A stretch of 64,000 bases of DNA from Thuidium tamariscinum (lineage: Eukaryota > Streptophyta > Bryopsida > Hypnales > Thuidiaceae): the NCBI GenBank assembly GCA_947034885.2, contig OX344753.2:15748001-15812000 (forward strand). Direction: 5' to 3'. Positions 1 through 64,000 of the stretch are shown here, one piece after another. Below the pieces are notes generated by a model, which was not told where the DNA came from, did not search any database, and saw only the letters and a program-made list of their open reading frames with translations. How positions within the stretch are numbered: the first letter of the stretch is position 1; the number at the start of each line of letters is the position of its first letter. The translations under genes were made by a program, and so were the position numbers.

Positions 1-315
1 GGATTACAGCAAGAAATTGATGGTACGCACTTACCACTGTTGCTAGCCAACGCCAACTAGTCTCAGAACTATCCACTGCTGAAGGATTGATCGCGAGCTA
101 CGAAGACAAGCTAGCCTGCAGAGTCAATTGCAGCAGAGCTCTAAGATCGGAAAGAATTGAAATACGAGATGGTGTTGAATGGAGGTTGAATGGTGAACGA
201 AACCATCTCCGAGCACCAAATTTATACTCATCCCTTTCAGCATCTGTTCATGGCTCATGCAGGCATGCAGCCAAGCGATATCTGCACGTACATCCGTATT
301 TTCGAGTGCATGTAT

Positions 316-567
316 TCAGCTACATTTGATTAATGTGCACTGAATCAAACTGATAGTCAGACTGATGATGTCCTTTGGAAACGTGGCTTTCATCATCGTT
401 ACATCACACTGATGTGTTGGGTCCGGAATCCTTACCTTGACCAGACCTTCAGCTAGAACTTGTGTGTACCGCGGTACATTATCAGACTGACAACATTGGA
501 ATATTGGATAAGCAACAACATCGGATTGTACCACACTCGGAAGGTACATTCTGTCACAGCCGATCAA
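316..567 (-). other. Unassigned open frame near the left edge
   Basis: This is an 83-codon open frame on the minus strand with varied, non-repetitive composition, in a stretch of higher GC than the AT-rich DNA that follows. Several splice-like GTAAG motifs lie on the same strand nearby, for example around 35 and 435. It could be an exon of a gene running off the left edge, or a chance frame. I recognise no family and see no clear partner exon, so no function is proposed. Confidence 0.15.
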
Positions 568-3378
568 ATTTCAGCAAGTTGTGAAATCGTGTGCACAAAG
601 CCTGAGTAAAAACCAGGACTGGTGTACTGTAGATTATTCAAATTATATCTCAATTCAGGCTTCATCATGTTCTCTTGAAGATAAAGTACCAAAGTCGTGG
701 AATTATTTCTTCAAATTTCATTAAAATTGGCGTCACGTACTTCCAATTACCACTGGTGGCGTTAAATTCAATCAGCATCTCCCCGTTGATCTGAGCTACC
801 ACATGGGGTTTTGCAGCAGTTCCTTGACCTCAGGAATCGAAGGAATTGGAAGCGAGATTATATTCAATATATTCAAGAGATTTCAACAAATTTTCCGCGG
901 TAAGTCACGCCTTGGCCGGTATCACACACGTACGGGATTGAGGAATTACAGTATATACATGAATTCGTTACGTTTCGGCTTACAGGGAACCTGATCGACG
1001 TACTTTCACGTGACTGTATATATGATTCAGTCTGATGACCGCCGTAAAGGATAAGCTGACGATCTAGCACAACAGCGGCCGTTCTTACCCGAATTCCGAC
1101 TTCCTTACGTACGGTATCGATCGATCAGACAGACTTCGTCCAATATCAGACTCACTGACCCGTCCGGCTGCAGGATACGAGTCTGGGTCCAGTCACGCCA
1201 GGGCCACCACTTCAATGATACTTATCTTGAAGTGAGAGATTTGCTGCAATTAAGTGGATTTCATGACAGGCAGCTTTTCAATTTCAAAGCAGTGCAGAGA
1301 TGCAAATGAAATCCCATTTCATTTGTTTCAAAAACAAAACAAAACAAAAACAGTGTAGAGCAGTGATCTTAGAATAGATTCAGGGTTTTTAGCCAAATGT
1401 TCATTTTTGGAAGATTTTTAAAATTTATACAAAGGGCATGAAAAAATTAAGTAGAAAATGAGCAAAATTTATCCAGTTTTGGGATCACTGGTGCAAAGAG
1501 CAATCATCACTAACTTATAGTAAGCTTAACCCCAAAATGACAAAGAGGACAAAAAGTGTCCTCACAAAGTTTCAAGTCCAATTCAAAGTGCCGTAACTTT
1601 GGCATCTAAGGTCCAAATCCAATGAAACTTGTTGGAAAAGTTGCGCAATCTCTTCTAGTTTGTGTAATAAAAATTTCAAATCAATCCAAGTTATAATGAA
1701 ATTTTGGTGGCCAATCGAACTTTACAGCTCAATTTGATTTCACCAAACTGCATTTTAGGGCTGCAACTTTGGGGGCTTATATCTACTTCATCTAATGCTT
1801 TTTTCAGTAAAATTTGATGGGTTTTGTTCCCCTTAAAGTCTACTTATTGTGATAAAATTTTCATATCAATCCAAGTTGTTTTGAATGTTTTAGAGTGATT
1901 CAAAGTTCAACATCCTACTGTTATTCGAGTACAGTGAACTTTGGCGGCTTGTTTCTTCTTCATACAAAGGCCGTTTTCATTCATTCTTTTTGGAAAAGTT
2001 GCGCATAATAGTCTTGTTTGTGTGGCTAAAATTTCATGCTCATCCAAGAATTAATGAGTGACTGAGAAGCATTCTAGTAGAAGGAGGTTCTACTTTAGAT
2101 GTGTTTTTTGCAATTTTTCTTGCTGATTTTTGACATTTCAAAGTCGTTTTGTGGACACAATGAGTCAATTGAATGAAATTTTTTTCACCAATGTGTTTGT
2201 ATACTAGTTTTGAATCATTTTGTAGTATAAAGTTTTTTCATTTGAGTAGGTTTAGAAATTAGATTTCACCTCCAAATGTGTTTTTGGTAAAATTTCAGCA
2301 TCCATTTTCAACATTAAAACATTATGATCTTGCAATCTATGCGGTCAAATGACTTCAAATTTTGTACATATCATCTACAACATGTAAATTACAAGATTGT
2401 GCGGTTGAGATTTGAATAACATGAAGACATTCAAATCCATAAAGCTTCAAAAGCAATGATGTTTTTGAACCCTGAAAATTGAATGTCACTTTGGGGTTAA
2501 AGTCTTAAACAGACCCATTCCTAACTGGTGCCCCATCGGCAATCAATAGCATACCGAAATTCCAACAAAAGTTGGAATGGATGTCCAATTTCTCTTTGGA
2601 ATGCATGTTTTTGTACTTTTCAAGGTTTAGACCAATAAATTCATGACACACAAGTGAGCAAGAACATAGGAATCAATGAGCAGAAAAGTAATTCTTGAAT
2701 GATTGAAATTGGATGACTCCAGGTGTTGGTCAATGGTAAAGCCCAACTTTTGCCTTTGAAAATTCTTAGTAATTTCAATTCAAAAGATAAAATTACAAAT
2801 TTGTTTGTAATCCCCATCGTTTTTGTCAATGCACCTCTAAAAATATTTGCTATGCCTTGCGATACCCTAGATCATGTCCGGATGTGCTTATTTTATGGGT
2901 TATGGGTCTCTCTACCATAAGTTGTCACAAGTCTTTTTCTTCTTTTTTTCACAAATCAAACGGAATTCCATTGCAGAGGTAAAATTACAAGCCCGCCAGC
3001 CACAGGTGGCCTTCCAGGAAACGGACAACACCCAACAACACCCACCAGCCACGGTTGTCACCAGTCTTTGAACATCCGTTGACATGGATGAAACACAAAA
3101 ATGTAGATGATAATTTATTTTTTCATCCAAATATGCATCTGTTCCCTCCAAAATGGAGTGATATACATTTCCCCTATTGCAATGGATCAAATAACTTTAC
3201 ATGTTACAAAGTTGTTAGGTATTTTATTCCCTCCTGAAAAGATTTGTATTGTTTTTTTGGCTATAAATTGACTCCAAAAATCAATCCCTTTAATATTCAC
3301 TAGGCTCACACGGTTGGTAATTTCATGATCAACTCCATCTCTTGTATTAATCCTAAATGAATGAAACCTATCACTAAG
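568..3378. other. Intergenic DNA, no gene seen
   Basis: The first part, to about 1300, has moderate GC and only short open frames. On the minus strand a short open segment near 735-820 ends at a possible GT donor, but no continuous gene can be built. From about 1330 the DNA is AT-rich, with A-rich runs such as the one near 1330-1350, and nothing is recognisable. Confidence 0.5.
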
Positions 3379-3677
3379 ATGGCGAATTTCGTTAAAATGG
3401 TAGTATCGGGTATTCCAAATGCCATTTTTCAGACTGTACAGTCTGAACTGAAAACTTGCATCTATGACAGGTATACATTTTCAGACATTTAGGACTCATA
3501 TAGATTTAGATATCAAACCACATGGTTTGAAACATCTAGGACAAGTTTAGATTTCAGACATCTATAATACATGTAGATTTCAAAAATCTATGCCAAATGT
3601 AGATTTTAGACCACACAGTCTGAATCATCAAAAGTGTCAAACTAACGGAATACTGCCATTTTAACGAAATTCGCCAT
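3379..3677. repeat. MITE-like element with long terminal inverted repeats
   Basis: The left end ATGGCGAATTTCGTTAAAAT is matched by its reverse complement at the right end, and pairing extends about 30 bases with few mismatches. The roughly 300-bp interior is AT-rich and contains several diverged copies of an ATCTAGATTTCAGAC-like motif, with no coding capacity. Size and structure fit a non-autonomous DNA transposon. No convincing target-site duplication was found. Confidence 0.6.
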
Positions 3678-3922
3678 TGAGGTATACACCATGCTAAGAT
3701 GATCTAATTTTTGGATCAATAGATGTATACTTAAATTGTTTCTTTTGAGACTTTGATAATGTTCCATTGGGCTAGTTTGGAGCTTCAATGACCTTATTAG
3801 ATTAAATGCAATGCAAATTGTTTCACAATTTCATCTACACAATTTTTTGTTCATTCATTCTTGCTAAACCCTAATGAAGTCTAGACATCTTTTCTACTAA
3901 ATTGCAATTATTACTTAGTTTG

Positions 3923-4413
3923 CATTAGAAGATTTTTGAACCCTCAAAGAGGCCTTTAAGAATTGATATGCAAAGCTATTTATTCAAGGTTAGAGATGAT
4001 AGCCTAAGTATATAATATGTGTTGCTACCTTGTGTGAATTTCATCAAGTACCTATGAATTTGTCAAAATAAAGAATTTTACTTATAGTACCAAGGACTTG
4101 AATGACTAAAAGTACCTAATGTCTTATTGTACTAAAGACTCAAAAGTCATTAGTACTTAGTTGCACTAAATTTGCCCTTTTCCATATAAAATAATCCCTC
4201 AATGTACTTAAGATTTAAATGACAAGAAGTACCTAGTGTCCCATTGTCCGACAAAAGGCATGTACTTTTGTAAACATCAATCATGATGTAAAAAATGGGT
4301 GGAAATAGAAGAAAAAAATTGTACCTTCGCTGACTAGTACACATTTAAATTCAATTAAGGTCCTCAATTGAGACCATTCTAGAGGCCTCTTTGAGGATTC
4401 AAAAATCCTTTAA
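3923..4413. repeat. TIR element of the CATTAGA-type group
   Basis: The left terminus CATTAGAAGATTTTTGAACC, continuing CTCAAAGAGGCCT, pairs with an inverted right terminus ending near 4413. The interior of about 480 bp has repeated AAGTACCTA/AGTACTTAG motifs and no gene. The terminus resembles those of elements at 9896, 29678, 46899, 48350, 51232 and 61879. Confidence 0.5.
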
Positions 4414-4657
4414 CATTTGATGAAACACTTTTGGTATTGTTGCATTGCAACTAACTCTATTCTAGATCTACTAATTTATGGTTGTTCAGCCTATTCTAAT
4501 ATTCATTAATTTAACAACTTTGCTATGCTTATGTTTGTTGGTCTTGAGGGAATGTCATATTTGCTAATTCTTCAAAATTCTACAAGGTCAACACTATTCA
4601 AGGCATGCAATCTAAAATAGATCAATACTCAAGTGAAAGCAAGAAATCTTGCTAAGT

Positions 4658-4763
4658 ATGTTGGATTTGAGAATACTATTGGAAGTATTGGAGCTTTTTA
4701 AATAGAAAATATGTTAGATTTGAGAATACTATTGGAAGTATTGGAGATTTTAAAATAGAAAAT
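4658..4763. repeat. Tandem duplication, 53-bp unit, two copies
   Basis: Positions 4658-4710 and 4711-4763 differ at only a few bases, so this is a recent local duplication in intergenic DNA. Just after it, to about 4830, are fragments resembling both ends of the GGGTGATTGC element family seen at 44.3 and 47.5 kb. Confidence 0.75.
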
Positions 4764-6112
4764 ATAGATGATTGTATAAAACACTTATTATATTTTCTAT
4801 CAAAGGGTGAATGCAAGAAACCCTTGTCAATTTTGTTGCTTTTGATACTATTTATGTTTTTTTTCTTTGGGAGTACTTTAATATTTTAAGAAATAATTTC
4901 TGAATTTTTTCTAAAATATGGCCAATGTATACATGTGCAAGATGAAGGTCACCCTCAGGGAGTAAACTTCCAATGTAGTAGAAAGTGGTGTGAGATAAAA
5001 AATAGGGTCAATTTAATTCATAGGAGGAAAAATTTATATTTTTTGTAGATGTACAATAGCATTGGTAATATGTTTTGGTTGGTTTTATATGTGAAATAGG
5101 ATGGGAAGAAATTTCTCATTTCTTTTAGCAGTAGAAAAAAAATAGGATGCCAAATTTTTAATTCTCCTATAAGTGCTTAGTAGGTTTAGTTTGACATTTA
5201 ATAGTTTTGATAACCAAATTGTAAGTTAATTTAATATGTTGTCTAATTTTGAATTAGGTGCCTTTAGGGTGGTGGGAAATGAGTTGGTATGATGGCATGG
5301 TAGTTTTGCAAAGTTGTTAGAGTTTAAGGTGTCTCCAATGGATTTTCTAGCACTCATTGCAGATTTTCAATTGCTGGCTTTTCAGTTTCTGGATGCACAA
5401 CAATTTCTTATAGGCCGCACCAGAGTCATGTGGGATTTTGTAATTCTTCTATAATTTACACCTAGGGTTCAGGGTTTAAGTTAAATTTCTTGACGGGTTA
5501 CTAATTCATCATGGCAATTATACTAATTGAAGATAATATAATTGTGCCTAGCTACCACCAATGTCCTTGTGAGCTTCATGGTTTAGGGTGTGCCAAATTT
5601 GTTGCTTCTGGTAAGTTACATATCTCCAATGCTTGTCTTTGATTTGTTTTTAGTTCAAAATTCAGATTGCATTCTTATGCATGTTATGGGTTTAAGTCAT
5701 TTTTCAGGGGTTTTAGGTCTTCACAAAACTCACTCAAACAAGTAAAGCTGCAAGTTTTGAGGAGAGACACAAAAGACAACGAGCCATTTCTCGGTTTAGC
5801 AATTACACCTGACATTCTACAAGTTCTACACAGCTCCAACCTGAAACCAGAGCGCCAAACACAACAACAAGCGCACATGGAAGTCAATCAACTCTACAAA
5901 CCGCAATCACACGAGCAATGCCTGTATTTTTGGGAGTCAACCTCGTGAAAATAATCCTTTCAATCCATGTGCTTTGAAATCCCACTGCTCTCCATCGAGC
6001 TACAATCTTCGGCTCCACCTCTTCCCTTGCAGCACCTTCGTCACGCCCACCGCAAAACGCACAAATCGCCTTCCGTCGCCACAGTCGACAACACGACACC
6101 TTCGGACCTTAA
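4764..6112. other. Intergenic DNA, no gene seen
   Basis: AT-rich up to about 5650, then rising GC into the TATA-bearing repeat at 6113. Short open frames near 5667-5948 have no recognisable domain and no supporting splice structure. Confidence 0.4.
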
Positions 6113-6580
6113 GGCGGATGGATGACTCTGTCCATTGGATGAGCCTAGCATTGCGTAGGGGCGAAGCATTGCACTTCCCCTATAAAAGGGACCGTTCGTC
6201 TTCTCAGAAAAACGGGTCCTCAAAAGGACTCTCTCCTCCACCATGGAGGGGTAGCAATGGGAATGGCCTTGGGCCTGGTGGCCTCCTCCCACAATCCCCC
6301 CCCCCAAAACCCACACAACAACAACAAAACCCATGCAAACCCTACATTGAAACAATCCATTGTGCAACAGATAAGATGCTTCAATGCTGAAACCAGAACC
6401 CTAGAATTCAACCATTGCTTCCAATTTCATCGTTGGTGCTCGAAACAAGATGCGAAACCCTCGGACGAACTCGATTCCTACCAACCAACACTATAAACAT
6501 CATCTTCAAGATTTCACCTCAACGACCACAACCCTGCACCTCCGCACGCGCAGACCTGGAAGCACCAACTGCCTTTTACA
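6113..6580 (+). repeat. Direct repeat with TATA box, copy 1
   Basis: This segment matches 7312-7780 along roughly 470 bp with moderate divergence. A TATA motif at 6181 (TATAAAAGGG) sits after a conserved CCATTGGATGAG block and before a GT-rich leader with repeated GGACTCTC-like stretches. Downstream is a conserved GGTAGCAATGG-(G/A)-AATGGCCTTG segment. The layout is that of a Pol II promoter and leader in a repeat, such as an LTR or a TRIM-like element, but no TG...CA boundaries or primer-binding site could be fixed. Open frames within it differ between copies. Confidence 0.55.
6181..6188 (+). promoter_or_regulatory. TATA box in repeat copy 1
   Basis: TATAAAAG flanked by CCCC and GG, conserved in position with the second copy, and set in GC-richer DNA than its surroundings. 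A start site would be expected about 30 bp downstream. Confidence 0.4.
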
Positions 6581-7311
6581 CGCGCACCCACAAGTTCAGT
6601 TAAAATAGAAATAATGGTTGAAATGGTTGACAAACGAAACTCCAATACCACAGAAAATAAAAGTAAACCCTAAGAAGCACGCACATCTCAATCATACGGA
6701 ATCCCATAAAGCTGCAAATCAAGCTTAGGAGTAAACGAAACAACCCACGGAGTAATATTCCATAGACGGCATCACCGCATTCGGAAATACCAACGACTAG
6801 GAAGAGAAACATCCACAATCTGGGAACACAATTTTGACTAGATTTCGGAACAAACTGAAATCGAATCCCAGACACGCAATCCACTCGAAAGTTGTATGCC
6901 ACTCACTCGGGGTTCGCCTTTCAGACCCCGCCCACCATTGGTCATACATTTCCTTTATCAATACTAGACACGGATAGGTTTTTAGGGCCCGTCGCATTTG
7001 GAAACATCGGTTCTCTGGGATTCTAAATGTCATAATTGTTTTCATATTCCCGAGCACAGTGGAGACACAACAATTGTTGCGAAGAAGGATTGCTTCACTT
7101 TCGACGGAGACAAGCGTTCATTGTCGCTCATAAAGGTTGTTCAAATCGTGCAACCATGGAGCGCATGAATGAAACCGACATGAACAATGCAATTCCGAGT
7201 CCAAGGACGTAGTCCACGGAAATTATGCAAAACGAGGGCACCGGTATTGCACTCAGGAAGCTTGGCGGCTTTGAAACGCCGGCCATCATCACTAGTAATC
7301 TCCTTTCAAAA

Positions 7312-7780
7312 TGCTTCGGACGGACGACTCCATCCATTGGATGAGACCAGCATTGTGTAGGGGACAAGCATTACACTTCCCCTATATAAGGGACAGTTCG
7401 TCTTCTCAAAAAAAAGGGTCTTCAAAGGACTCTCCCCTCCTCCATGGAAGGGTAGCAATGGAAATGGCCTTGGGCCTGGGGGCCTCCTCCCACAATCCTC
7501 GAAAACCCACACAACTACGCACACAACAGCCCCACACTCAAACAATCCATCGATCAACAGACGAGACGCCCCGATGCTGGAACCACAACCCGAGAATTCA
7601 ACGTTCGCTGCCAATTTCGTCCAGGTGCTCCAGCCCTAGAATGGCAATGCGAAACAACATGCAAAACCCTCAGACAAACTCGAAGCCTACCAGCCTACAA
7701 TCTCAACATCGTCGTCAGGAGCTCACCTCCACGGCCACAACCCTGCACCTCCACACGCGCAGACCTGGAAGCATCGACTG
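7312..7780 (+). repeat. Direct repeat with TATA box, copy 2
   Basis: Second copy of the 6113-6580 repeat, offset by about 1.2 kb in the same orientation. The TATA box (TATATAAG, 7383-7390), the CCATTGGATGAG block, the leader and the segment with the shared CCACAACCCTGCACCTCC string are all present. The open frame across it does not persist in copy 1, so it is probably not coding. The 730 bp between the copies holds nothing recognisable. Confidence 0.55.
7383..7390 (+). promoter_or_regulatory. TATA box in repeat copy 2
   Basis: TATATAAG in the same context as the box at 6181. Its retention in both diverged copies makes a real promoter element more likely than chance AT sequence. Confidence 0.4.
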
Positions 7781-8539
7781 GAGACGATGGCATTCAAAGT
7801 TGGAACACCGAGTCACAAACAGATCCAATGAAATTAGGAAACCAAAACTCCACGCCATCCCTTGTCAGAGATACCAAATTGTGTATGAATTACATTTGCC
7901 ATCTCGGATTCTTACAACCCGGCGCCACCAATGACGAAGTTGAGACACTGGAGCACCTTCTCGCAATCACTGGAACTGCACCAAGGTCAAATCCATCAGC
8001 TGGTTCTCTCTTTCCAATTCGTAGCCCCTTCTAAAATTGGTCTCCCGAGAAAACGAGACACAAGGAACAGGAAGACGAAAACACCGGAAACTTGCAGGAG
8101 TACCAAAACTCTGGAAAAACTTGGTATTGTTCAGGTGTCATTCATGTTTGGATGAGAGTTCGGATGGTCTGGGAAATCATTCATTCGTCCATGGACTTCT
8201 TGGGAGCAGTGATCCCAGAACGTATTTGTCTTAATTTGCTAGAAGGCTACACATTGCCTATCACTTAGTTTGCTACCATTTTACAAGAAGATATCTATGA
8301 AAAAATTTATATTTATTTATTAAGATGAAATTACATGTTTTCTTTCCTTTACCCAATTTTTAGATTTCTTTTAGGAAAATTATTTTTTATGAGGATTTTT
8401 GAATTTAAAGTGTAGAAAAATCACATTAATAGCTATGGTTGCTTATAAGAATAAATTTGCGTTGAGGTTGACTCACTCTAGAGATGTATAGAAGTCATCT
8501 CAATCCTGGAAGGACAACAACCATGTGGTTTGGTATAAA

Positions 8540-8860
8540 GTAGGAGGTTCCAAAACAAAGTGGGCTGTAAAATGGAGCACGCCCTTAAATGTACCTAGTT
8601 TGTATATGTTTCTTTTTCATAACCTTCAACAATGTGAAACTTTATTCATTTTAAGAGGTGCTCTATTTTTGAGCCCTATGTCACTTCAACTTCAAAATTT
8701 TATGACTAATTCCACCAAAGTTCAAAAAATAAGAAATGATTTGAATTAGATGTCAATTCCACTTGTCTTTTAAGGAAAAATTATTGAAAAATATTTCAAG
8801 ATGTTTCACCTCCCTAAATTCCGTTACAGTCCTTAGATGCTCCATTTTAGAACCTCCTAG
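8540..8860. repeat. MITE-like element, copy related to 53860-54199
   Basis: The ends form an inverted repeat (TAGGAGGTTC ... GAACCTCCTA, with TAAAATGGAGCA paired internally). The body, including TTAGATGTCAATTCCACTTG and TATTTCAAGATGTTTCACCT, recurs in the same order at 53860-54199. Non-coding. It is a dispersed, non-autonomous TIR element. Confidence 0.7.
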
Positions 8861-9895
8861 ATAAGAAGCTTTGCTTATTAGAAATGGCAAGAAGAAAATT
8901 CAGATGAAATATAAAATGAACATAAACAATTGGGATGAAAAATGTGTAATGTTCAATTGTGCCCACAAAATCATGTAATTGGACGTCACACCTTCATTGC
9001 AACACAAAGCTTAGACATCCTACAAATGAACAGGACATTTTCTTTCCACAATTTATGATTGGGCATCGATTGATGGAGTAACATAACCAAGGAAGAAGGG
9101 AAAGCTAGCAACTTGTGTAGGGGGGATAGATTGGACATACTATAGAAGCTAGAATACAAATCAATTGAATGCAACATTGTTCTACTTCTTGGTGTGCTGT
9201 AATTTAGTTTTCTTTCTATAGTGAATTAACACTGAAAAGTTGAAAGTTCCTATTATGGTCACTAATCACCACATTTGAGTTACCTAAGACATTGATTGTG
9301 ACCAAAATCTCATTCTTTGGAAGAAAACAGTAATGGGCTCATTGCTAAGAGTTTGTAATGGGTAAAAAGTTTGTAATGGGTTGTTTTACCTTAATCTTTT
9401 GTGTGTGTGTGTGGTTTGGATGAATGGTTATGTGGCCTTTTTTTCAAGAAGGTTTTGAATTTTTTGGTTCCTTTATTTTAGGGGCTTGAATTGAAGGAAG
9501 CCAATTTTGAGTATGCAATTTTGAATATGTACTTTTGGAATGTCGTTGCAAGAAATACTTACTCTATTTGGCTCAAAATAGCCTATTCAATGAGTTCTAT
9601 GACTTCTGGATTATATATATATATATAATTAAAATAAAATATGAATAACTTGAAGAGCAATGAGAATATTGTATCTCTTAATCCCCAAACATCCAAACTC
9701 ATCTCCAAAATTGACAAATTTGGAAAAATCATCATAGAATTCTATTTGGAAGAATAAGTTGGAATTGAGATGGAAATGAAAGTTGTAGAGTTTGAATTTT
9801 AGATTCTATCCATATGGTTAGATTCACCAATGCTATCACTAATATTTTTCTATAAATTTTGAAAGGAAAAATTAAATTTTTTTCAAATTCAATAA
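8861..9895. other. AT-rich intergenic DNA, nothing identified
   Basis: No gene, RNA or clear repeat was seen apart from a short TA run near 9615. Confidence 0.5.
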
Positions 9896-10001
9896 CATTA
9901 GATGTTTTTTGGGAGATTAGAAGACTGTTTCAGGCCTGTTCCCAAGGCTGCGAACAGTTAGAATAAAATATAAAAAATATATATATATATATTTAAAATA
10001 T

Positions 10002-10037
<36 letters not shown>

Positions 10038-10196
10038 AAATATTAAAAAATCGAAATTTTTAAAAAAAAAATTTAAATATTATTATCTGACGTGGCAGTC
10101 TCTCGACCACGTCAGATCGCAGATGTGGCAATTCCCGACAGCGTTCCCACAGTTGGGAACTCGCAATCTTCTAAACTGCTGAAAAAACATCTAATG
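9896..10196. repeat. TIR element of the CATTAGA-type group
   Basis: It starts CATTAGATGTTTTTT and ends with its exact inverse. Subterminal GC-rich parts include CTGACGTGGC and CCACGTCAG, around a core of (AT)n and poly-A/T. The same plan (CATTAGA end, GACGTGG subterminal motif, A/T homopolymer core) recurs in the elements at 29678, 48350 and 51232. Confidence 0.65.
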
Positions 10197-13100
10197 CATG
10201 CAAAATATTGTCATTTTTTGAGTAAATTTTGTTGGAATGGATTTGAAATGAGGTTCCCTTGATAGTGTGATCCTGACTGTGATTTTTTGGAATTTTTGTG
10301 TTCTTTGATTCTATGACCTCATTTTTGCAATTCCAAGTTTGAACTAGAGTCAATACAAGTCAACCACTTGACATACTTCCACATTTGTAATTTTATAAAA
10401 ATATGTGCTAGAGTAACACCAAATCCAACTCTTGAATAAGACCACAACGTCATAAATTATCTTAATAAATTTGGATGGCTTTCATCTAAACTGTAATGAA
10501 AAAGAAATCTCATTTTCAATTTGTACATCATCTAGAAATTGGACGTCAAAGTACTTCAAGGTTAAAATTCATATCTAAGAAAATTTAACTCTAAAAGTTA
10601 TGCACAATGGAAAATACAATGAAAATAGTCACTTTGGTGTTTGATTTTTTAAAAGTAGTAAGAAAATCCAAAATCATAATATAAAATAATGCATTTTTTA
10701 AAAACTTGAAGATGCTCTTCTTCAACCATTTTCATCCTTGGGAAAAATAAATTGTGTTCTCTACACATGTGCAAAGGTAGTGTACTTTGAGCACATGTGG
10801 AAGTCGAATAGTCTACTATTTTTAGAAAAAAATTTAGTTCTCTTGTGTAATTTTAGTAGAAGTCCTTGCATGCCAATTTCGACCTTAGAATTTGCATTTT
10901 TGGGTCAAAAATAGGACTAAAAGCCTCTAAAATGGCCAAGGTAGACATTCAATCGGGGGTTGTTTAAAAATAGTAAAATAATTTTAAAGTTTTTTTAAAG
11001 TTTCATGTGAAATAGACAAACAATGCAAAAATTATGAGTAAAAAAACACCTGTCAAAGGTCAAGGGGACAAAAAATAGGATAAGTGTTTTTTGCAATCAC
11101 CCTAGTATGAATTTTTTTGTATGTATTGGCTTTGCATGTTAGATGAAATGAGATTCTGGAAACACTATGCCAATGTTGGAAAAAAAAAGTTGAAAAAAAG
11201 AATCAACCATACAAATTTATATTAGACTTCCCAAGATTTCTTGTGTATGTTGAACAGACACTTGGTCCTTTGGGAATTAAATTAGTACATTTCATATGTC
11301 CAAAATCTAAGAGCATTTGTAATGTTGTCTAGGTATATGGCATGGTACCTATATAATTAACTTTTGAACAATACATAATTTGAACTTGAAAATTATCTCA
11401 TTCAGAGCTCAGTGAAAAGAACTTAGAGAAGGTACAAGAAAATTCAAAATTAGTCATTAGACACGTACTTCAAAAGTAAGGTAAAACTCTGAAATTTTAA
11501 AAGTCTTAGCAAATCATAGTTACCAAAACAAAATTTGGCCATTGACTTCCTAAATGTAGCTATAAAAACATCATCAAAATATTGAAAATTGCCAAAAATT
11601 ACATTGATATTTTATAAAATTGGGAGTATTTTAATGATGCCTTTTAGGATAATTTAAATTTTCTGGATTTATTTGATCAATTATATCTAGTATGTATTTT
11701 AGTATTTGTACAAAAACATTGAATCCAAAAAAGCATTATATGGTTGTAAAATATAAATTGAATCATTGCTTGATTCAACAATTATTTCAAATGCAAGGGC
11801 ATTAAGACATAACAATGGTTCATATTGCAACCTATATTCTCTACAATGGCTAATGCAATCCTATGCTCTCAATTCAAAAAAAATTTACATATTGTGAGAA
11901 CCAACATCATTTGCATGTTTTTCCAATTGTTAATATATTAAATTCTATAAATGTGAATTTTTTAAGAATTTTGGGAATTACAATTTGAATTTTGAAATGA
12001 TGTATATCAATATGCCAAGGCAAAAAAAAGGGGTATTTTTGGAATTCCAAAAAAAATTGACAATAGTTCCAAATCATGGTAATCAAGGTGGTGATCAAAA
12101 CCAAATTTTAGACATGGCTAATTTTGAGACTAAATTTCTTTCAAATTACAACTAATTTTTTTTTAAACTTCTATAAAAATGTAGAGTATGTTGCACACTA
12201 TAATTTTTTTGAATATACTTTTGAACCTTATTTATTGATACTCATGGTATGGTTGTTTGAATGGAAACATTGAAGTTTTGTACTTAGAGGGGAGGGAGAA
12301 GAAGGAGACAAGAGTGTGACACTTCTTCTGGGGTCATAGTCATAGTCATAATCATAGTCATAGTGGTGATGCTCTTACTCAATGGATTTTTTTCAACAAT
12401 TTGTTGTCAATTTGCACCAAAGTAATGGACCTCATATCAAGCCCTTAGAACATAAATAATAAAATCTAGGATGAAATTGCTAGATTGTAGATGAAAATAG
12501 AATTATTGATATATATATATGATATGTGCTAATGTAATATTTTCTATCCTATACGTGGACAAATGTTGAAATTTGGAACACTACCATAGCATATAATATT
12601 GCCACTTTGGCACTTTATAAAAAATGAAAAAACAAAACAAAAGACTACTCTTACAATGTTCTAGAGTAGGTTTTGTTTTATATTGTGGTGCAATTTTGAA
12701 TGAGTACATGATTTCAAGACGTGCGGTACCAACAACAATTAGTGTCCCACTTTGATGTTTTTTGCACATGGATGTTCTTGAAATTTTTAATTATAAATAT
12801 ACAAAAATAAAGCCTTTTTCTTCTAATATGCATGGAGTTAATTGGGAAAATATTGACTCTCGGATTTTTAGATTTTATATCAATTTTGGATGATCAATTT
12901 CATGGGCAAAAAACAAAACTTTGGAGGAAAGAAAATCATAAGAAAGTGAATAATGTTTTTTCCCCCAAAAGAATTGTATTGTATTGGAATTTGAACCAAA
13001 TTTAATATTTTTTAATCTTAAAAAATGAGAAGTAAAAAAACCTCTCAAATTTGTACATTTTCAAACATAAGGAGTGGGAGCCAAAACTAATCAAATTGGA
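10197..13100. other. AT-rich intergenic DNA
   Basis: No gene is seen. A segment ending at 11103 with AAGTGTTTTTTGCAATCACC resembles the right end of the GGGTGATTGC family, so a diverged copy probably ends there. A (CATAGT)n-like short repeat lies near 12335-12365. Confidence 0.45.
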
Positions 13101-13499
13101 TCTACAAAATTTAAAAGAAATTGTACTTTTATTTTCCAACGGTACAGCACACCAACTATGAATCAACCGACATTGCCAGGAACATTCCCCGAATCAGAGT
13201 CGACTGCAGAGTGTTGGGGTTCCCACTACCAACTGCGAGCACACGCGCTTTGGTCGTTCCCCGTGTTCCTTCCGGAGATCCTCCCGCAATCCCCAAATTC
13301 TCTCGCACTCGGCAAATCCTCCGCCCGCTCGCCTTGATCGCACGCGGACCAGGCATCTCGCTCGCGAGGTGCATTTCAGTAGTATTTGGCCATCACTACT
13401 GGCGCTCTTTGATCACGAATTGCTTCATGCGGGCTCTAATACTCTCGCTGCACGTGGATTTCGTAACCGACCTCTGTTGGATTCGAGCTTCTTTGGTTG

Positions 13500-14806
13500 C
13501 ATTATAACGAGCTCGCTGCCAAGGTAGTAGCAGCAATTTTCTTGCGGTGCTGGGGATCGCCAGAGAGAGAGAGACAGAGAGATCCGATCTGCGAGCGATC
13601 TTCGTCGAGGGTTTTAGGGTTCTCCGTGTGGGAATCGGTACGAATCGCTGAAAATTTGGGACTCTTGTTTGTTGATGGGGCTTTCGCTTCGAGTTTTGAT
13701 TCTCGTTTGAGAGTCGGGGAGTTTTTGTGTTGGTCATTGTTCGCCTAAGGTGGGAAACCTGAGATCGTTTGAAATTTGAACTGGAAAAATCATTGATTTT
13801 CTTGTTTGCGAATGAATAAGGATTTCATCGCACGAAAGAATCCGGTATTTGGATACCGTATGCAGGAGTTATGAGGTTTTTAAGATTTACTGGTAGTTGT
13901 TTAAAATTGCTTTTTCCATGATAGGAACAGATTGATTAAGGGGGTGTCGGCGAGGTGAACATCTGATCGTTTGGGGGCCCTGGCGAGTATGGGTGGAAAT
14001 TTTGGGTGTCCTACCTTAGTAGGTTTGGATTTCGCTTGCGGTTTTCTGAGATGGCGGGGTTTAAGGAAAAAGAGTTGGGTCGGTGTGAAGCGAATCTATC
14101 TGTCTTTATCTTCTGAAATTTTGTAATTATTCGAGATTCTGTGAGCTTGTGGTAATCGGCTGTGAATTCAGAAGTGTGCAAAGTAGGGTTGTTTCTTGAC
14201 GAGGTTGGTTTAGTCAAAGACAGGGTAATTAGGTTACACTTCACGTAGCTGTCCTGAGTCTATACTAGGCGATGAATTTGAAGCAGCATTCTGGAGTCCC
14301 AGACATTGGAAATGGAAATACTACCGATTTCTTAGAATATCGGACTAGGAATATTGGAAATGCCCAAAGTAGACTCTGGACAGCTCCTGAATTTAGACTC
14401 AATCGTTTGTGCGCTAATCCTGTTTGTGAAACATGTGTCCATGAAGCTTTCAAAATACTTCTATTGTAGAGCGATATTTCCTCTTTCTGTCGGTTACATT
14501 TTATTGAGCTTCCTTGAAACTTCCTCAGTGATATATTTTCAACTTCTGTAGAGAGGGACGTTGTGCGCTTTAGTGTTTTTTTTCTAGATTTGATTATCTT
14601 GACTTGTTATATATTTGTGAACTAGTGGAATGGTATTGAAATTGCTCATTTGTCTCACGGGTCAGTATGTGGGGCTTGGGGTTCAGAATTTGAAACGCAA
14701 AACAGCGTGATCTGTCGAAAGTAGAGACTTGATCGCAGCAGGACTTCCCATATCACTCAGTTCAATATCAAGGTTGCCTTCGTGAAGGTTTTGAAACTAG
14801 TGAAAG
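13500..14806 (+). promoter_or_regulatory. Probable promoter and 5' UTR of the metacaspase gene
   Basis: GC rises from about 13.2 kb. Near 13560-13640 there is a CAGAGAGAGAGAGACAGAGAG run and a GGGTTTTAGGGTTC telobox-like motif, both common in plant 5' leaders. A GTACGAATCG donor-like site near 13637 suggests a 5' UTR intron. The exact start and acceptor cannot be set without transcripts. Minus-strand open frames here have no support. Confidence 0.4.
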
Positions 14807-17687
14807 ATGTCGCTGGTGCAGTGCGGTGGGTGTCGGACGTCGCTTGTGCTACCACCTGGAGCGCAATCCATTCAATGTGCTCTTTGCCGGTATGTCACGC
14901 CTATACCGTATGGCCGTGCAGCTCCTGCTCTTTCAGCTCCTCAAGTATCCAATCCTTACGGGAATGGTTCACAGAATCCTCAATATACACCAACGGTATG
15001 CGTCTGTTTGTCACCTTGATTTTAATCCCAGTTTTGCGTTCTCATTTAGTGTTTTCGCTAGATGGATAATATTTTCGCATGGTTAAGCATCGAGTGCTTA
15101 AATTTTACTCCGTGTAATAAAAATCCCACATTGTGATATTTGAAATTAGTAACTTTTAAAACGTATTTCGATTGTTCAAAAGTAATGAATATAGTTCTTT
15201 CTATTGATACAATGTGTTACATTTTCTTACCTTCTTTCAAGGATTTATTTTAACTCCTATTGATATGGAGGTGGCTACTTGAGCCATGTAGGGACTTAGA
15301 AGAAATTTGTGGAGAGGCATTGCAAACTCAAGTGATTTGTTTTTTCTTATATTTGCCACTTGTGCACACGCAGCCTCCAAATGCACATGGCTCGAAGAAG
15401 GCTGTCCTGGTTGGTATCAATTACAAGTTCTCTCGTCACCAGTTAAAAGGATGCATTAACGATTCAAATTGTATGAGGCATCTGCTCACTTCGAAGTTTA
15501 ATTTTCCTGCTGCATCGATTTTAACACTCACGGGTAAGTAGACTAATCCAAATTATTTTGACGCCTTGTTAGTTCAACGTGGTTTGAATTTGAAGTGTTG
15601 TGAAATATTTGTTTGGCAAACCAATAGCAAGTAGATTTTAATATTTTAGATCTTATAATGTGCTTGCAGTGATGTAGTGACCTTGGTGCTATTTTGAAAA
15701 GCCAGGTACTGTAGTGTAGCTTTAATTGGATGGGTATGTGCTTACTAGTTTACTGATGGTGGCAATCTACAGAAGATCAAACTAATCCATTGATGAAACC
15801 GACACGCTACAACATGCACATGGCTATGGTATGGCTCCTTCAAGGGTGCAAGGCAGGCGACTCGCTTGTTTTTCACTACTCAGGTCATGGCTCGCAGCAA
15901 CGTGACTACAGCGGTGAAGAGCTTGATGGGATGAACGAAACGCTTTGCCCTCTCGATTTTGAAACGGCAGGAATGATTACTGACGATGAAATTAACAATA
16001 CAATAGTCAGACCTCTTCCACATGGCGTGCGTCTTAATGCAATTATAGACGCTTGTCACAGCGGAACTGTTCTTGATTTACCGTGGCTTTGTAAGTTCAA
16101 TAGGTGAGAGATCAGACCTCGTCCTTTTCCATTTCTGTAAAGCTTTTTGCATATATTTCTCTGTCTATTTCCGGCCTGTCATACAGCTTACTGTGACACT
16201 GTAGTACAAGTTACCCGAAATTATATCTCTGTAAAGTTTTGTAACTCATGCAAACCGGTGTCATAAGCTCAGACCTTGATAAGCATTCGCGCCGAATATA
16301 TTTTTGCAGGTATGGGCAGTTTACATGGGAAGATCACCGGCCACGGTCTGGCGCTTGGAAAGGGACCAGTGGAGGATCAGCATTCTCGTTTAGTGGTTGT
16401 GATGACAATCAAACATCGGCTGATACTTCGGTACTATTTTCACCCTTAGCAATGTGCGTTGCCTTCATGTTTTATTTGCTACGTTAGCATTTTTACTGTT
16501 GCATGCCATGTAGGCCTGTACAATTGATTATCATATTTGTCAATGGAAGAATTTCCGACAAATTGACACTTTTCTAGATGCTCATTTGGAACTTCAAATC
16601 CATACTACCGTACCCGATGGCCAGGGTCTGCAAAAATATTTTTTTAAGCAGATGCCATAAAATTTTGGAGATTTTTTTGTTCAATATTTTGTATAGGAAA
16701 AAAAAATCTTGCAGAATATTTTATTTTAAATCACCTGCTGAATCACTTTTTCCAAACTTTATCTAATGATTCGGCAGGAAATGCTGCCTCTGACTATCGC
16801 GTACGGTACTATGTTAGAGCACTTGTGTGCAGTGGAATTTTATCTTTTTGAAACACGTCATTTTAAGAAATATAGAGATGTAATAGAAAGGGGTCAAAAG
16901 CCTCCCTCACAGTAAACTGAAATGACTACGGACAAGTTCTGTTACATTTCTCTGATGCTGGATTGCTGGTGATTTTGATTTCTAGGCTCTGTCGAGGGTT
17001 ACATCTACAGGCGCAATGACCTTCTGTTTCATTCAAGCGATTGAACGGGGGCATGCACAAACGTATGGGAGTTTGCTCTGCGCCATGCGTGACGCCATCC
17101 GAACAACGAATGTGAACTCTGGAATGGGAGCGGGGCCTGTTACAAACTTGCTGGAGATGTTGGTATCAGGCGGTAGTACGACTGGTGGTCTCACTCAGGT
17201 AAATATTGATCCCTTTAGGAATCAGCCTTAGCAATGTTTGCTAACTAGGATAAGTTAATAATCACCTGCATTGCCTAAGTGGTGTCAGTTAGCAGATTGG
17301 TGCTAATTCATGCCGACTTGCACAATGAATATTCGTTCATTTTCTTCACTTTATTGATCTCCTTGAGTGTGGGCAAGTAAACTATCTATGCCTACACCAA
17401 CTGTTTGAGCTTACATCAGGTATAGCTCAAAAGGTCGGCATTTTGAACATGTATGTTTAATGCCTCTGATTACTTTTGTTTCTGTTCTAGTCGTATTCTT
17501 AAGGTAACCATGCAACTTGCACGAAATAGTACTGACTAAGGTAGTCTTTTGTTTGCATAACACCTTAGATACTCGTTACTGACATTGTTTCGACACTGAA
17601 TATTGATCCTGTTACTATTGTGTTATGCAGGAACCGCAATTGACGGCGGCTGACATGTTTGATATCAACTCACCTTTTTATCTTTAG
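14807..17687 (+). CDS. Type I metacaspase with LSD1-type zinc finger
   Basis: Six exons: 14807-14995, 15374-15533, 15773-16103, 16310-16430, 16986-17198 and 17631-17687. All have GT-AG borders and compatible phases, giving 356 residues. The N-terminus carries an LSD1-like zinc finger (Cys6, Cys9, Cys24, Cys27), followed by a short Pro/Asn-rich linker. The caspase-like p20 part has the catalytic His155 in HYSGHGSQ and Cys211 in DACHSGT. The p10 part has the conserved SGCDDNQTSAD stretch and ends in NSPFYL. Type I metacaspases are Arg/Lys-specific cysteine proteases of cytosol and nucleus tied to cell death and proteostasis; the zinc finger matches the plant AtMC1-like subgroup. The short p20-p10 linker rules out type II. 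The start is the first ATG that puts the zinc finger in frame. Nothing looks broken. Confidence 0.95.
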
Positions 17688-20600
17688 GGCTTTGACGGAT
17701 CAACATGCGTTCAGTTTCATTTCAACGGAAGATGGCTTTATATTTGTATCTTCGACATGAATTGTGTACAGGGGTTTGGAGTTTAGGCCATCTTACTACA
17801 TGTGGAGTGCTTTTTGCCTCTGCCATGTCATCACTCGGAAGTTAGGAAAACCAATGGGTGTGTATAGAGAGTAGAACTTATGAGCAGGTTGGGATTTCAG
17901 CCTCTCATTACCCAGCGAGGAATGACTTGACGAGCTGAAGAGATTGAAGCTCTGTGTTGATATCAACCACTAATCCGTGGTGTTGGTTTCTGAGGTCGGA
18001 AATGAGACTAAAAGGTCCTCAGTGACATGCTTTGACGTCGAAATTGTATTTGTGCTTCAAGAGAAATTCCATCTCTGGAATCGCTGTTCAAGAGATCTCA
18101 CCTGACAGAAGATTATGACTCACGTGAGTGTTGGCAAGTTTCTAATCATACTAAATTTGTTAAACATTAAGCTAGTCTGCTCTTAAAAGTGGCCATTTAA
18201 AAGCTGAATGCCTTTTCGAGGATGCGGAACTGCTTGAAATAATTTTCAGTAAATTTTGTAGGAAGAAAAATGCAATTGGCATCAGAACCAAGTTGTTTCA
18301 TATTTTTTGGACCTTGTGGGATTAAGTTAGTGACAAATTTTTGAAGTTGAAATGCACTAAGGGAGAGGCACCCAATGGTGTCCTTGTACCCAATGCTGTT
18401 CGTTTCTATAGCACACAATCATTTCAGGCTATAAATGTAGGTAGGCAATACATGGCTTATTGCTTTTGACCTAAAACAATAAATAGTCTACAGTCCCTCT
18501 ACATTTTTGTTCTAGAATGAATGATTGACTTAAAAATGGATGGCATTGGGTACAAGGACGCCATTGGGTGCCTCTCCCATAGTCACTAAAAGCGACCACT
18601 GCTTGAAATGTATGTTCTTGGTACATTGGTGCATTGCTTTTAGATCATGGGCACTTTTAGAGTACACTACCGTCGGGTTCTTCTAAAAGTCATGAAATTT
18701 GCTTATTTGTTAATCTACGTTGTTTTTGAATTTTTACCCAATTTGGTTTTTTTGGAAAGACAAAAAGACATTACATTGGATTCTCTTCATTCTATATTGA
18801 AGTTTAGATTTCCCCCTTGCAAGAAGAGGGAATCCAACACAAATTTCTTGTGAAGTAGAGCTTTCTTGTGCCTTCAAATATTTCTTTTGTATCCTACAAT
18901 GTACATTGTGCATGAGGAGGGTTAAATGTATTAAACTTGTTGTAAGCATTAGTTTGTCTTACTATAAATTGACATAAATAAAGTAAGTGAGGGATTTATT
19001 TTGAAGTTGTATGTACTCCATATAAGTTAAAGATTCTTGATACTTGGCCCACCTATTAATATTACAAGAAAATTTGAAAATTTGAAAATGTTATCTAAGT
19101 GAACTATAAAATATATTCACACTAGTTCTTGTATTTGAGTCTTTGTGAAAAGATAATACCTCCCAAGCAAACAACCCAAGGCCCTTTTTATACAACATTG
19201 ACAAACCATGATGACAAGTGTAACTCATGAGAAACTAAAACTATTACTTATTCATGTAAAGTAGAACAATTAAATGTCATCAGTTATCTAATTTGTCAAT
19301 GATGTGAATATAGCATAAATGAAGTTGCGTACTAGAAAATGTGAAATTCTTCATTTTTCAATATGCACAATATATTGACATTCCAAAGGATTCAAAATGT
19401 CTACAACATCCTTCTAGGGCTAACCTTACAAAGATGCCAAGGCAAAAAAATAGTTGGTGGATGGCCTTCTAGATCATTGTAGAAATGAAAAATTGGCACC
19501 AATTGGTCTAAAAATCAAATCATTTTTTAATGATTACCGTAGTTATAGGCTTGTATCCTTCAAGAGTTAACCAAAACCTTTTTAAGAGTTTAAATATCTA
19601 AGATATCAAGAGAATTTTTTTGTTTTTGTAATCTTTCAGTGCTTGAAAAAGTAGTGATTCTTTATTTTTCTAAATCTAGAGATTGTTCTTGTCTAAAACT
19701 CCAACAAGGAATTGTAAATATGTAGTAGAAACTCTCATCTTCAAACTTTACTATCACTACTTCTAAAACTACCCTCTAAGAGCAAATGTGAATGTACCTT
19801 CTAGGACTAATGAAGATGATGAATGGTAAAGTTTCAATTTAAAAATTGTTCCTAATGTTTATTTGGTGGAACCTCTTATTAAACAAATCCTTTATTTAAA
19901 TGCTAAAAAATTTCAAAATGCCTTTTAACATAATTCTATAATAGCATCAAAACCTTTGAGAGGCCCTCTTTATCTTTACAATATGCCATCGTCTAATACC
20001 ATAAGAAGTTGTAATGTTAATGTGAAAGTATAGAGATTATTAAGTGTGAAAAGGATTAAGATGTAAAAACAAGAGTTCTTTCCTTTTTTTCTATAAAATT
20101 GCATGTCAATGTCAAACAATATTCTCATCCCCTTTATCATTATAAAAATTTATTTTCTAAAGTATGTTGATTTATTCTATTAGAGGCATGTGACAATAAA
20201 TTATCAATGACACATTAATTTGAAGTGGTTCAAGCTAGAATAACCCCTTTAAAATCTGAGATAGTTTTTCATAGTTTCTACAGGTCATTTCTAAACTTTG
20301 TTTCTCTAATGTATTTATTTTGCAATGTACACAAACATTGTTGGCTATGCTCTTGTAAAATTGGGCATTCAAATTTCATTTTTTCAAGACATTGTTGGAC
20401 ATGGTCAATTCCAAACCATGACTTCTTGGTCTTTTAAGAACTATTACTATATTGCAATCATTCCTAGCATTTTTTGTCTATAGAATGAATGGAAGAGGAG
20501 GCTTTGCATTGAAGAAGGTAAATTCACCTAATTGTGACATCTCCTAAAATCAATCCCTATATATACTTGCCTAAAATGTAGAGCTTGCATTCATGAGAAT

Positions 20601-21211
20601 CCAGGGTTGATTTTTGCATACACCTATTCTTAATCTTTTGAATTTTTATTTTTTTAATATAATATTTTAAAAAATTCAGTTTTATGAGAATGTTGAATTT
20701 ATTTTAGACTATCAACAAGACTCAATACAAAAAATTGCACCTCAATAATAGGAATTGTCTTCAAACTTCATTTAGATGATTTTAGATGTTGTGAACTTCT
20801 ATCTAAAGGTGTTTGAATAGGACTTTTATACTTAAGAAAAAAGAAGCAATTCAATATTACAATGATAGTAATTGATATAATAGAACTTCCTTAACCCTTG
20901 AATGTGGACAAGGACATTTTGCAGTTGATGAATGACAAAGAATCTTTTATTGTAGAATAGAAGTGCAACTATTCATCCTTGGTATTAGTGGTGGAAAGGA
21001 AAAATCTTATACAATACTTTCACTTCCAATGAGTATATTTGGCTTATTCAAAGTAGATGATGTCAAAATGCATTATTTCCATAGCCACTAGTTTGTCCTT
21101 CAAGGGTTAAGACAATAGTTTTAGAAATAAAGGAGAATATTATATTTGTCGTGCACAAACACATCGTGCCAAGATTACATCGTGCTAACATGAGAGAAAG
21201 TGTGACATAAA
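17688..21211. other. 3' flank of the metacaspase gene and AT-rich intergenic DNA
   Basis: The first few hundred bases are probably 3' UTR. The rest has no gene. It contains the hairpin element at 18355-18583, and the 20935-21115 stretch is related to 37850-38040, which marks a further dispersed repeat. Confidence 0.5.
18355..18583. repeat. Short TIR element ending in CACTA/GACTA
   Basis: GGGAGAGGCACCCAATGG and the following GTCCTTGTACCCAATGC are mirrored at the right end by the inverse sequence, giving arms of about 37 bp with one or two mismatches. The outermost bases read CACTAA on the left and the inverse of GACTAT on the right, which suggests a CACTA-like MITE. No 3-bp target duplication is clear. 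Confidence 0.55.
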
Positions 21212-21483
21212 TTAACAGGGAATCTTGTAATTGGCTAGCAACCTAACCACACCAAGACTCCATAGCTCCTGACCATCAATAGATACTGTGGTCATAGGGA
21301 AAACGCCACGTGACTTGTGACGTATGTCACAATCACGGTAGTATCCTGCAAATAATGATAGAAATGCGAAAAACACTCTATCATCATAGTATACAACACT
21401 AGCGACATCCATAGCAAGCAAAGAAAATAAACACCCACAGTACAATGGTATACCAGATGTGGTAAGTGGTTTTACAACCACCC

Positions 21484-21506
21484 CTTTACTCGCCCCCTTC
21501 GCCAGT
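21484..21506 (-). other. Possible polypurine tract of the retrotransposon
   Basis: On the minus strand this reads as a purine-rich G/A run just before TGGTTGTAAAACC, a possible LTR start in TG, a little past the end of the PHD-finger frame. It fits a second-strand primer site, but without a matching 5' LTR the call is tentative. Confidence 0.3.
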
Positions 21507-21578
21507 GTTGAAGCCCCTTTCACACTGGTGAACTTAGTGGCGTTCTCCGAAGAACCACTGAGAACTCAGTAGAAAACC

Positions 21579-23667
21579 CTATGAAGATGAAGATGCATGT
21601 CCACGCCCTGACATACATTTGGGACAAACCCACCGGCCCGCCGGAATTTCTTGCAATAGCGGACTCAAACAATCCGTATGCCACCCAGTGGAACAAACAT
21701 CGCACAACACCATAGTGGCAACGCCCTTGGCGCTTCCACATAAAATGCATTTCAATCCAGCTGAAATCCACGAGTTGCTTGTATCAATTTGTCCATCAAT
21801 GTGAGGCAAGTGACATGGCGTACAATTGTGCGTGTGATCTTTCCAGATCTTGCCGTCACGACCTTCCAAGAACAATACTCCCGACTTCAACACCTCATGC
21901 ATTCGTAGAATAATATGCCCTACTGTCACGCCGAGTGTGGTTGGCGCTGTTTGCTGCAAATAAACATAGTCTCCAGGCAAAAAACGTCGAACCTGGGGCC
22001 TATAGCCCCCTCCTTGTATCGTGGCATAATGCAAAGTGTCTCTATGTTGTGCAATAGAAAGGTTGTCCAAAGCCATTGGCATTACTCTTTTATACAGCTC
22101 CGCCCGTTGCTCACATATGCGAGCCAACGTGTCCAGATCATCCATGTTATCCAATATCTTGTCTGCATCTTGTTTGATTGCCATAGGTAAAATCGGATGA
22201 TGCCCAAATAGTAAATAATAGGGTGAAAAAGAAGCAAGAGATGCTTGCTTACTAAACCGATAGCCCATGGCTATCCATGGAAGTTGCAAGTCCCAATCTC
22301 TATGATGCCCCTTGTTCAAACTATATTTCCGAAGCCCCCTCTTGACGGTTTGCACCATGTGCTTCGCCAATCCATCTGCTTCAGGGTGATCTCTTGAAGT
22401 AGTACGGTGATCAATCATCGCTTGGTCACACAAGGCTTGAAATTCACCAAGGAACTCTCGTCCTTGATCAGTCAATACCTCAGCAGGAACCTCGAAGCAA
22501 CTCAAAACACGATCCAAAAACAAATAAGGTGCCCCTTCACTGAACTTATCAGGTAATGCCACCAACTCAATCCATTTGGAAAAATGTTCAATCATCACCA
22601 ATACATACTTATTATGTCGTGGTATTACCGGTAATGGCCCTACAAAATCCAAACTCCACCTATAGCCCAATCCCATGATTGGCAATGGTTGTAATTGAGG
22701 CATCAGGGCATTGAATGATGCTCGCACTCTATCACACACGATGCATCTAGCTATCAATTGTTGAACTTGCAATTGCATTCCTCGCCACCAATAGTGAATT
22801 TGTAGCAAGCTATGAGTTTTTCGCACTCCAAAATGCCCCAAATCCTCGTGAGCATGCATAATCAATTTCACTCTCTCATGAGGTGCCGGTACTACCTTTT
22901 TGTTGCCATCTGGCCATACTCGAAGCAAATGAGTCCCCTCCCACACAAACCACTTGGCTCGTTGTAGGATCCGATCTCTCTCCTTGGTTGACACAGTAGT
23001 TGTCAATTCTCCATGCTTCAAGTATTTCATAACCTCCACATCTTCAAAAATATCTTTGGCGCCCCCAGACTCTTCACCTCCATCCACATCCATTGTAGCC
23101 ACAATGGCTTCCTTGGTAGTGTCTCCAGCCATCGCCATAATACTCAAGTAGGTGGCACAATGCCAACCTGGTAACGAATCTTCTCCCTCTTCCACGTGCC
23201 AACGAGCCCCCGTAGAGTCCACTTGGCTAAGATTTGGATTGCGGCTCAAGCCGTCAACATCCATATTTACCAAACCGGCTCGGTGTACAACTTTAAAGTC
23301 ATACTCCATGAGCATAAGCGCCCATTGTGCAAGCTTTCCTATAAGCTTGTCAGACTCCATAAGCCACTTCAACAGTTGGTGATCTGTTACCAGTAGAAAT
23401 TCGTTACTGTATAAATAGCAGCGGAAATGAGCAATTGCCCAAATTGTTGCTAGACATTCTCCTTCATATGAGCTATACTGTGCCTCCGCATTGTTGTTTG
23501 AGCGACTAGCATAAGCTACTACAAACTCCTTGCCATCGTCGTCCATTTGAGTCAACACCGCGCCAATCCCCAGTGAGCTCCAATCCGTGTGTAATTGGTA
23601 TGTCCTACCTGAAATTGGCCTCCTTAATATTAGTGACGACGCTAGCCGTTCCTTCAATTGCTTGAAG
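21579..23667 (-). pseudogene. RNase H - integrase - PHD finger part of the gypsy polyprotein
   Basis: Open for about 695 codons. RNase H shows the acidic motifs LHTDWSS, SSYEGECLA and VTDHQLLKWL. Integrase has the N-terminal H-H-C-C zinc site (HEDLGH ... CIVC) and the catalytic Asp in SLDFVGPLP and VLTDQGREF. The expected catalytic Glu in the ADGLAE-type motif reads Lys (ADGLAK), so the triad is broken. The C-terminus has a chain of Cys pairs, KCILC, LCDVC, GWHTDC and VCPKC, forming a full C4-H-C3 PHD finger about 45 residues long, just before a Ser-rich end. PHD fingers usually read histone H3 tails, so this could guide integration as chromodomains do in chromoviruses; that is inference. The frame runs back into the inserted MITE at 23668, where its apparent ATG (23741) is not native. 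Confidence 0.9.
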
Positions 23668-24142
23668 AACACCATATTCATTAAAATGAGAGAATCGAGA
23701 CCTCTCAAAATAACTATCGTGATCTCGACCTGAATCACCAATTTCCATTAAAATGAGAGTTTCCACGTCAAATGTGAAAGGTTTTATGTCAATTTAGCTC
23801 GAATCGAGCTAAATTGACAAAAACCTTTCAAGTTTGGGTTGAATGTATGTCAATTCAGCTTAAATCAAGCTAAATTGATATAAAACTTTTCAATTTTTGG
23901 ATGAATTTGAAAGGTTGTATGTCAATTTAGCTCGAATCGAGCTAAATTGGCATAAAACCTTTCAACTTTTGGAGGCGAATTTCAAAGGTTGTATGTCAAT
24001 TTAGCTCGATTCGAGCTAAATTGACATACAACCTTTTAGCAAATTGACTTAATTTTTTTTAATTTCACGTTGTGTTTCCTTTAAATTACATTGGAAAACT
24101 CTCAATTCACTAGAAAACTCTCATTTTAATGAATATGGTGTT
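23668..24142. mobile_element. MITE nested in the retrotransposon, with a 4-bp target duplication
   Basis: This 475-bp element begins AACACCATATTCATTAAAAT and ends with the perfect inverse, giving 25-bp terminal repeats. GAAG occurs on both sides (23664-23667 and 24143-24146). Removing the element and one GAAG rejoins the RNase H reading frame, which confirms the borders. The interior contains four successive palindromic blocks built on TCAATTTAGCTCGAATCGAG and its variants, each next to an AACCTTTCA-type motif. It has no coding capacity. It inserted after the retrotransposon and may be younger than much of its decay. Confidence 0.85.
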
Positions 24143-24146
24143 GAAG

Positions 24147-25209
24147 GCGGCTTCTTGCTCATGTCCCCACATCCAAGGTTGATCATTCCTTGTCAACATG
24201 GTTAATGGCTTTGCAATCGCACTAAATGTCTTCACAATTTCCGATAGTAATTACACAAATCCAAAAATGCCCACAATCTACTCACATCCTTCGGCCTTGG
24301 AATAGAAAACATCACCTCTACTTTGCTGGCTACCACTTCCAATCCACCGGGATATATCATGTGGCCCAAGTACTCCACTCGGTCATAATAAAACTTACAT
24401 TTATTCGGATGTAGTTTTAACCCATGGAGCCTCAGTCTAGCAAATACTTCTGCCAAGTGAGCTCTGTGTTGTTTTTGATTCATGCTATAGACAGTAATAT
24501 CATCAATGTAGCATTTTACAAAATCAAAGCCCAAAAATATGCGATCCATAACTCTTTGAAATTCTGCTGGTGCATTTTTCAAACCAAATGGCAGGAACCT
24601 CCACTGATATAGACGATCCTTACCATCTTCATCAATTCCCCAGAACGCCGTTTTCTCCTTATCACCTTCTCGTATACCAAGTTGGTGATAACCCGATCGG
24701 AGATCCAAAGTACTAAATACTTTGGCATGGCCAATGGCATCAAAATTCTCCTGTGGTGTTGGCATGACATAGCGGTCTGACTTCGTGAACTTGTTAATTC
24801 TACGATAGTCTCCACACATCCTTTTCTCGGTCCAATTTCCATAAATGTCTTTTTTGGATGGCATGACCGTTGCTGATGCATACTCACAATCTGGAGAAGC
24901 TAACTCTACCAATCCTGCCTCTAGTAACTCCTTGGTTCGGGCTTGGATCATCTTGCGTTCTACCTCGCTATACTTGTACGGTTTGCGATAAATCGGTGCA
25001 TCATCCGTCAAGTTAATACGAACCTCTTGTCCCTTCAGTACACCTAAGTCTTTAAGACTAAAGGCAAAACAATCCACATACACCTTAAGGAACTCTTGTT
25101 CCTCCTTCATCTTTGCTTCATTTTCCAGGCCTACCAACGGTTGCCAAGTTTTATTGGTCACCATTTCCTTCCTATCTTCCTTTGAAGCAGATTTTTCCAC
25201 CTTTGGTTG
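24147..25209 (-). pseudogene. Reverse transcriptase part of the gypsy polyprotein
   Basis: From the stop at 25210 the frame runs on through a linker and the RT domain to 24232. Landmarks are the YRKPYKYS entry, MCGDYRRINKFT, FSTLDLRSGYHQLGI, FLPFGLKNAPAEFQRVMDRI and the catalytic CYIDDITVYS (YxDD box), then the thumb with LGHMIYPGG. All core RT motifs look intact. Just after CNYYRK the frame is lost near 24237, where one T seems to be missing; in the shifted frame the expected RT/RNase H connection continues to 24147. The stop at 25210-25212 (TAG) separates it from the methyltransferase in the same frame, so RT and methyltransferase were parts of one polyprotein. Confidence 0.9.
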
Positions 25210-26901
25210 CTATTGCACACCATGTGGAGTAGAGTCATCTTGCTCTACTCCAACCATGCCATACTGCTCTTCAACTTGGCTCAATTGCCATATTTCCTCG
25301 GTTTGACTCTCTATGTGCTCCTCAAAGAATAATTTATCCACATGCTCCTCCAATTCGATTGTATGCTTGGCCATTTGCTCCCAACTAGGCCAATTGGTTC
25401 GTGGAGTCGTGAAAAATGAATTATTCTTCCATAAATTCCATGGGTGAGTTGTAAGGGCCCCTTCGCCCCCAACCATCAAGTGCAAAGTCTCGGAACTTGA
25501 TGGTTTCATGGCCTCTTGCAACTCATGAAATCCCAAGTGGCTTGATAAAGTTGAAGCTATACGCTTTTGCTCAGCCACTACAAGTGAAACCACCCAAGAG
25601 AGACAATTTAAATCCATGGCTTGATCTATGAGGTGTTGTCTTTGAAACTTGGTGATACCAGGAATGTTGGTGATTCCCGTTTGGAATCCCATAGCCCTTT
25701 CCCGTTTGTCAGCATTGGGTTCCACCATTTCTTCAGTGCGGGAATCCCACACTAAGCCTGGTCCATTGTTTTTAAAGGTATAGGTACTTGAAAAACTCAC
25801 CAAAGTGGGCAAAGCCTTGCGTGGTTCGCCTTTGCGATTAACTAACGCTAAGGGAGCTTGATCATCATGGTATACACGCCTTGGTGAACGGTGAGGATCT
25901 AAAATATCCTTCACATAAACATCTGGACGTTTAGTCCGTTCAATTGCAGCAAATAATAACTCTGGTGGTGCCATATTAGTCCACCAGAGTCGCGGTCTAT
26001 GAGCTCGTGAGCCCATCGCTGCTGCATCCAATAAAACAGGAATGCCCATAATTCCATGAATACGATGAATACTTTTTAGAGTGCGTGTGCGTGAAGTACT
26101 CATTACAGGTACATTTTCAATAATATACCCCGGTGAACGCGGTTGAGAAATTTGGATAGAACGAATTATCCGCACCATATTATAAAACCGTGAAGAACGA
26201 TTGTCCTTCAACCCATTTTGCTTACCGGCCATAGACATACCTTGACATGGCCACCCTGCAATAATTAAATCTACAGGTCCCACGCATACAATGTCCTCAT
26301 GTGAAATCATTGAAATGTCACGTGGTAATGCAGAAAATGCAGTTTTGATAGCATGGGTACTCAATAATGAAGGAAATGCTTGGCGCAATCGTCAAGCATG
26401 ACGCTTTGCCACTTGACGTGCCATATCGTCATTGTCCACATAAAGGTATCGTCGCACCTTCACTCCTGCCTGCAATACTGCAGCCAATCCAGTGCCAATT
26501 CCACCAAACAACTCCAAAAGTGTAATACCTTCATTTGATGGTTTCCAATGGATTGTAGAAGTATCTAGAGGCGGACCAGTATCGTCTATACTTGTATGGT
26601 CCTCCTCATCCCGTGGCAACAGGGATTGCTGCCACGCCTCTTGGATCACGATTGTTGCTGCATCTTGTAGCTTGGCGGTACTCTCCCACGCTGATTCCAC
26701 CCTTGGTTGATATAATATTTCGCCCCCATCTTCGGAATTATCCAAGTAATCATCTGAATCTTGGCTATTTGCAATAGAAGTGGCAACATGGAGGTTTTCG
26801 AAATCCTCCTCAAACCAAGATTGGCCTTCAGCTACAAGCCCAGAGAAGCAATAGAGATCAGCAAGATTACCGGTAAGAACTCGAATAAAACGAGCTGGCA
26901 A
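25210..26901 (-). pseudogene. C5-cytosine DNA methyltransferase domain within the retrotransposon
   Basis: The domain runs from about 26520 to 25570 with the conserved motifs in canonical order: motif I (LLELFGGIGTGL, SAM binding), motif IV (AGWPCQGMS, catalytic Cys in Pro-Cys near 26245), motif VI (IIENVPV), motif VIII (SRAHRPRLWW), and motifs IX-X (RERAMGFQTGIT and AMDLNCLSWV). Motif I resembles the DNMT3/DRM group (FxGIGTG), but the order is not rearranged as in plant DRMs, and PCQG recalls bacterial and DNMT1-type enzymes. The stretch between VIII and IX is short. No extra reader domains are seen; an acidic region precedes it and a linker of about 110 residues follows before RT. A TGA at 26392-26394 lies between motifs I and IV, so this copy cannot make the whole enzyme without readthrough. 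No catalytic residue appears lost. It is flanked in frame by protease and RT remains. Confidence 0.9.
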
Positions 26902-26928
26902 GTGAGCCTTTCGTCCATCTCTAGCTTG

Positions 26929-27987
26929 TCATCCCGGTCTATAAGATGCTGTCTCCTCCCAAAAGTCTAAGGTGAAGCCCATAGGGTATAGTACCATAGC
27001 CCCTACCAAAACATCATAAGATTTGGCTTCTATGACTATAGCCTTCACCTTTATGAAGCTAGCGTCCTCGACATCATCATGGCGAAGCCATAGTGTTAAT
27101 TCGCCCTTTGTGATGCCACTAGCTTGCTCCATCCCTCCCATAGATGTACTAATGGTCCATGGACACGTCTCCAATGTGTTCCTAGTTAAACCCAATCCTT
27201 CGATTGCCGACTCTCCTAGCATCAAAGGTTAGACTCCAAAATCCAATAGTACTCTTCGAGGTGCAAAAACTTTCCCTTTAGGTCCAACAAGTTGGAAAAC
27301 ACCTTGGGAATTATCAAGAACTACCACCCCTAGAGTGATGGAAGACCGTTCTATTGCTGGTCGTACTGGCATGGTCTTCAACCGAGCAGCCGTTGAGATA
27401 AGGCCCTTAGACTGGACCCAATTCTCACTAGTCATTATCTCTGACTCAAGCCTGGTTTCCATTGCACTCATAGATGTAGAGGTGCCCTCCTCACACATAG
27501 TAGCCGCCAATTGGAACACCTTAGCTACACTAAACTGTAAGTGTGAAATCGTGGATGCAGAAAACAAAGGAGCTTGGCAAACCGTAGTGGCAGCATCAAG
27601 GAGTATGCTAGTGTCTTGGCTACCTGAAGTAGTAGGCCGTTTAGCCCGAAGAGTGCTTGAGTGTCGACTTATTGGTACCATTGATGAGGTGGGAACTACA
27701 TCTTCTATTGTAAATGACTCAGGCAACCGCGCTTGGCAGTTGGCTTCACCTCGCTGTGGATCCAACCTCGTACTTGCACCTCGTGGTATGTCAGGTAGTA
27801 TGATCTTGCTCCGTATCATGGCAAAACCCTCCATTGGGTTTCCATTTGATTCAGCCAAACCACATAGCATGTGATCATCTTCCTCTGCATAAAAAGATGT
27901 TGTAGTCTTTTGAGAAGAGGATCCTTTGGTATCAAAGTTGACACTCATAGCCGCCATCTTAGCTTCCAACTCTGTAAATCGAGCCTT
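26929..27987 (-). pseudogene. Protease region of the gypsy polyprotein
   Basis: In the same frame as gag and the methyltransferase, a low-complexity linker of about 240 codons leads to a retropepsin-like core. The active-site motif, normally LLD(S/T)GA, reads LLDFGV and is followed at once by a TAA (27229-27231). The frame then continues with PLMLGES to a segment containing KSYDVLVGAMVLYPMG, which resembles the second half of retropepsins where a dimer-like flap and LLGxD-like motif occur. A TGA at 26929-26931 ends it before the acidic lead-in to the methyltransferase. The altered catalytic triplet means no active protease from this copy. Confidence 0.75.
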
Positions 27988-29260
27988 CTACGATTTCTTG
28001 TCTCCATTAGTAGTTTTGGCCTCTTTGGACTTAGCCCCCTTTGCATCTTTAGCTCCTTTAGGCTTGAGTTCTAGATGTATCTTCCAACAACTAGCTTCCC
28101 CATGGCCCTTAACACCACACCCAGAACAATAACCACATGCCTTAGAAGGTTCCTTCTTGGTTATCTTTTTGCAATCTCGCCGACGATGACCAACTCCCCC
28201 GCAGCCATAACATACAATATCTGCATCTCCAGTGTTAGCTGGAATGCTGGCTTTAGCAAACTTGGTCTTCTCTGGCGGTTTTTCCTCCTTTTTAAAAAAC
28301 CCCATGGCAGCTTTTTCCTTCAAGAGATTGATCTCAATCTTCTTAGAGGTCTCAAAAACAAACCTTAAAGTTGGTGGTACACCTAATCTCAAGGCTTCTC
28401 CTCGGACTAGAGTTTTCAACTCATTGTCGAATATACTATACCAGTGCTGAACACCTTGCTGTTCAATCACTCCATGTGTTGTAGAGATTAATCTCCTCAG
28501 TCTCAAATGTGCTTCTCGCAAAGATTCGTCACTCCCCCTTGCAAATGTGCAAAGTGACTTCATTTTATCTGCTCGTTGGCCTTGATAGTCCCGTTGCAAC
28601 TACATGAAAATCGCGCAGGGGAATTGAAAGGGGGTGGATCTCTCACCATCGTGGGACTTGTGGTGACAGTGGCCCTTAAGCCTTCTGTACCAACACTCCC
28701 TTCCTCTTTCTTCCCTTTGTTATATGGGATCATAACATTAGGCCCTCCTCCCCATACATCGGCAAAATTCGGGGAATAATAATCTCGCCATGCTAGAATC
28801 TATGTGGAGTGAGCAAGCTCAAACTCCCCATAATCTGCTAGCGATGCTCCTTCAAGGCACCCAAATAATGCTCTCTATACCATGTATGGGTTAAAGTCAA
28901 TGTTGCGTGATTTTTGGAGCTCACACCACATGGTGAACTCCCTTCGAAAATCATCAACCTCCATGGTGCCTGTAGCACCCGAAAATCGCCGAACTCCCCG
29001 ATCAAAACTCCCATATGGTGTAGTCATCTCGTCCCACACGAATATAGATTCCCTAGGAGCAAATTTTACTCTGTGGTCAACTATGATGGTTTATAGGTCT
29101 TCTTCCTCCACACGCTCAAGATTTTCTACCCAATCTTCTTGCCCTTGGCTAGTACTTAGGATAGAATCACCTTGACCCTTCTTCCCCAAGAAAGGTTTTC
29201 GATCCCGAGATCGTACTAGTGTGATACCACCAGAGTCTGATGACTCAGAAAAGGTGTCCT
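27988..29260 (-). pseudogene. Gag capsid and nucleocapsid region
   Basis: The upstream part contains a capsid-like stretch (VDDFRREFTMWCEL ... RALFGCLEG), interrupted by TAG near 28875 and by a frame change before 28600. After a further TAG (28600-28602) the frame runs 203 codons through RDYQGQRADKMKSL, typical of Retrotrans_gag domains. It ends with two CX2CX4HX4C zinc knuckles, CYGCGGVGHRRRDC and CSGCGVKGHGEASC, and a Lys-rich tail. A TAG at 27988-27990 separates it from the protease region in the same frame. That stop could be an old gag-pol readthrough signal, but with so many other stops simple decay is as likely. Confidence 0.8.
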
Positions 29261-30343
29261 AGCAAATGGTGTCCCGCTCCTAGTATAACCCGGTCTGCTA
29301 GATGGATCCAGTTTTCACATATAAATAAAATTCACATGTAAAGCTTCCAAGCCTCATGTGTCCCCCCCACTACCTCATAGTAAATTGTTGGTGGCACCTC
29401 TATATCTAAGAAACCACGTGTTAAAGCATCCCAAACACTGGATGCTCTTTCCAGCCACCAACCTTGTTCCCACTACTACGTTGTGTAGAACAAGTAATCT
29501 CCACTTTGGAACTCAGTGAAAATCAAGGAGAACATTGGCAATTGAATTGCCCCCTCAAAAATATGTCTCACCACCTCTCGACGTTGCCCCTCGTTCTTCA
29601 ATACCACCGCTTGTTGTGGAATCACCAAGTCAATTGCTTCCACTCGCCTCCTTGCCTGATTCAATGGAGCTCCAATGCATTAGAAAAATTCTGAGGCCAA
29701 AACAGGGCTGCTAAGCTCTGATTTTCGGCAGCCCCGCAGTGCAGTTACGGAAACATTAAAAAATTATTTTTTCAGAAAAAAAAATATATATATATTTTTT
29801 TTTTTCAAAAAAAAATATTTAAAAAATAAAAAATATTAAAAAATTCGCCATTCTGACGTGGCGCTGATGTGGCACTAGTAGTGCCACATCAGATTCCGAA
29901 TTTTAAAAAATAAAAAAATAATTTTTTTTTCCCATTTTTTTTGTAATAGCACCGCAGGGGTGCAAAACTGGCGGCCTTGTTTTAGGCTGAAATTTTTTCT
30001 AATGGCTAGGCGATTCTGCTCTCAAGTCCCAAATGAGGCGCACTCTTCGTTGTTGAGTCCAAAATTTAATTGCCTTTGGACCTAACACTTTAGTGTCTGG
30101 TTGCCTGAATGCTTGGACTCCAAGTCGGTCACGTGCCAATGGTGAGAGAACAAATGGCAAAATAGTTTCTTGAGGTTGATGTCTTAGATTAGATTCACTT
30201 GAGGACCCTACGTGAAGGGTTTGGAAGGACTCTAGAACCCCTTGAAGATCTTCTTCGGTTAGTTCAATTTGTATCCCTTCCTTTTTTGTGTCTCCTAGTG
30301 GTACCAACCTAAATGGCATAAGGCCACCCTTGCCTTTGTCCAT
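29261..30343 (-). pseudogene. Middle gag region, split by a MITE
   Basis: Open pieces at 30343-30005 and about 29664-29476 flank the MITE at 29678-30004. The first contains an acidic stretch and a WTQQRRVRLIWDLRAES segment just before the insertion. The second (QARRRVEAIDLVIPQQ) continues beyond it. They read as parts of the same gag protein but in shifted frames. No named domain was recognised. Confidence 0.5.
29678..30004. mobile_element. MITE nested in gag, CATTAGA-type group
   Basis: The ends CATTAGAAAAATTCTGAGGC and inverse (TTTTTTCTAATG) form imperfect terminal repeats of about 30 bp, with GGCCAAAACAGGGC paired to its inverse. Inside are A/T homopolymers and the palindrome GCACTAGTAGTGC within a GACGTGGC...GCCACATCAG arm. 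The same plan occurs in the elements at 9896, 48350 and 51232. No clean target duplication was found. Confidence 0.65.
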
Positions 30344-30542
30344 TGTAGTGTTGCATGGTACAACTTAGACTAGATATCCAAAATATCAAACCCTAAACCA
30401 AATGTAGTTGTATAGATAATCAACACAATAAAGATGAATCCTCAATCACATAAATAGTTCTTAGTGTTTGGCACAAACCACCACATACACCCTAACTATA
30501 ATAAGCTAAATAATATTAGCTTAAATCCACTCCTATCTATAT

Positions 30543-30980
30543 CTAGGAGCACCGAGCAAAGTCAATCATACGGTCGTGGTTTAAGTACTTGAGTCCAACA
30601 TTGAGTACTTCAACCTCTATCTCACGAAGAGATTGAGCATGCAACAACCGATTCAAGACTCCAACACGATTATCATCCCAACTCTCCAAGGAAATGAAAG
30701 GAGTAATCTTCACACAAAAACGATAGGCCATTACACCTAGTGCACTGACATCCATACGTTTTGCCCTTGCCAAATCTGCACGCCACACACCCCAAAACTC
30801 TGCCCCATAATGCTGAAGTCCTCAATCTGGCATTCACTCCTGTATGATGGTCAATAGCTCTGCAATCAAGTCGGCCTCATGTTGCCATTGCTCTGCCTCT
30901 GTCAACTCAGGAAAATGTGTTGGAGGTCTAAACCCCACCCTATCAAGATAGCGTGCCGCTTGGGCCCTCGTGGTCACCAT
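30543..30980 (-). pseudogene. N-terminal gag remnant
   Basis: An ATG at 30980-30978 opens a frame starting MVTTRAQAARYLDRVGF, a plausible gag N-terminus. Stops near 30834 and shortly after interrupt it, and the same frame continues (ISLESWDDNRVGVLNRLL) to a final stop at 30543. It lies immediately upstream, in element orientation, of the middle gag pieces. No leader or primer-binding site could be identified before it. Confidence 0.55.
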
Positions 30981-32239
30981 AAGTGCTACCCCCACCTCCA
31001 AAACACAAAAAAACACGTTTTTGTACAAGTTTAGGTGTAGATTTTCATTACATATGCACCCTTGAACGCAATGAGATCTTTTTCAAGTAATAAAAATGTG
31101 AGGAAAAGCTTCAAAAGAAACTAGAAAAAACTCACAACATTGCACAAGTCAAGTCTACACCATTCTTGAAGAATGATTGCATGCTTGGACGGAACTCCAA
31201 GACAAACGCCTCTCACTTCATCACATGGGAGACTCAACTTGAAAAAGATGAGTCTCCATTGCCCCACGTGGAAGACATGGGCATTGAGGTCCCCAAATGA
31301 GATGCCAACTCCCCGTTCCAATTCGAAGTCGAGACCCCAACTTGCATCCACAGTTCTTCACGCTCCACAATACTCTGTAACGCTCCGCGCTACTTCACAT
31401 ATATCTTCACAATGTTGGGCCGATGGGAAATCACATGGCACACTTCTCACATGACATATTAAAGAGGTTACTACTTTCGAAAGGGGCTGTGGCATTGATG
31501 ATGTTTGAAATTTGTTATAGTGGGCTAAGGGCAAAACACCCATTCCTGTGCCTATTCCTTGCAATGGACAATAGATTCACCTAAATATATCAGTAGAGTT
31601 CCCTTAATGTGTTCGCCACATGTGTGATTGTAATTTGTTGACACAATTGAAGGACACATAGGAAAATCTAGTTGGCTGAGTGTTGATTTTCGCAGGGTTC
31701 AGTTTTGGGGGCACCTATAGGACAGTTTCACAGGTCTAGGGAGCCAACACTTTGAAAATTTGTAGAAATTACATACTATATCCAAAAAATCTATTTTTTT
31801 TCTAATATTCATGATTTTCACTCGCTAATACTAGAAAAATATCATTTTCAGAAAATGTTGCCTCCAACTATGCTGAATTCCTTATTTTGACGGTTTTGGG
31901 TGTTTCCACTATACAATTTTATGACACTCATGGATTGAAGTCATGTTCATTTGGATTCTAAACTCTATAAAATTCTATGAAAGATTTCTTTTCTTTTTTT
32001 ACTTCTTTTCTACATCTTCCATACGAAGGAATAAATACCTTTAGAGAGAGGTTACTGTATTGGGTTACAGAAGTTCTACATTAGTGAGGGACCAAAATTA
32101 GTGTCACCGTAACATTGGTGTGGCTGGTGTTGTTCCATGTTGCGCACTGGGCTTTTCTGTGGAGCGATTGCGGAGCTCTTTGCAAGCAGGCTTGCAGCAG
32201 CAGCTTTGTAAATTTTTATTTTTATTTATTATTTTCATC
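30981..32239. other. Gap between the retrotransposon and NTH1; no gene seen
   Basis: The 31.1-31.56 kb part has higher GC and short minus-strand frames. It may be leader or 5' LTR remains, but no match to the 21.2-21.5 kb end was seen. From about 31.6 kb the DNA is AT-rich, leading to the NTH1 promoter. Confidence 0.4.
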
Positions 32240-33889
32240 ATGGAGAACAATGTCTTTGCGTCTTTTTCATTCTCCGCCGCAACGCATCATCGTGCGAGCA
32301 GCAAACGAATCAAGGTATGAGCCTGGCCTCTGCATTCCTCAGCCTTAATTTTCTTGTTCGTATCGAAACTCTTCAATGTCGAAACAGCTTCTCTTGAACC
32401 TCTCCTAAACCCTAAAATCTGTGATGAGTCCTTTCTGGCGGATCCAAGGGGCTTATATGAACGTACAGTACGTGGTTGACGAGTATATTTAGCAAAGTTT
32501 TTGGTCAATTCTCTGCGCCTGAATGCTTCTACCCCATTTCGGATGAATTTTCAATGTGATGACGACACGATTCTTAATTTGCTCCGTTGCTGCATCGAAT
32601 GCGAATCACTTCGAACCATTTTATTAACTGAAATTGGAGTGAATAGGTCTAGTTCCTTTATCTGATTTCTACGGAGTAGTTCGGTAAGAATTGGAATGTT
32701 TTTGACGTTTTCAACCTCTTGTAAGCCTTAGCGAGCGAGCAGTAGGCGAATCAAGGTCTGTGCCTCTACTTTGCATTCCTGAGAATTTTCTTGTTCGTAT
32801 CGAAATTTTCAGTTTCTCTGTCGAAACAGCTTCTCTTGAACCTCTCCTAAACCTTGAAATCTCTGATAGAAGCCTTTCTTACGGATCGATGGGGCTTAGA
32901 TGAGCGCGGTTGACGAATATTTTGGGAAGGTTTTTGGTCCATTCATGCCTTGAATGCCTCTACTGCAAATTTGACGAATTTCAAATTTCCGATTAGCTTA
33001 GGATACGATTCGTAATTTCCTCCATTGATGCATCGAATGCGAAACATTTATTAACTGAAATTGGGGTACGTAGATTTAATTCCCTTATTTGATTTCTAGT
33101 TCAGTAATAATTGCAACGTTTTTTGAACGTTTTTCAACCTATTCTAAACCCTAGAATTTGTGGTGACACTTTTCGTGAGTATCTGAATTCAAAAATTCGG
33201 TAAGGTCATTGGTCAAACTCCTCGCTTGAAGTAGCAAGAAATAGCCAGAATTCTTCTACCGCATTTTTTAAGCCTAATTTTAATTTACCTTGCTCCATTG
33301 CTGCTTCTAATGCGAATAATTTCCAGCCTTTTACTTCCGGTAATCGGAATTAATTGTTGTTAATCCTATCTCTGATTTCTAATTCAGTAATAATATGAAC
33401 CTTTTTCATAAGTTTCTAAATCTTTGGTGTGTTTGCTTACAGCTTAAGAACTGAACCTTTTAAAACGGAAGAAACGCAATTGAAAAATGGCTTGAAGTGG
33501 AATATTCCGTTTGGGGGTAATCTTGACTCGAAACGTATGTGAATTTGTTGTTTGTAGGAGGAGCCAGAAGAGGATGCTAGTGCAGGGGGTGGCGTCAAGG
33601 CTGAAACTGTCGCTAGCTCCATATATGATCGGTCCGTGGCGTGCACAGACAAGGTGGGCTGCTGTGTCCATGGTACTTCTCTCAGAGCTCTTTAAATGCA
33701 CTGCCTCGGGAAGACCAATTCCCGTAATAATACAAAGGTGTGAGAAGTTTGTGTAACATCATATGTGAAATTACAGAGGGAGTGTGCAATTAGGGAGCTT
33801 TGCGTTTAATCATTCTTCCTTACTGAATTTTTGTGCATTTTTTTCTCGTTCATTAGATAGTCCGACGGCTTTGATTAGATCAGTGTGTT

Positions 33890-33932
<43 letters not shown>

Positions 33933-36797
33933 TGGTGGTGTATGTTGAGAAATGACATTTTTTTGTTGATGATCAATGTGCAGCGAAGAAAATTAACAGC
34001 TAAAAAAGAACAATTCGACCCTGGGGCAACTGTGGACGGATCATCAGGTTTTGTTAAGACGGAAACTGAGATAGAGGACTCGGGTGAGCGACTGATTGGC
34101 ACTCTTCCTTAATTTGTATCCTTTGAATTCAATCGATTCTCTGAGGTCCTCGTCAAGTCCTTGTTGGTCTCAACAGAATTCAAGGCTCAATTTTCTTAGT
34201 AACAAGCTGCTTGCCATTTGCTCAGCTGACTCGGAAATGGTTGTGCTCGGAAATGAATTCAGTGCGTAATGTTTCAGATCATTTAGTTACTGGGAGCATT
34301 GTAGAAGTTGAAACCTATTCAAAAGCGTTGAAAGCAAGGCAACCAAGAAGTAAGGCTGATGAATCACCAAAAGAATCTGCCCCTGAGAATTGGGAACAAA
34401 TTGTTGAGGGAATTAGGTATTCTTCTTCGACTTTTGCTTTGGCTGGGAAGTAGTGATTTCGAGAAAGATAAATACCAGTATATTTAATATCCAGTTCGTA
34501 AAATCTGTTTTGCCTGCACTCGATCTGAAAATATCGCTTTCCCTCCGTTGATCTCAACACCTTATAATTTTTCCCTCAGTGTTTTCACTACCGTATATAT
34601 ATGTTTTTTCGCGTGTTACTGCAGATCCATGCGTATGGACAAAGATGCACCAGTGGATCTTTTTGGAACTCATCAGGTAAGGCTCTCGAAATTTGAACGG
34701 ACATAACGCATTCTGAAATAAGGAAAAATCAATCCTGCATATCCTAAACGTTTCTGCCTGGTTTGCCTGGAATGTTTATTGCAGTTACTTGACTTAGAAG
34801 CCAGCAAAGAAACACAACAATTTCAGGCGCTTGTGGCAGCCATGATCAGTTCGCAAACTCGTGATGCTGTAACCGGAGCAGCTATGCAACGACTGCGAGT
34901 CATGTCTGGAGGACTCACTATCGCTCAAATTGCAAGTGACTCTATGGAGGTGGATGTATTGGCGGAGATTTTGAAACCTGTTGGGTTTTATAGGTGCGTC
35001 CTCTTTCTGTGACCTTTCAATTCAACAGAATGTGATTTAAATAGTTTTATATCCTGATGAGACCCGGTGAAACTTGTACTGCCCCTCTAACTCGGAAAGC
35101 AAGTTGTGCTCGGCATATTGTATGTCGCGTAAAGAATCTCTATACTGATACACATGCTTAAAGTGCTGTATTCATCCAGGCAGAAGGCGAAGTTCATGAA
35201 ATCCATAGCTCAGACACTTTCAGCACCTCCCCACAATGGGACAGTTCCAAACTCAATAGAAGAACTTGTAAGCTCTTTCTTTTACTCTGTTTTTTTTTTT
35301 CCCCTCTAATCGCATTGTGCTTGGCTTTGATTTAAATCCTGCAAAGATGTCTAGGTGACACTTCTTCGGTGATCGGATGCAATTGCCTCTTGAATGGACA
35401 TTCCAGTGACAGGCGGTTCTAATCGGTAACATAGATCATTTCAGGCATATCTTTTCTTGGAAACAAATGCACCGAGAAGCGCATTTACAGTTAAAAGACA
35501 TGTCGTCTCCATGTATTGCAGATGAAGCTGCCTGGAGTGGGACCAAAAGTTGCTCTATTGGTTCTATGGGTTGCTTTTGGCATGTGAGTATGCAATCATA
35601 CTTATCCTTATCCGAGAATCCCGTCCATCTATATCTTTTTTGTGCCCATATTGTGCTGGTTTTGTAACAAAATGACACAATTAGTTAACGGTACAACTTA
35701 TATCAACATCATGACGCTTCGTTATTCCCAAGTGAGCTTGTTTTGTATGGTCATTGAGATGCGCATCTTAAAATATTCTCTATTAGATTCAAAAAGTTGT
35801 TTATGGTATATCAATGTCGATCTAATAGACGTTGGATCAACATTGATCTATAGTTGACTTCGATTTAACTTAATAGTTGCCAAGAGAACATCAAGTAATG
35901 CCAAGGGCACTATCATTTATCTAACACCTGAACTCAACTTGAGGACTGCTTGACTTTGATGCCTGTTAACTTGCATTGAAAACTTGGTCAATATAATTGG
36001 AGGGGTCTTTTGTGATGTGATGTAGGGGTGAAGAGGGTTTAATCGTTGACACGAATGTCAGAAGAGTGTGCTCTCGACTTGGGTGGGTACCCTCTAACGC
36101 TACTCCGGAACTTACACGACGGACTCTTGAATCATGGTTGCCACCGACCTTATGGGCGGACATCAGTTTTCTCTTTGTTGGATTTGGGCAGCAGGTAAAT
36201 ATCCCATTTCTGTATCCTGCACTCATCCTTTCAGCATCCTGAAGTTGTCTTGTCTTTGGAAGCACCTCAGCAACCCCTTTTCTGACCTGCTGTAAGATAG
36301 TGAATACAATTTTCGCCACTTTTAGCATTTTAAAATATGTAGGAATGAGATATATAGAGCGGTGGAAAGATCTTAGGGTGCAAGAGCCAAGTCTTTTGAG
36401 ATCAGATTTTATCACCACGTATGAAGTTCTTATGTAAATTCAAAATGGGAGGTTGTAGGCCACTAAACGTCCAAACAGAACACTCCATTTCCATTAAAAG
36501 CTCAGGGGCCATAGACACTTAGCCAAGTCTTGCTTAAACCGTTTGGTAATAAATCCAACCATGTATACGAGTTGCTTTGGGTTAGTATAGAAGATGGGAT
36601 CGGATCCTAGCGGTTTTACTATCCTCTACCTTATTAAGAAACATTGACCTCAGTTGAACTGATTTGAGGACATTGCGTTACAATCTCTGCAGGTTTGCAA
36701 ACCAATGGCTCCCAAGTGTGAGACCTGTAAAGTAAGCCAACAATGTCCATCTGCCTTCAAACCAATCCCTAAAAAAACTACTCGGAAGCCCAAGTGA
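32240..36797 (+). CDS. NTH1: Endonuclease III-like DNA glycosylase/AP lyase
   Basis: Ten exons: 32240-32314, 33558-33653, 33984-34083, 34278-34416, 34625-34676, 34785-34993, 35180-35267, 35522-35583, 36026-36194 and 36693-36797. All are GT-AG with matching phases and encode 364 residues. The N-terminal 140 residues are Ser/Lys/Glu-rich and weakly conserved, and may include an organelle transit peptide. The HhH-GPD fold follows (FQALVAAMISSQTRDAV). The helix-hairpin-helix LPGVGPK has the catalytic Lys262 and LIVDTNVRRVC the catalytic Asp282. The C-terminus binds a 4Fe-4S cluster through Cys332, Cys339, Cys342 and Cys348 (CX6CX2CX5C). Such enzymes remove oxidised pyrimidines and cut the abasic site in base excision repair; plant forms act in the plastid and nucleus. 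The start is the only ATG joining smoothly to exon 2. Protein and splice sites look intact. Confidence 0.93.
32296..33420 (+). repeat. Diverged tandem duplications in NTH1 intron 1
   Basis: The exon 1 end and its donor (GAGCAGCAAACGAATCAAGG near 32296) recur as GAGCAGTAGGCGAATCAAGG near 32739. The following TTGTTCGTATCGAAA and CAGCTTCTCTTGAACCTCTC blocks also recur. A weaker third copy starts near 33140. The units are about 400 bp. Confidence 0.65.
33883..33930 (+). repeat. GT microsatellite in NTH1 intron 2
   Basis: A near-uninterrupted (GT)n run of about 48 bp lies between exons 2 and 3. Open frames through it are meaningless. Confidence 0.9.
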
Positions 36798-38037
36798 CCA
36801 GTGTGCGAGTCTTCCCAAATGATACTTCTTTACGGTGGTGCGTGCCCATACTTCCTGGTTCCAGTCTTGAAGGACACAAAAGTGTCATCCTCTCAGAGAG
36901 CGTCTTGAATTCACAGGCATTTTTCATGGAAGCTCTGGAAAGCAAGAAAGAGCGTTAGTAAGCACTCTGTTTCATCAGCCCCTTCGCTTGTCCATATCCG
37001 TGAAGCAATTGTGTTGGGACTACTCTGACCTGAACATGTGTTAGTACTCTAATCTGACGTGAATATGGTGGTTCAACATGACGGGCAGATCACTTACATG
37101 GAGAATGACTGAGTTTGTATCTATGTTATATCAGAAGCCCCTGGTAAAGTGCCGTAATCTACATGAAGTGTCATATCTGAGGGACCTTCGAGAAAGATTA
37201 AGTTGCAGTTGATTGGCATGTAAACTGAAATTTTGGATTCCAGTGAAACAAAACTTTGCAGGTTTGCTCTCTGAATTTCATTCGGCTCCTGATTAGGTGA
37301 GTAGGATATGTGTCAAATGGTCTTGCACTAGTTGATGTTCAGAGTCTGTTCTAGCAAGGTGTTTTTGTCATGTGCAGTTAGCATTATGTAAAGCTAAAAT
37401 ATCCCATAGAATGTACACTGCATAACACTGTTAACCAGCCTAAACCATTCCTTGGAGATGAGATAATCCCTTCTTGAATCCCTTGAATTGAGGTTAATCC
37501 GCACATCAGGAACTTCACGGCATGTGAATATGGTACCATGATGGTGCATTGAAATGCATTCAAGTAAATTTGGTGCCAACCTCCATCCCAGTTGAGTAAA
37601 GAGAAAATGGCACCTATATTGTCAAAATGCAGCCTTTGGTGTCAAAATAGCACCAAAACAGTCTGGCCCAACTTTTCTGATGCAGAGGCATTGGCTAGGT
37701 AAGAAGTTGTAGTTTGGGGAGTGAATTTAGTTTAAATTATAGAGTCATTGGCTATGTAAGAAGTTGCAATGTTGGGGTCTCCTCCTTTGGGGGGAAGCAA
37801 AAATGATCCCTCAATGTTAGTTAACCTATGAATGACACTAAGGTTGCTGTGTAAGATAGAAGTGCAACTAGTCATCTTCAAAATTAGGGGTGGAATGGGA
37901 AGATCTTTTACAATAGTTTGACTTCCAAATGCATGCTTTTGGATTTTTATATACTAATGATTCTCATGGTCTCAAAATTGATATTTCCATGGTCACCATC
38001 TCATCTTTCAAGGGTTTAAGGGTCACCACATCCAAAA

Positions 38038-38262
38038 CTAAAGAGTAAAAGTAATTTTCCAATTTTTTAATCCATTAAAACTTTGAAATTCAATAACTTT
38101 CTCACCATGAGTCCAAATGCCATGAAACCAAGCATGTGTACCCCTCTTTGCAAAGGGCTTTTTGACAATACCAAGCATGCAACTAGGAGATGTATATTTT
38201 GGGACAAACAAACAAACAAACAAACAAAACAAAACAAACTACCTATCTTATGGTATAAATAT
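38038..38262 (+). repeat. Dispersed repeat with ACAAAC-rich 3' end, copy 1
   Basis: It contains TTTGAAATTCAATAACTTTC, a middle section about a factor-like GGGCTTTTTGACAATACC, and a tail (ACAA)n ending CAAACTACCTATCTTATGG. Copies at 40548 and 52136 share the order of these parts. A SINE- or LINE-3'-end-like origin is possible but unproven. Confidence 0.5.
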
Positions 38263-40547
38263 TGTTATATGTAGTAGTAGTAGTAGGAATTAATAGTCTT
38301 GGTCATTAAATGATTGAATGTGAAGTAGTTCACTTCTTAAAGACCCAATGTGAAAATTCCATTAGAGTCTTATAGTAGAACTTCTATAAAGTGCTACATC
38401 AAGATCTAGTACATTTCATTAGAGAGGTTCATTATCTTGGGGAAAGTGATATGCATTGGTAGTGTTTGGATGTGAGTTAGATTGAAATTGACAATCAATA
38501 ATATTTTAGGGACGGTTGCTTATGAAGTTCTACTATACCAATAGTGTTGAAATGGAATCTATTTAGTTTGTTGACTAATTAGTTTAATTTGGTCCAAAAC
38601 ATTGTTTATCAATGAAGTAAGTGGCCTTTTTTCTTTCTTGAAAGGTAGACCCCTATAATAAATAAAATTGTCTTGTATGGTTCCATAGCCAAGGAAGATT
38701 CTTAAATAAATTGATGAGTCCCTCTAAGGTCTCTTGTAACTCAAAATTTTACAACTTCTAGTTTGTAGGTGCACAATTATTTAAGTCTATTTTGAAATGT
38801 CTATAATTCTTTGGGGGAAATAAATTTTGTATGCTATAATTAGATTCATCAAAAAATAAACCAAAAAATAATTGAAAATGGCATCTTTTGAAATGTTCAA
38901 AAATTATAAGGTGCTATAATTGAATAGTGTAGAAGATATTAACAAAAATAATCCAAATTTATAAAAATTCAAGATTTTTGCAAGCAACATTGACAAGTAC
39001 AAATTTCAACCCTTTCCACCCAGAAAGTCATCAAAAGAAAATGCAATCATCTTGTCCTACATCATTGTTTAATATTTGTAATAACAAAAAGCTCAATGAT
39101 ATGTAAAAAACTAGAGTTTAGGATCAAAAGTCACATTGAAATATAACATATCATAGAAAATGAAATTTGAAGAAAATACAATTTCACCTATTAAATGAAA
39201 GTATCTATATAGGCTTAACAAATTTGATCCTAGGATAGTTAGGTTTATGATATTTGTCATTGCAATAGCCCCTCATCAAAAAATCTACTTCAAACAACTT
39301 TTGCCCAATTTGTACATGTCCATAAGGTATATGATCTATTTCTAACCAAGGCTCCATTTGTGCAAGATAGGGTGACCAATTTTTATGAAACAAGGGTATT
39401 AGGATATTGGCAAAAGCCTTAATTAGTGTAAGTGTGATAAAGAACACATTGGCACTAGATGAAGTTTCTAAGACCAATTTTTAGTTTTGTGCTTCTTGGG
39501 AATAGATTTGTCTATAGATCAAGAGAACAAATTGGACTCTAATCTACATTTTTAAAATAATTCTACTACTAAATTCTAAACTTGATGAAAATTAGCCAAA
39601 AATAGTACAAACTTCATTATCTTTATTCTTTGAATGGAAAAACATTATCTCCACACCATTGCTCAATCATACATAACCAGCTGTTGACTATTCAATGCTA
39701 ATGTGGCACCGTACCATTAACAATCCATCATCCAATCACACATGACTAGTTGTTGACTTTTCAATGCTAATGTGGCATCGTCCCATTGGCAATCCATTAT
39801 CATTTATCATTAAAAGTAATTGAAAAATGTACAATTTATTATGTTTAATAATCCATTTACTGCTAGCTTAGCTCATCAATTATTTAATACATAACTTATA
39901 CTAAAACACTTAACATTGTCAAGAAATAGGTCACATACAAGAGGTAACTCACAGCCCTATTCTAGTAGTGTAAGGTAATCTCTTTCTATGCAATAAAAAT
40001 GAGTAGTAATAAATTATAACATAGTTTTCAACATAACTATGGTGTAGTATGATTGGCTATAAGTTTCTTGGTATTGCAATTAGCTCTTGGTTGATTTTGC
40101 AACCAACTCTCAATTAGAAATAGGAAGACCTAATATATGATTAGAGTGGAATGGACTGAATCTTCAATCAAAAAATTTATGGTAATTTTGTTTTGAGAAA
40201 TAAAATTCTCAAAAAATATGGAGTCCTTTTCAGATCTTTTTATGTACATAGGGAATTTTTTCCCCACAACATATTTACTCACTCTAGATATGCTCAATTG
40301 CTTAAGTAGTCAAAAGTGAGTTGCCTCCTTTATACCTTTGACTCACCAAGAAGGTGAGTCCATTGCTCAATTTCAGTACATACAAATAAATATATGAAAA
40401 AATGCAAAGGTATGTTATGTACCTGCAAAATGAAAAAACTGCCATTGATTGATGCTTATCTTGAGGAAGATACTAGTATGCCTTGTGTTGTTGCCATAGG
40501 CAAATCTAATTTTTGAATGCCTGAAAACTTTGAAATTCAATAATTCT

Positions 40548-40862
40548 CACACTATAGGTCCAAATGTCACAAAATATAGCTTATGCACCCCTCCTCACTG
40601 AGAGCTTTCGGATGGTACCAAGATTGCAATCAAAATATATGTAAAAGTAATCTTTAAATTTTTTTAAACCAAAAATAACTCAAAAATCCATAACTTTCCC
40701 ACCATAGGTCGGAACGCCACAAAACAAAGCCCATGCACCCCTCCTCATTGAGAGCTTTCTGACAGTACTAAACACATGACTAGGGAACTCACGGGCCTGA
40801 AATCTCGACATGACAAACAAACAAAACAAACTACCTGTCTTGTCTTCAGGAATGGATACTAT
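40548..40862 (+). repeat. Dispersed repeat with ACAAAC-rich 3' end, copy 2
   Basis: It shares the CACCATAGGTCGGAACGCCAC section and the GAGAGCTTTC motif, with a tail reading ACAAACAAACAAAACAAACT. Its first part is duplicated: a related head section at about 40530-40630 precedes the full copy. Confidence 0.5.
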
Positions 40863-41390
40863 TGGCATTGACATCGCTTAGTTGACCAACGGAACTGCAG
40901 CATTTGTTAACACTTGGCAAGTGGACTGCCAAACTCATCATACATTGAAAGTACATCACAACGATTGAAGATATTTTTTGGGTACAGGCAGCTTCAATTT
41001 TGGTTGGATCTTCAGTTGTTGGGAGTCAAAAAGGGATTCAAGATTCTTGTGAAGATTCTGTCTTTCAGCACAATGCATGTCTTTTTCACACAACAGATGT
41101 ATGAATAAACTATGAATTTGAATCTTCTAAGGACACTGCAGACCAAAGTGATCCAATGGATGACTTCACTACGCACTATAGGATGGAAAAAAATGTTTTT
41201 TCATACAATTTATTCTGTATTTGTTTGTAGGATATTTGAGTATATTTACTTGGGTTGTTTTTTTCCTAGTGATTTGTCACCAAATTCCAAGCTTGATTCT
41301 TGGCTCCCTCTAAATATTGACCTTGGTGGGAGGGCACATACGGCTTTACTATTCATCTATAGTTCCAAAAAAACACAATGACTCATACAA

Positions 41391-41654
41391 GACATTAAAT
41401 CCTACCATCAAAGGTGGGCCAAGCAGGGTGGATTTACCTCACTCAAGGGAAAATACAAGAATTCTTTATTTTTTGAAAATAATTTTTTTTGAAAATTTTG
41501 AATTCATATTTGAAATCAAAGACCCTAAATTAGCTAGGAGAGGTCTAAAACATGTACCCTAGACGACACAAAGTAGGGATTTTTTGTCACTTTTATCCCA
41601 GAGAGCCCAAAATTTACCATGTTGGGCCCACCTTTAATGGTAGGATTTAATGTC
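41391..41654. repeat. MITE-like element
   Basis: The left end GACATTAAATCCTACCATCA, continuing AAGGTGGGCC, is matched by its inverse at 41625-41654 with one mismatch. The interior is AT-rich and non-coding. Confidence 0.65.
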
Positions 41655-44281
41655 ATGCATGTCTCACATCACATCGCAAAATCCCACACTATGGCCTTAT
41701 TGACTTTTGTAGAGAAGAAGATGCTCAATCCACAAATTGTAGTATATTTGGGTAATTGCTTGTTATTTTCACTTGAGTGAATTTCAATCATGAAAATAAT
41801 GTTTCTTAAAAATTTGACTAGTTCAACTCATGAAATGAAGCTTATCAAATTTACTTTTTTTTCCTATTGAAAATTTTAAAAATACAAAAAAATTCAATAA
41901 TATATAATAACATATATGAACTTTGAGCCTATAAGGCAATGGTTTGTTAATTTTAGAATTTTAGAATGATATAGTTACTTCTATTTATTCCATTATATTC
42001 TATACTATAATATACATTTATTTTGAAAATTTCAGATTATTTTAGTATATTCTGTATTTGATATGAACTTTCTTCATTTGTTTTTAGAGAATTCACAATA
42101 ATTTCAAATTTTTCCCAAAAAATTTGAATTTTTTTATATTTGTAAAAAACATGTGACTTTATTCTTGAAAAGTAAATTTGAAATTTATCATTCATATCTA
42201 ATTGCAAAATGGCAACAAATAGAATTATGATAGTTAAGAGTTGAAAAGAGTGGTTATAGGCTTGTCTTTACAAGGTTAAAAGTAGTGACAAAAGTAGGTG
42301 TATTGAAAATTGACCCTATAGTCATATGATGTGTAAAAGGCCTACATTTCAATCAAGAATCTAGATGGACTAGTTTCTCAAATTAGGTCAAATTTAGGTG
42401 TAGTATCCTTTCTACATACTCCCTTTGTCCTATAATACTATGGGTTGTAATCCTTTTTTATATATACTATCTATGTCTCAAAATAAATCCATGATTTATA
42501 GTGGAAAATTGTAGGAGTACCACGCAAGGAGTGGTAATGAAAGTATCAAGGATTTGGTGAAGAATTTTAAAACCCCATAAGAGAACTTTATGTGGGTGGT
42601 ATTGTGCTCTAATATGATCTTTTTGCATACTTGGAAGTGTTTATACTTCACAAAATGTTGGATTAGGATGAGAATCTTTGTTCAACTAAGTAGAATCATA
42701 CAGGTTTTGAGTATTTTTTCTATTTTTTCATATTATTTCTGTGTGTGAAAATCAAAATATAATATGAGAGAGAAAAATAGGAAGAAAATAGTATACATGA
42801 TCTATATTTCAAACTCCCCACACTTTTAATAGGATTTTGAGGTGTAGAAATCAAAATATAATATGTGAGAGAAAGATAGGAATAAAATTTTATACATAAC
42901 TTGTATTTTTAACTCCCTAGTCCCCACACTTTGAATTGTGATCAATTCTTGAATTTTTCTCACGATTTTTCTTCTACAATATAGATGGAAAGGTCTAATG
43001 TAGTTTGATATTCCTTGATGTGGTCAAAAATTGCCCTCAAAAATTACAAAAAATCATTTGTGCAATTTACTCCAAATGTTTGAATGTTGTAAGATTAAAG
43101 GGTAGAAAATTATTGCAATATATTCTTTGTTGTAATTCAAATATACTCAAGAATAAAATACAATGTTGATTCTTCTAAGTCTGTGATTGCTTAGTTGTGG
43201 ATAAATGGAATATAGAATATGCGGTCATACCAATACAAAATTGTAGGATGACAATGACTAACATTGGCCCTTTTTTAGTTCATTTGGTTTATATGATTTG
43301 GTTTTCAATTAGGGATTGCTTTCATAGGCTACACAAGGCTTGGTTGTTTCAACAATTTATATTTTTTAACAAAATATGAAGGTTGTTATTATATGAGCCT
43401 AAGAATCTAGACACCTATATTATAAGTATCTATATTATAGATATTTTTCACCATTATAGTATAATTATGTCATAAATGCCTATATTATAGGTGTTCATAT
43501 CATAAGTACCTTCAATAGTTTTAGAATATCTATTTGCACCTAGATTCAAGGCTCATATGGTCACATTTCTACACTCACACACTAACATTTATTGAATCAA
43601 ATATTAGGGTGGTCTAATGATTATAAAACTAGCATTTTAGGTATAAATTCATATATAAAAAGTGTTCATATTATACCATACACACAAAAATATAAGATAG
43701 TGGTTATTGACAGTGTTATGAAATGCACATTGTAATCCATAATATTTTCAAACATTGATGTAATTATTGAAATTACTTTATCCTTTCTTTTGTATTAGCA
43801 CAAAAAAAATTAATATAGGCTACAAGTTCCCAAATCTATCATTATGCCACATTGCATAGACCAATGATGCTAGGATGTCAGCATGAAAATGCAAGTTTAT
43901 AAGCCTTGAGCATATGCATAAGTAGATATCCTACAACCATTGAAGGTGCTTATAATGTAAACACCTATAATATAGGTATACTATAATCATTGAAGAGTTC
44001 TATAATATAGCACCTATAACATAGGTGCATAGTATTTTACATCATGTACTTACAATCCTAAGTTCACATGATAGCAACCTTCTTGCACAATCAATTGTAG
44101 CCATTAGAAAAATTAAAAATTTATACATCTAATGATCAAATAATTCTATTGTGAATGAACAATTTGTCCTTGATCATGACTGCAAAAAATATTGACATCA
44201 ACTACAATGGCATTCCTATAACAATGGTAGTTTAATAATGAACCTATAGAACACTCCAACTTGTAGACCAATCTTATTCAA
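41655..44281. other. AT-rich intergenic DNA with short local duplications
   Basis: No gene is seen. Near 42730-42930 two segments of about 115 bp resemble each other (AAATCAAAATATAATATG plus GAGAGAAA and TCCCCACACTT). Near 43390-43600 and 43880-44080 there are blocks rich in the palindrome ACCTATATTATAGGT and variants, also found in the element at 52942. Confidence 0.45.
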
Positions 44282-45030
44282 GGGTGATTGTATAAAACAC
44301 TTGTATGGTAGTTTGCTCTAAAAGCAATTGTGTTCTAAATGCAACTTCTATCTAGGAACTAGTGACATCTTATTTGAAATATGCACTTCTGTCAATGATG
44401 AATTAGGAGGGCTTAAGTGGTCACTTTAAGAGCAAACTACCTTACTATTTGTTGCGTTTTACGATAGTACTCATGAATTTTTCTAGAGTACTTTAAAATT
44501 AGGAAACTAATTTTTTTTAAATATTAGAAAAAACACGGCTAGTGTATGCACCTTTAAAATGAAGGTAACCATCCAAAGGAAATTCATAAAAAAATTCTCT
44601 AGATAGAAGAATTAGGAAAATGCCAAAATCAAGAAAAATAGAAAAATAAATGAATAATTCCATTTGTCAAAACTTTTTTGAGATGAATATTTACAAAAAG
44701 CCCCACCAAAATAACTTTTTACATGTTTTGAAATGCAAGTAGAAAGAAGCTGACTTTGTGGACTTCTACACCTTGTAAAGTTAACTATTTTTAGAATATA
44801 TATCCACAAGTCTACTAGAAAACAATCTCTTCCAAATTTTAGCTTTAAACTCATTTATTTAAGTACTCAATAGTACTATAAAATCCAAATTGACAAGTAC
44901 GACAAAAAATTGGGAGCGATTTTTTATGAATTTCAAGTCTTTTGAAGCTAGAATGCAAAAGTTATGGCCAAAATATAGATCAATATAGAAGGTGTGATAC
45001 AAAATAGTTCAAGTGTTTCTTGGAATCACT
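44282..45030. repeat. TIR element, GGGTGATTGC family, copy 1
   Basis: About 750 bp with ends GGGTGATTGTATAAAACACT and the inverse-type AAGTGTTTCTTGGAATCACT. The body matches 47473-48203 through most of its length (for example TCTAGAGTACTTTAAAATTA and AAAAGTTATGGCC). Non-coding. It is one of the longer non-autonomous TIR elements here. Confidence 0.65.
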
Positions 45031-46898
45031 TGCTCTTTGTTATTGGTGACAATATCAAGTATGACTACAAACCTCGCTACAATCTAAAGATTGTTCAAAA
45101 TCTTTTGGTAATAAGCAACATTGTCCATGAGAAGTAGGATCAATCAACCTCCAAGACGGATATGCATATAAAGCTAATATTATTTCATATTGCAATTGTG
45201 ATGCAATAATAGTAAGGTGAAGGAAGCAATATTTCTTCTCACATTCTTTATCTATTTTATTCATGTAAGTGGTGCACACTACACTAACAAAATGAAGTGG
45301 CAAGTACAATGGAAAATTTGTAAGGTCTAAAGCATAAGGTGAAGGAAGGTAAATCAAGTTCAAATTGATATGTTCAAAGGTGGGACAATCTAAACAACAT
45401 AAAGAAGTGTGCATCATTAGCCACTCATATTATATTGAGTACTAGTAAATGATATAAAATTTTGATTTCAAAAAGAATGTGGATGAAATTTGCTAAGCAT
45501 ACATGTCATTGGTAGAAAAAGCAAACATATTCATTAATGATTTTTGGAATATGAATAAGTGCTCTTGGCTTGTTGTAGCTTTAAATTTTATTTTTTTTGG
45601 TTTATTCACATACATTTGTTTGCATTCTCGTCTAGGCTACATTTAGTCTTGGACTTCGGGCCTCCTTTAACTAGAACTTTTTTTGTTTGTCCCATTTTTT
45701 TGGTTGGAGGCAAACTTGAATGATAATGAGGTATATGGAGAGCTTCCTTTGTTTTTGTAGGCACCTTTAGGTTCCAACCTATTCAATTTTGTTTCATGAG
45801 CCACAATATAAGTTCAAATGATCCAAAATCAACATAAACTTCAATTGCACAATTAAATACTTGTACACAAAGAAAGGTCATTTCAACAAACAAAAATATT
45901 CAACTTAGAACAAGGCCGCCATGTAATCAATAAACAATATTTTTTTGGACAAGTATTCTTCCATTGACTTTTTTTTTGGATTAAGATACCCCAATCAACT
46001 ACAAATATTTTTAAGGGATCAATTGAATATAACATTATGTTCAATAAATAAATTGCTCTATCATCTTTAATAATTCTATGTATACCTTTTGAATCTTTAA
46101 AATGGTATACTTCTCAAATTATGGTTTCAATGTCACCACTTGTTCTAGTATAGTACGATCTTTAAGTACGTAAAGTCTTCACTTATTAAAAACATAATTT
46201 GTCACCTTCCTTATATCATAGTAGATCTTTATGCCAAATACTAAATGATGGAATTACTTGAAAGACAAAAGATGATCATAGTTACATCTTGTAAGAGTAG
46301 TTTTGGGCCCCCAAGAGAAACTGTTCCCATTGTTGCAAACTAGCCCTTGTTGGTCTGAATTTTTGAATTTAAGAAAAAAAAAATCAAATTATTTGGATTG
46401 TATTTAAAAGAAAAGAAAATGATTAAAAGAAAAAATTCTTCAAAAAAAACATTTTAAAATATTAATGATGAATTAAAATAATTGATTAATTAACCATTAA
46501 ATGCCCAAGCCTTTTCAAGTGTGTTTTGACTATGTAAAAAGTGCATGGGCCTATAGTCATCCCTAGTGAAGCAAATTGATTTTTTTCCAAAATCTAATCA
46601 CATAAATGTTTGAAGAGCTTGTTTATTAGTACATTCCAAATTTTTTATATGTAGAAATAGCAAATAACTCCAAATCAATAGTAGCATGTTTAAATTTTCA
46701 ATGGTGAATATCATGAAAATACTTTACTCTTTCTATTGGAACCATTTTTAAAGCAAATGGATATGTACAATTTTTTAGATCTCAAATCAAGTGAAATTGC
46801 ATAAAGCTAGGAAATGAAGTAAAATTGGCAAGCTTTACACTTCACTTATGGTACATGTATGCCTTTGAAGACCTCTCAATAATCAAATATGTACCTTT
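45031..46898. other. AT-rich intergenic DNA, nothing identified
   Basis: No gene is seen. A 120-codon minus-strand frame (45055-45417) has no recognisable domain and no splice support. Confidence 0.45.
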
Positions 46899-47156
46899 TA
46901 TAAGAGGATTTCTAGCCTGCTATACTGATGTGGTCAAACAACTACCATGTCATAAAATACTAATTAATTAATTTTTTAAATTAATTTTTTAAATCATTTT
47001 TTAAATACATTTTGAAGTTTTTTTGCAAAAAAAAATTTTAATTTTTTTTTTCAAAATTCAAAAATTCAGACCAGCAAAGGACTGGTCTGCAGCATTGGAA
47101 ATAGTTTCAAGGAACACCCTTGAAACTGTCTTCCAGGGGCCCAAAAATCCTCTTAT
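46899..47156. repeat. TIR element related to the CATTAGA-type group
   Basis: The ends TATAAGAGGATTTCTAGCC and inverse (CCCAAAAATCCTCTTATA) pair over about 18 bp. The interior has A/T homopolymer runs and a GACCAG...CTGGTC hairpin, the same plan as the related elements. Confidence 0.55.
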
Positions 47157-47472
47157 ATTCATTGTAAAATCAAAGATTTCAATAGTTAACCTTTAAAACT
47201 ACCCAAATTTTTTTAAATGGTCAAAGGAATTTAACTGCCCATTCAGAAATGGGTCTGAAATTTCAGCTCAACCATATATGGTCGATTGGGCAGTTATGGG
47301 TTAATATTATTTGACATATATGGTAGTCGCTTGGCCACATCATCCCACTTATGTGGCAAATTTCAACAAGTTATCATAGTCTAGGAACTCGCAATCTATC
47401 AGAACAACCATAAATCCTTTTACGGCTAGAAGAGATGAAGGCATAATCTAATTTCTACTTCTTACATATCTA

Positions 47473-48203
47473 GGTGATTGCAAGAAACACTTGTACTATT
47501 TGTTGTGTTCTGCAACAATACTCATGATTTTTTCTAGAGTACTTTAAAATTAAAAAACTATTTTTTTATATTAAAAAATATGACTTATGTATACACCTTT
47601 AAGACAAAGGTGCCCATGAAAGGAATTGCATAGAAATTTTTTCTAAGTAGGAGAATATGAAAAATGACAAACCTCAAGAAAATACATACCTTTATGTTTT
47701 AATTAGGTAAAAATAGTAAAAATGAGTAAATGCAAAAAATAAAAAGTGGCCATTTGCAAACACATTATAGAGATGATCGTTCACTTAGAAAAAACACCAA
47801 AATAATATTTTATATATTTCAAAATACAAGCAAAAAGAAACTCACTTTGTAGACTTCCACACCACATAAAATCAACTATTTTTAAAAATCCTTTTCTAAA
47901 GAGCTAGAAGTCTATTGTAAGACCATCTCATCCAAATTTCATCTCAAAATCATTAAAAAAAGGTACTCCTTAGTACTAAACCCCCCTAAACTATGAAATG
48001 TGACATTCAATTGGGGTCTATTTTTGGATAGTAAATTATTTTTGAAAATTATGAAAAAATCTAGGAAATGTGTATAATAGTGATGACTACCTTTACTACA
48101 AATATTGAGTCATTTGAAGCCAAAATACAAAAGTTATGGCCCAAAAACAAATCAGCACACATTATATGATAGAAAATGGGACAAGTGTTTCTTGCAATCA
48201 CCC
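47473..48203. repeat. TIR element, GGGTGATTGC family, copy 2
   Basis: Starts GGTGATTGCAAGAAACACTT and ends with the inverse (AAGTGTTTCTTGCAATCACC), giving terminal repeats of about 22 bp. The body is collinear with copy 1 at 44282. ATCTA lies close to both ends, but no exact target duplication can be assigned. Confidence 0.7.
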
Positions 48204-48349
48204 ATCTAGCAAAAGATTGGCAAACTGAAATGAATTGTTGATAATGTTTAGTGACTACAAAATATACATGCATATGTGTTTGGATGATAGATATATATTC
48301 TACTACATTTGCAAGTAGTTCATTATATGTTTGGATGATAGATATGATA

Positions 48350-48608
48350 CATTAGAGGAGATTCGAGGGCAACGGGAGGCTATGAGTTCCCGAAGCTGTG
48401 AATGCAAGAATCTGCCGTAGGAATGCAGAACTGGCCTGTGTTGACGTGGTCGAGAGTGTGCCACATCACCGATTTTTTTTTGGACTTTTTTTTGCATTTC
48501 AGGATGAACTTTTTAAAATAAATAAATAAATAAATAAATTACTGATCGGGAACAATTCGGGGAACAGGGCTTTCGCAGTCTCCTGTTGCCCTCAAATCTC
48601 CTCTAATG
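48350..48608. repeat. TIR element, CATTAGAGGAGA subfamily, copy 1
   Basis: CATTAGAGGAGATTCGAGGG pairs with the right end CCCTCAAATCTCCTCTAATG. Subterminal parts include GAATCTGCCG, GACGTGG and GTGCCACAT; the core is poly-T/A and (AAAT)n. It is closely similar to 51232-51501. Confidence 0.8.
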
Positions 48609-48635
48609 CTTCACATCTAGACCATGGTTTTTTTC

Positions 48636-48838
48636 AACTACAAGAGCAAGGGGTGTTTTAAGTATAATCCTAGTAGTATAGTCTTTTAAAAAATGACCTT
48701 TAAGTAAAGTTTTTAGTAAAATTTTATTAAAAGGAATGTCTTTTTAGTTAAATTTTATTAAAAACCTTATCAAAAGGTCATTACTTAGAAGACTATACTA
48801 CTAGGACTATAATTAAAACACCCCTTTCTCTTGTAGTG
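48636..48838. repeat. CACTA-type foldback element, copy 1 (TSD TTC)
   Basis: About 200 bp, almost entirely one long inverted repeat. The left end is AACTACAAGAGCAAGGGGTG (first base changed from C) and the right end the inverse of CACTACAAGAGAAAGGGGTG. TTC flanks both sides (48633-48635 and 48839-48841). A CACTA terminus and a 3-bp duplication identify the CACTA/EnSpm superfamily. Confidence 0.85.
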
Positions 48839-49592
48839 TTCAAACATAACTATTTGCCTTGATTTGGTAGTGGAAAAAAAGACATTACCCACTAAAGTTT
48901 TCTTATCCTTGAGAATCATGTTGTGAATAAGCCCAAGATATAGAACATTTTTTATGTTGGATTTTTATATGACCATTTTGTTCCAAAAGTTCAAAAAACA
49001 ATAATGTCATGCAAGATCTTTCATAAGCATCCAAATAAGCTAGTCAAGCCTCTTTGGTTTCAACAATTCTATATACAAAAGTTGCCTTTGCCTCATATAT
49101 TGATGGTAAGATTTACTTATTGAATTAGTATTTTAGCCTATACATACACACTTGTAGGTGGTTTTCATCCACATTAAAAGTGAAATGAATGCATTGAGCA
49201 TAAATTCATGAATGAAAAAAATTGAATGAACCAATATTTTGGAGGTTTCAGTCTTTGAATCAATTTTTACTTGATCCAATCCTTTAATTCTTTTGAAATT
49301 TATTGTTTGGAATAAGATTTTTCTTTAAAGGCCAGATTCAAGGTGAAAAAACCCATAGCTAGGCATATTATAGTAGTTAGTGCAATTTTTATGACAATAT
49401 GTGATTTGATTGAGTAAGGTTCAAAGGCCTCAAATGATATTGCTTTACAAATAATTGAGCCAAGAAACTTCTATTTCAATTTGGTCCACCTTCATTGCTT
49501 CATAGTCTAATACTTTCTCTAGTCTTGGATGTTTAGATTTGTTTAGCACCAAATCCTTGCATTATTGATTATTGTAATCTTGATAATCATAC

Positions 49593-49795
49593 CACTACAA
49601 GAGAAAGGGGTGTTTTAAGTAGTGTCCTAGACATCACGTCTTTTAAGTAATGTCTTTTAAGTAAGGTTTTAAGTAAAATTTTGCTAAAAAGACTGCCTTT
49701 TTAGTAAAATTTTACTTAAAATTTTACTTAAAAGACATTACTTAAAAGACGTAATGTCTAGGACACTACTTAAAACACCCCTTTCTCTTGTAGTG
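49593..49795. repeat. CACTA-type foldback element, copy 2 (TSD TAC)
   Basis: Perfect CACTACAAGAGAAAGGGGTG termini in inverted orientation, with long arms that pair almost to the centre. TAC occurs immediately on each side (49590-49592 and 49796-49798). Non-coding, about 203 bp. This is the best-preserved member of the cluster. Confidence 0.9.
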
Positions 49796-49861
49796 TACAA
49801 ATATTCTCATATGGAACAATTTGTGAAAGAAGAGGTGGTGGAAGTTATTATTAAGTTCTAA

Positions 49862-49960
49862 CACTACAAGAGAAAGGGGTGTTTTAAGTATAGCCCTAGA
49901 AATAAGATTTTAAGTAATGGTCTTTTTTAGGAGACTTTTAGTAAGACTTTTAGTAACTAA
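49862..49960 (+). repeat. CACTA-type foldback element, half copy
   Basis: The left arm only: CACTACAAGAGAAAGGGGTG followed by about 80 bp of matching arm. The right arm is missing, so the element is truncated or was never complete. Confidence 0.75.
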
Positions 49961-50634
49961 GATAAATTGTATGGTTGTAGCTAGTCTTGGATGTTTAGTA
50001 ACTAAGATAGATTGTAATTTGACTACTAGAGCAAGGCTTTGTCATTAAAGTCAATTGACAAGTATTGAATTTTTTTCTTCAATGTTTCTAGATCTACATT
50101 TTATTTAATTTTAAATGTACTAGTTGAAAAGTATTTATATGTTGTTTGCAAAACAAAGTTTTTTATAACTTTCCCATCACTTGTCCAAATGGAATGTATT
50201 AAGTCTCTCTTAAAAAAACACTTAAGTATTTCTTCAACAAATTTTTTCTCTCAAAGATTTAGAGTATTTTTAGCTACCCAAAGTCAATAATTTTAAGTTT
50301 AGAAGTTCTTTGAAGCACCAAAAACTTAGAAATTATATTTTTCAAAATCTAATATATCTCCTAATCTACCAAAAAATTTTAAAAATAAATTTGACATTAT
50401 AGGAATTTGTCAGAATTTTTAAAAATTCATTCTAGAATTTTGAACCTTAGGTTTTAAGGGATTAATTACCTTGAATCAACACTTTGATTCTAAACACTTT
50501 TCATCTTGTTAAGGTCCTAAACTAAAATTTTTAAGGATAATCATTGCAAGTTGACTAGATAATTATAATGAGACCATTTTTAGCTATTGAATTTGGCAAA
50601 GTGTCTAAAAACAACCTTTGATGCATTAGTAATA

Positions 50635-50805
50635 TACGTCAAGAGAAAGGGATGTTTTAAGTATAGTCTTAGTAGTATAATCTTTTAAATAATGACCTTT
50701 AAGTAAGATTTTAATAAAATTTTACTAAAATTTTTACTTAAAGGTCATTACTTAAAAGACTATACTACTAGGACTATATGTAAAACACCCCTTTCTCTTT
50801 TAGTG
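50635..50805. repeat. CACTA-type foldback element, copy 4 (TSD ATA)
   Basis: Shorter (about 171 bp), with an eroded left end (TACGTCAAGAGAAAGGGATG) and right end the inverse of CACTAAAAGAGAAAGGGGTG. ATA flanks both sides (50632-50634 and 50806-50808). The arms pair along their whole length. Confidence 0.8.
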
Positions 50806-51231
50806 ATAGTTGAAAATAAATTACAATTAAGACTTAATATTTACATTTTTTAAGTTGAATATTTCAGTAGACTTAGTTTTTGACACTTTTAGTAAGAAAG
50901 TCTCCAAAATTTAGTAGTCTTTTTGACAATTAAAAAAAAACTTTTCAATTTGAATTGTCATTGAATTTACTTTGAATATAACATTATTACCAAATAAAAA
51001 TTAGTTATTCCATGTATAAGTCTAAGAAAAATTTATTGATCATCTAACGTTTGCGGGAAAAAAAAACATGTAGTGATGTCTCTTAGTAGTAAGTAAACAA
51101 ATGTGTAGAAAATTATACCTTTTACAAAATCAAACCATTTACCTTTGGAAGGGGATTATATTTTATATTTAAAATATTTATTACAAAAATATTTTAAATG
51201 ATAATAATAAATAATCAATCAATCAAATTTA

Positions 51232-51501
51232 CATTAGAGGAGATTCGAGGGTAATAGGAGACTGTGAGTTCCCAACGCAGTGAACGCAAGAATCTGCCGC
51301 AGGAATGTAGAACTGGCCTTTGCTGACGTGGTTGAGAGTGTGCCACAATACCGATTTTTTTTTGAAATTTTTTTTGGACTTCTTTTTGCATTTCAGGACG
51401 AACTTTAAAAAAATTAATTAATTACTGACCCAACAATATCGGGAACAACTCTAAGAACAGGGCTTTCGCAGTCTCCTGTTGCCCTCGAATCTCCTCTAAT
51501 G
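51232..51501. repeat. TIR element, CATTAGAGGAGA subfamily, copy 2
   Basis: CATTAGAGGAGATTCGAGGG on the left and exact inverse on the right. The interior is collinear with 48350-48608. TA lies on both sides (TTTA before, TAG after), which may be a 2-bp duplication, though copy 1 does not show it. Confidence 0.8.
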
Positions 51502-52926
51502 TAGTTTTTTTGTTATATTTATTTATTTATTTTAAATTTCAAATCAAAAAATCTAGCTAGAATGTGTAGATATTTGTTTTATAAATAGATTTGGGAATAC
51601 AACCCATCCATGTTAGATTTTTTTGACAATATAAATTTTGCATTTAAAAAAGAAATTAAATAGAAAAATGTATGGAAGGGTGTTTTCTATGTAATTCGGT
51701 TATTAGAATTTGAAAAATTAGTCATTGGTATATTGAAATCAAGAAGCTTTCATAACTAAATGAAATCACCAAATATAGGACTTTTGTTTTCATAAAATTA
51801 AAATTGACTAAGCTATAATATTACACAATGTTGATCATACAAGACAACAATCCAACTATCAATGTCCAAATAAGCATTGACCTCTAGAGTTCTAAGACTA
51901 TATTTTATTGAAAACTATTCCAAATGAACATTTCCATTGTAAAGAGCAAAAGTTAATTGACTTTTTGTGTATTCAATTATAAGATTTGATTTGTACAAAA
52001 TTGACCTGAAGATGTTTTAGAGAAGTTTTGTTAATTTTGACTGTACAAATTGCAAGATATTAGCATTTAAAGTGAATAAATTACTTTATTCTTTCCTCCT
52101 TTCTAAAGTACTAGTGGGCCCTATGCCATTGCCATAGTCAAAACTAAAGTAAAAGTAATTTCTTAATTTTTTAATTCATTAAAACTTTGAAATTCAATAA
52201 CTTTTTCACCGTAAGTCGGAATGCCACGAAACAAAGTCTGTGCATCCCTCCTTGCCAAGAGCTTTCCGACGGTACCAAGCGAGCCCCCAAAAGATCCACG
52301 GGCCGGGAGATCTCAACGTGACAAACAAAATAAACAAAACAAAACAAACTACCTGTCTTAAGGTATAGATATTATAAGGCTTTGAATTCACCTAATTTGG
52401 AAATTTCCACTATGTACTTTCAAAGAATTATAGAGAGTTGAGTATCTAAAGAGAAAAAAAGATTCAATTTTCATTCTTTTGAATTTGTTAAGTAGAAAAT
52501 GAAAAACAACTATTTCATTTATAACTCTAAGAGCTAATTGAAACACTTAGATCCTAAAATTTAGGATTTTCTAGCAAACATATAGTAAACTCTCTTGACC
52601 ATTTCTTTGCAAAATTTGGCGTAGATTGAGTTCAAAATTGTTATTTGTTTAGTAATATGCTTCGATTGTTAACTAGCAAGTCTCTTCATAACAAACACAT
52701 TAATAGTACAAATGAAATGATAACAAATGTTTCTATATTGACAAAAATATAATTTGCAAGAAAATAATTTTAAAATTACTTTTAGAATTTATTTTTAGAA
52801 TTTTTTGGTACTACACTTGGTGTGGCTATTTCTACTTGGGATGATAATTGGAATAAAAGTTATAGTTTGATATAATTAGTATTTTCTCTTATCTTAAAGA
52901 AAACTTTCAAAAATTCATGTCGAAGA
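51502..52926. other. AT-rich intergenic DNA
   Basis: No gene is seen apart from the dispersed repeat at 52136-52372. Confidence 0.45.
52136..52372 (+). repeat. Dispersed repeat with ACAAAC-rich 3' end, copy 3
   Basis: It has the same order as the copies at 38038 and 40548: AAAACTTTGAAATTCAATAA, CCGTAAGTCGGAATGCCAC, AGAGCTTTCC, GATCTCAACGTGACAAAC, then an ACAAAACAAACTACCTGTCT tail. It is the most GC-rich copy in the middle, perhaps the least decayed. Confidence 0.55.
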
Positions 52927-52941
52927 TTGAGGCCTAGTTCA

Positions 52942-53174
52942 CGGTTGCTAGTATGTGAGCATAGAAGTATGAGCTTATGAGCCTCAAAGATGATGCATCT
53001 ATAATATAGGTGCTTATACTATAAAAACCTTCTATAATAAGAGTATATTTATACTATAGATACCTATATTATAGGTATTTTTACTATAAACACCTTCAAA
53101 GGTGGTAATATATCTACTTATATACATATTAGAAGCTCACATGCTTGCACTTTCATGCTCACACACTAGCATTG
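52942..53174. repeat. TIR element with a 15-bp direct flank duplication
   Basis: TTGAGGCCTAGTTCA occurs on both sides (52927-52941 and 53175-53189). Inside, GGTTGCTAGTATGTGAGCAT pairs imperfectly with the right end TGCTCACACACTAGCATTG. The interior contains ACCTATATTATAGGT and relatives shared with 43.4 and 43.9 kb. 15 bp is long for a DNA-transposon duplication, so the borders may be a little off. Confidence 0.6.
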
Positions 53175-53189
53175 TTGAGGCCTAGTTCA

Positions 53190-53859
53190 AATTAGGACAT
53201 CGAGTGGTAGTGGATGAAAGCTTCATGCCATGACTTTGTGTCCCTTAGTGTAGAAGGAAATTGCCATGTCATCATGGATTTTGTCTATTGGGTGCATGGC
53301 TTCATACTAGGAATTGGACGTGTGGTTGAATTATAATGGTGAAAGTTTCTTCCTGAACAAACCTATTCTATCTACTAGAAAAATTTGGAAAATTACTTCA
53401 TAATGTGATCTCCAACTTGTCTACTACAAATATGGCTTCATCTTATTGTTTTGACAAGAGTGGATGATGACAAAGCACTATTTTGACAAACAAACATTTA
53501 CTTTGGTGTGAATACACTAGTAGACAAAACTGTCTAATCTTTGGACAATGAAATTGCTTTGAATCATGTTTGATGGCATTGGACATTCCAGTTTGAATTC
53601 CATCAGACATGATATTCTAGGTTCATTTGTTGTTCTCTTTGGAAACAATAGTCTTTTAGAAGTTGAGCATTGTTCTTATTCTTAAAATGTCTAAATTTTG
53701 TGAGTTTTGACTTTTAAAAGAATATTTCAAAAGGATTTAGTATCTACTTTTGGAATTCAAACTATTCGTTTTTATGAACTATGGATTTTCACAGTGATGA
53801 TTATCGAAATGAAACTTAGGTTTTCTTGCGGTTCACAAAGAGTACATTTTACGAGAGAA
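53190..53859. other. Intergenic DNA, nothing identified
   Basis: No gene, RNA or repeat structure was recognised. Confidence 0.4.
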
Positions 53860-54199
53860 CCTAAGGTAGAAGGCTCTTAAATAGAGTGGGTTCTAAAATG
53901 GTGCCTTACTTTAAATGTATACTATTTGTACAATACATGTTGCTTTTCATAGCCTTCAACACTGTACTGATAGTGTACATTTTATCTAGGGCACCATTTA
54001 GAGCCCTATGTCCTTTCAACTTCAAAATTTGATAACTAGTACCACAAAGCTCCAAAAAATATGAAACGAGTTGGGTTAGATGTCAATTCCACTTGTCCTT
54101 GAAGGAAAATATATATTAAAAAATATTTCAAGATGTTTCACCTCCCCAAAATTCAGTTTCAGCCCTTAGATGGGCGATTACTGAGCCTTCTACCTTAGG
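53860..54199. repeat. MITE-like element, copy related to 8540-8860
   Basis: The ends CCTAAGGTAGAAGGCTC and exact inverse (GAGCCTTCTACCTTAGG) delimit about 340 bp. The body is collinear with 8540-8860 (TAGATGTCAATTCCACTTGT, TATTTCAAGATGTTTCACCT). It lies right beside the GC-rich block upstream of the RING gene. Confidence 0.75.
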
Positions 54200-54951
54200 T
54201 GTGGTTACTTTTTCAGAAGACGGCGACTGTTTTTTCCAAAAAGCTAGAATCCTTCGGCGGTGAAAACAGAAAGGGGTAAAAAGAAAAAATCCTCTCCAGT
54301 TAGCTGAGAACTTCAGCTGAGTAAACACTGGAGGGAATGGCTGAGTAGGCTCGGTCGTAGGGCCGCGAGCCTCGAAGCGGCAGCCCCGGCCAAAAGCGGC
54401 CAACGCGGGTAGAGCGCGGCTGTGGACGAGACAGCCCGGGTACCGTCCACGGCTGGGGTGGGCCGAGCCTCTGTGGTTCGGATTTCGCCGGATTGGCCGA
54501 CCAAGAGGCACGTGGAGGTCGGACCTCTCTTTGGTCCGGGTTGGCCACAAGCCCCAGGCTCGTCCCAAATCCGGCCTCACGTTCGGGGTAGGTCCGGTTC
54601 CAGGCTCGGCGTCCGAGATGGCTCGAGGCTCTAAGTGGCGTCTGTCTGAGGGCCCGGACCTCAGGGTTTCGTCGAAAGCCATTCAAGCCTCGCTATTTTT
54701 TCAATTGCTGATGTGCAGGTGTGTATTCCAGACAGATAGAGCGCAGCATTTTCCTGTTGTCTGTTTTTACGGCGTCGGATTTGGTGTAGACTTGGCGAAG
54801 ATTTGAGTGCGGAACGACAGATTTTGGTGGCGTTGGGAGGGAGACGGGTTTGATTGTTGTTGTTTGTTGTGGCGTGGTGCGGTGTGGTGCGGAGGCGAGA
54901 GGAGGGCGTTGTTTTTGTGGGAAGAGAAGAGCAGAAGAAAGCGGTTAGGGT
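54200..54951 (+). promoter_or_regulatory. GC/CpG-rich block and probable promoter/5' UTR of the RING gene
   Basis: 54330-54680 is strikingly GC- and CpG-rich against an AT-rich window, and is open in several frames on both strands, as expected for GC-rich DNA. It adjoins the 5' end of the RING gene, whose leader has GA-rich and GTTGTTTGTTG stretches. It is most likely a promoter/5' UTR island, perhaps unmethylated. A 184-codon minus-strand frame across it has no recognisable domain. Confidence 0.4.
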
Positions 54952-57900
54952 ATGGTGGTGGAATGTGGTTTTAACATGGCAGCTTCCAACACGCTTTCAA
55001 CCGTGAACGGGCACGCCGAGCAGCATCAGCATCGTAGGGGTGGGGGTGGTGCTGCGGGAACCAGGCCGAGCAACAACAGCAACGCCTCAGTTTTGTCCTT
55101 TCAGTGCCAGTCGTCCGGGGAGCAGCACCAGGACGTCTCCGTGCGCTTGCACAGCAACGGCAACTGCGGGGAGCACAACAACCGGCAGTGCAGGGCAGAA
55201 TTTCTGAGCGCGAAAGATGCAAGTCGTCGAAAGAGGGTATGTTGTTATTCGAATGTGCTTGATCCTTGGACTTGCATGTATGGTGAATTTATTATGGGAT
55301 CGATTTGGTGGAAAGACTTTGGCGAGTTTGAAAGCGAGATTATGGATGTGATTGATTTGTTTACGGAAACGATATGGTCGGCTCTTGTAGTGTGCGGAGC
55401 GTAAGTGAAAGGTTGTGACAGGTGTGTGTCTAGAGATTGATAATTCAAATATATGTAGACGTATTATTTTAATTTTTTGCTCGTGAGGTGGCAAATCATG
55501 GAGCGTCCGTTGAGTTGCAGTCCCGAAATCCTTCAATTCTCATGCCGCAGGAGATCATAGCTTCTCGAGGAGTGTCGGCAAGGGTTAGGGTCTAGGTTTG
55601 CATAGTGAGTTTATCCATATCTTGCATCCGCATGTGTCGTTGATGTAATTTCGGCATTGAATGATGAATTGGTATCTGCATTGGTCAGCTTCTTATTTCG
55701 TGAACCTCTTGATCCTTGCATATGCATAGCGATCTGGAGATAGGGTGTTGTACCTGTTTGTATCTGGTGTGTGTGAAGGGAGGCTTCTTGGGTCGTGGAG
55801 CTTTTGCTCCGTCATTTGGAACAGAGCTTTTAAACATAATTTACTAGGACGAATTCATTGCTCTTGTACATTGAATATCCTGTATGGTTTGGTATTGTAA
55901 ATGCTGCAGATCCGTGAGAACCAATGCCTTCATATACAAGTCCTTTATTTTCAACCCGTTCTATCTTTGTGAATTTTCTTGTGGAGAGATATGGAGTTCT
56001 ATCTGGTCGTTGTACATCCTGCACTCGTCTGTGTCTGTCAATAGTAGGGTTTTTTCTTACCCCTATGTGATTTCTCAGGTCTATATTAATGAGATTTTTT
56101 AGGTATTATTAATTTTCAAGAGGATTTTCAGAGCTTAGCGAGATTCTGAAGTGCACTGTTAGTGCCAGTGTCTCTTTCGGATTTCTCGCTCTTCTTGTTT
56201 TCGTTTTCCCCTCCAGTTTTCGGCTCTCCTGAAATACTAGCTTTATAAATTTAGATAGTTGCTGCGGACGACTCTTCTCTTGGCTTGCTTCGTGCTCTGT
56301 GCCTTTTCCATTTTATTTACTTCCAGTGATTCGTTTTTGCTCTTGAATTCCGATCGAGTTCCTTGCACCCTAGTTTGGAAGGATCATATTGCAGATTGTT
56401 GTCTTGATTTCTGCAAGAAAGTTTTTCTGTTGGTAGCCCCTCGCATCTTGGGGTCGTCTATCAAACTCCGGTTTACTTACCGGGAAATAACAACTGGAAA
56501 ACTATCTAATCTGCGGGAATTGCGAGTTCTATTGGACAGAAAAGTGAAAGCTGTGTAGAAGCTTTTCAGAATTGATAAGAACAATGGTGGAAGCACGTGG
56601 CTAGGGCTTTGTCCACCTCAGTGTTATGTGATGAGAAGCTTTCAGTGCATAAACAATACTGAGATGGTTTATGTGTTCAGGTGAACCGGTCTGCCAAGCT
56701 GAAGCAGCATAAGCTGGACGCCCGTAGAGAACAATGGTTATCACAAGGTTCACAAGGTAGAGCTTCTTTCATGTAGACCAATGAAAGGCTAAGTCAAGAA
56801 TCGTTGGAGACAATTCTTGTCTTTATATGTTGTTTCGGTATCCCAATTAGTTGCGATTGTAAGTGTCCAATTTGAAGTACGTCCTTTGTCTTGCTTGTGG
56901 TTGACGTAGCTCTTCAACACCTTTCATCATACTCAATTTACATGTGCATTTTTTTCTCTGTCAAGGGCCTGTAGTTTTATAGACTCTTTTGCATGAGACG
57001 TGCTTTCCTTTCTTGTTAATCTGGCTTTGTTTAATCTGCCGCAAATTTATTCTATTCTATCCGTTTTGGGTGGTGTCTGTTCCTGATAATTAGTATCTGG
57101 AGGATTGACCCAGGTTAGGTCGATAGAGCAGCATAGATCTGTGAGCTCTGATTGTCTTCGGAATTAGTGTGCTCCTTGTGTGCTCCTTAGTAGTTTAGAA
57201 TGCAATAGAGGAAACGATGTCTTTTAACCTTTGTTGAGCCCAACCTTATACATAAATTACAGCACTGTCAAGTCTTCAAGGCGAAATGGTTTTCGGTGGG
57301 GTTAGGGTAGAGTCCTGCCTAGCTAGATCACATCTTCTCTCTTGTTTCTATGTACTCTCAGCTAGCAATTTGCTCCTACATCTTTGCATTTTATGGAGCA
57401 TTGCTTGAGGTTTCCTCCGTCTTCTTACAGGAAAACAGGGGAAGGCGGAGCAGCAAGAACAAAGTCATGAGCAACAGCATCGGAATTGTGAGCAGCACCA
57501 CAAGACTGGGGATGGAGAGTCCATGCCGCAAGAGAGGGCAGGTCCGTCAGGGAGCTCTCGCAGTCAAGGTTCGGGTTCAAGTGGATCTTTGTGTGAGCGG
57601 ACACCTGTAGGTTCCCCTGCCTCACATTCACGGTCCTCTGGAAGTGGCATGAGTAATGAAGTCAAGAGCTCTAAACGAGAGGTTCCATCAAAGAGGCAGG
57701 ATGGTTCCTCAAGGGCACCCAAGTATTTCAGGGATGAAGAACTGCATGGGGAAAGTGAGCATAAGCAGGACTCGACTAATAATGGACGTTCCGGTAGTGA
57801 TATGAGCAAGTCACGGTCGAACAGCTCGTGTGCAAGTAGCAGCTACAGCACAGGAAGTGGTTCTGAAGACAATGACGAGTCCCACGACGCTGAAGATGAC

Positions 57901-58488
57901 TGGGAATCAGCTTTTGATGCGTTGCATGTACAGAGTTCTCCGCATCGATCAGAAGGGTCACACAAGGGTCCTAGCTCTGATCGTGTTCTGCATAATGAAG
58001 GGAAGGAATTACATGACAAGAAGCAGAATGGTACTCATCACTACAATCCTCATCATCCTGACATGCAGGGTGGCCAGTTGAAACCCGAGTACAAATACAA
58101 GAATTCTGGTTTTGGAGGCCGGAGAGGAAATGGAGGAAGAGCTTGGCGGCCTGATGATGTATCTCGACCTCCAACATTGCCGAGGCTCACCAAGCAGCAT
58201 ACATACCCGAACCACTCGAGCAATAACAACCATCAAGGTTGGGGCAACATGCACGGAAACATGTGGGGGAATCAACCTGCAACACCGTCATACTGCCCTA
58301 TTTGCACGGAGGAGCTTGATATGACCGACTCGTCATATATGCCCTGCACTTGTGGCTTTCAACTGTGTCTATTCTGCTACCACAGAATCTCTTCGGACGA
58401 TGGACGCTGCCCGGGTTGTAGAAAGGCTTACAACCCTGATTCGGCAGTTAAGCTGTCGCGGTCTTCCTCGGTTTGGCTACGAGTCTGA
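54952..58488 (+). CDS. CNOT4-like C4C4 RING finger protein (putative E3 ubiquitin ligase)
   Basis: Three exons: 54952-55236, 56681-56756 and 57431-58488, all GT-AG, total 472 residues. Exon 2 has an alternative donor 9 nt upstream (end 56747) that keeps the frame. The N-terminus is Ser/Asn/His-rich. Exon 2 encodes the conserved basic stretch VNRSAKLKQHKLDARREQWL. The long middle is Ser/Gly/His-rich and probably disordered. Near the C-terminus a RING has eight Cys (409, 412, 426, 428, 433, 436, 447, 450) with PCTCGFQLCLFC, the C4C4 type of CNOT4/NOT4, but no RRM is present. CNOT4 RINGs recruit E2 enzymes; a ubiquitin-ligase role in nucleus or cytosol is inferred from the domain. Plants have several such RRM-less proteins. 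The start is the first in-frame ATG, with a second eight codons later. Confidence 0.88.
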
Positions 58489-59977
58489 TTCATGCATTTT
58501 TACGGGTTCATAATTCACTTCTGGATCGTGATTAGGAAGATACTAGAATATATTGTGTGACTACAGGTGTGAGCTTACGGGTGCAGCAAGGCAACTTATG
58601 TAGCATATCGGCTTGGCTTTACAGCATTGGTATAAATTTGTTTGTTGAGAATGCTTCTAACAGTGGCCTTTTTGTGCCTCTCTTTTGCAAACTACTACTT
58701 TCCTCTTTCAGATCACCTTCATTTAAATTGGTGATCTGGAAAGAATATTTTTTGAAGACATCCATCCTGGATTGTTGTGTTTGGGTACGTTTTTTGTAAC
58801 TGCTTGATGTATCTTCTTGGTGAAAAACATGACAATTCCTACCGATAATGATTAGATGCGATCAATTGTTGGAATCGTGGATTGTGGATTGAATAGGGTC
58901 TTTCGGTATATCCTGTCGAAAGACTGCGAGGAGATCGACACCATTGAACCAGATGAGCATACTGAATGTCATTAATACTTTAAGGTCCTGGCTCGTTGTG
59001 ATCCAAGTCCTCTGTTCAGTTGTTTGCCTGTATCCACAAGAGTTTAGTTTACCTATATTTATGTTGAGTGTAGGTATTGCACATGTATGGAAATGTTGGA
59101 CCAGTGTATTTTGTAAAGATTTTGAGATACGCTTCAAGGAATGCATGTTTTATAAATATACGCTTTCTATTCTGAACCTGAGTAGCTGTGATTTATCTTG
59201 GGTACACCTGTAAATGGTACTTGGAAATCACATGGTAAATTCATTCCCAGTGAATACGTTAGGAAATCTCATACTCCGTATTACTTTCATACGATGTCCT
59301 AAAATAAGCGCAAAGGGGCATTGAAATCCAATTGAATTGCCAGCGAAGAGTGAAATAGTCCAATACCCTGATCCACGTCATTCCCTGCAATATCGACACG
59401 CACATCAAACACGACGTGTGAAATCCAAATCGAAAATCACAGAGTCCAGCAAATTACCAATATAGTGTCCTTTCCATGCAAACAATAACCCGACCTGGAC
59501 ATCTGTAGAAAGAAACGGCACTCAACTTTGCTTAACCCCTAAATGCTCGAGGCACCGAAATCTGGTGTTTGCAAATCTTTGAGAGCATGTTGTAGGCAGA
59601 GATTTAAATATTTCTTCAATTTTTTTTTTGGAGAAGCTGCAGGATGAACTCCTCTTCAATGTGCAATTCAAATTCTCGCATGTAACATTCCAAATTTTTG
59701 TGATGAAGGTTCAATCGAGACTATATCCGAATCACAACAATCTAGAGCAGGGTTGACCACGCACCTCTCTTTCATTCTAGTGGCCCTATTGTTAACAGTA
59801 ATTCCACATACCCACAACAGTTGATTGAGGAACAACGCTTCCGTTTAAAATGAAAGAGGATGTGAGTCAAAGAAGTGTCAAGACCAGAGCTCCTCCAATT
59901 CTTCTTTTGAATTAGCAGATAGGCCAGGTGCTACCGCTTCCTTTCAAGAATATTATGATGCCATCAAGGAAGAAGAG
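58489..59977. other. 3' flanks between the RING and EMC8/9 genes
   Basis: The RING 3' UTR probably extends several hundred bases. No further gene is seen. The two genes converge, so this is a shared 3' region. Confidence 0.45.
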
Positions 59978-60545
59978 GGCTCTAGATTGAATAATCAGAA
60001 CTGTGTTACATAAACAAGGAGCTGCTACATAATCAGGAAACTAATTGCCACTGCTACTACCCATCATGTAACAATCTCTTGAAAAAGATCGAGGCAGAAC
60101 TAGAGGCTCCTAAGGCTTCAGGGTTTGAATCATGCCAAACCCTTGAATCCTAAACCTTCCCATATTTAATTGAACCCTAAAGCTCTCCACCATTGCAGGT
60201 AGGAGATCGTGCCATAAGAAAACTTCAGAAAAAAATGAAAAAGAGAATAATCTATTGAGCAGCGATCTCTCTTGACTTCGCTAAATGAGAAAAATGCTCC
60301 CAACGGGTTCTGTATTGAAAAATCAGGACTTTGTTACATAACCAGGGCGTCGCTACATTAGTTGAGACAAACAGTAGACCCAGTTGTCAGTGCTATTGCT
60401 ATCATGTAATCATCTCTTGTAAAAGACGGGGGCGGACCTTTTGACAGACCCCAAAACTTTAGGGTTTAGACCATATGCCAACCCTTGCAACCTCCACCTC
60501 CGCACATTCGGTCAAACCCTAAAGCTCCCTGTCAATGCAAATTTG
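59978..60545. repeat. Diverged tandem duplication downstream of EMC8/9
   Basis: 59978-60205 and 60305-60545 share an ordered set of motifs: TTGAATAATCAG/TTGAAAAATCAGGAC, GTTACATAA, CATGTAA.CATCTCTTG, AGGGTTT, and AACCCTAAAGCTC. They are about 330 bp apart. The inner copy lies within 30 bp of the EMC8/9 stop. Confidence 0.6.
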
Positions 60546-60573
60546 AAAACAATTAAATTTCAAAAAATGACAC

Positions 60574-61185
60574 TCAGTTGAAGAGCGTTGGATTCAACCA
60601 GTCCTTGGAAACGTCGTCCAAATGCTCATCAAAATCCACCACACGCCGCTGCCGCTCCTCCTTCATATAATCGCTCAGCAGATCATTCGCAGCCGTATCC
60701 CGCAGGCGCAACACCCCCGCAGGAGCACCCTTCCAAATCGACCCCTCGCGAACATACAACCCCACGACAGGCGTCGCCTTCCCCGTCCCTTTGGCTAGAG
60801 CTCCTAGCAGTCGGTTGTCCAGCACGAGAATTCCCGCTTGCGGACAGTGGCGCGCAATGTGGTCGCCGATCTTCTTCCCGAGAGGACTGAGTTCGTGGTT
60901 GTCGAAGAGCTCATTGGCATGGTAGTACCCTACGATGATTTCGTCCTTCGAGGAGGCCAGATGCTCGTCCACCTGGGAGAGCGCGAGCTCCAGCATGGGG
61001 AGGAGACCTAATTGGCCGTGGAATAGGGGGACGCAGTCGGTGACTTCGACGGTGGTGCCGTCGATGCGACCGATCAAGACGCCGTTCACGGCACTGGTGG
61101 GGTGCTTCAAGGCGTGCAAGACCAGCTTCACGTACGCCGTCTGTCGTAGGTCGTAGGTCGCCATAGCTTTTAAGTCCTCGACCAT
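60574..61185 (-). CDS. ER membrane protein complex subunit 8/9 homolog
   Basis: An uninterrupted 203-codon frame. The N-terminus (ATYDLRQTAYVKLVLHALKH ...) and the conserved GVLIGR, PLFH, LLPMLELAL, GYYHANE and LSPLGKKI motifs mark the UPF0172/EMC8-EMC9 family, an MPN-like fold lacking the metalloprotease JAMM residues. EMC8/9 sits on the cytosolic side of the EMC, which inserts tail-anchored and multipass proteins into the ER membrane. Length matches the usual 200-210 residues. A second ATG at 61164 (MATYDLRQTAY) matches the family N-terminus better and may be the true start, giving 196 residues. No intron is needed. Plus-strand frames across this region are shadows of the GC-rich codons. 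Confidence 0.93.
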   Translation of the reverse strand: MVEDLKAMATYDLRQTAYVKLVLHALKHPTSAVNGVLIGRIDGTTVEVTDCVPLFHGQLGLLPMLELALSQVDEHLASSKDEIIVGYYHANELFDNHELSPLGKKIGDHIARHCPQAGILVLDNRLLGALAKGTGKATPVVGLYVREGSIWKGAPAGVLRLRDTAANDLLSDYMKEERQRRVVDFDEHLDDVSKDWLNPTLFN

Positions 61186-61231
61186 TCACTGGCGAAACCA
61201 ACACGAAATCAAACCCTAATCGCGGAAGGGG

Positions 61232-61390
61232 ATGAAGGGGGAGGTTCAGGGAGAGATTTGCGACGGGATGGATTGCAGCCCCGATTGCAGCTCCAAGACT
61301 CGGGAATCAACTGTTGCGGCAGAACTGAAGAAGCTCCTTCGCAAACGGAGAGAAAGCATCGGAGACACCCGTAGTCCTAGTCCTCTTTAA
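61232..61390 (+). other. Short divergent open frame beside EMC8/9
   Basis: An ATG at 61232 opens 52 codons ending in TAA at 61390, divergent from EMC8/9 with only about 45 bp between start codons. The C-terminal half is basic and helical-looking (AAELKKLLRKRRESIGD). GC content drops sharply afterwards. It may be a small protein, the first exon of a gene whose rest is lost or far off (a GTAG lies near 61371), or an EMC8/9 5' UTR accident. No family recognised. Confidence 0.3.
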
Positions 61391-61878
61391 TATCACTTTC
61401 TGTAATGTCACCTTTTATATTGTCTTTCCTTGAGTGGTTTTTCCTCATGTAAGGTAAAGACTTCCAATTCCCAAATGGGCATTTCTGATCTAGAAGCACT
61501 ATCTTCATTTGATGTACATTCAGGTAATCAATATCTACCTCCATTGAATAAATGATTACAGAACCTCCATCCAAAAAAATTTGATCCTTTATAACTCCTA
61601 TATGCAGTATCTAAATGAAACATTTTTGTGCATTGAAATTTTCTTTCAATTGCTAGTAAGAAAATATAAAAATTTCATGAGTAATTATAGTTCCTATAGT
61701 TTGATAGGAAAAATGGCACTTTGGGGAATCCCTACCTAATTTAAAGAACATCTTGACTCCTAACAACATTTTGGCACTACACCCTAGGATATTGTCACCT
61801 TGCTAGTAGGATTTGGAGATAAGATGAATAGGCCAAAGGTTTGGCCATACCCACACCAATTATAAAGAAAATTCTAGG

Positions 61879-62148
61879 CATGTAAATGGCTTCAGGGGGG
61901 ATTTGAGGCCTCCAAAATCTTGTTTTGGGACTATTCATGTAACTACTAGCCGTTGTTAGTTAGCAATTATTATTATTTTTAATTACTTTAAAAAAAATTT
62001 AGTCCCAAAATGTAAAAAAAAGTCTTTAAAAAATCGATGACTTGATACTTTCTTTAACTACATTGGATCTGCGTTCCTATAGTAGTTTCAACATTTCCAC
62101 AATCCAGGAACTTCTAATCTTCCAGAGGCCTCAATTCTCCTCTAAATG
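61879..62148. repeat. TIR element of the CATTAGA-type group, diverged
   Basis: The left GGGGGGATTTGAGGCCTCC pairs with the right GAGGCCTCAATTCTCCTCTA; the outermost left end is altered. The core has poly-A/T runs. The termini resemble those of the elements at 3923, 48350 and 51232. Confidence 0.5.
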
Positions 62149-62290
62149 CCATGAGACTGCTAACAACAATTCAATTATCAAATTTTTATATTTTTTTAGA
62201 AATGATGGGGCACTACTAGTGCTATATTAGATTGGTGATTTTAAAAATATTTTTATTTATATATATATACATACATATATATATACACAT

Positions 62291-62546
62291 ATATATACAT
62301 ATATATACATATATATACATATATATACATATATATACATATATATACATATATATACATATATATACATATATATACATATATATACATATATATACAT
62401 ATATATACATATATATACATATATATACATATATATACATATATATACATATATATACATATATATACATATATATACATATATATACATATATATACAT
62501 ATATATACATATATATACATATATATATATACACATATATACACAC

Positions 62547-62617
<71 letters not shown>

Positions 62618-62640
62618 TATATACATATATAGTTATGTAC
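62291..62640. repeat. 10-bp-unit AT microsatellite/minisatellite array
   Basis: ATATATACAT is repeated 23 times almost without error from 62291 to 62520, followed by irregular TATACACA units and a (TA)n run to about 62607, then mixed TA/CA sequence. Long Tyr/Ile open frames on both strands here are artefacts of the repeat. Confidence 0.95.
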
Positions 62641-64000
62641 ATATTTATGTATATTTTTATATATAATTTCAATATATTTAAATAGTATTAATATTGTTTT
62701 CCTTGTATTTACAATTTTGCACCATGATTGAAAATCAAATTGCCTTCTAGTGGACTTCTACAAGGTTTATGTTTTTTGTAATGTACTTGGATATCAGTTC
62801 CACCAAAAATCTAGAGAAAGGCACTTTGTAGAAACAAAGCCTAGAAGTTTCAAAATTCAACATGTTGGAGCATATTAGGAATTACAACAAATTCCAATTT
62901 TATAGCTAAGGTTGGCATCAAAGGAAGATGTGGCACTGGTTTCTTCCTTCAAATTGCAAACTACTTAATTGGATTTCCATCCTAGGCCCAAGGTAGGGCA
63001 CTTCCATCTTCTTCCTCATGAAAATATCATGTAGAGGGGAAATGCTAGTAGAAGCATCCAATTCCAACCTTGGAATCTAGTCTAACCTTCAAAGTATAGA
63101 GATACAAGAAATTAAAAATGAATAAACAAAATATGTGAATGTTAAAATGTATTAGCATGCACTATATATGTAGTTGAACTTCAAATTTTCAAGTTGATTT
63201 GGAGATATTAAAAAAGTTATTCTTGATTATTTTTTAAATCCATGATTTGTAATAGTCAATTTAGGTAAAGTAGCCACAAGTCTTTATTCAATCCCAACAA
63301 AGGATTTGGAATTGCTTTTAAGTGTTGTCTATATGCTTCTACCTAACTTGCTTTCAACAAACAAAAGGTGGATAAATTCATTTCTTTGGTACAAAATCTT
63401 TAGTCAATATTGCTCTATTTGGGTGATATTTCTCTTACATATATTCTTCATCAATTCATCCTATATAAAATAAGCACCTACACTAAAAGAAATGAATATG
63501 TATTTACTCAAACTTCCTTAAGATTAATTTTGTTGTTGCAAAGCCTCAATCCTCCCTTCTAGTTTAAAGGCAACAAGGAGGCAAACCTAAAATTGACCAA
63601 AAAAGCCTTTTAGCATGGTTTTCATTGTCAAATCATCTGAAATTTTGTTAGATCTTATTGGAAATCAAAAAAAGATTTAAGATTTTATGTGCAAGAATTT
63701 TTGGGAAAGTATAAATGAATTATGAATTTTCAAAGTGTTGAAAATAGGTGTATCTACAACTAATCCTATGCTCTCATGTTCAAATTAGGGCTTACATTTT
63801 AGGCAAGAATCTAAATTTAGCGGTAACACAAAAAAATCTACTCTACAACTATTGTGCAACTATACAGCTATTGTATAACTATTATGTGACTACTCTATGA
63901 CTATGCAACTATTGTACGACTGTGCAATTAGTTGTCAACTACTCTATAACTAGCATTCAACTAGTGAGCAACTAAAATGCAATTTGTTTTCAACTATTGT
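62641..64000. other. AT-rich intergenic DNA with a degenerate tandem repeat at the right edge
   Basis: No gene is seen. From about 63830 to the window end there is a run of variants of CAACTATTGT and CTATGACTA-like units spaced about 10-20 bp, which evidently continues beyond the window. Confidence 0.5.

What the first reader, a model, noticed from the sequence alone, without database searches (positions are those of the whole stretch)
25210..26901. DNA methyltransferase built into a Ty3/gypsy polyprotein
Between the protease and RT, in the same frame as both, lies a C5-cytosine methyltransferase with motifs I, IV, VI, VIII, IX and X in canonical order. Retrotransposon-borne methyltransferases have been described in dinoflagellates and charophyte algae, where self-methylation of new copies was proposed. 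Here the host looks like a plant, the domain sits between PR and RT rather than at an end, and motif I looks DNMT3/DRM-like while motif IV looks PCQG-like. The origin of the domain and the place of this element family in plant evolution are open.
Basis: partly seen in the sequence, partly recalled or inferred. Interest (0 to 1): 0.95.

Follow-up and report, generated by a model that had tools for sequence, protein, structure and literature searches.

The report
DNA-methylating jumping gene in bryophytes
A retrotransposon family in a bryophyte-like plant carries its own DNA-methylating enzyme, read together with its coat protein and kept in 19 of 19 copies found, with relatives in liverworts, peat mosses and green algae; one such element was already published from an alga, so this widens a known oddity.

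Summary
Window 21147-31456 (minus strand) is a decayed Ty3/gypsy-type retrotransposon with 4-bp target duplications. A DNMT3-type cytosine methyltransferase (25210-26901) lies between protease and reverse transcriptase. In the host genome 19 of 19 related RT copies found have it upstream; it is under purifying selection (dN/dS 0.15-0.16 at dS about 0.9). Relatives occur in Marchantia, Calypogeia, Sphagnum, Closterium and metagenomes.

(1) An in-frame UAG followed by CAR-YYA, the TMV leaky-stop context, separates methyltransferase from RT in 14 of 14 close copies examined and one distant relative, not in three divergent copies. The enzyme is probably made as Gag-protease-methyltransferase, with RT-RNaseH-integrase-PHD made by readthrough.
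(2) Terminal repeats are split (B-coding-A-B-A, DIRS-like), although integrase and target duplications are of the DDE type.
(3) Some relatives carry the enzyme between RNaseH and integrase.

The nearest published case is KnitGypsy-Dnmt3 of Klebsormidium (2018), described with the same repeat layout. This is a new variant of a known kind; its presence in bryophytes and Closterium, the leaky stop and the PHD finger did not appear in my literature searches. Self-methylation of cDNA remains inferred; CpG depletion gives no support.

The parts
31457..31460 (.). 4-bp target site duplication (AATA), 5' side of the element
   Evidence: 10 of 11 copies examined show an identical 4-bp pair, in the 11th the 3' end was not found
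31088..31456 (-). repeat B, 5' end of the element (starts TGTCATG)
   Evidence: blastn to the copy at C2:35.41, genome places, end read
28600..29676 (-). gag, N-terminal half, degraded
   Evidence: blastn 70% to L040; broken reading frames
27988..28599 (-). gag C-terminal part with CCHC zinc knuckle
   Evidence: Pfam zf-CCHC 7.8e-05
26929..27969 (-). spacer and aspartic-protease region, broken by single stops
   Evidence: no Pfam match in the window; same place as PF13650/PF13975 in relatives; matches in L002, L004, L005, L008 and part in L014
25210..26901 (-). DNMT3-type C5-cytosine methyltransferase; one private stop codon at 26392-26394
   Evidence: Pfam, homologues, profile against PDB, fold of a relative, stops
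25204..25212 (-). conserved in-frame stop UAG with CAA CCA behind it (UAG CAR YYA, TMV-type leaky context), between methyltransferase and RT
   Evidence: motif from PMC2754532 passages
24232..25200 (-). reverse transcriptase; a private frameshift ends this frame in the window copy
   Evidence: Pfam RVT_1 2.3e-32; other copies run on at this place
23668..24141 (.). later insertion with 25-nt inverted ends and palindromic tandem repeats, splitting RT from RNaseH
21579..23667 (-). RNase H, DDE integrase (H2C2 + rve) and C-terminal PHD finger
   Evidence: Pfam 3.2e-32, 2.4e-14, 4e-11, 3e-09; PHD against PDB
21147..21490 (-). repeat A, 3' end of this copy (ends CACGACA), purine tract at its start
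21143..21146 (.). 4-bp target site duplication (AATA), 3' side

Best explanation
An old, streptophyte-associated retrotransposon lineage with a Ty3/gypsy-type Pol carries a DNMT3-type methyltransferase as a regular part of its coding capacity. Shown here: the order gag-CCHC-PR-MTase, UAG, RT-RNaseH-integrase-PHD; split direct repeats (B-coding-A-B-A) with TGTC...GACA ends and 4-bp target duplications; retention in each related copy found; purifying selection. Inferred: the UAG is leaky, so most ribosomes make Gag-PR-MTase and a minority the readthrough product with RT and integrase. The methyltransferase is then packaged at Gag-like abundance in the particle in which cDNA is made. There, or on entry to the nucleus, it methylates the new cDNA before or at integration, so that the copy arrives already marked and resembles resident methylated elements; the PHD finger tethers integrase to chromatin. 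The window copy is a dead derivative (B-coding-A) that probably lost the 3' B-A pair by recombination between the two A repeats.
For: 19 of 19 RT copies found have MTase upstream, against 0 of the other 100 RT rows when compared with the places. dN/dS of L017 against other copies 0.15-0.16 (MTase) and 0.06-0.10 (RT) in the six most distant pairs of each. UAG in 13 of 13 aligned copies and in L005; each other stop is in at most 3 copies, one artefact excepted. CAR YYA kept by L017 and by L106 with different letters. DNMT3 in profile and fold. Motif patterns kept in 63-69 of 71 full-length relatives. MTase and RT trees show the same host groups. 4-bp TSDs in 10 of 11. MTase before RT in ten database proteins and in L106.
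Against: No methylation footprint: CpG observed/expected 0.60 and 0.67 in two copies, against 0.49 in other Ty3 loci and 0.57 in the rest of the window. KnitGypsy-Dnmt3 gave no activity in the published yeast test, called inconclusive by its authors (PMC5890265). Closterium and some metagenome relatives lack the stop and read MTase-RT in one frame. The three divergent copies examined in this genome depart from UAG CAR YYA: L023 and L024 have UAG with other letters behind it, L032 a sense codon before CAA CCA. Median dN/dS over all pairs is only 0.35 (MTase, 77 pairs) and 0.31 (RT, 78 pairs), and the low values all involve one copy, L017. No expression, readthrough or methylation data were available.
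Confidence: 0.6

Rival explanations
1. Self-restraint: the enzyme methylates the element's own resident copies and so dampens transcription, which spares the host and prolongs the lineage. It works in trans on integrated DNA and not on cDNA.
For: Few copies found (19 in 363 Mb, a lower bound) beside many rows of other Ty3; de Mendoza 2018 raises a slowing of retrotransposition (section 11).
Against: Selection for restraint must act through the host; placing the enzyme on the Gag side suits particle packaging better (inference). No CpG footprint.
Confidence: 0.2
2. The domain works mainly as a nucleic-acid binding or RNA-methylating part of Gag; DNA methylation is incidental.
For: Gag-side position; KnitGypsy-Dnmt3 inactive in the yeast test, called inconclusive.
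Confidence: 0.12
3. A host DNMT fragment was inserted by chance into one copy.
For: The window copy alone could be read that way.
Against: 19 of 19 copies, relatives in other plants and algae at the same place, purifying selection.
Confidence: 0.01
4. A separate question, about form and not function: the window-type form B-coding-A is not a recombination product but the direct product of integrating a circle cut at the A.NN.B junction.
For: Window and four other short forms carry 4-bp TSDs; L106 assembled as a 9158-base circle-like unit holding the junction CACGACA.GC.TGTCACG.
Against: Recombination between the A repeats also keeps the TSDs; a collapsed assembly of any repeat-ended element looks circular.
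Confidence: 0.3

Closest known systems
KnitGypsy-Dnmt3 of Klebsormidium nitens (de Mendoza et al. 2018, PMC5890265; abstract, passages, sections 9 and 11 read)
   Same: DNMT3-type MTase without rearrangement in a Gypsy-type Pol; repeats described there as arranged like DIRS; purifying selection on the MTase
   Different: Here a bryophyte-like host; MTase on the Gag side of a conserved UAG; PHD finger after integrase; 4-bp TSDs shown. The place of the domain in KnitGypsy could not be read (figure not held), and no K. nitens protein was among my hits
SymbioDIRS-Dnmt3 and SymbioLINE-Dnmt of Symbiodinium (same paper)
   Same: Retroelement-borne cytosine MTase
   Different: DIRS with tyrosine recombinase, or LINE; no relationship to the Gypsy elements according to the paper
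Plant DNMT3 (PpDNMT3a/b, PMC6453930, passages read)
   Same: DNMT3-type catalytic domain in canonical order
   Different: Host genes with a C-terminal DUF3444; the element MTase has PCQ at motif IV and lies in Gag-PR-MTase
Ty3/gypsy elements of plants (survey PMC6317226, passages read)
   Same: gag-PR-RT-RNaseH-integrase order
   Different: The words methyltransferase and PHD have no occurrence in that survey's main text; it is a survey of LTR elements, whereas here the repeats are split

Membership tests
DNMT3 family | sequence profile nearest to DNMT3 | tested here: met
   DNMT3A 91 bits, DNMT3C and 3B 82, 4onj (listed as DNA methyltransferase; a tobacco DRM, recalled) 46, HhaI 34, DRM2 29; the best match covers about 145 profile positions
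DNMT3 family | DNMT3 fold | tested here: met
DNMT3 family | nested in the DNMT3 clade of a tree with host enzymes | not tested
   no plant or animal DNMT3 sequence was in hand for the tree
DRM family | rearranged motif order (VI-X before I-IV) | tested here: not met
   canonical order in the window; host DRM-like exons in L006 and L007 are rearranged
Ty3/gypsy (Metaviridae-type) retrotransposon | gag-PR-RT-RNaseH-DDE integrase order | tested here: met
   PR by relatives only in the window
Ty3/gypsy (Metaviridae-type) retrotransposon | TG...CA ends and short target duplication | tested here: met
   4 bp in 10 of 11 copies; two of them have changed letters at the TG end and two at the CA end
Ty3/gypsy (Metaviridae-type) retrotransposon | two identical LTRs flanking the coding part | tested here: not met
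   B-coding-A-B-A or B-coding-A
DIRS/PAT elements | split direct repeats | tested here: met
DIRS/PAT elements | tyrosine recombinase | tested here: not met
   Pfam finds rve (DDE) and no tyrosine recombinase in the seven window pieces or the two L106 frames
DIRS/PAT elements | no target site duplication (recalled) | tested here: not met
   4-bp duplications
KnitGypsy-Dnmt3 lineage | common descent with the K. nitens elements | tested here: inconclusive
   no K. nitens protein among the hits (candidates capped in 17 and 47); repeat layout agrees with the legend read
TMV-type leaky stop | UAG CAR YYA conserved in frame | tested here: met
   14 of 14 close copies examined and L106; 0 of 3 divergent copies; readthrough itself not testable here

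The most novel reading that the evidence does not exclude
One retrotransposon lineage captured a DNMT3 before Zygnematophyceae and land plants parted and has carried it since, in bryophytes as a particle enzyme on the Gag side of a leaky stop, while using a DDE integrase on split direct repeats, a replication layout between Ty3 and DIRS; the Klebsormidium case would then be part of the same lineage and not an independent capture.
Probability: 0.35. Interest if true: 0.82.

Novelty: new variant of a known kind. Interest (0 to 1): 0.68.

Why it matters
DNA methylation is the host's usual means of silencing such elements, so an element that keeps its own de novo type methyltransferase under selection is a paradox. 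Hosts of relatives include Marchantia polymorpha, a laboratory model, so readthrough, packaging and de novo activity become testable. The split repeats may be why LTR-based surveys missed the family (inference).

Tried and rejected
CpG depletion as a trace of self-methylation: no support (the comparison set L029-L038 includes L032, which belongs to an MTase-bearing copy, and L030/L031 overlap).

A second shared stop (TGA at 24232-24234, 12 of 12) was an artefact of projecting over a private indel of the window copy; one search shows the other copies in which the place was found running on (one, L016, gave no match to the search motif; L015 has a private stop there). The RNHIN query was translated off frame; its rows are not used.

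LTR search inside the window gave no direct LTR pair, explained later by the split repeats. Among the PF00145 places that match profile positions 1-100, L006 and L007 are DRM-like; C11:15506226 was not read. No host DNMT3 was identified.

MTase place C10:24177765 (42%) has no RT row nearby; not followed. Viral contigs: 46 loci at 23-40% identity, not followed; I take them for ordinary C5 methyltransferases without a test. Genome contigs: 2 loci, of which L106 was studied and L107 was not. A single clade of all PR-MTase-RT RTs is rejected by the AU test (p 0.017), with long branches present, so one gain for the whole set is not shown. A PHD query in the wrong frame found nothing; repeated in the right frame. 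Literature searches that returned no bryophyte case in listing. The library holds open-licence papers only, and supplements could not be read.

Full report
What is there. On the minus strand of the window, 31456 down to 21147, lies one retrotransposon with an AATA duplication on both sides. Its pieces, in order of reading, are repeat B, a degraded gag with a CCHC knuckle, a protease region, a C5-cytosine methyltransferase, a stop, reverse transcriptase, RNase H, integrase, a PHD finger and repeat A. The copy is dead: single stops break the gag-protease part and the methyltransferase, a private frameshift ends RT, and a 0.47-kb insertion with 25-nt inverted ends splits RT from RNase H. I take the host for a bryophyte, probably a moss; this is inference from genome size, DRM-like genes and the kin of the element.

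Built in, not a chance insert. A genome search with the RT gave 125 rows; 25 of them form 19 copies at 45-100% identity and the other 100 rows lie at 34-41% (124 of 473 candidates were scored, so counts are lower bounds). A search with the methyltransferase gave 38 rows. Comparing the two lists by eye, 19 of 19 RT copies have the methyltransferase upstream on the same strand, mostly adjacent (tblastn), in a few cases with an insertion within or between; none of the other 100 RT rows has a methyltransferase row nearby. Between the most diverged close copy L017 and others dN/dS is 0.15-0.16 for the methyltransferase and 0.06-0.10 for RT (six most distant pairs of each). Medians over all pairs are 0.35 (77 pairs) and 0.31 (78 pairs); the closest pairs reach 1 or more, as expected of decaying copies.

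The stop between methyltransferase and RT. The codon at 25212-25210 is TAG in 13 of 13 aligned copies, while other stops in the two domains are in at most 3 copies, one artefact excepted. Behind it stand CAA CCA in twelve copies and CAG TCA in L017; a 14th copy, L005, also has TAG CAA CCA. Of the 19 copies, C1:37.48 and C10:6.52 were not examined there, and three divergent ones depart from the motif: L023 TAG AAA TTA, L024 TAG TAA TCA, L032 a sense codon before CAA CCA. L106, a 9.3-kb contig in a cyanobacterial genome bin and presumably a contaminant, has TAG CAA TCA at the same place between open frames of 1158 and 1043 aa. CAR YYA behind UAG is the context needed for readthrough in TMV (PMC2754532, passages). 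The nine-letter motif by itself is not rare (4 in the window, 4.8 expected); the evidence is its shared place and frame. Of 97 database proteins whose methyltransferase reaches the end of the profile, 76 have no RT, and 50 of these end 72-142 residues after it, as a stop there would produce; contig ends and the length limits of the searches also favour this. Closterium and some metagenome proteins run on without stop. So the leaky-type stop belongs to a part of the family. SIRE1 of soybean as a plant precedent for this context is recalled, not read.

Repeats and integration. The copy at C2:35.41 reads B-coding-A-B-A. Genome places of A (39) and B (40) and the ends read show four copies with A-B-A (one with an insertion in A), one with a shortened A.B..A, and five single-A forms including the window; these ten all have the identical 4-bp duplication, and in an eleventh (C6:28.47) the 3' end was not found. 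The A-B joint is CA.NN.TG with NN GT, GC, AC, GC, GC, and L106 has CACGACA.GC.TGTCACG. Recombination A by A gives the window form, and B by B a solo B-A, for which the adjacent A and B places at C3:10.54 are a candidate (its B end was not recognised). Integration from a circle is the alternative. This layout was described for KnitGypsy-Dnmt3 as that of a DIRS element with Gypsy domains (PMC5890265 legend).

Relatives. Three protein searches (76, 66 and 31 hits, overlapping; candidates were capped in 17 and 47) give Marchantia polymorpha, Calypogeia fissa, Sphagnum troendelagicum and fallax, Closterium NIES-53, -54, -67, -68 and many metagenome proteins. MTase before RT: P0105, P0113, P0127, P0130, P0134, P0135, P0137, P0139, P0140, P0082, and also Sphagnum P0108; the Calypogeia proteins seen hold no RT. 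MTase between RNaseH and integrase: P0110, P0145, P0149, and P0124, which starts within RNaseH. The 88-row methyltransferase tree groups the window with metagenome rows and then liverworts (97, starred); 16 rows that I labelled as the second arrangement, some from MTase-integrase order alone, fall together at 92, not starred. The 40-row RT tree shows the same host groups; the MTase-less Ty3 rows of this genome are one branch (100/100), the second arrangement 83/86. One clade of all PR-MTase-RT RTs is rejected at p 0.017, so a single gain is not shown. Sphagnum rows are 70-80% identical to liverwort-type rows but 46% and 57% to the window (over 175 and 95 residues), which may mean horizontal transfer or old parallel lineages.

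PHD finger. Among the best PDB matches are PHF12, CHD4, KDM5B, KMT2C-type, KDM5A, ATXR5 and PHF21A. Several of these are readers of unmodified H3K4 (recalled). Targeting of integration is inference.

Novelty. De Mendoza 2018 (abstract, passages, sections 9 and 11 read) reports the charophyte case as an independent acquisition; a 2025 survey (PMC12344493, passages and section 5) repeats it for streptophytes without naming bryophyte elements in what I read. The plant LTR survey PMC6317226 (passages) has no occurrence of methyltransferase or PHD in its main text. The ten searches listed under Tried and rejected returned no report, in their listings, of the bryophyte or Closterium elements, of the leaky stop or of the PHD; the library is limited to open-licence papers.

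Noticed in passing
window 23668-24141: Insertion with 25-nt perfect inverted ends and palindromic 60-nt tandem repeats, MITE-like, inside the element.
   Followed up: partly
L106 1-9285: Contig in a cyanobacterial genome bin that is a retroelement of this family with two long open frames and identical 127-base ends; presumably eukaryotic contamination.
   Followed up: yes
database proteins P0124, P0127: After the PHD finger both have a stretch with DPWA and SPP/SSPW motifs that looks like a remnant of a second methyltransferase-type domain; by eye only.
   Followed up: no
database proteins P0110, P0124, P0145, P0149: Relatives with the methyltransferase between RNase H and integrase.
   Followed up: partly
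Sphagnum proteins P0052, P0108: Much closer to liverwort-type elements than to the window's, a possible horizontal transfer.
   Followed up: partly
just inside repeat B: window 31073-31088, L040 3823-3838, L106 7415-7430: Conserved ACTTGAMAAAGATCTC behind repeat B, where a primer binding site would be; no tRNA was compared.
   Followed up: no
window 60574-61185 and 57523-58488: Open frames that look like host genes (EMC8/9-like and a RING protein), judged by eye.
   Followed up: no
window 32291-33154: Two tandem copies of about 440 nt, 74% alike, beside the element.
   Followed up: no
G000:C10:24177765-24178625: Methyltransferase match at 42% without an RT row nearby.
   Followed up: no
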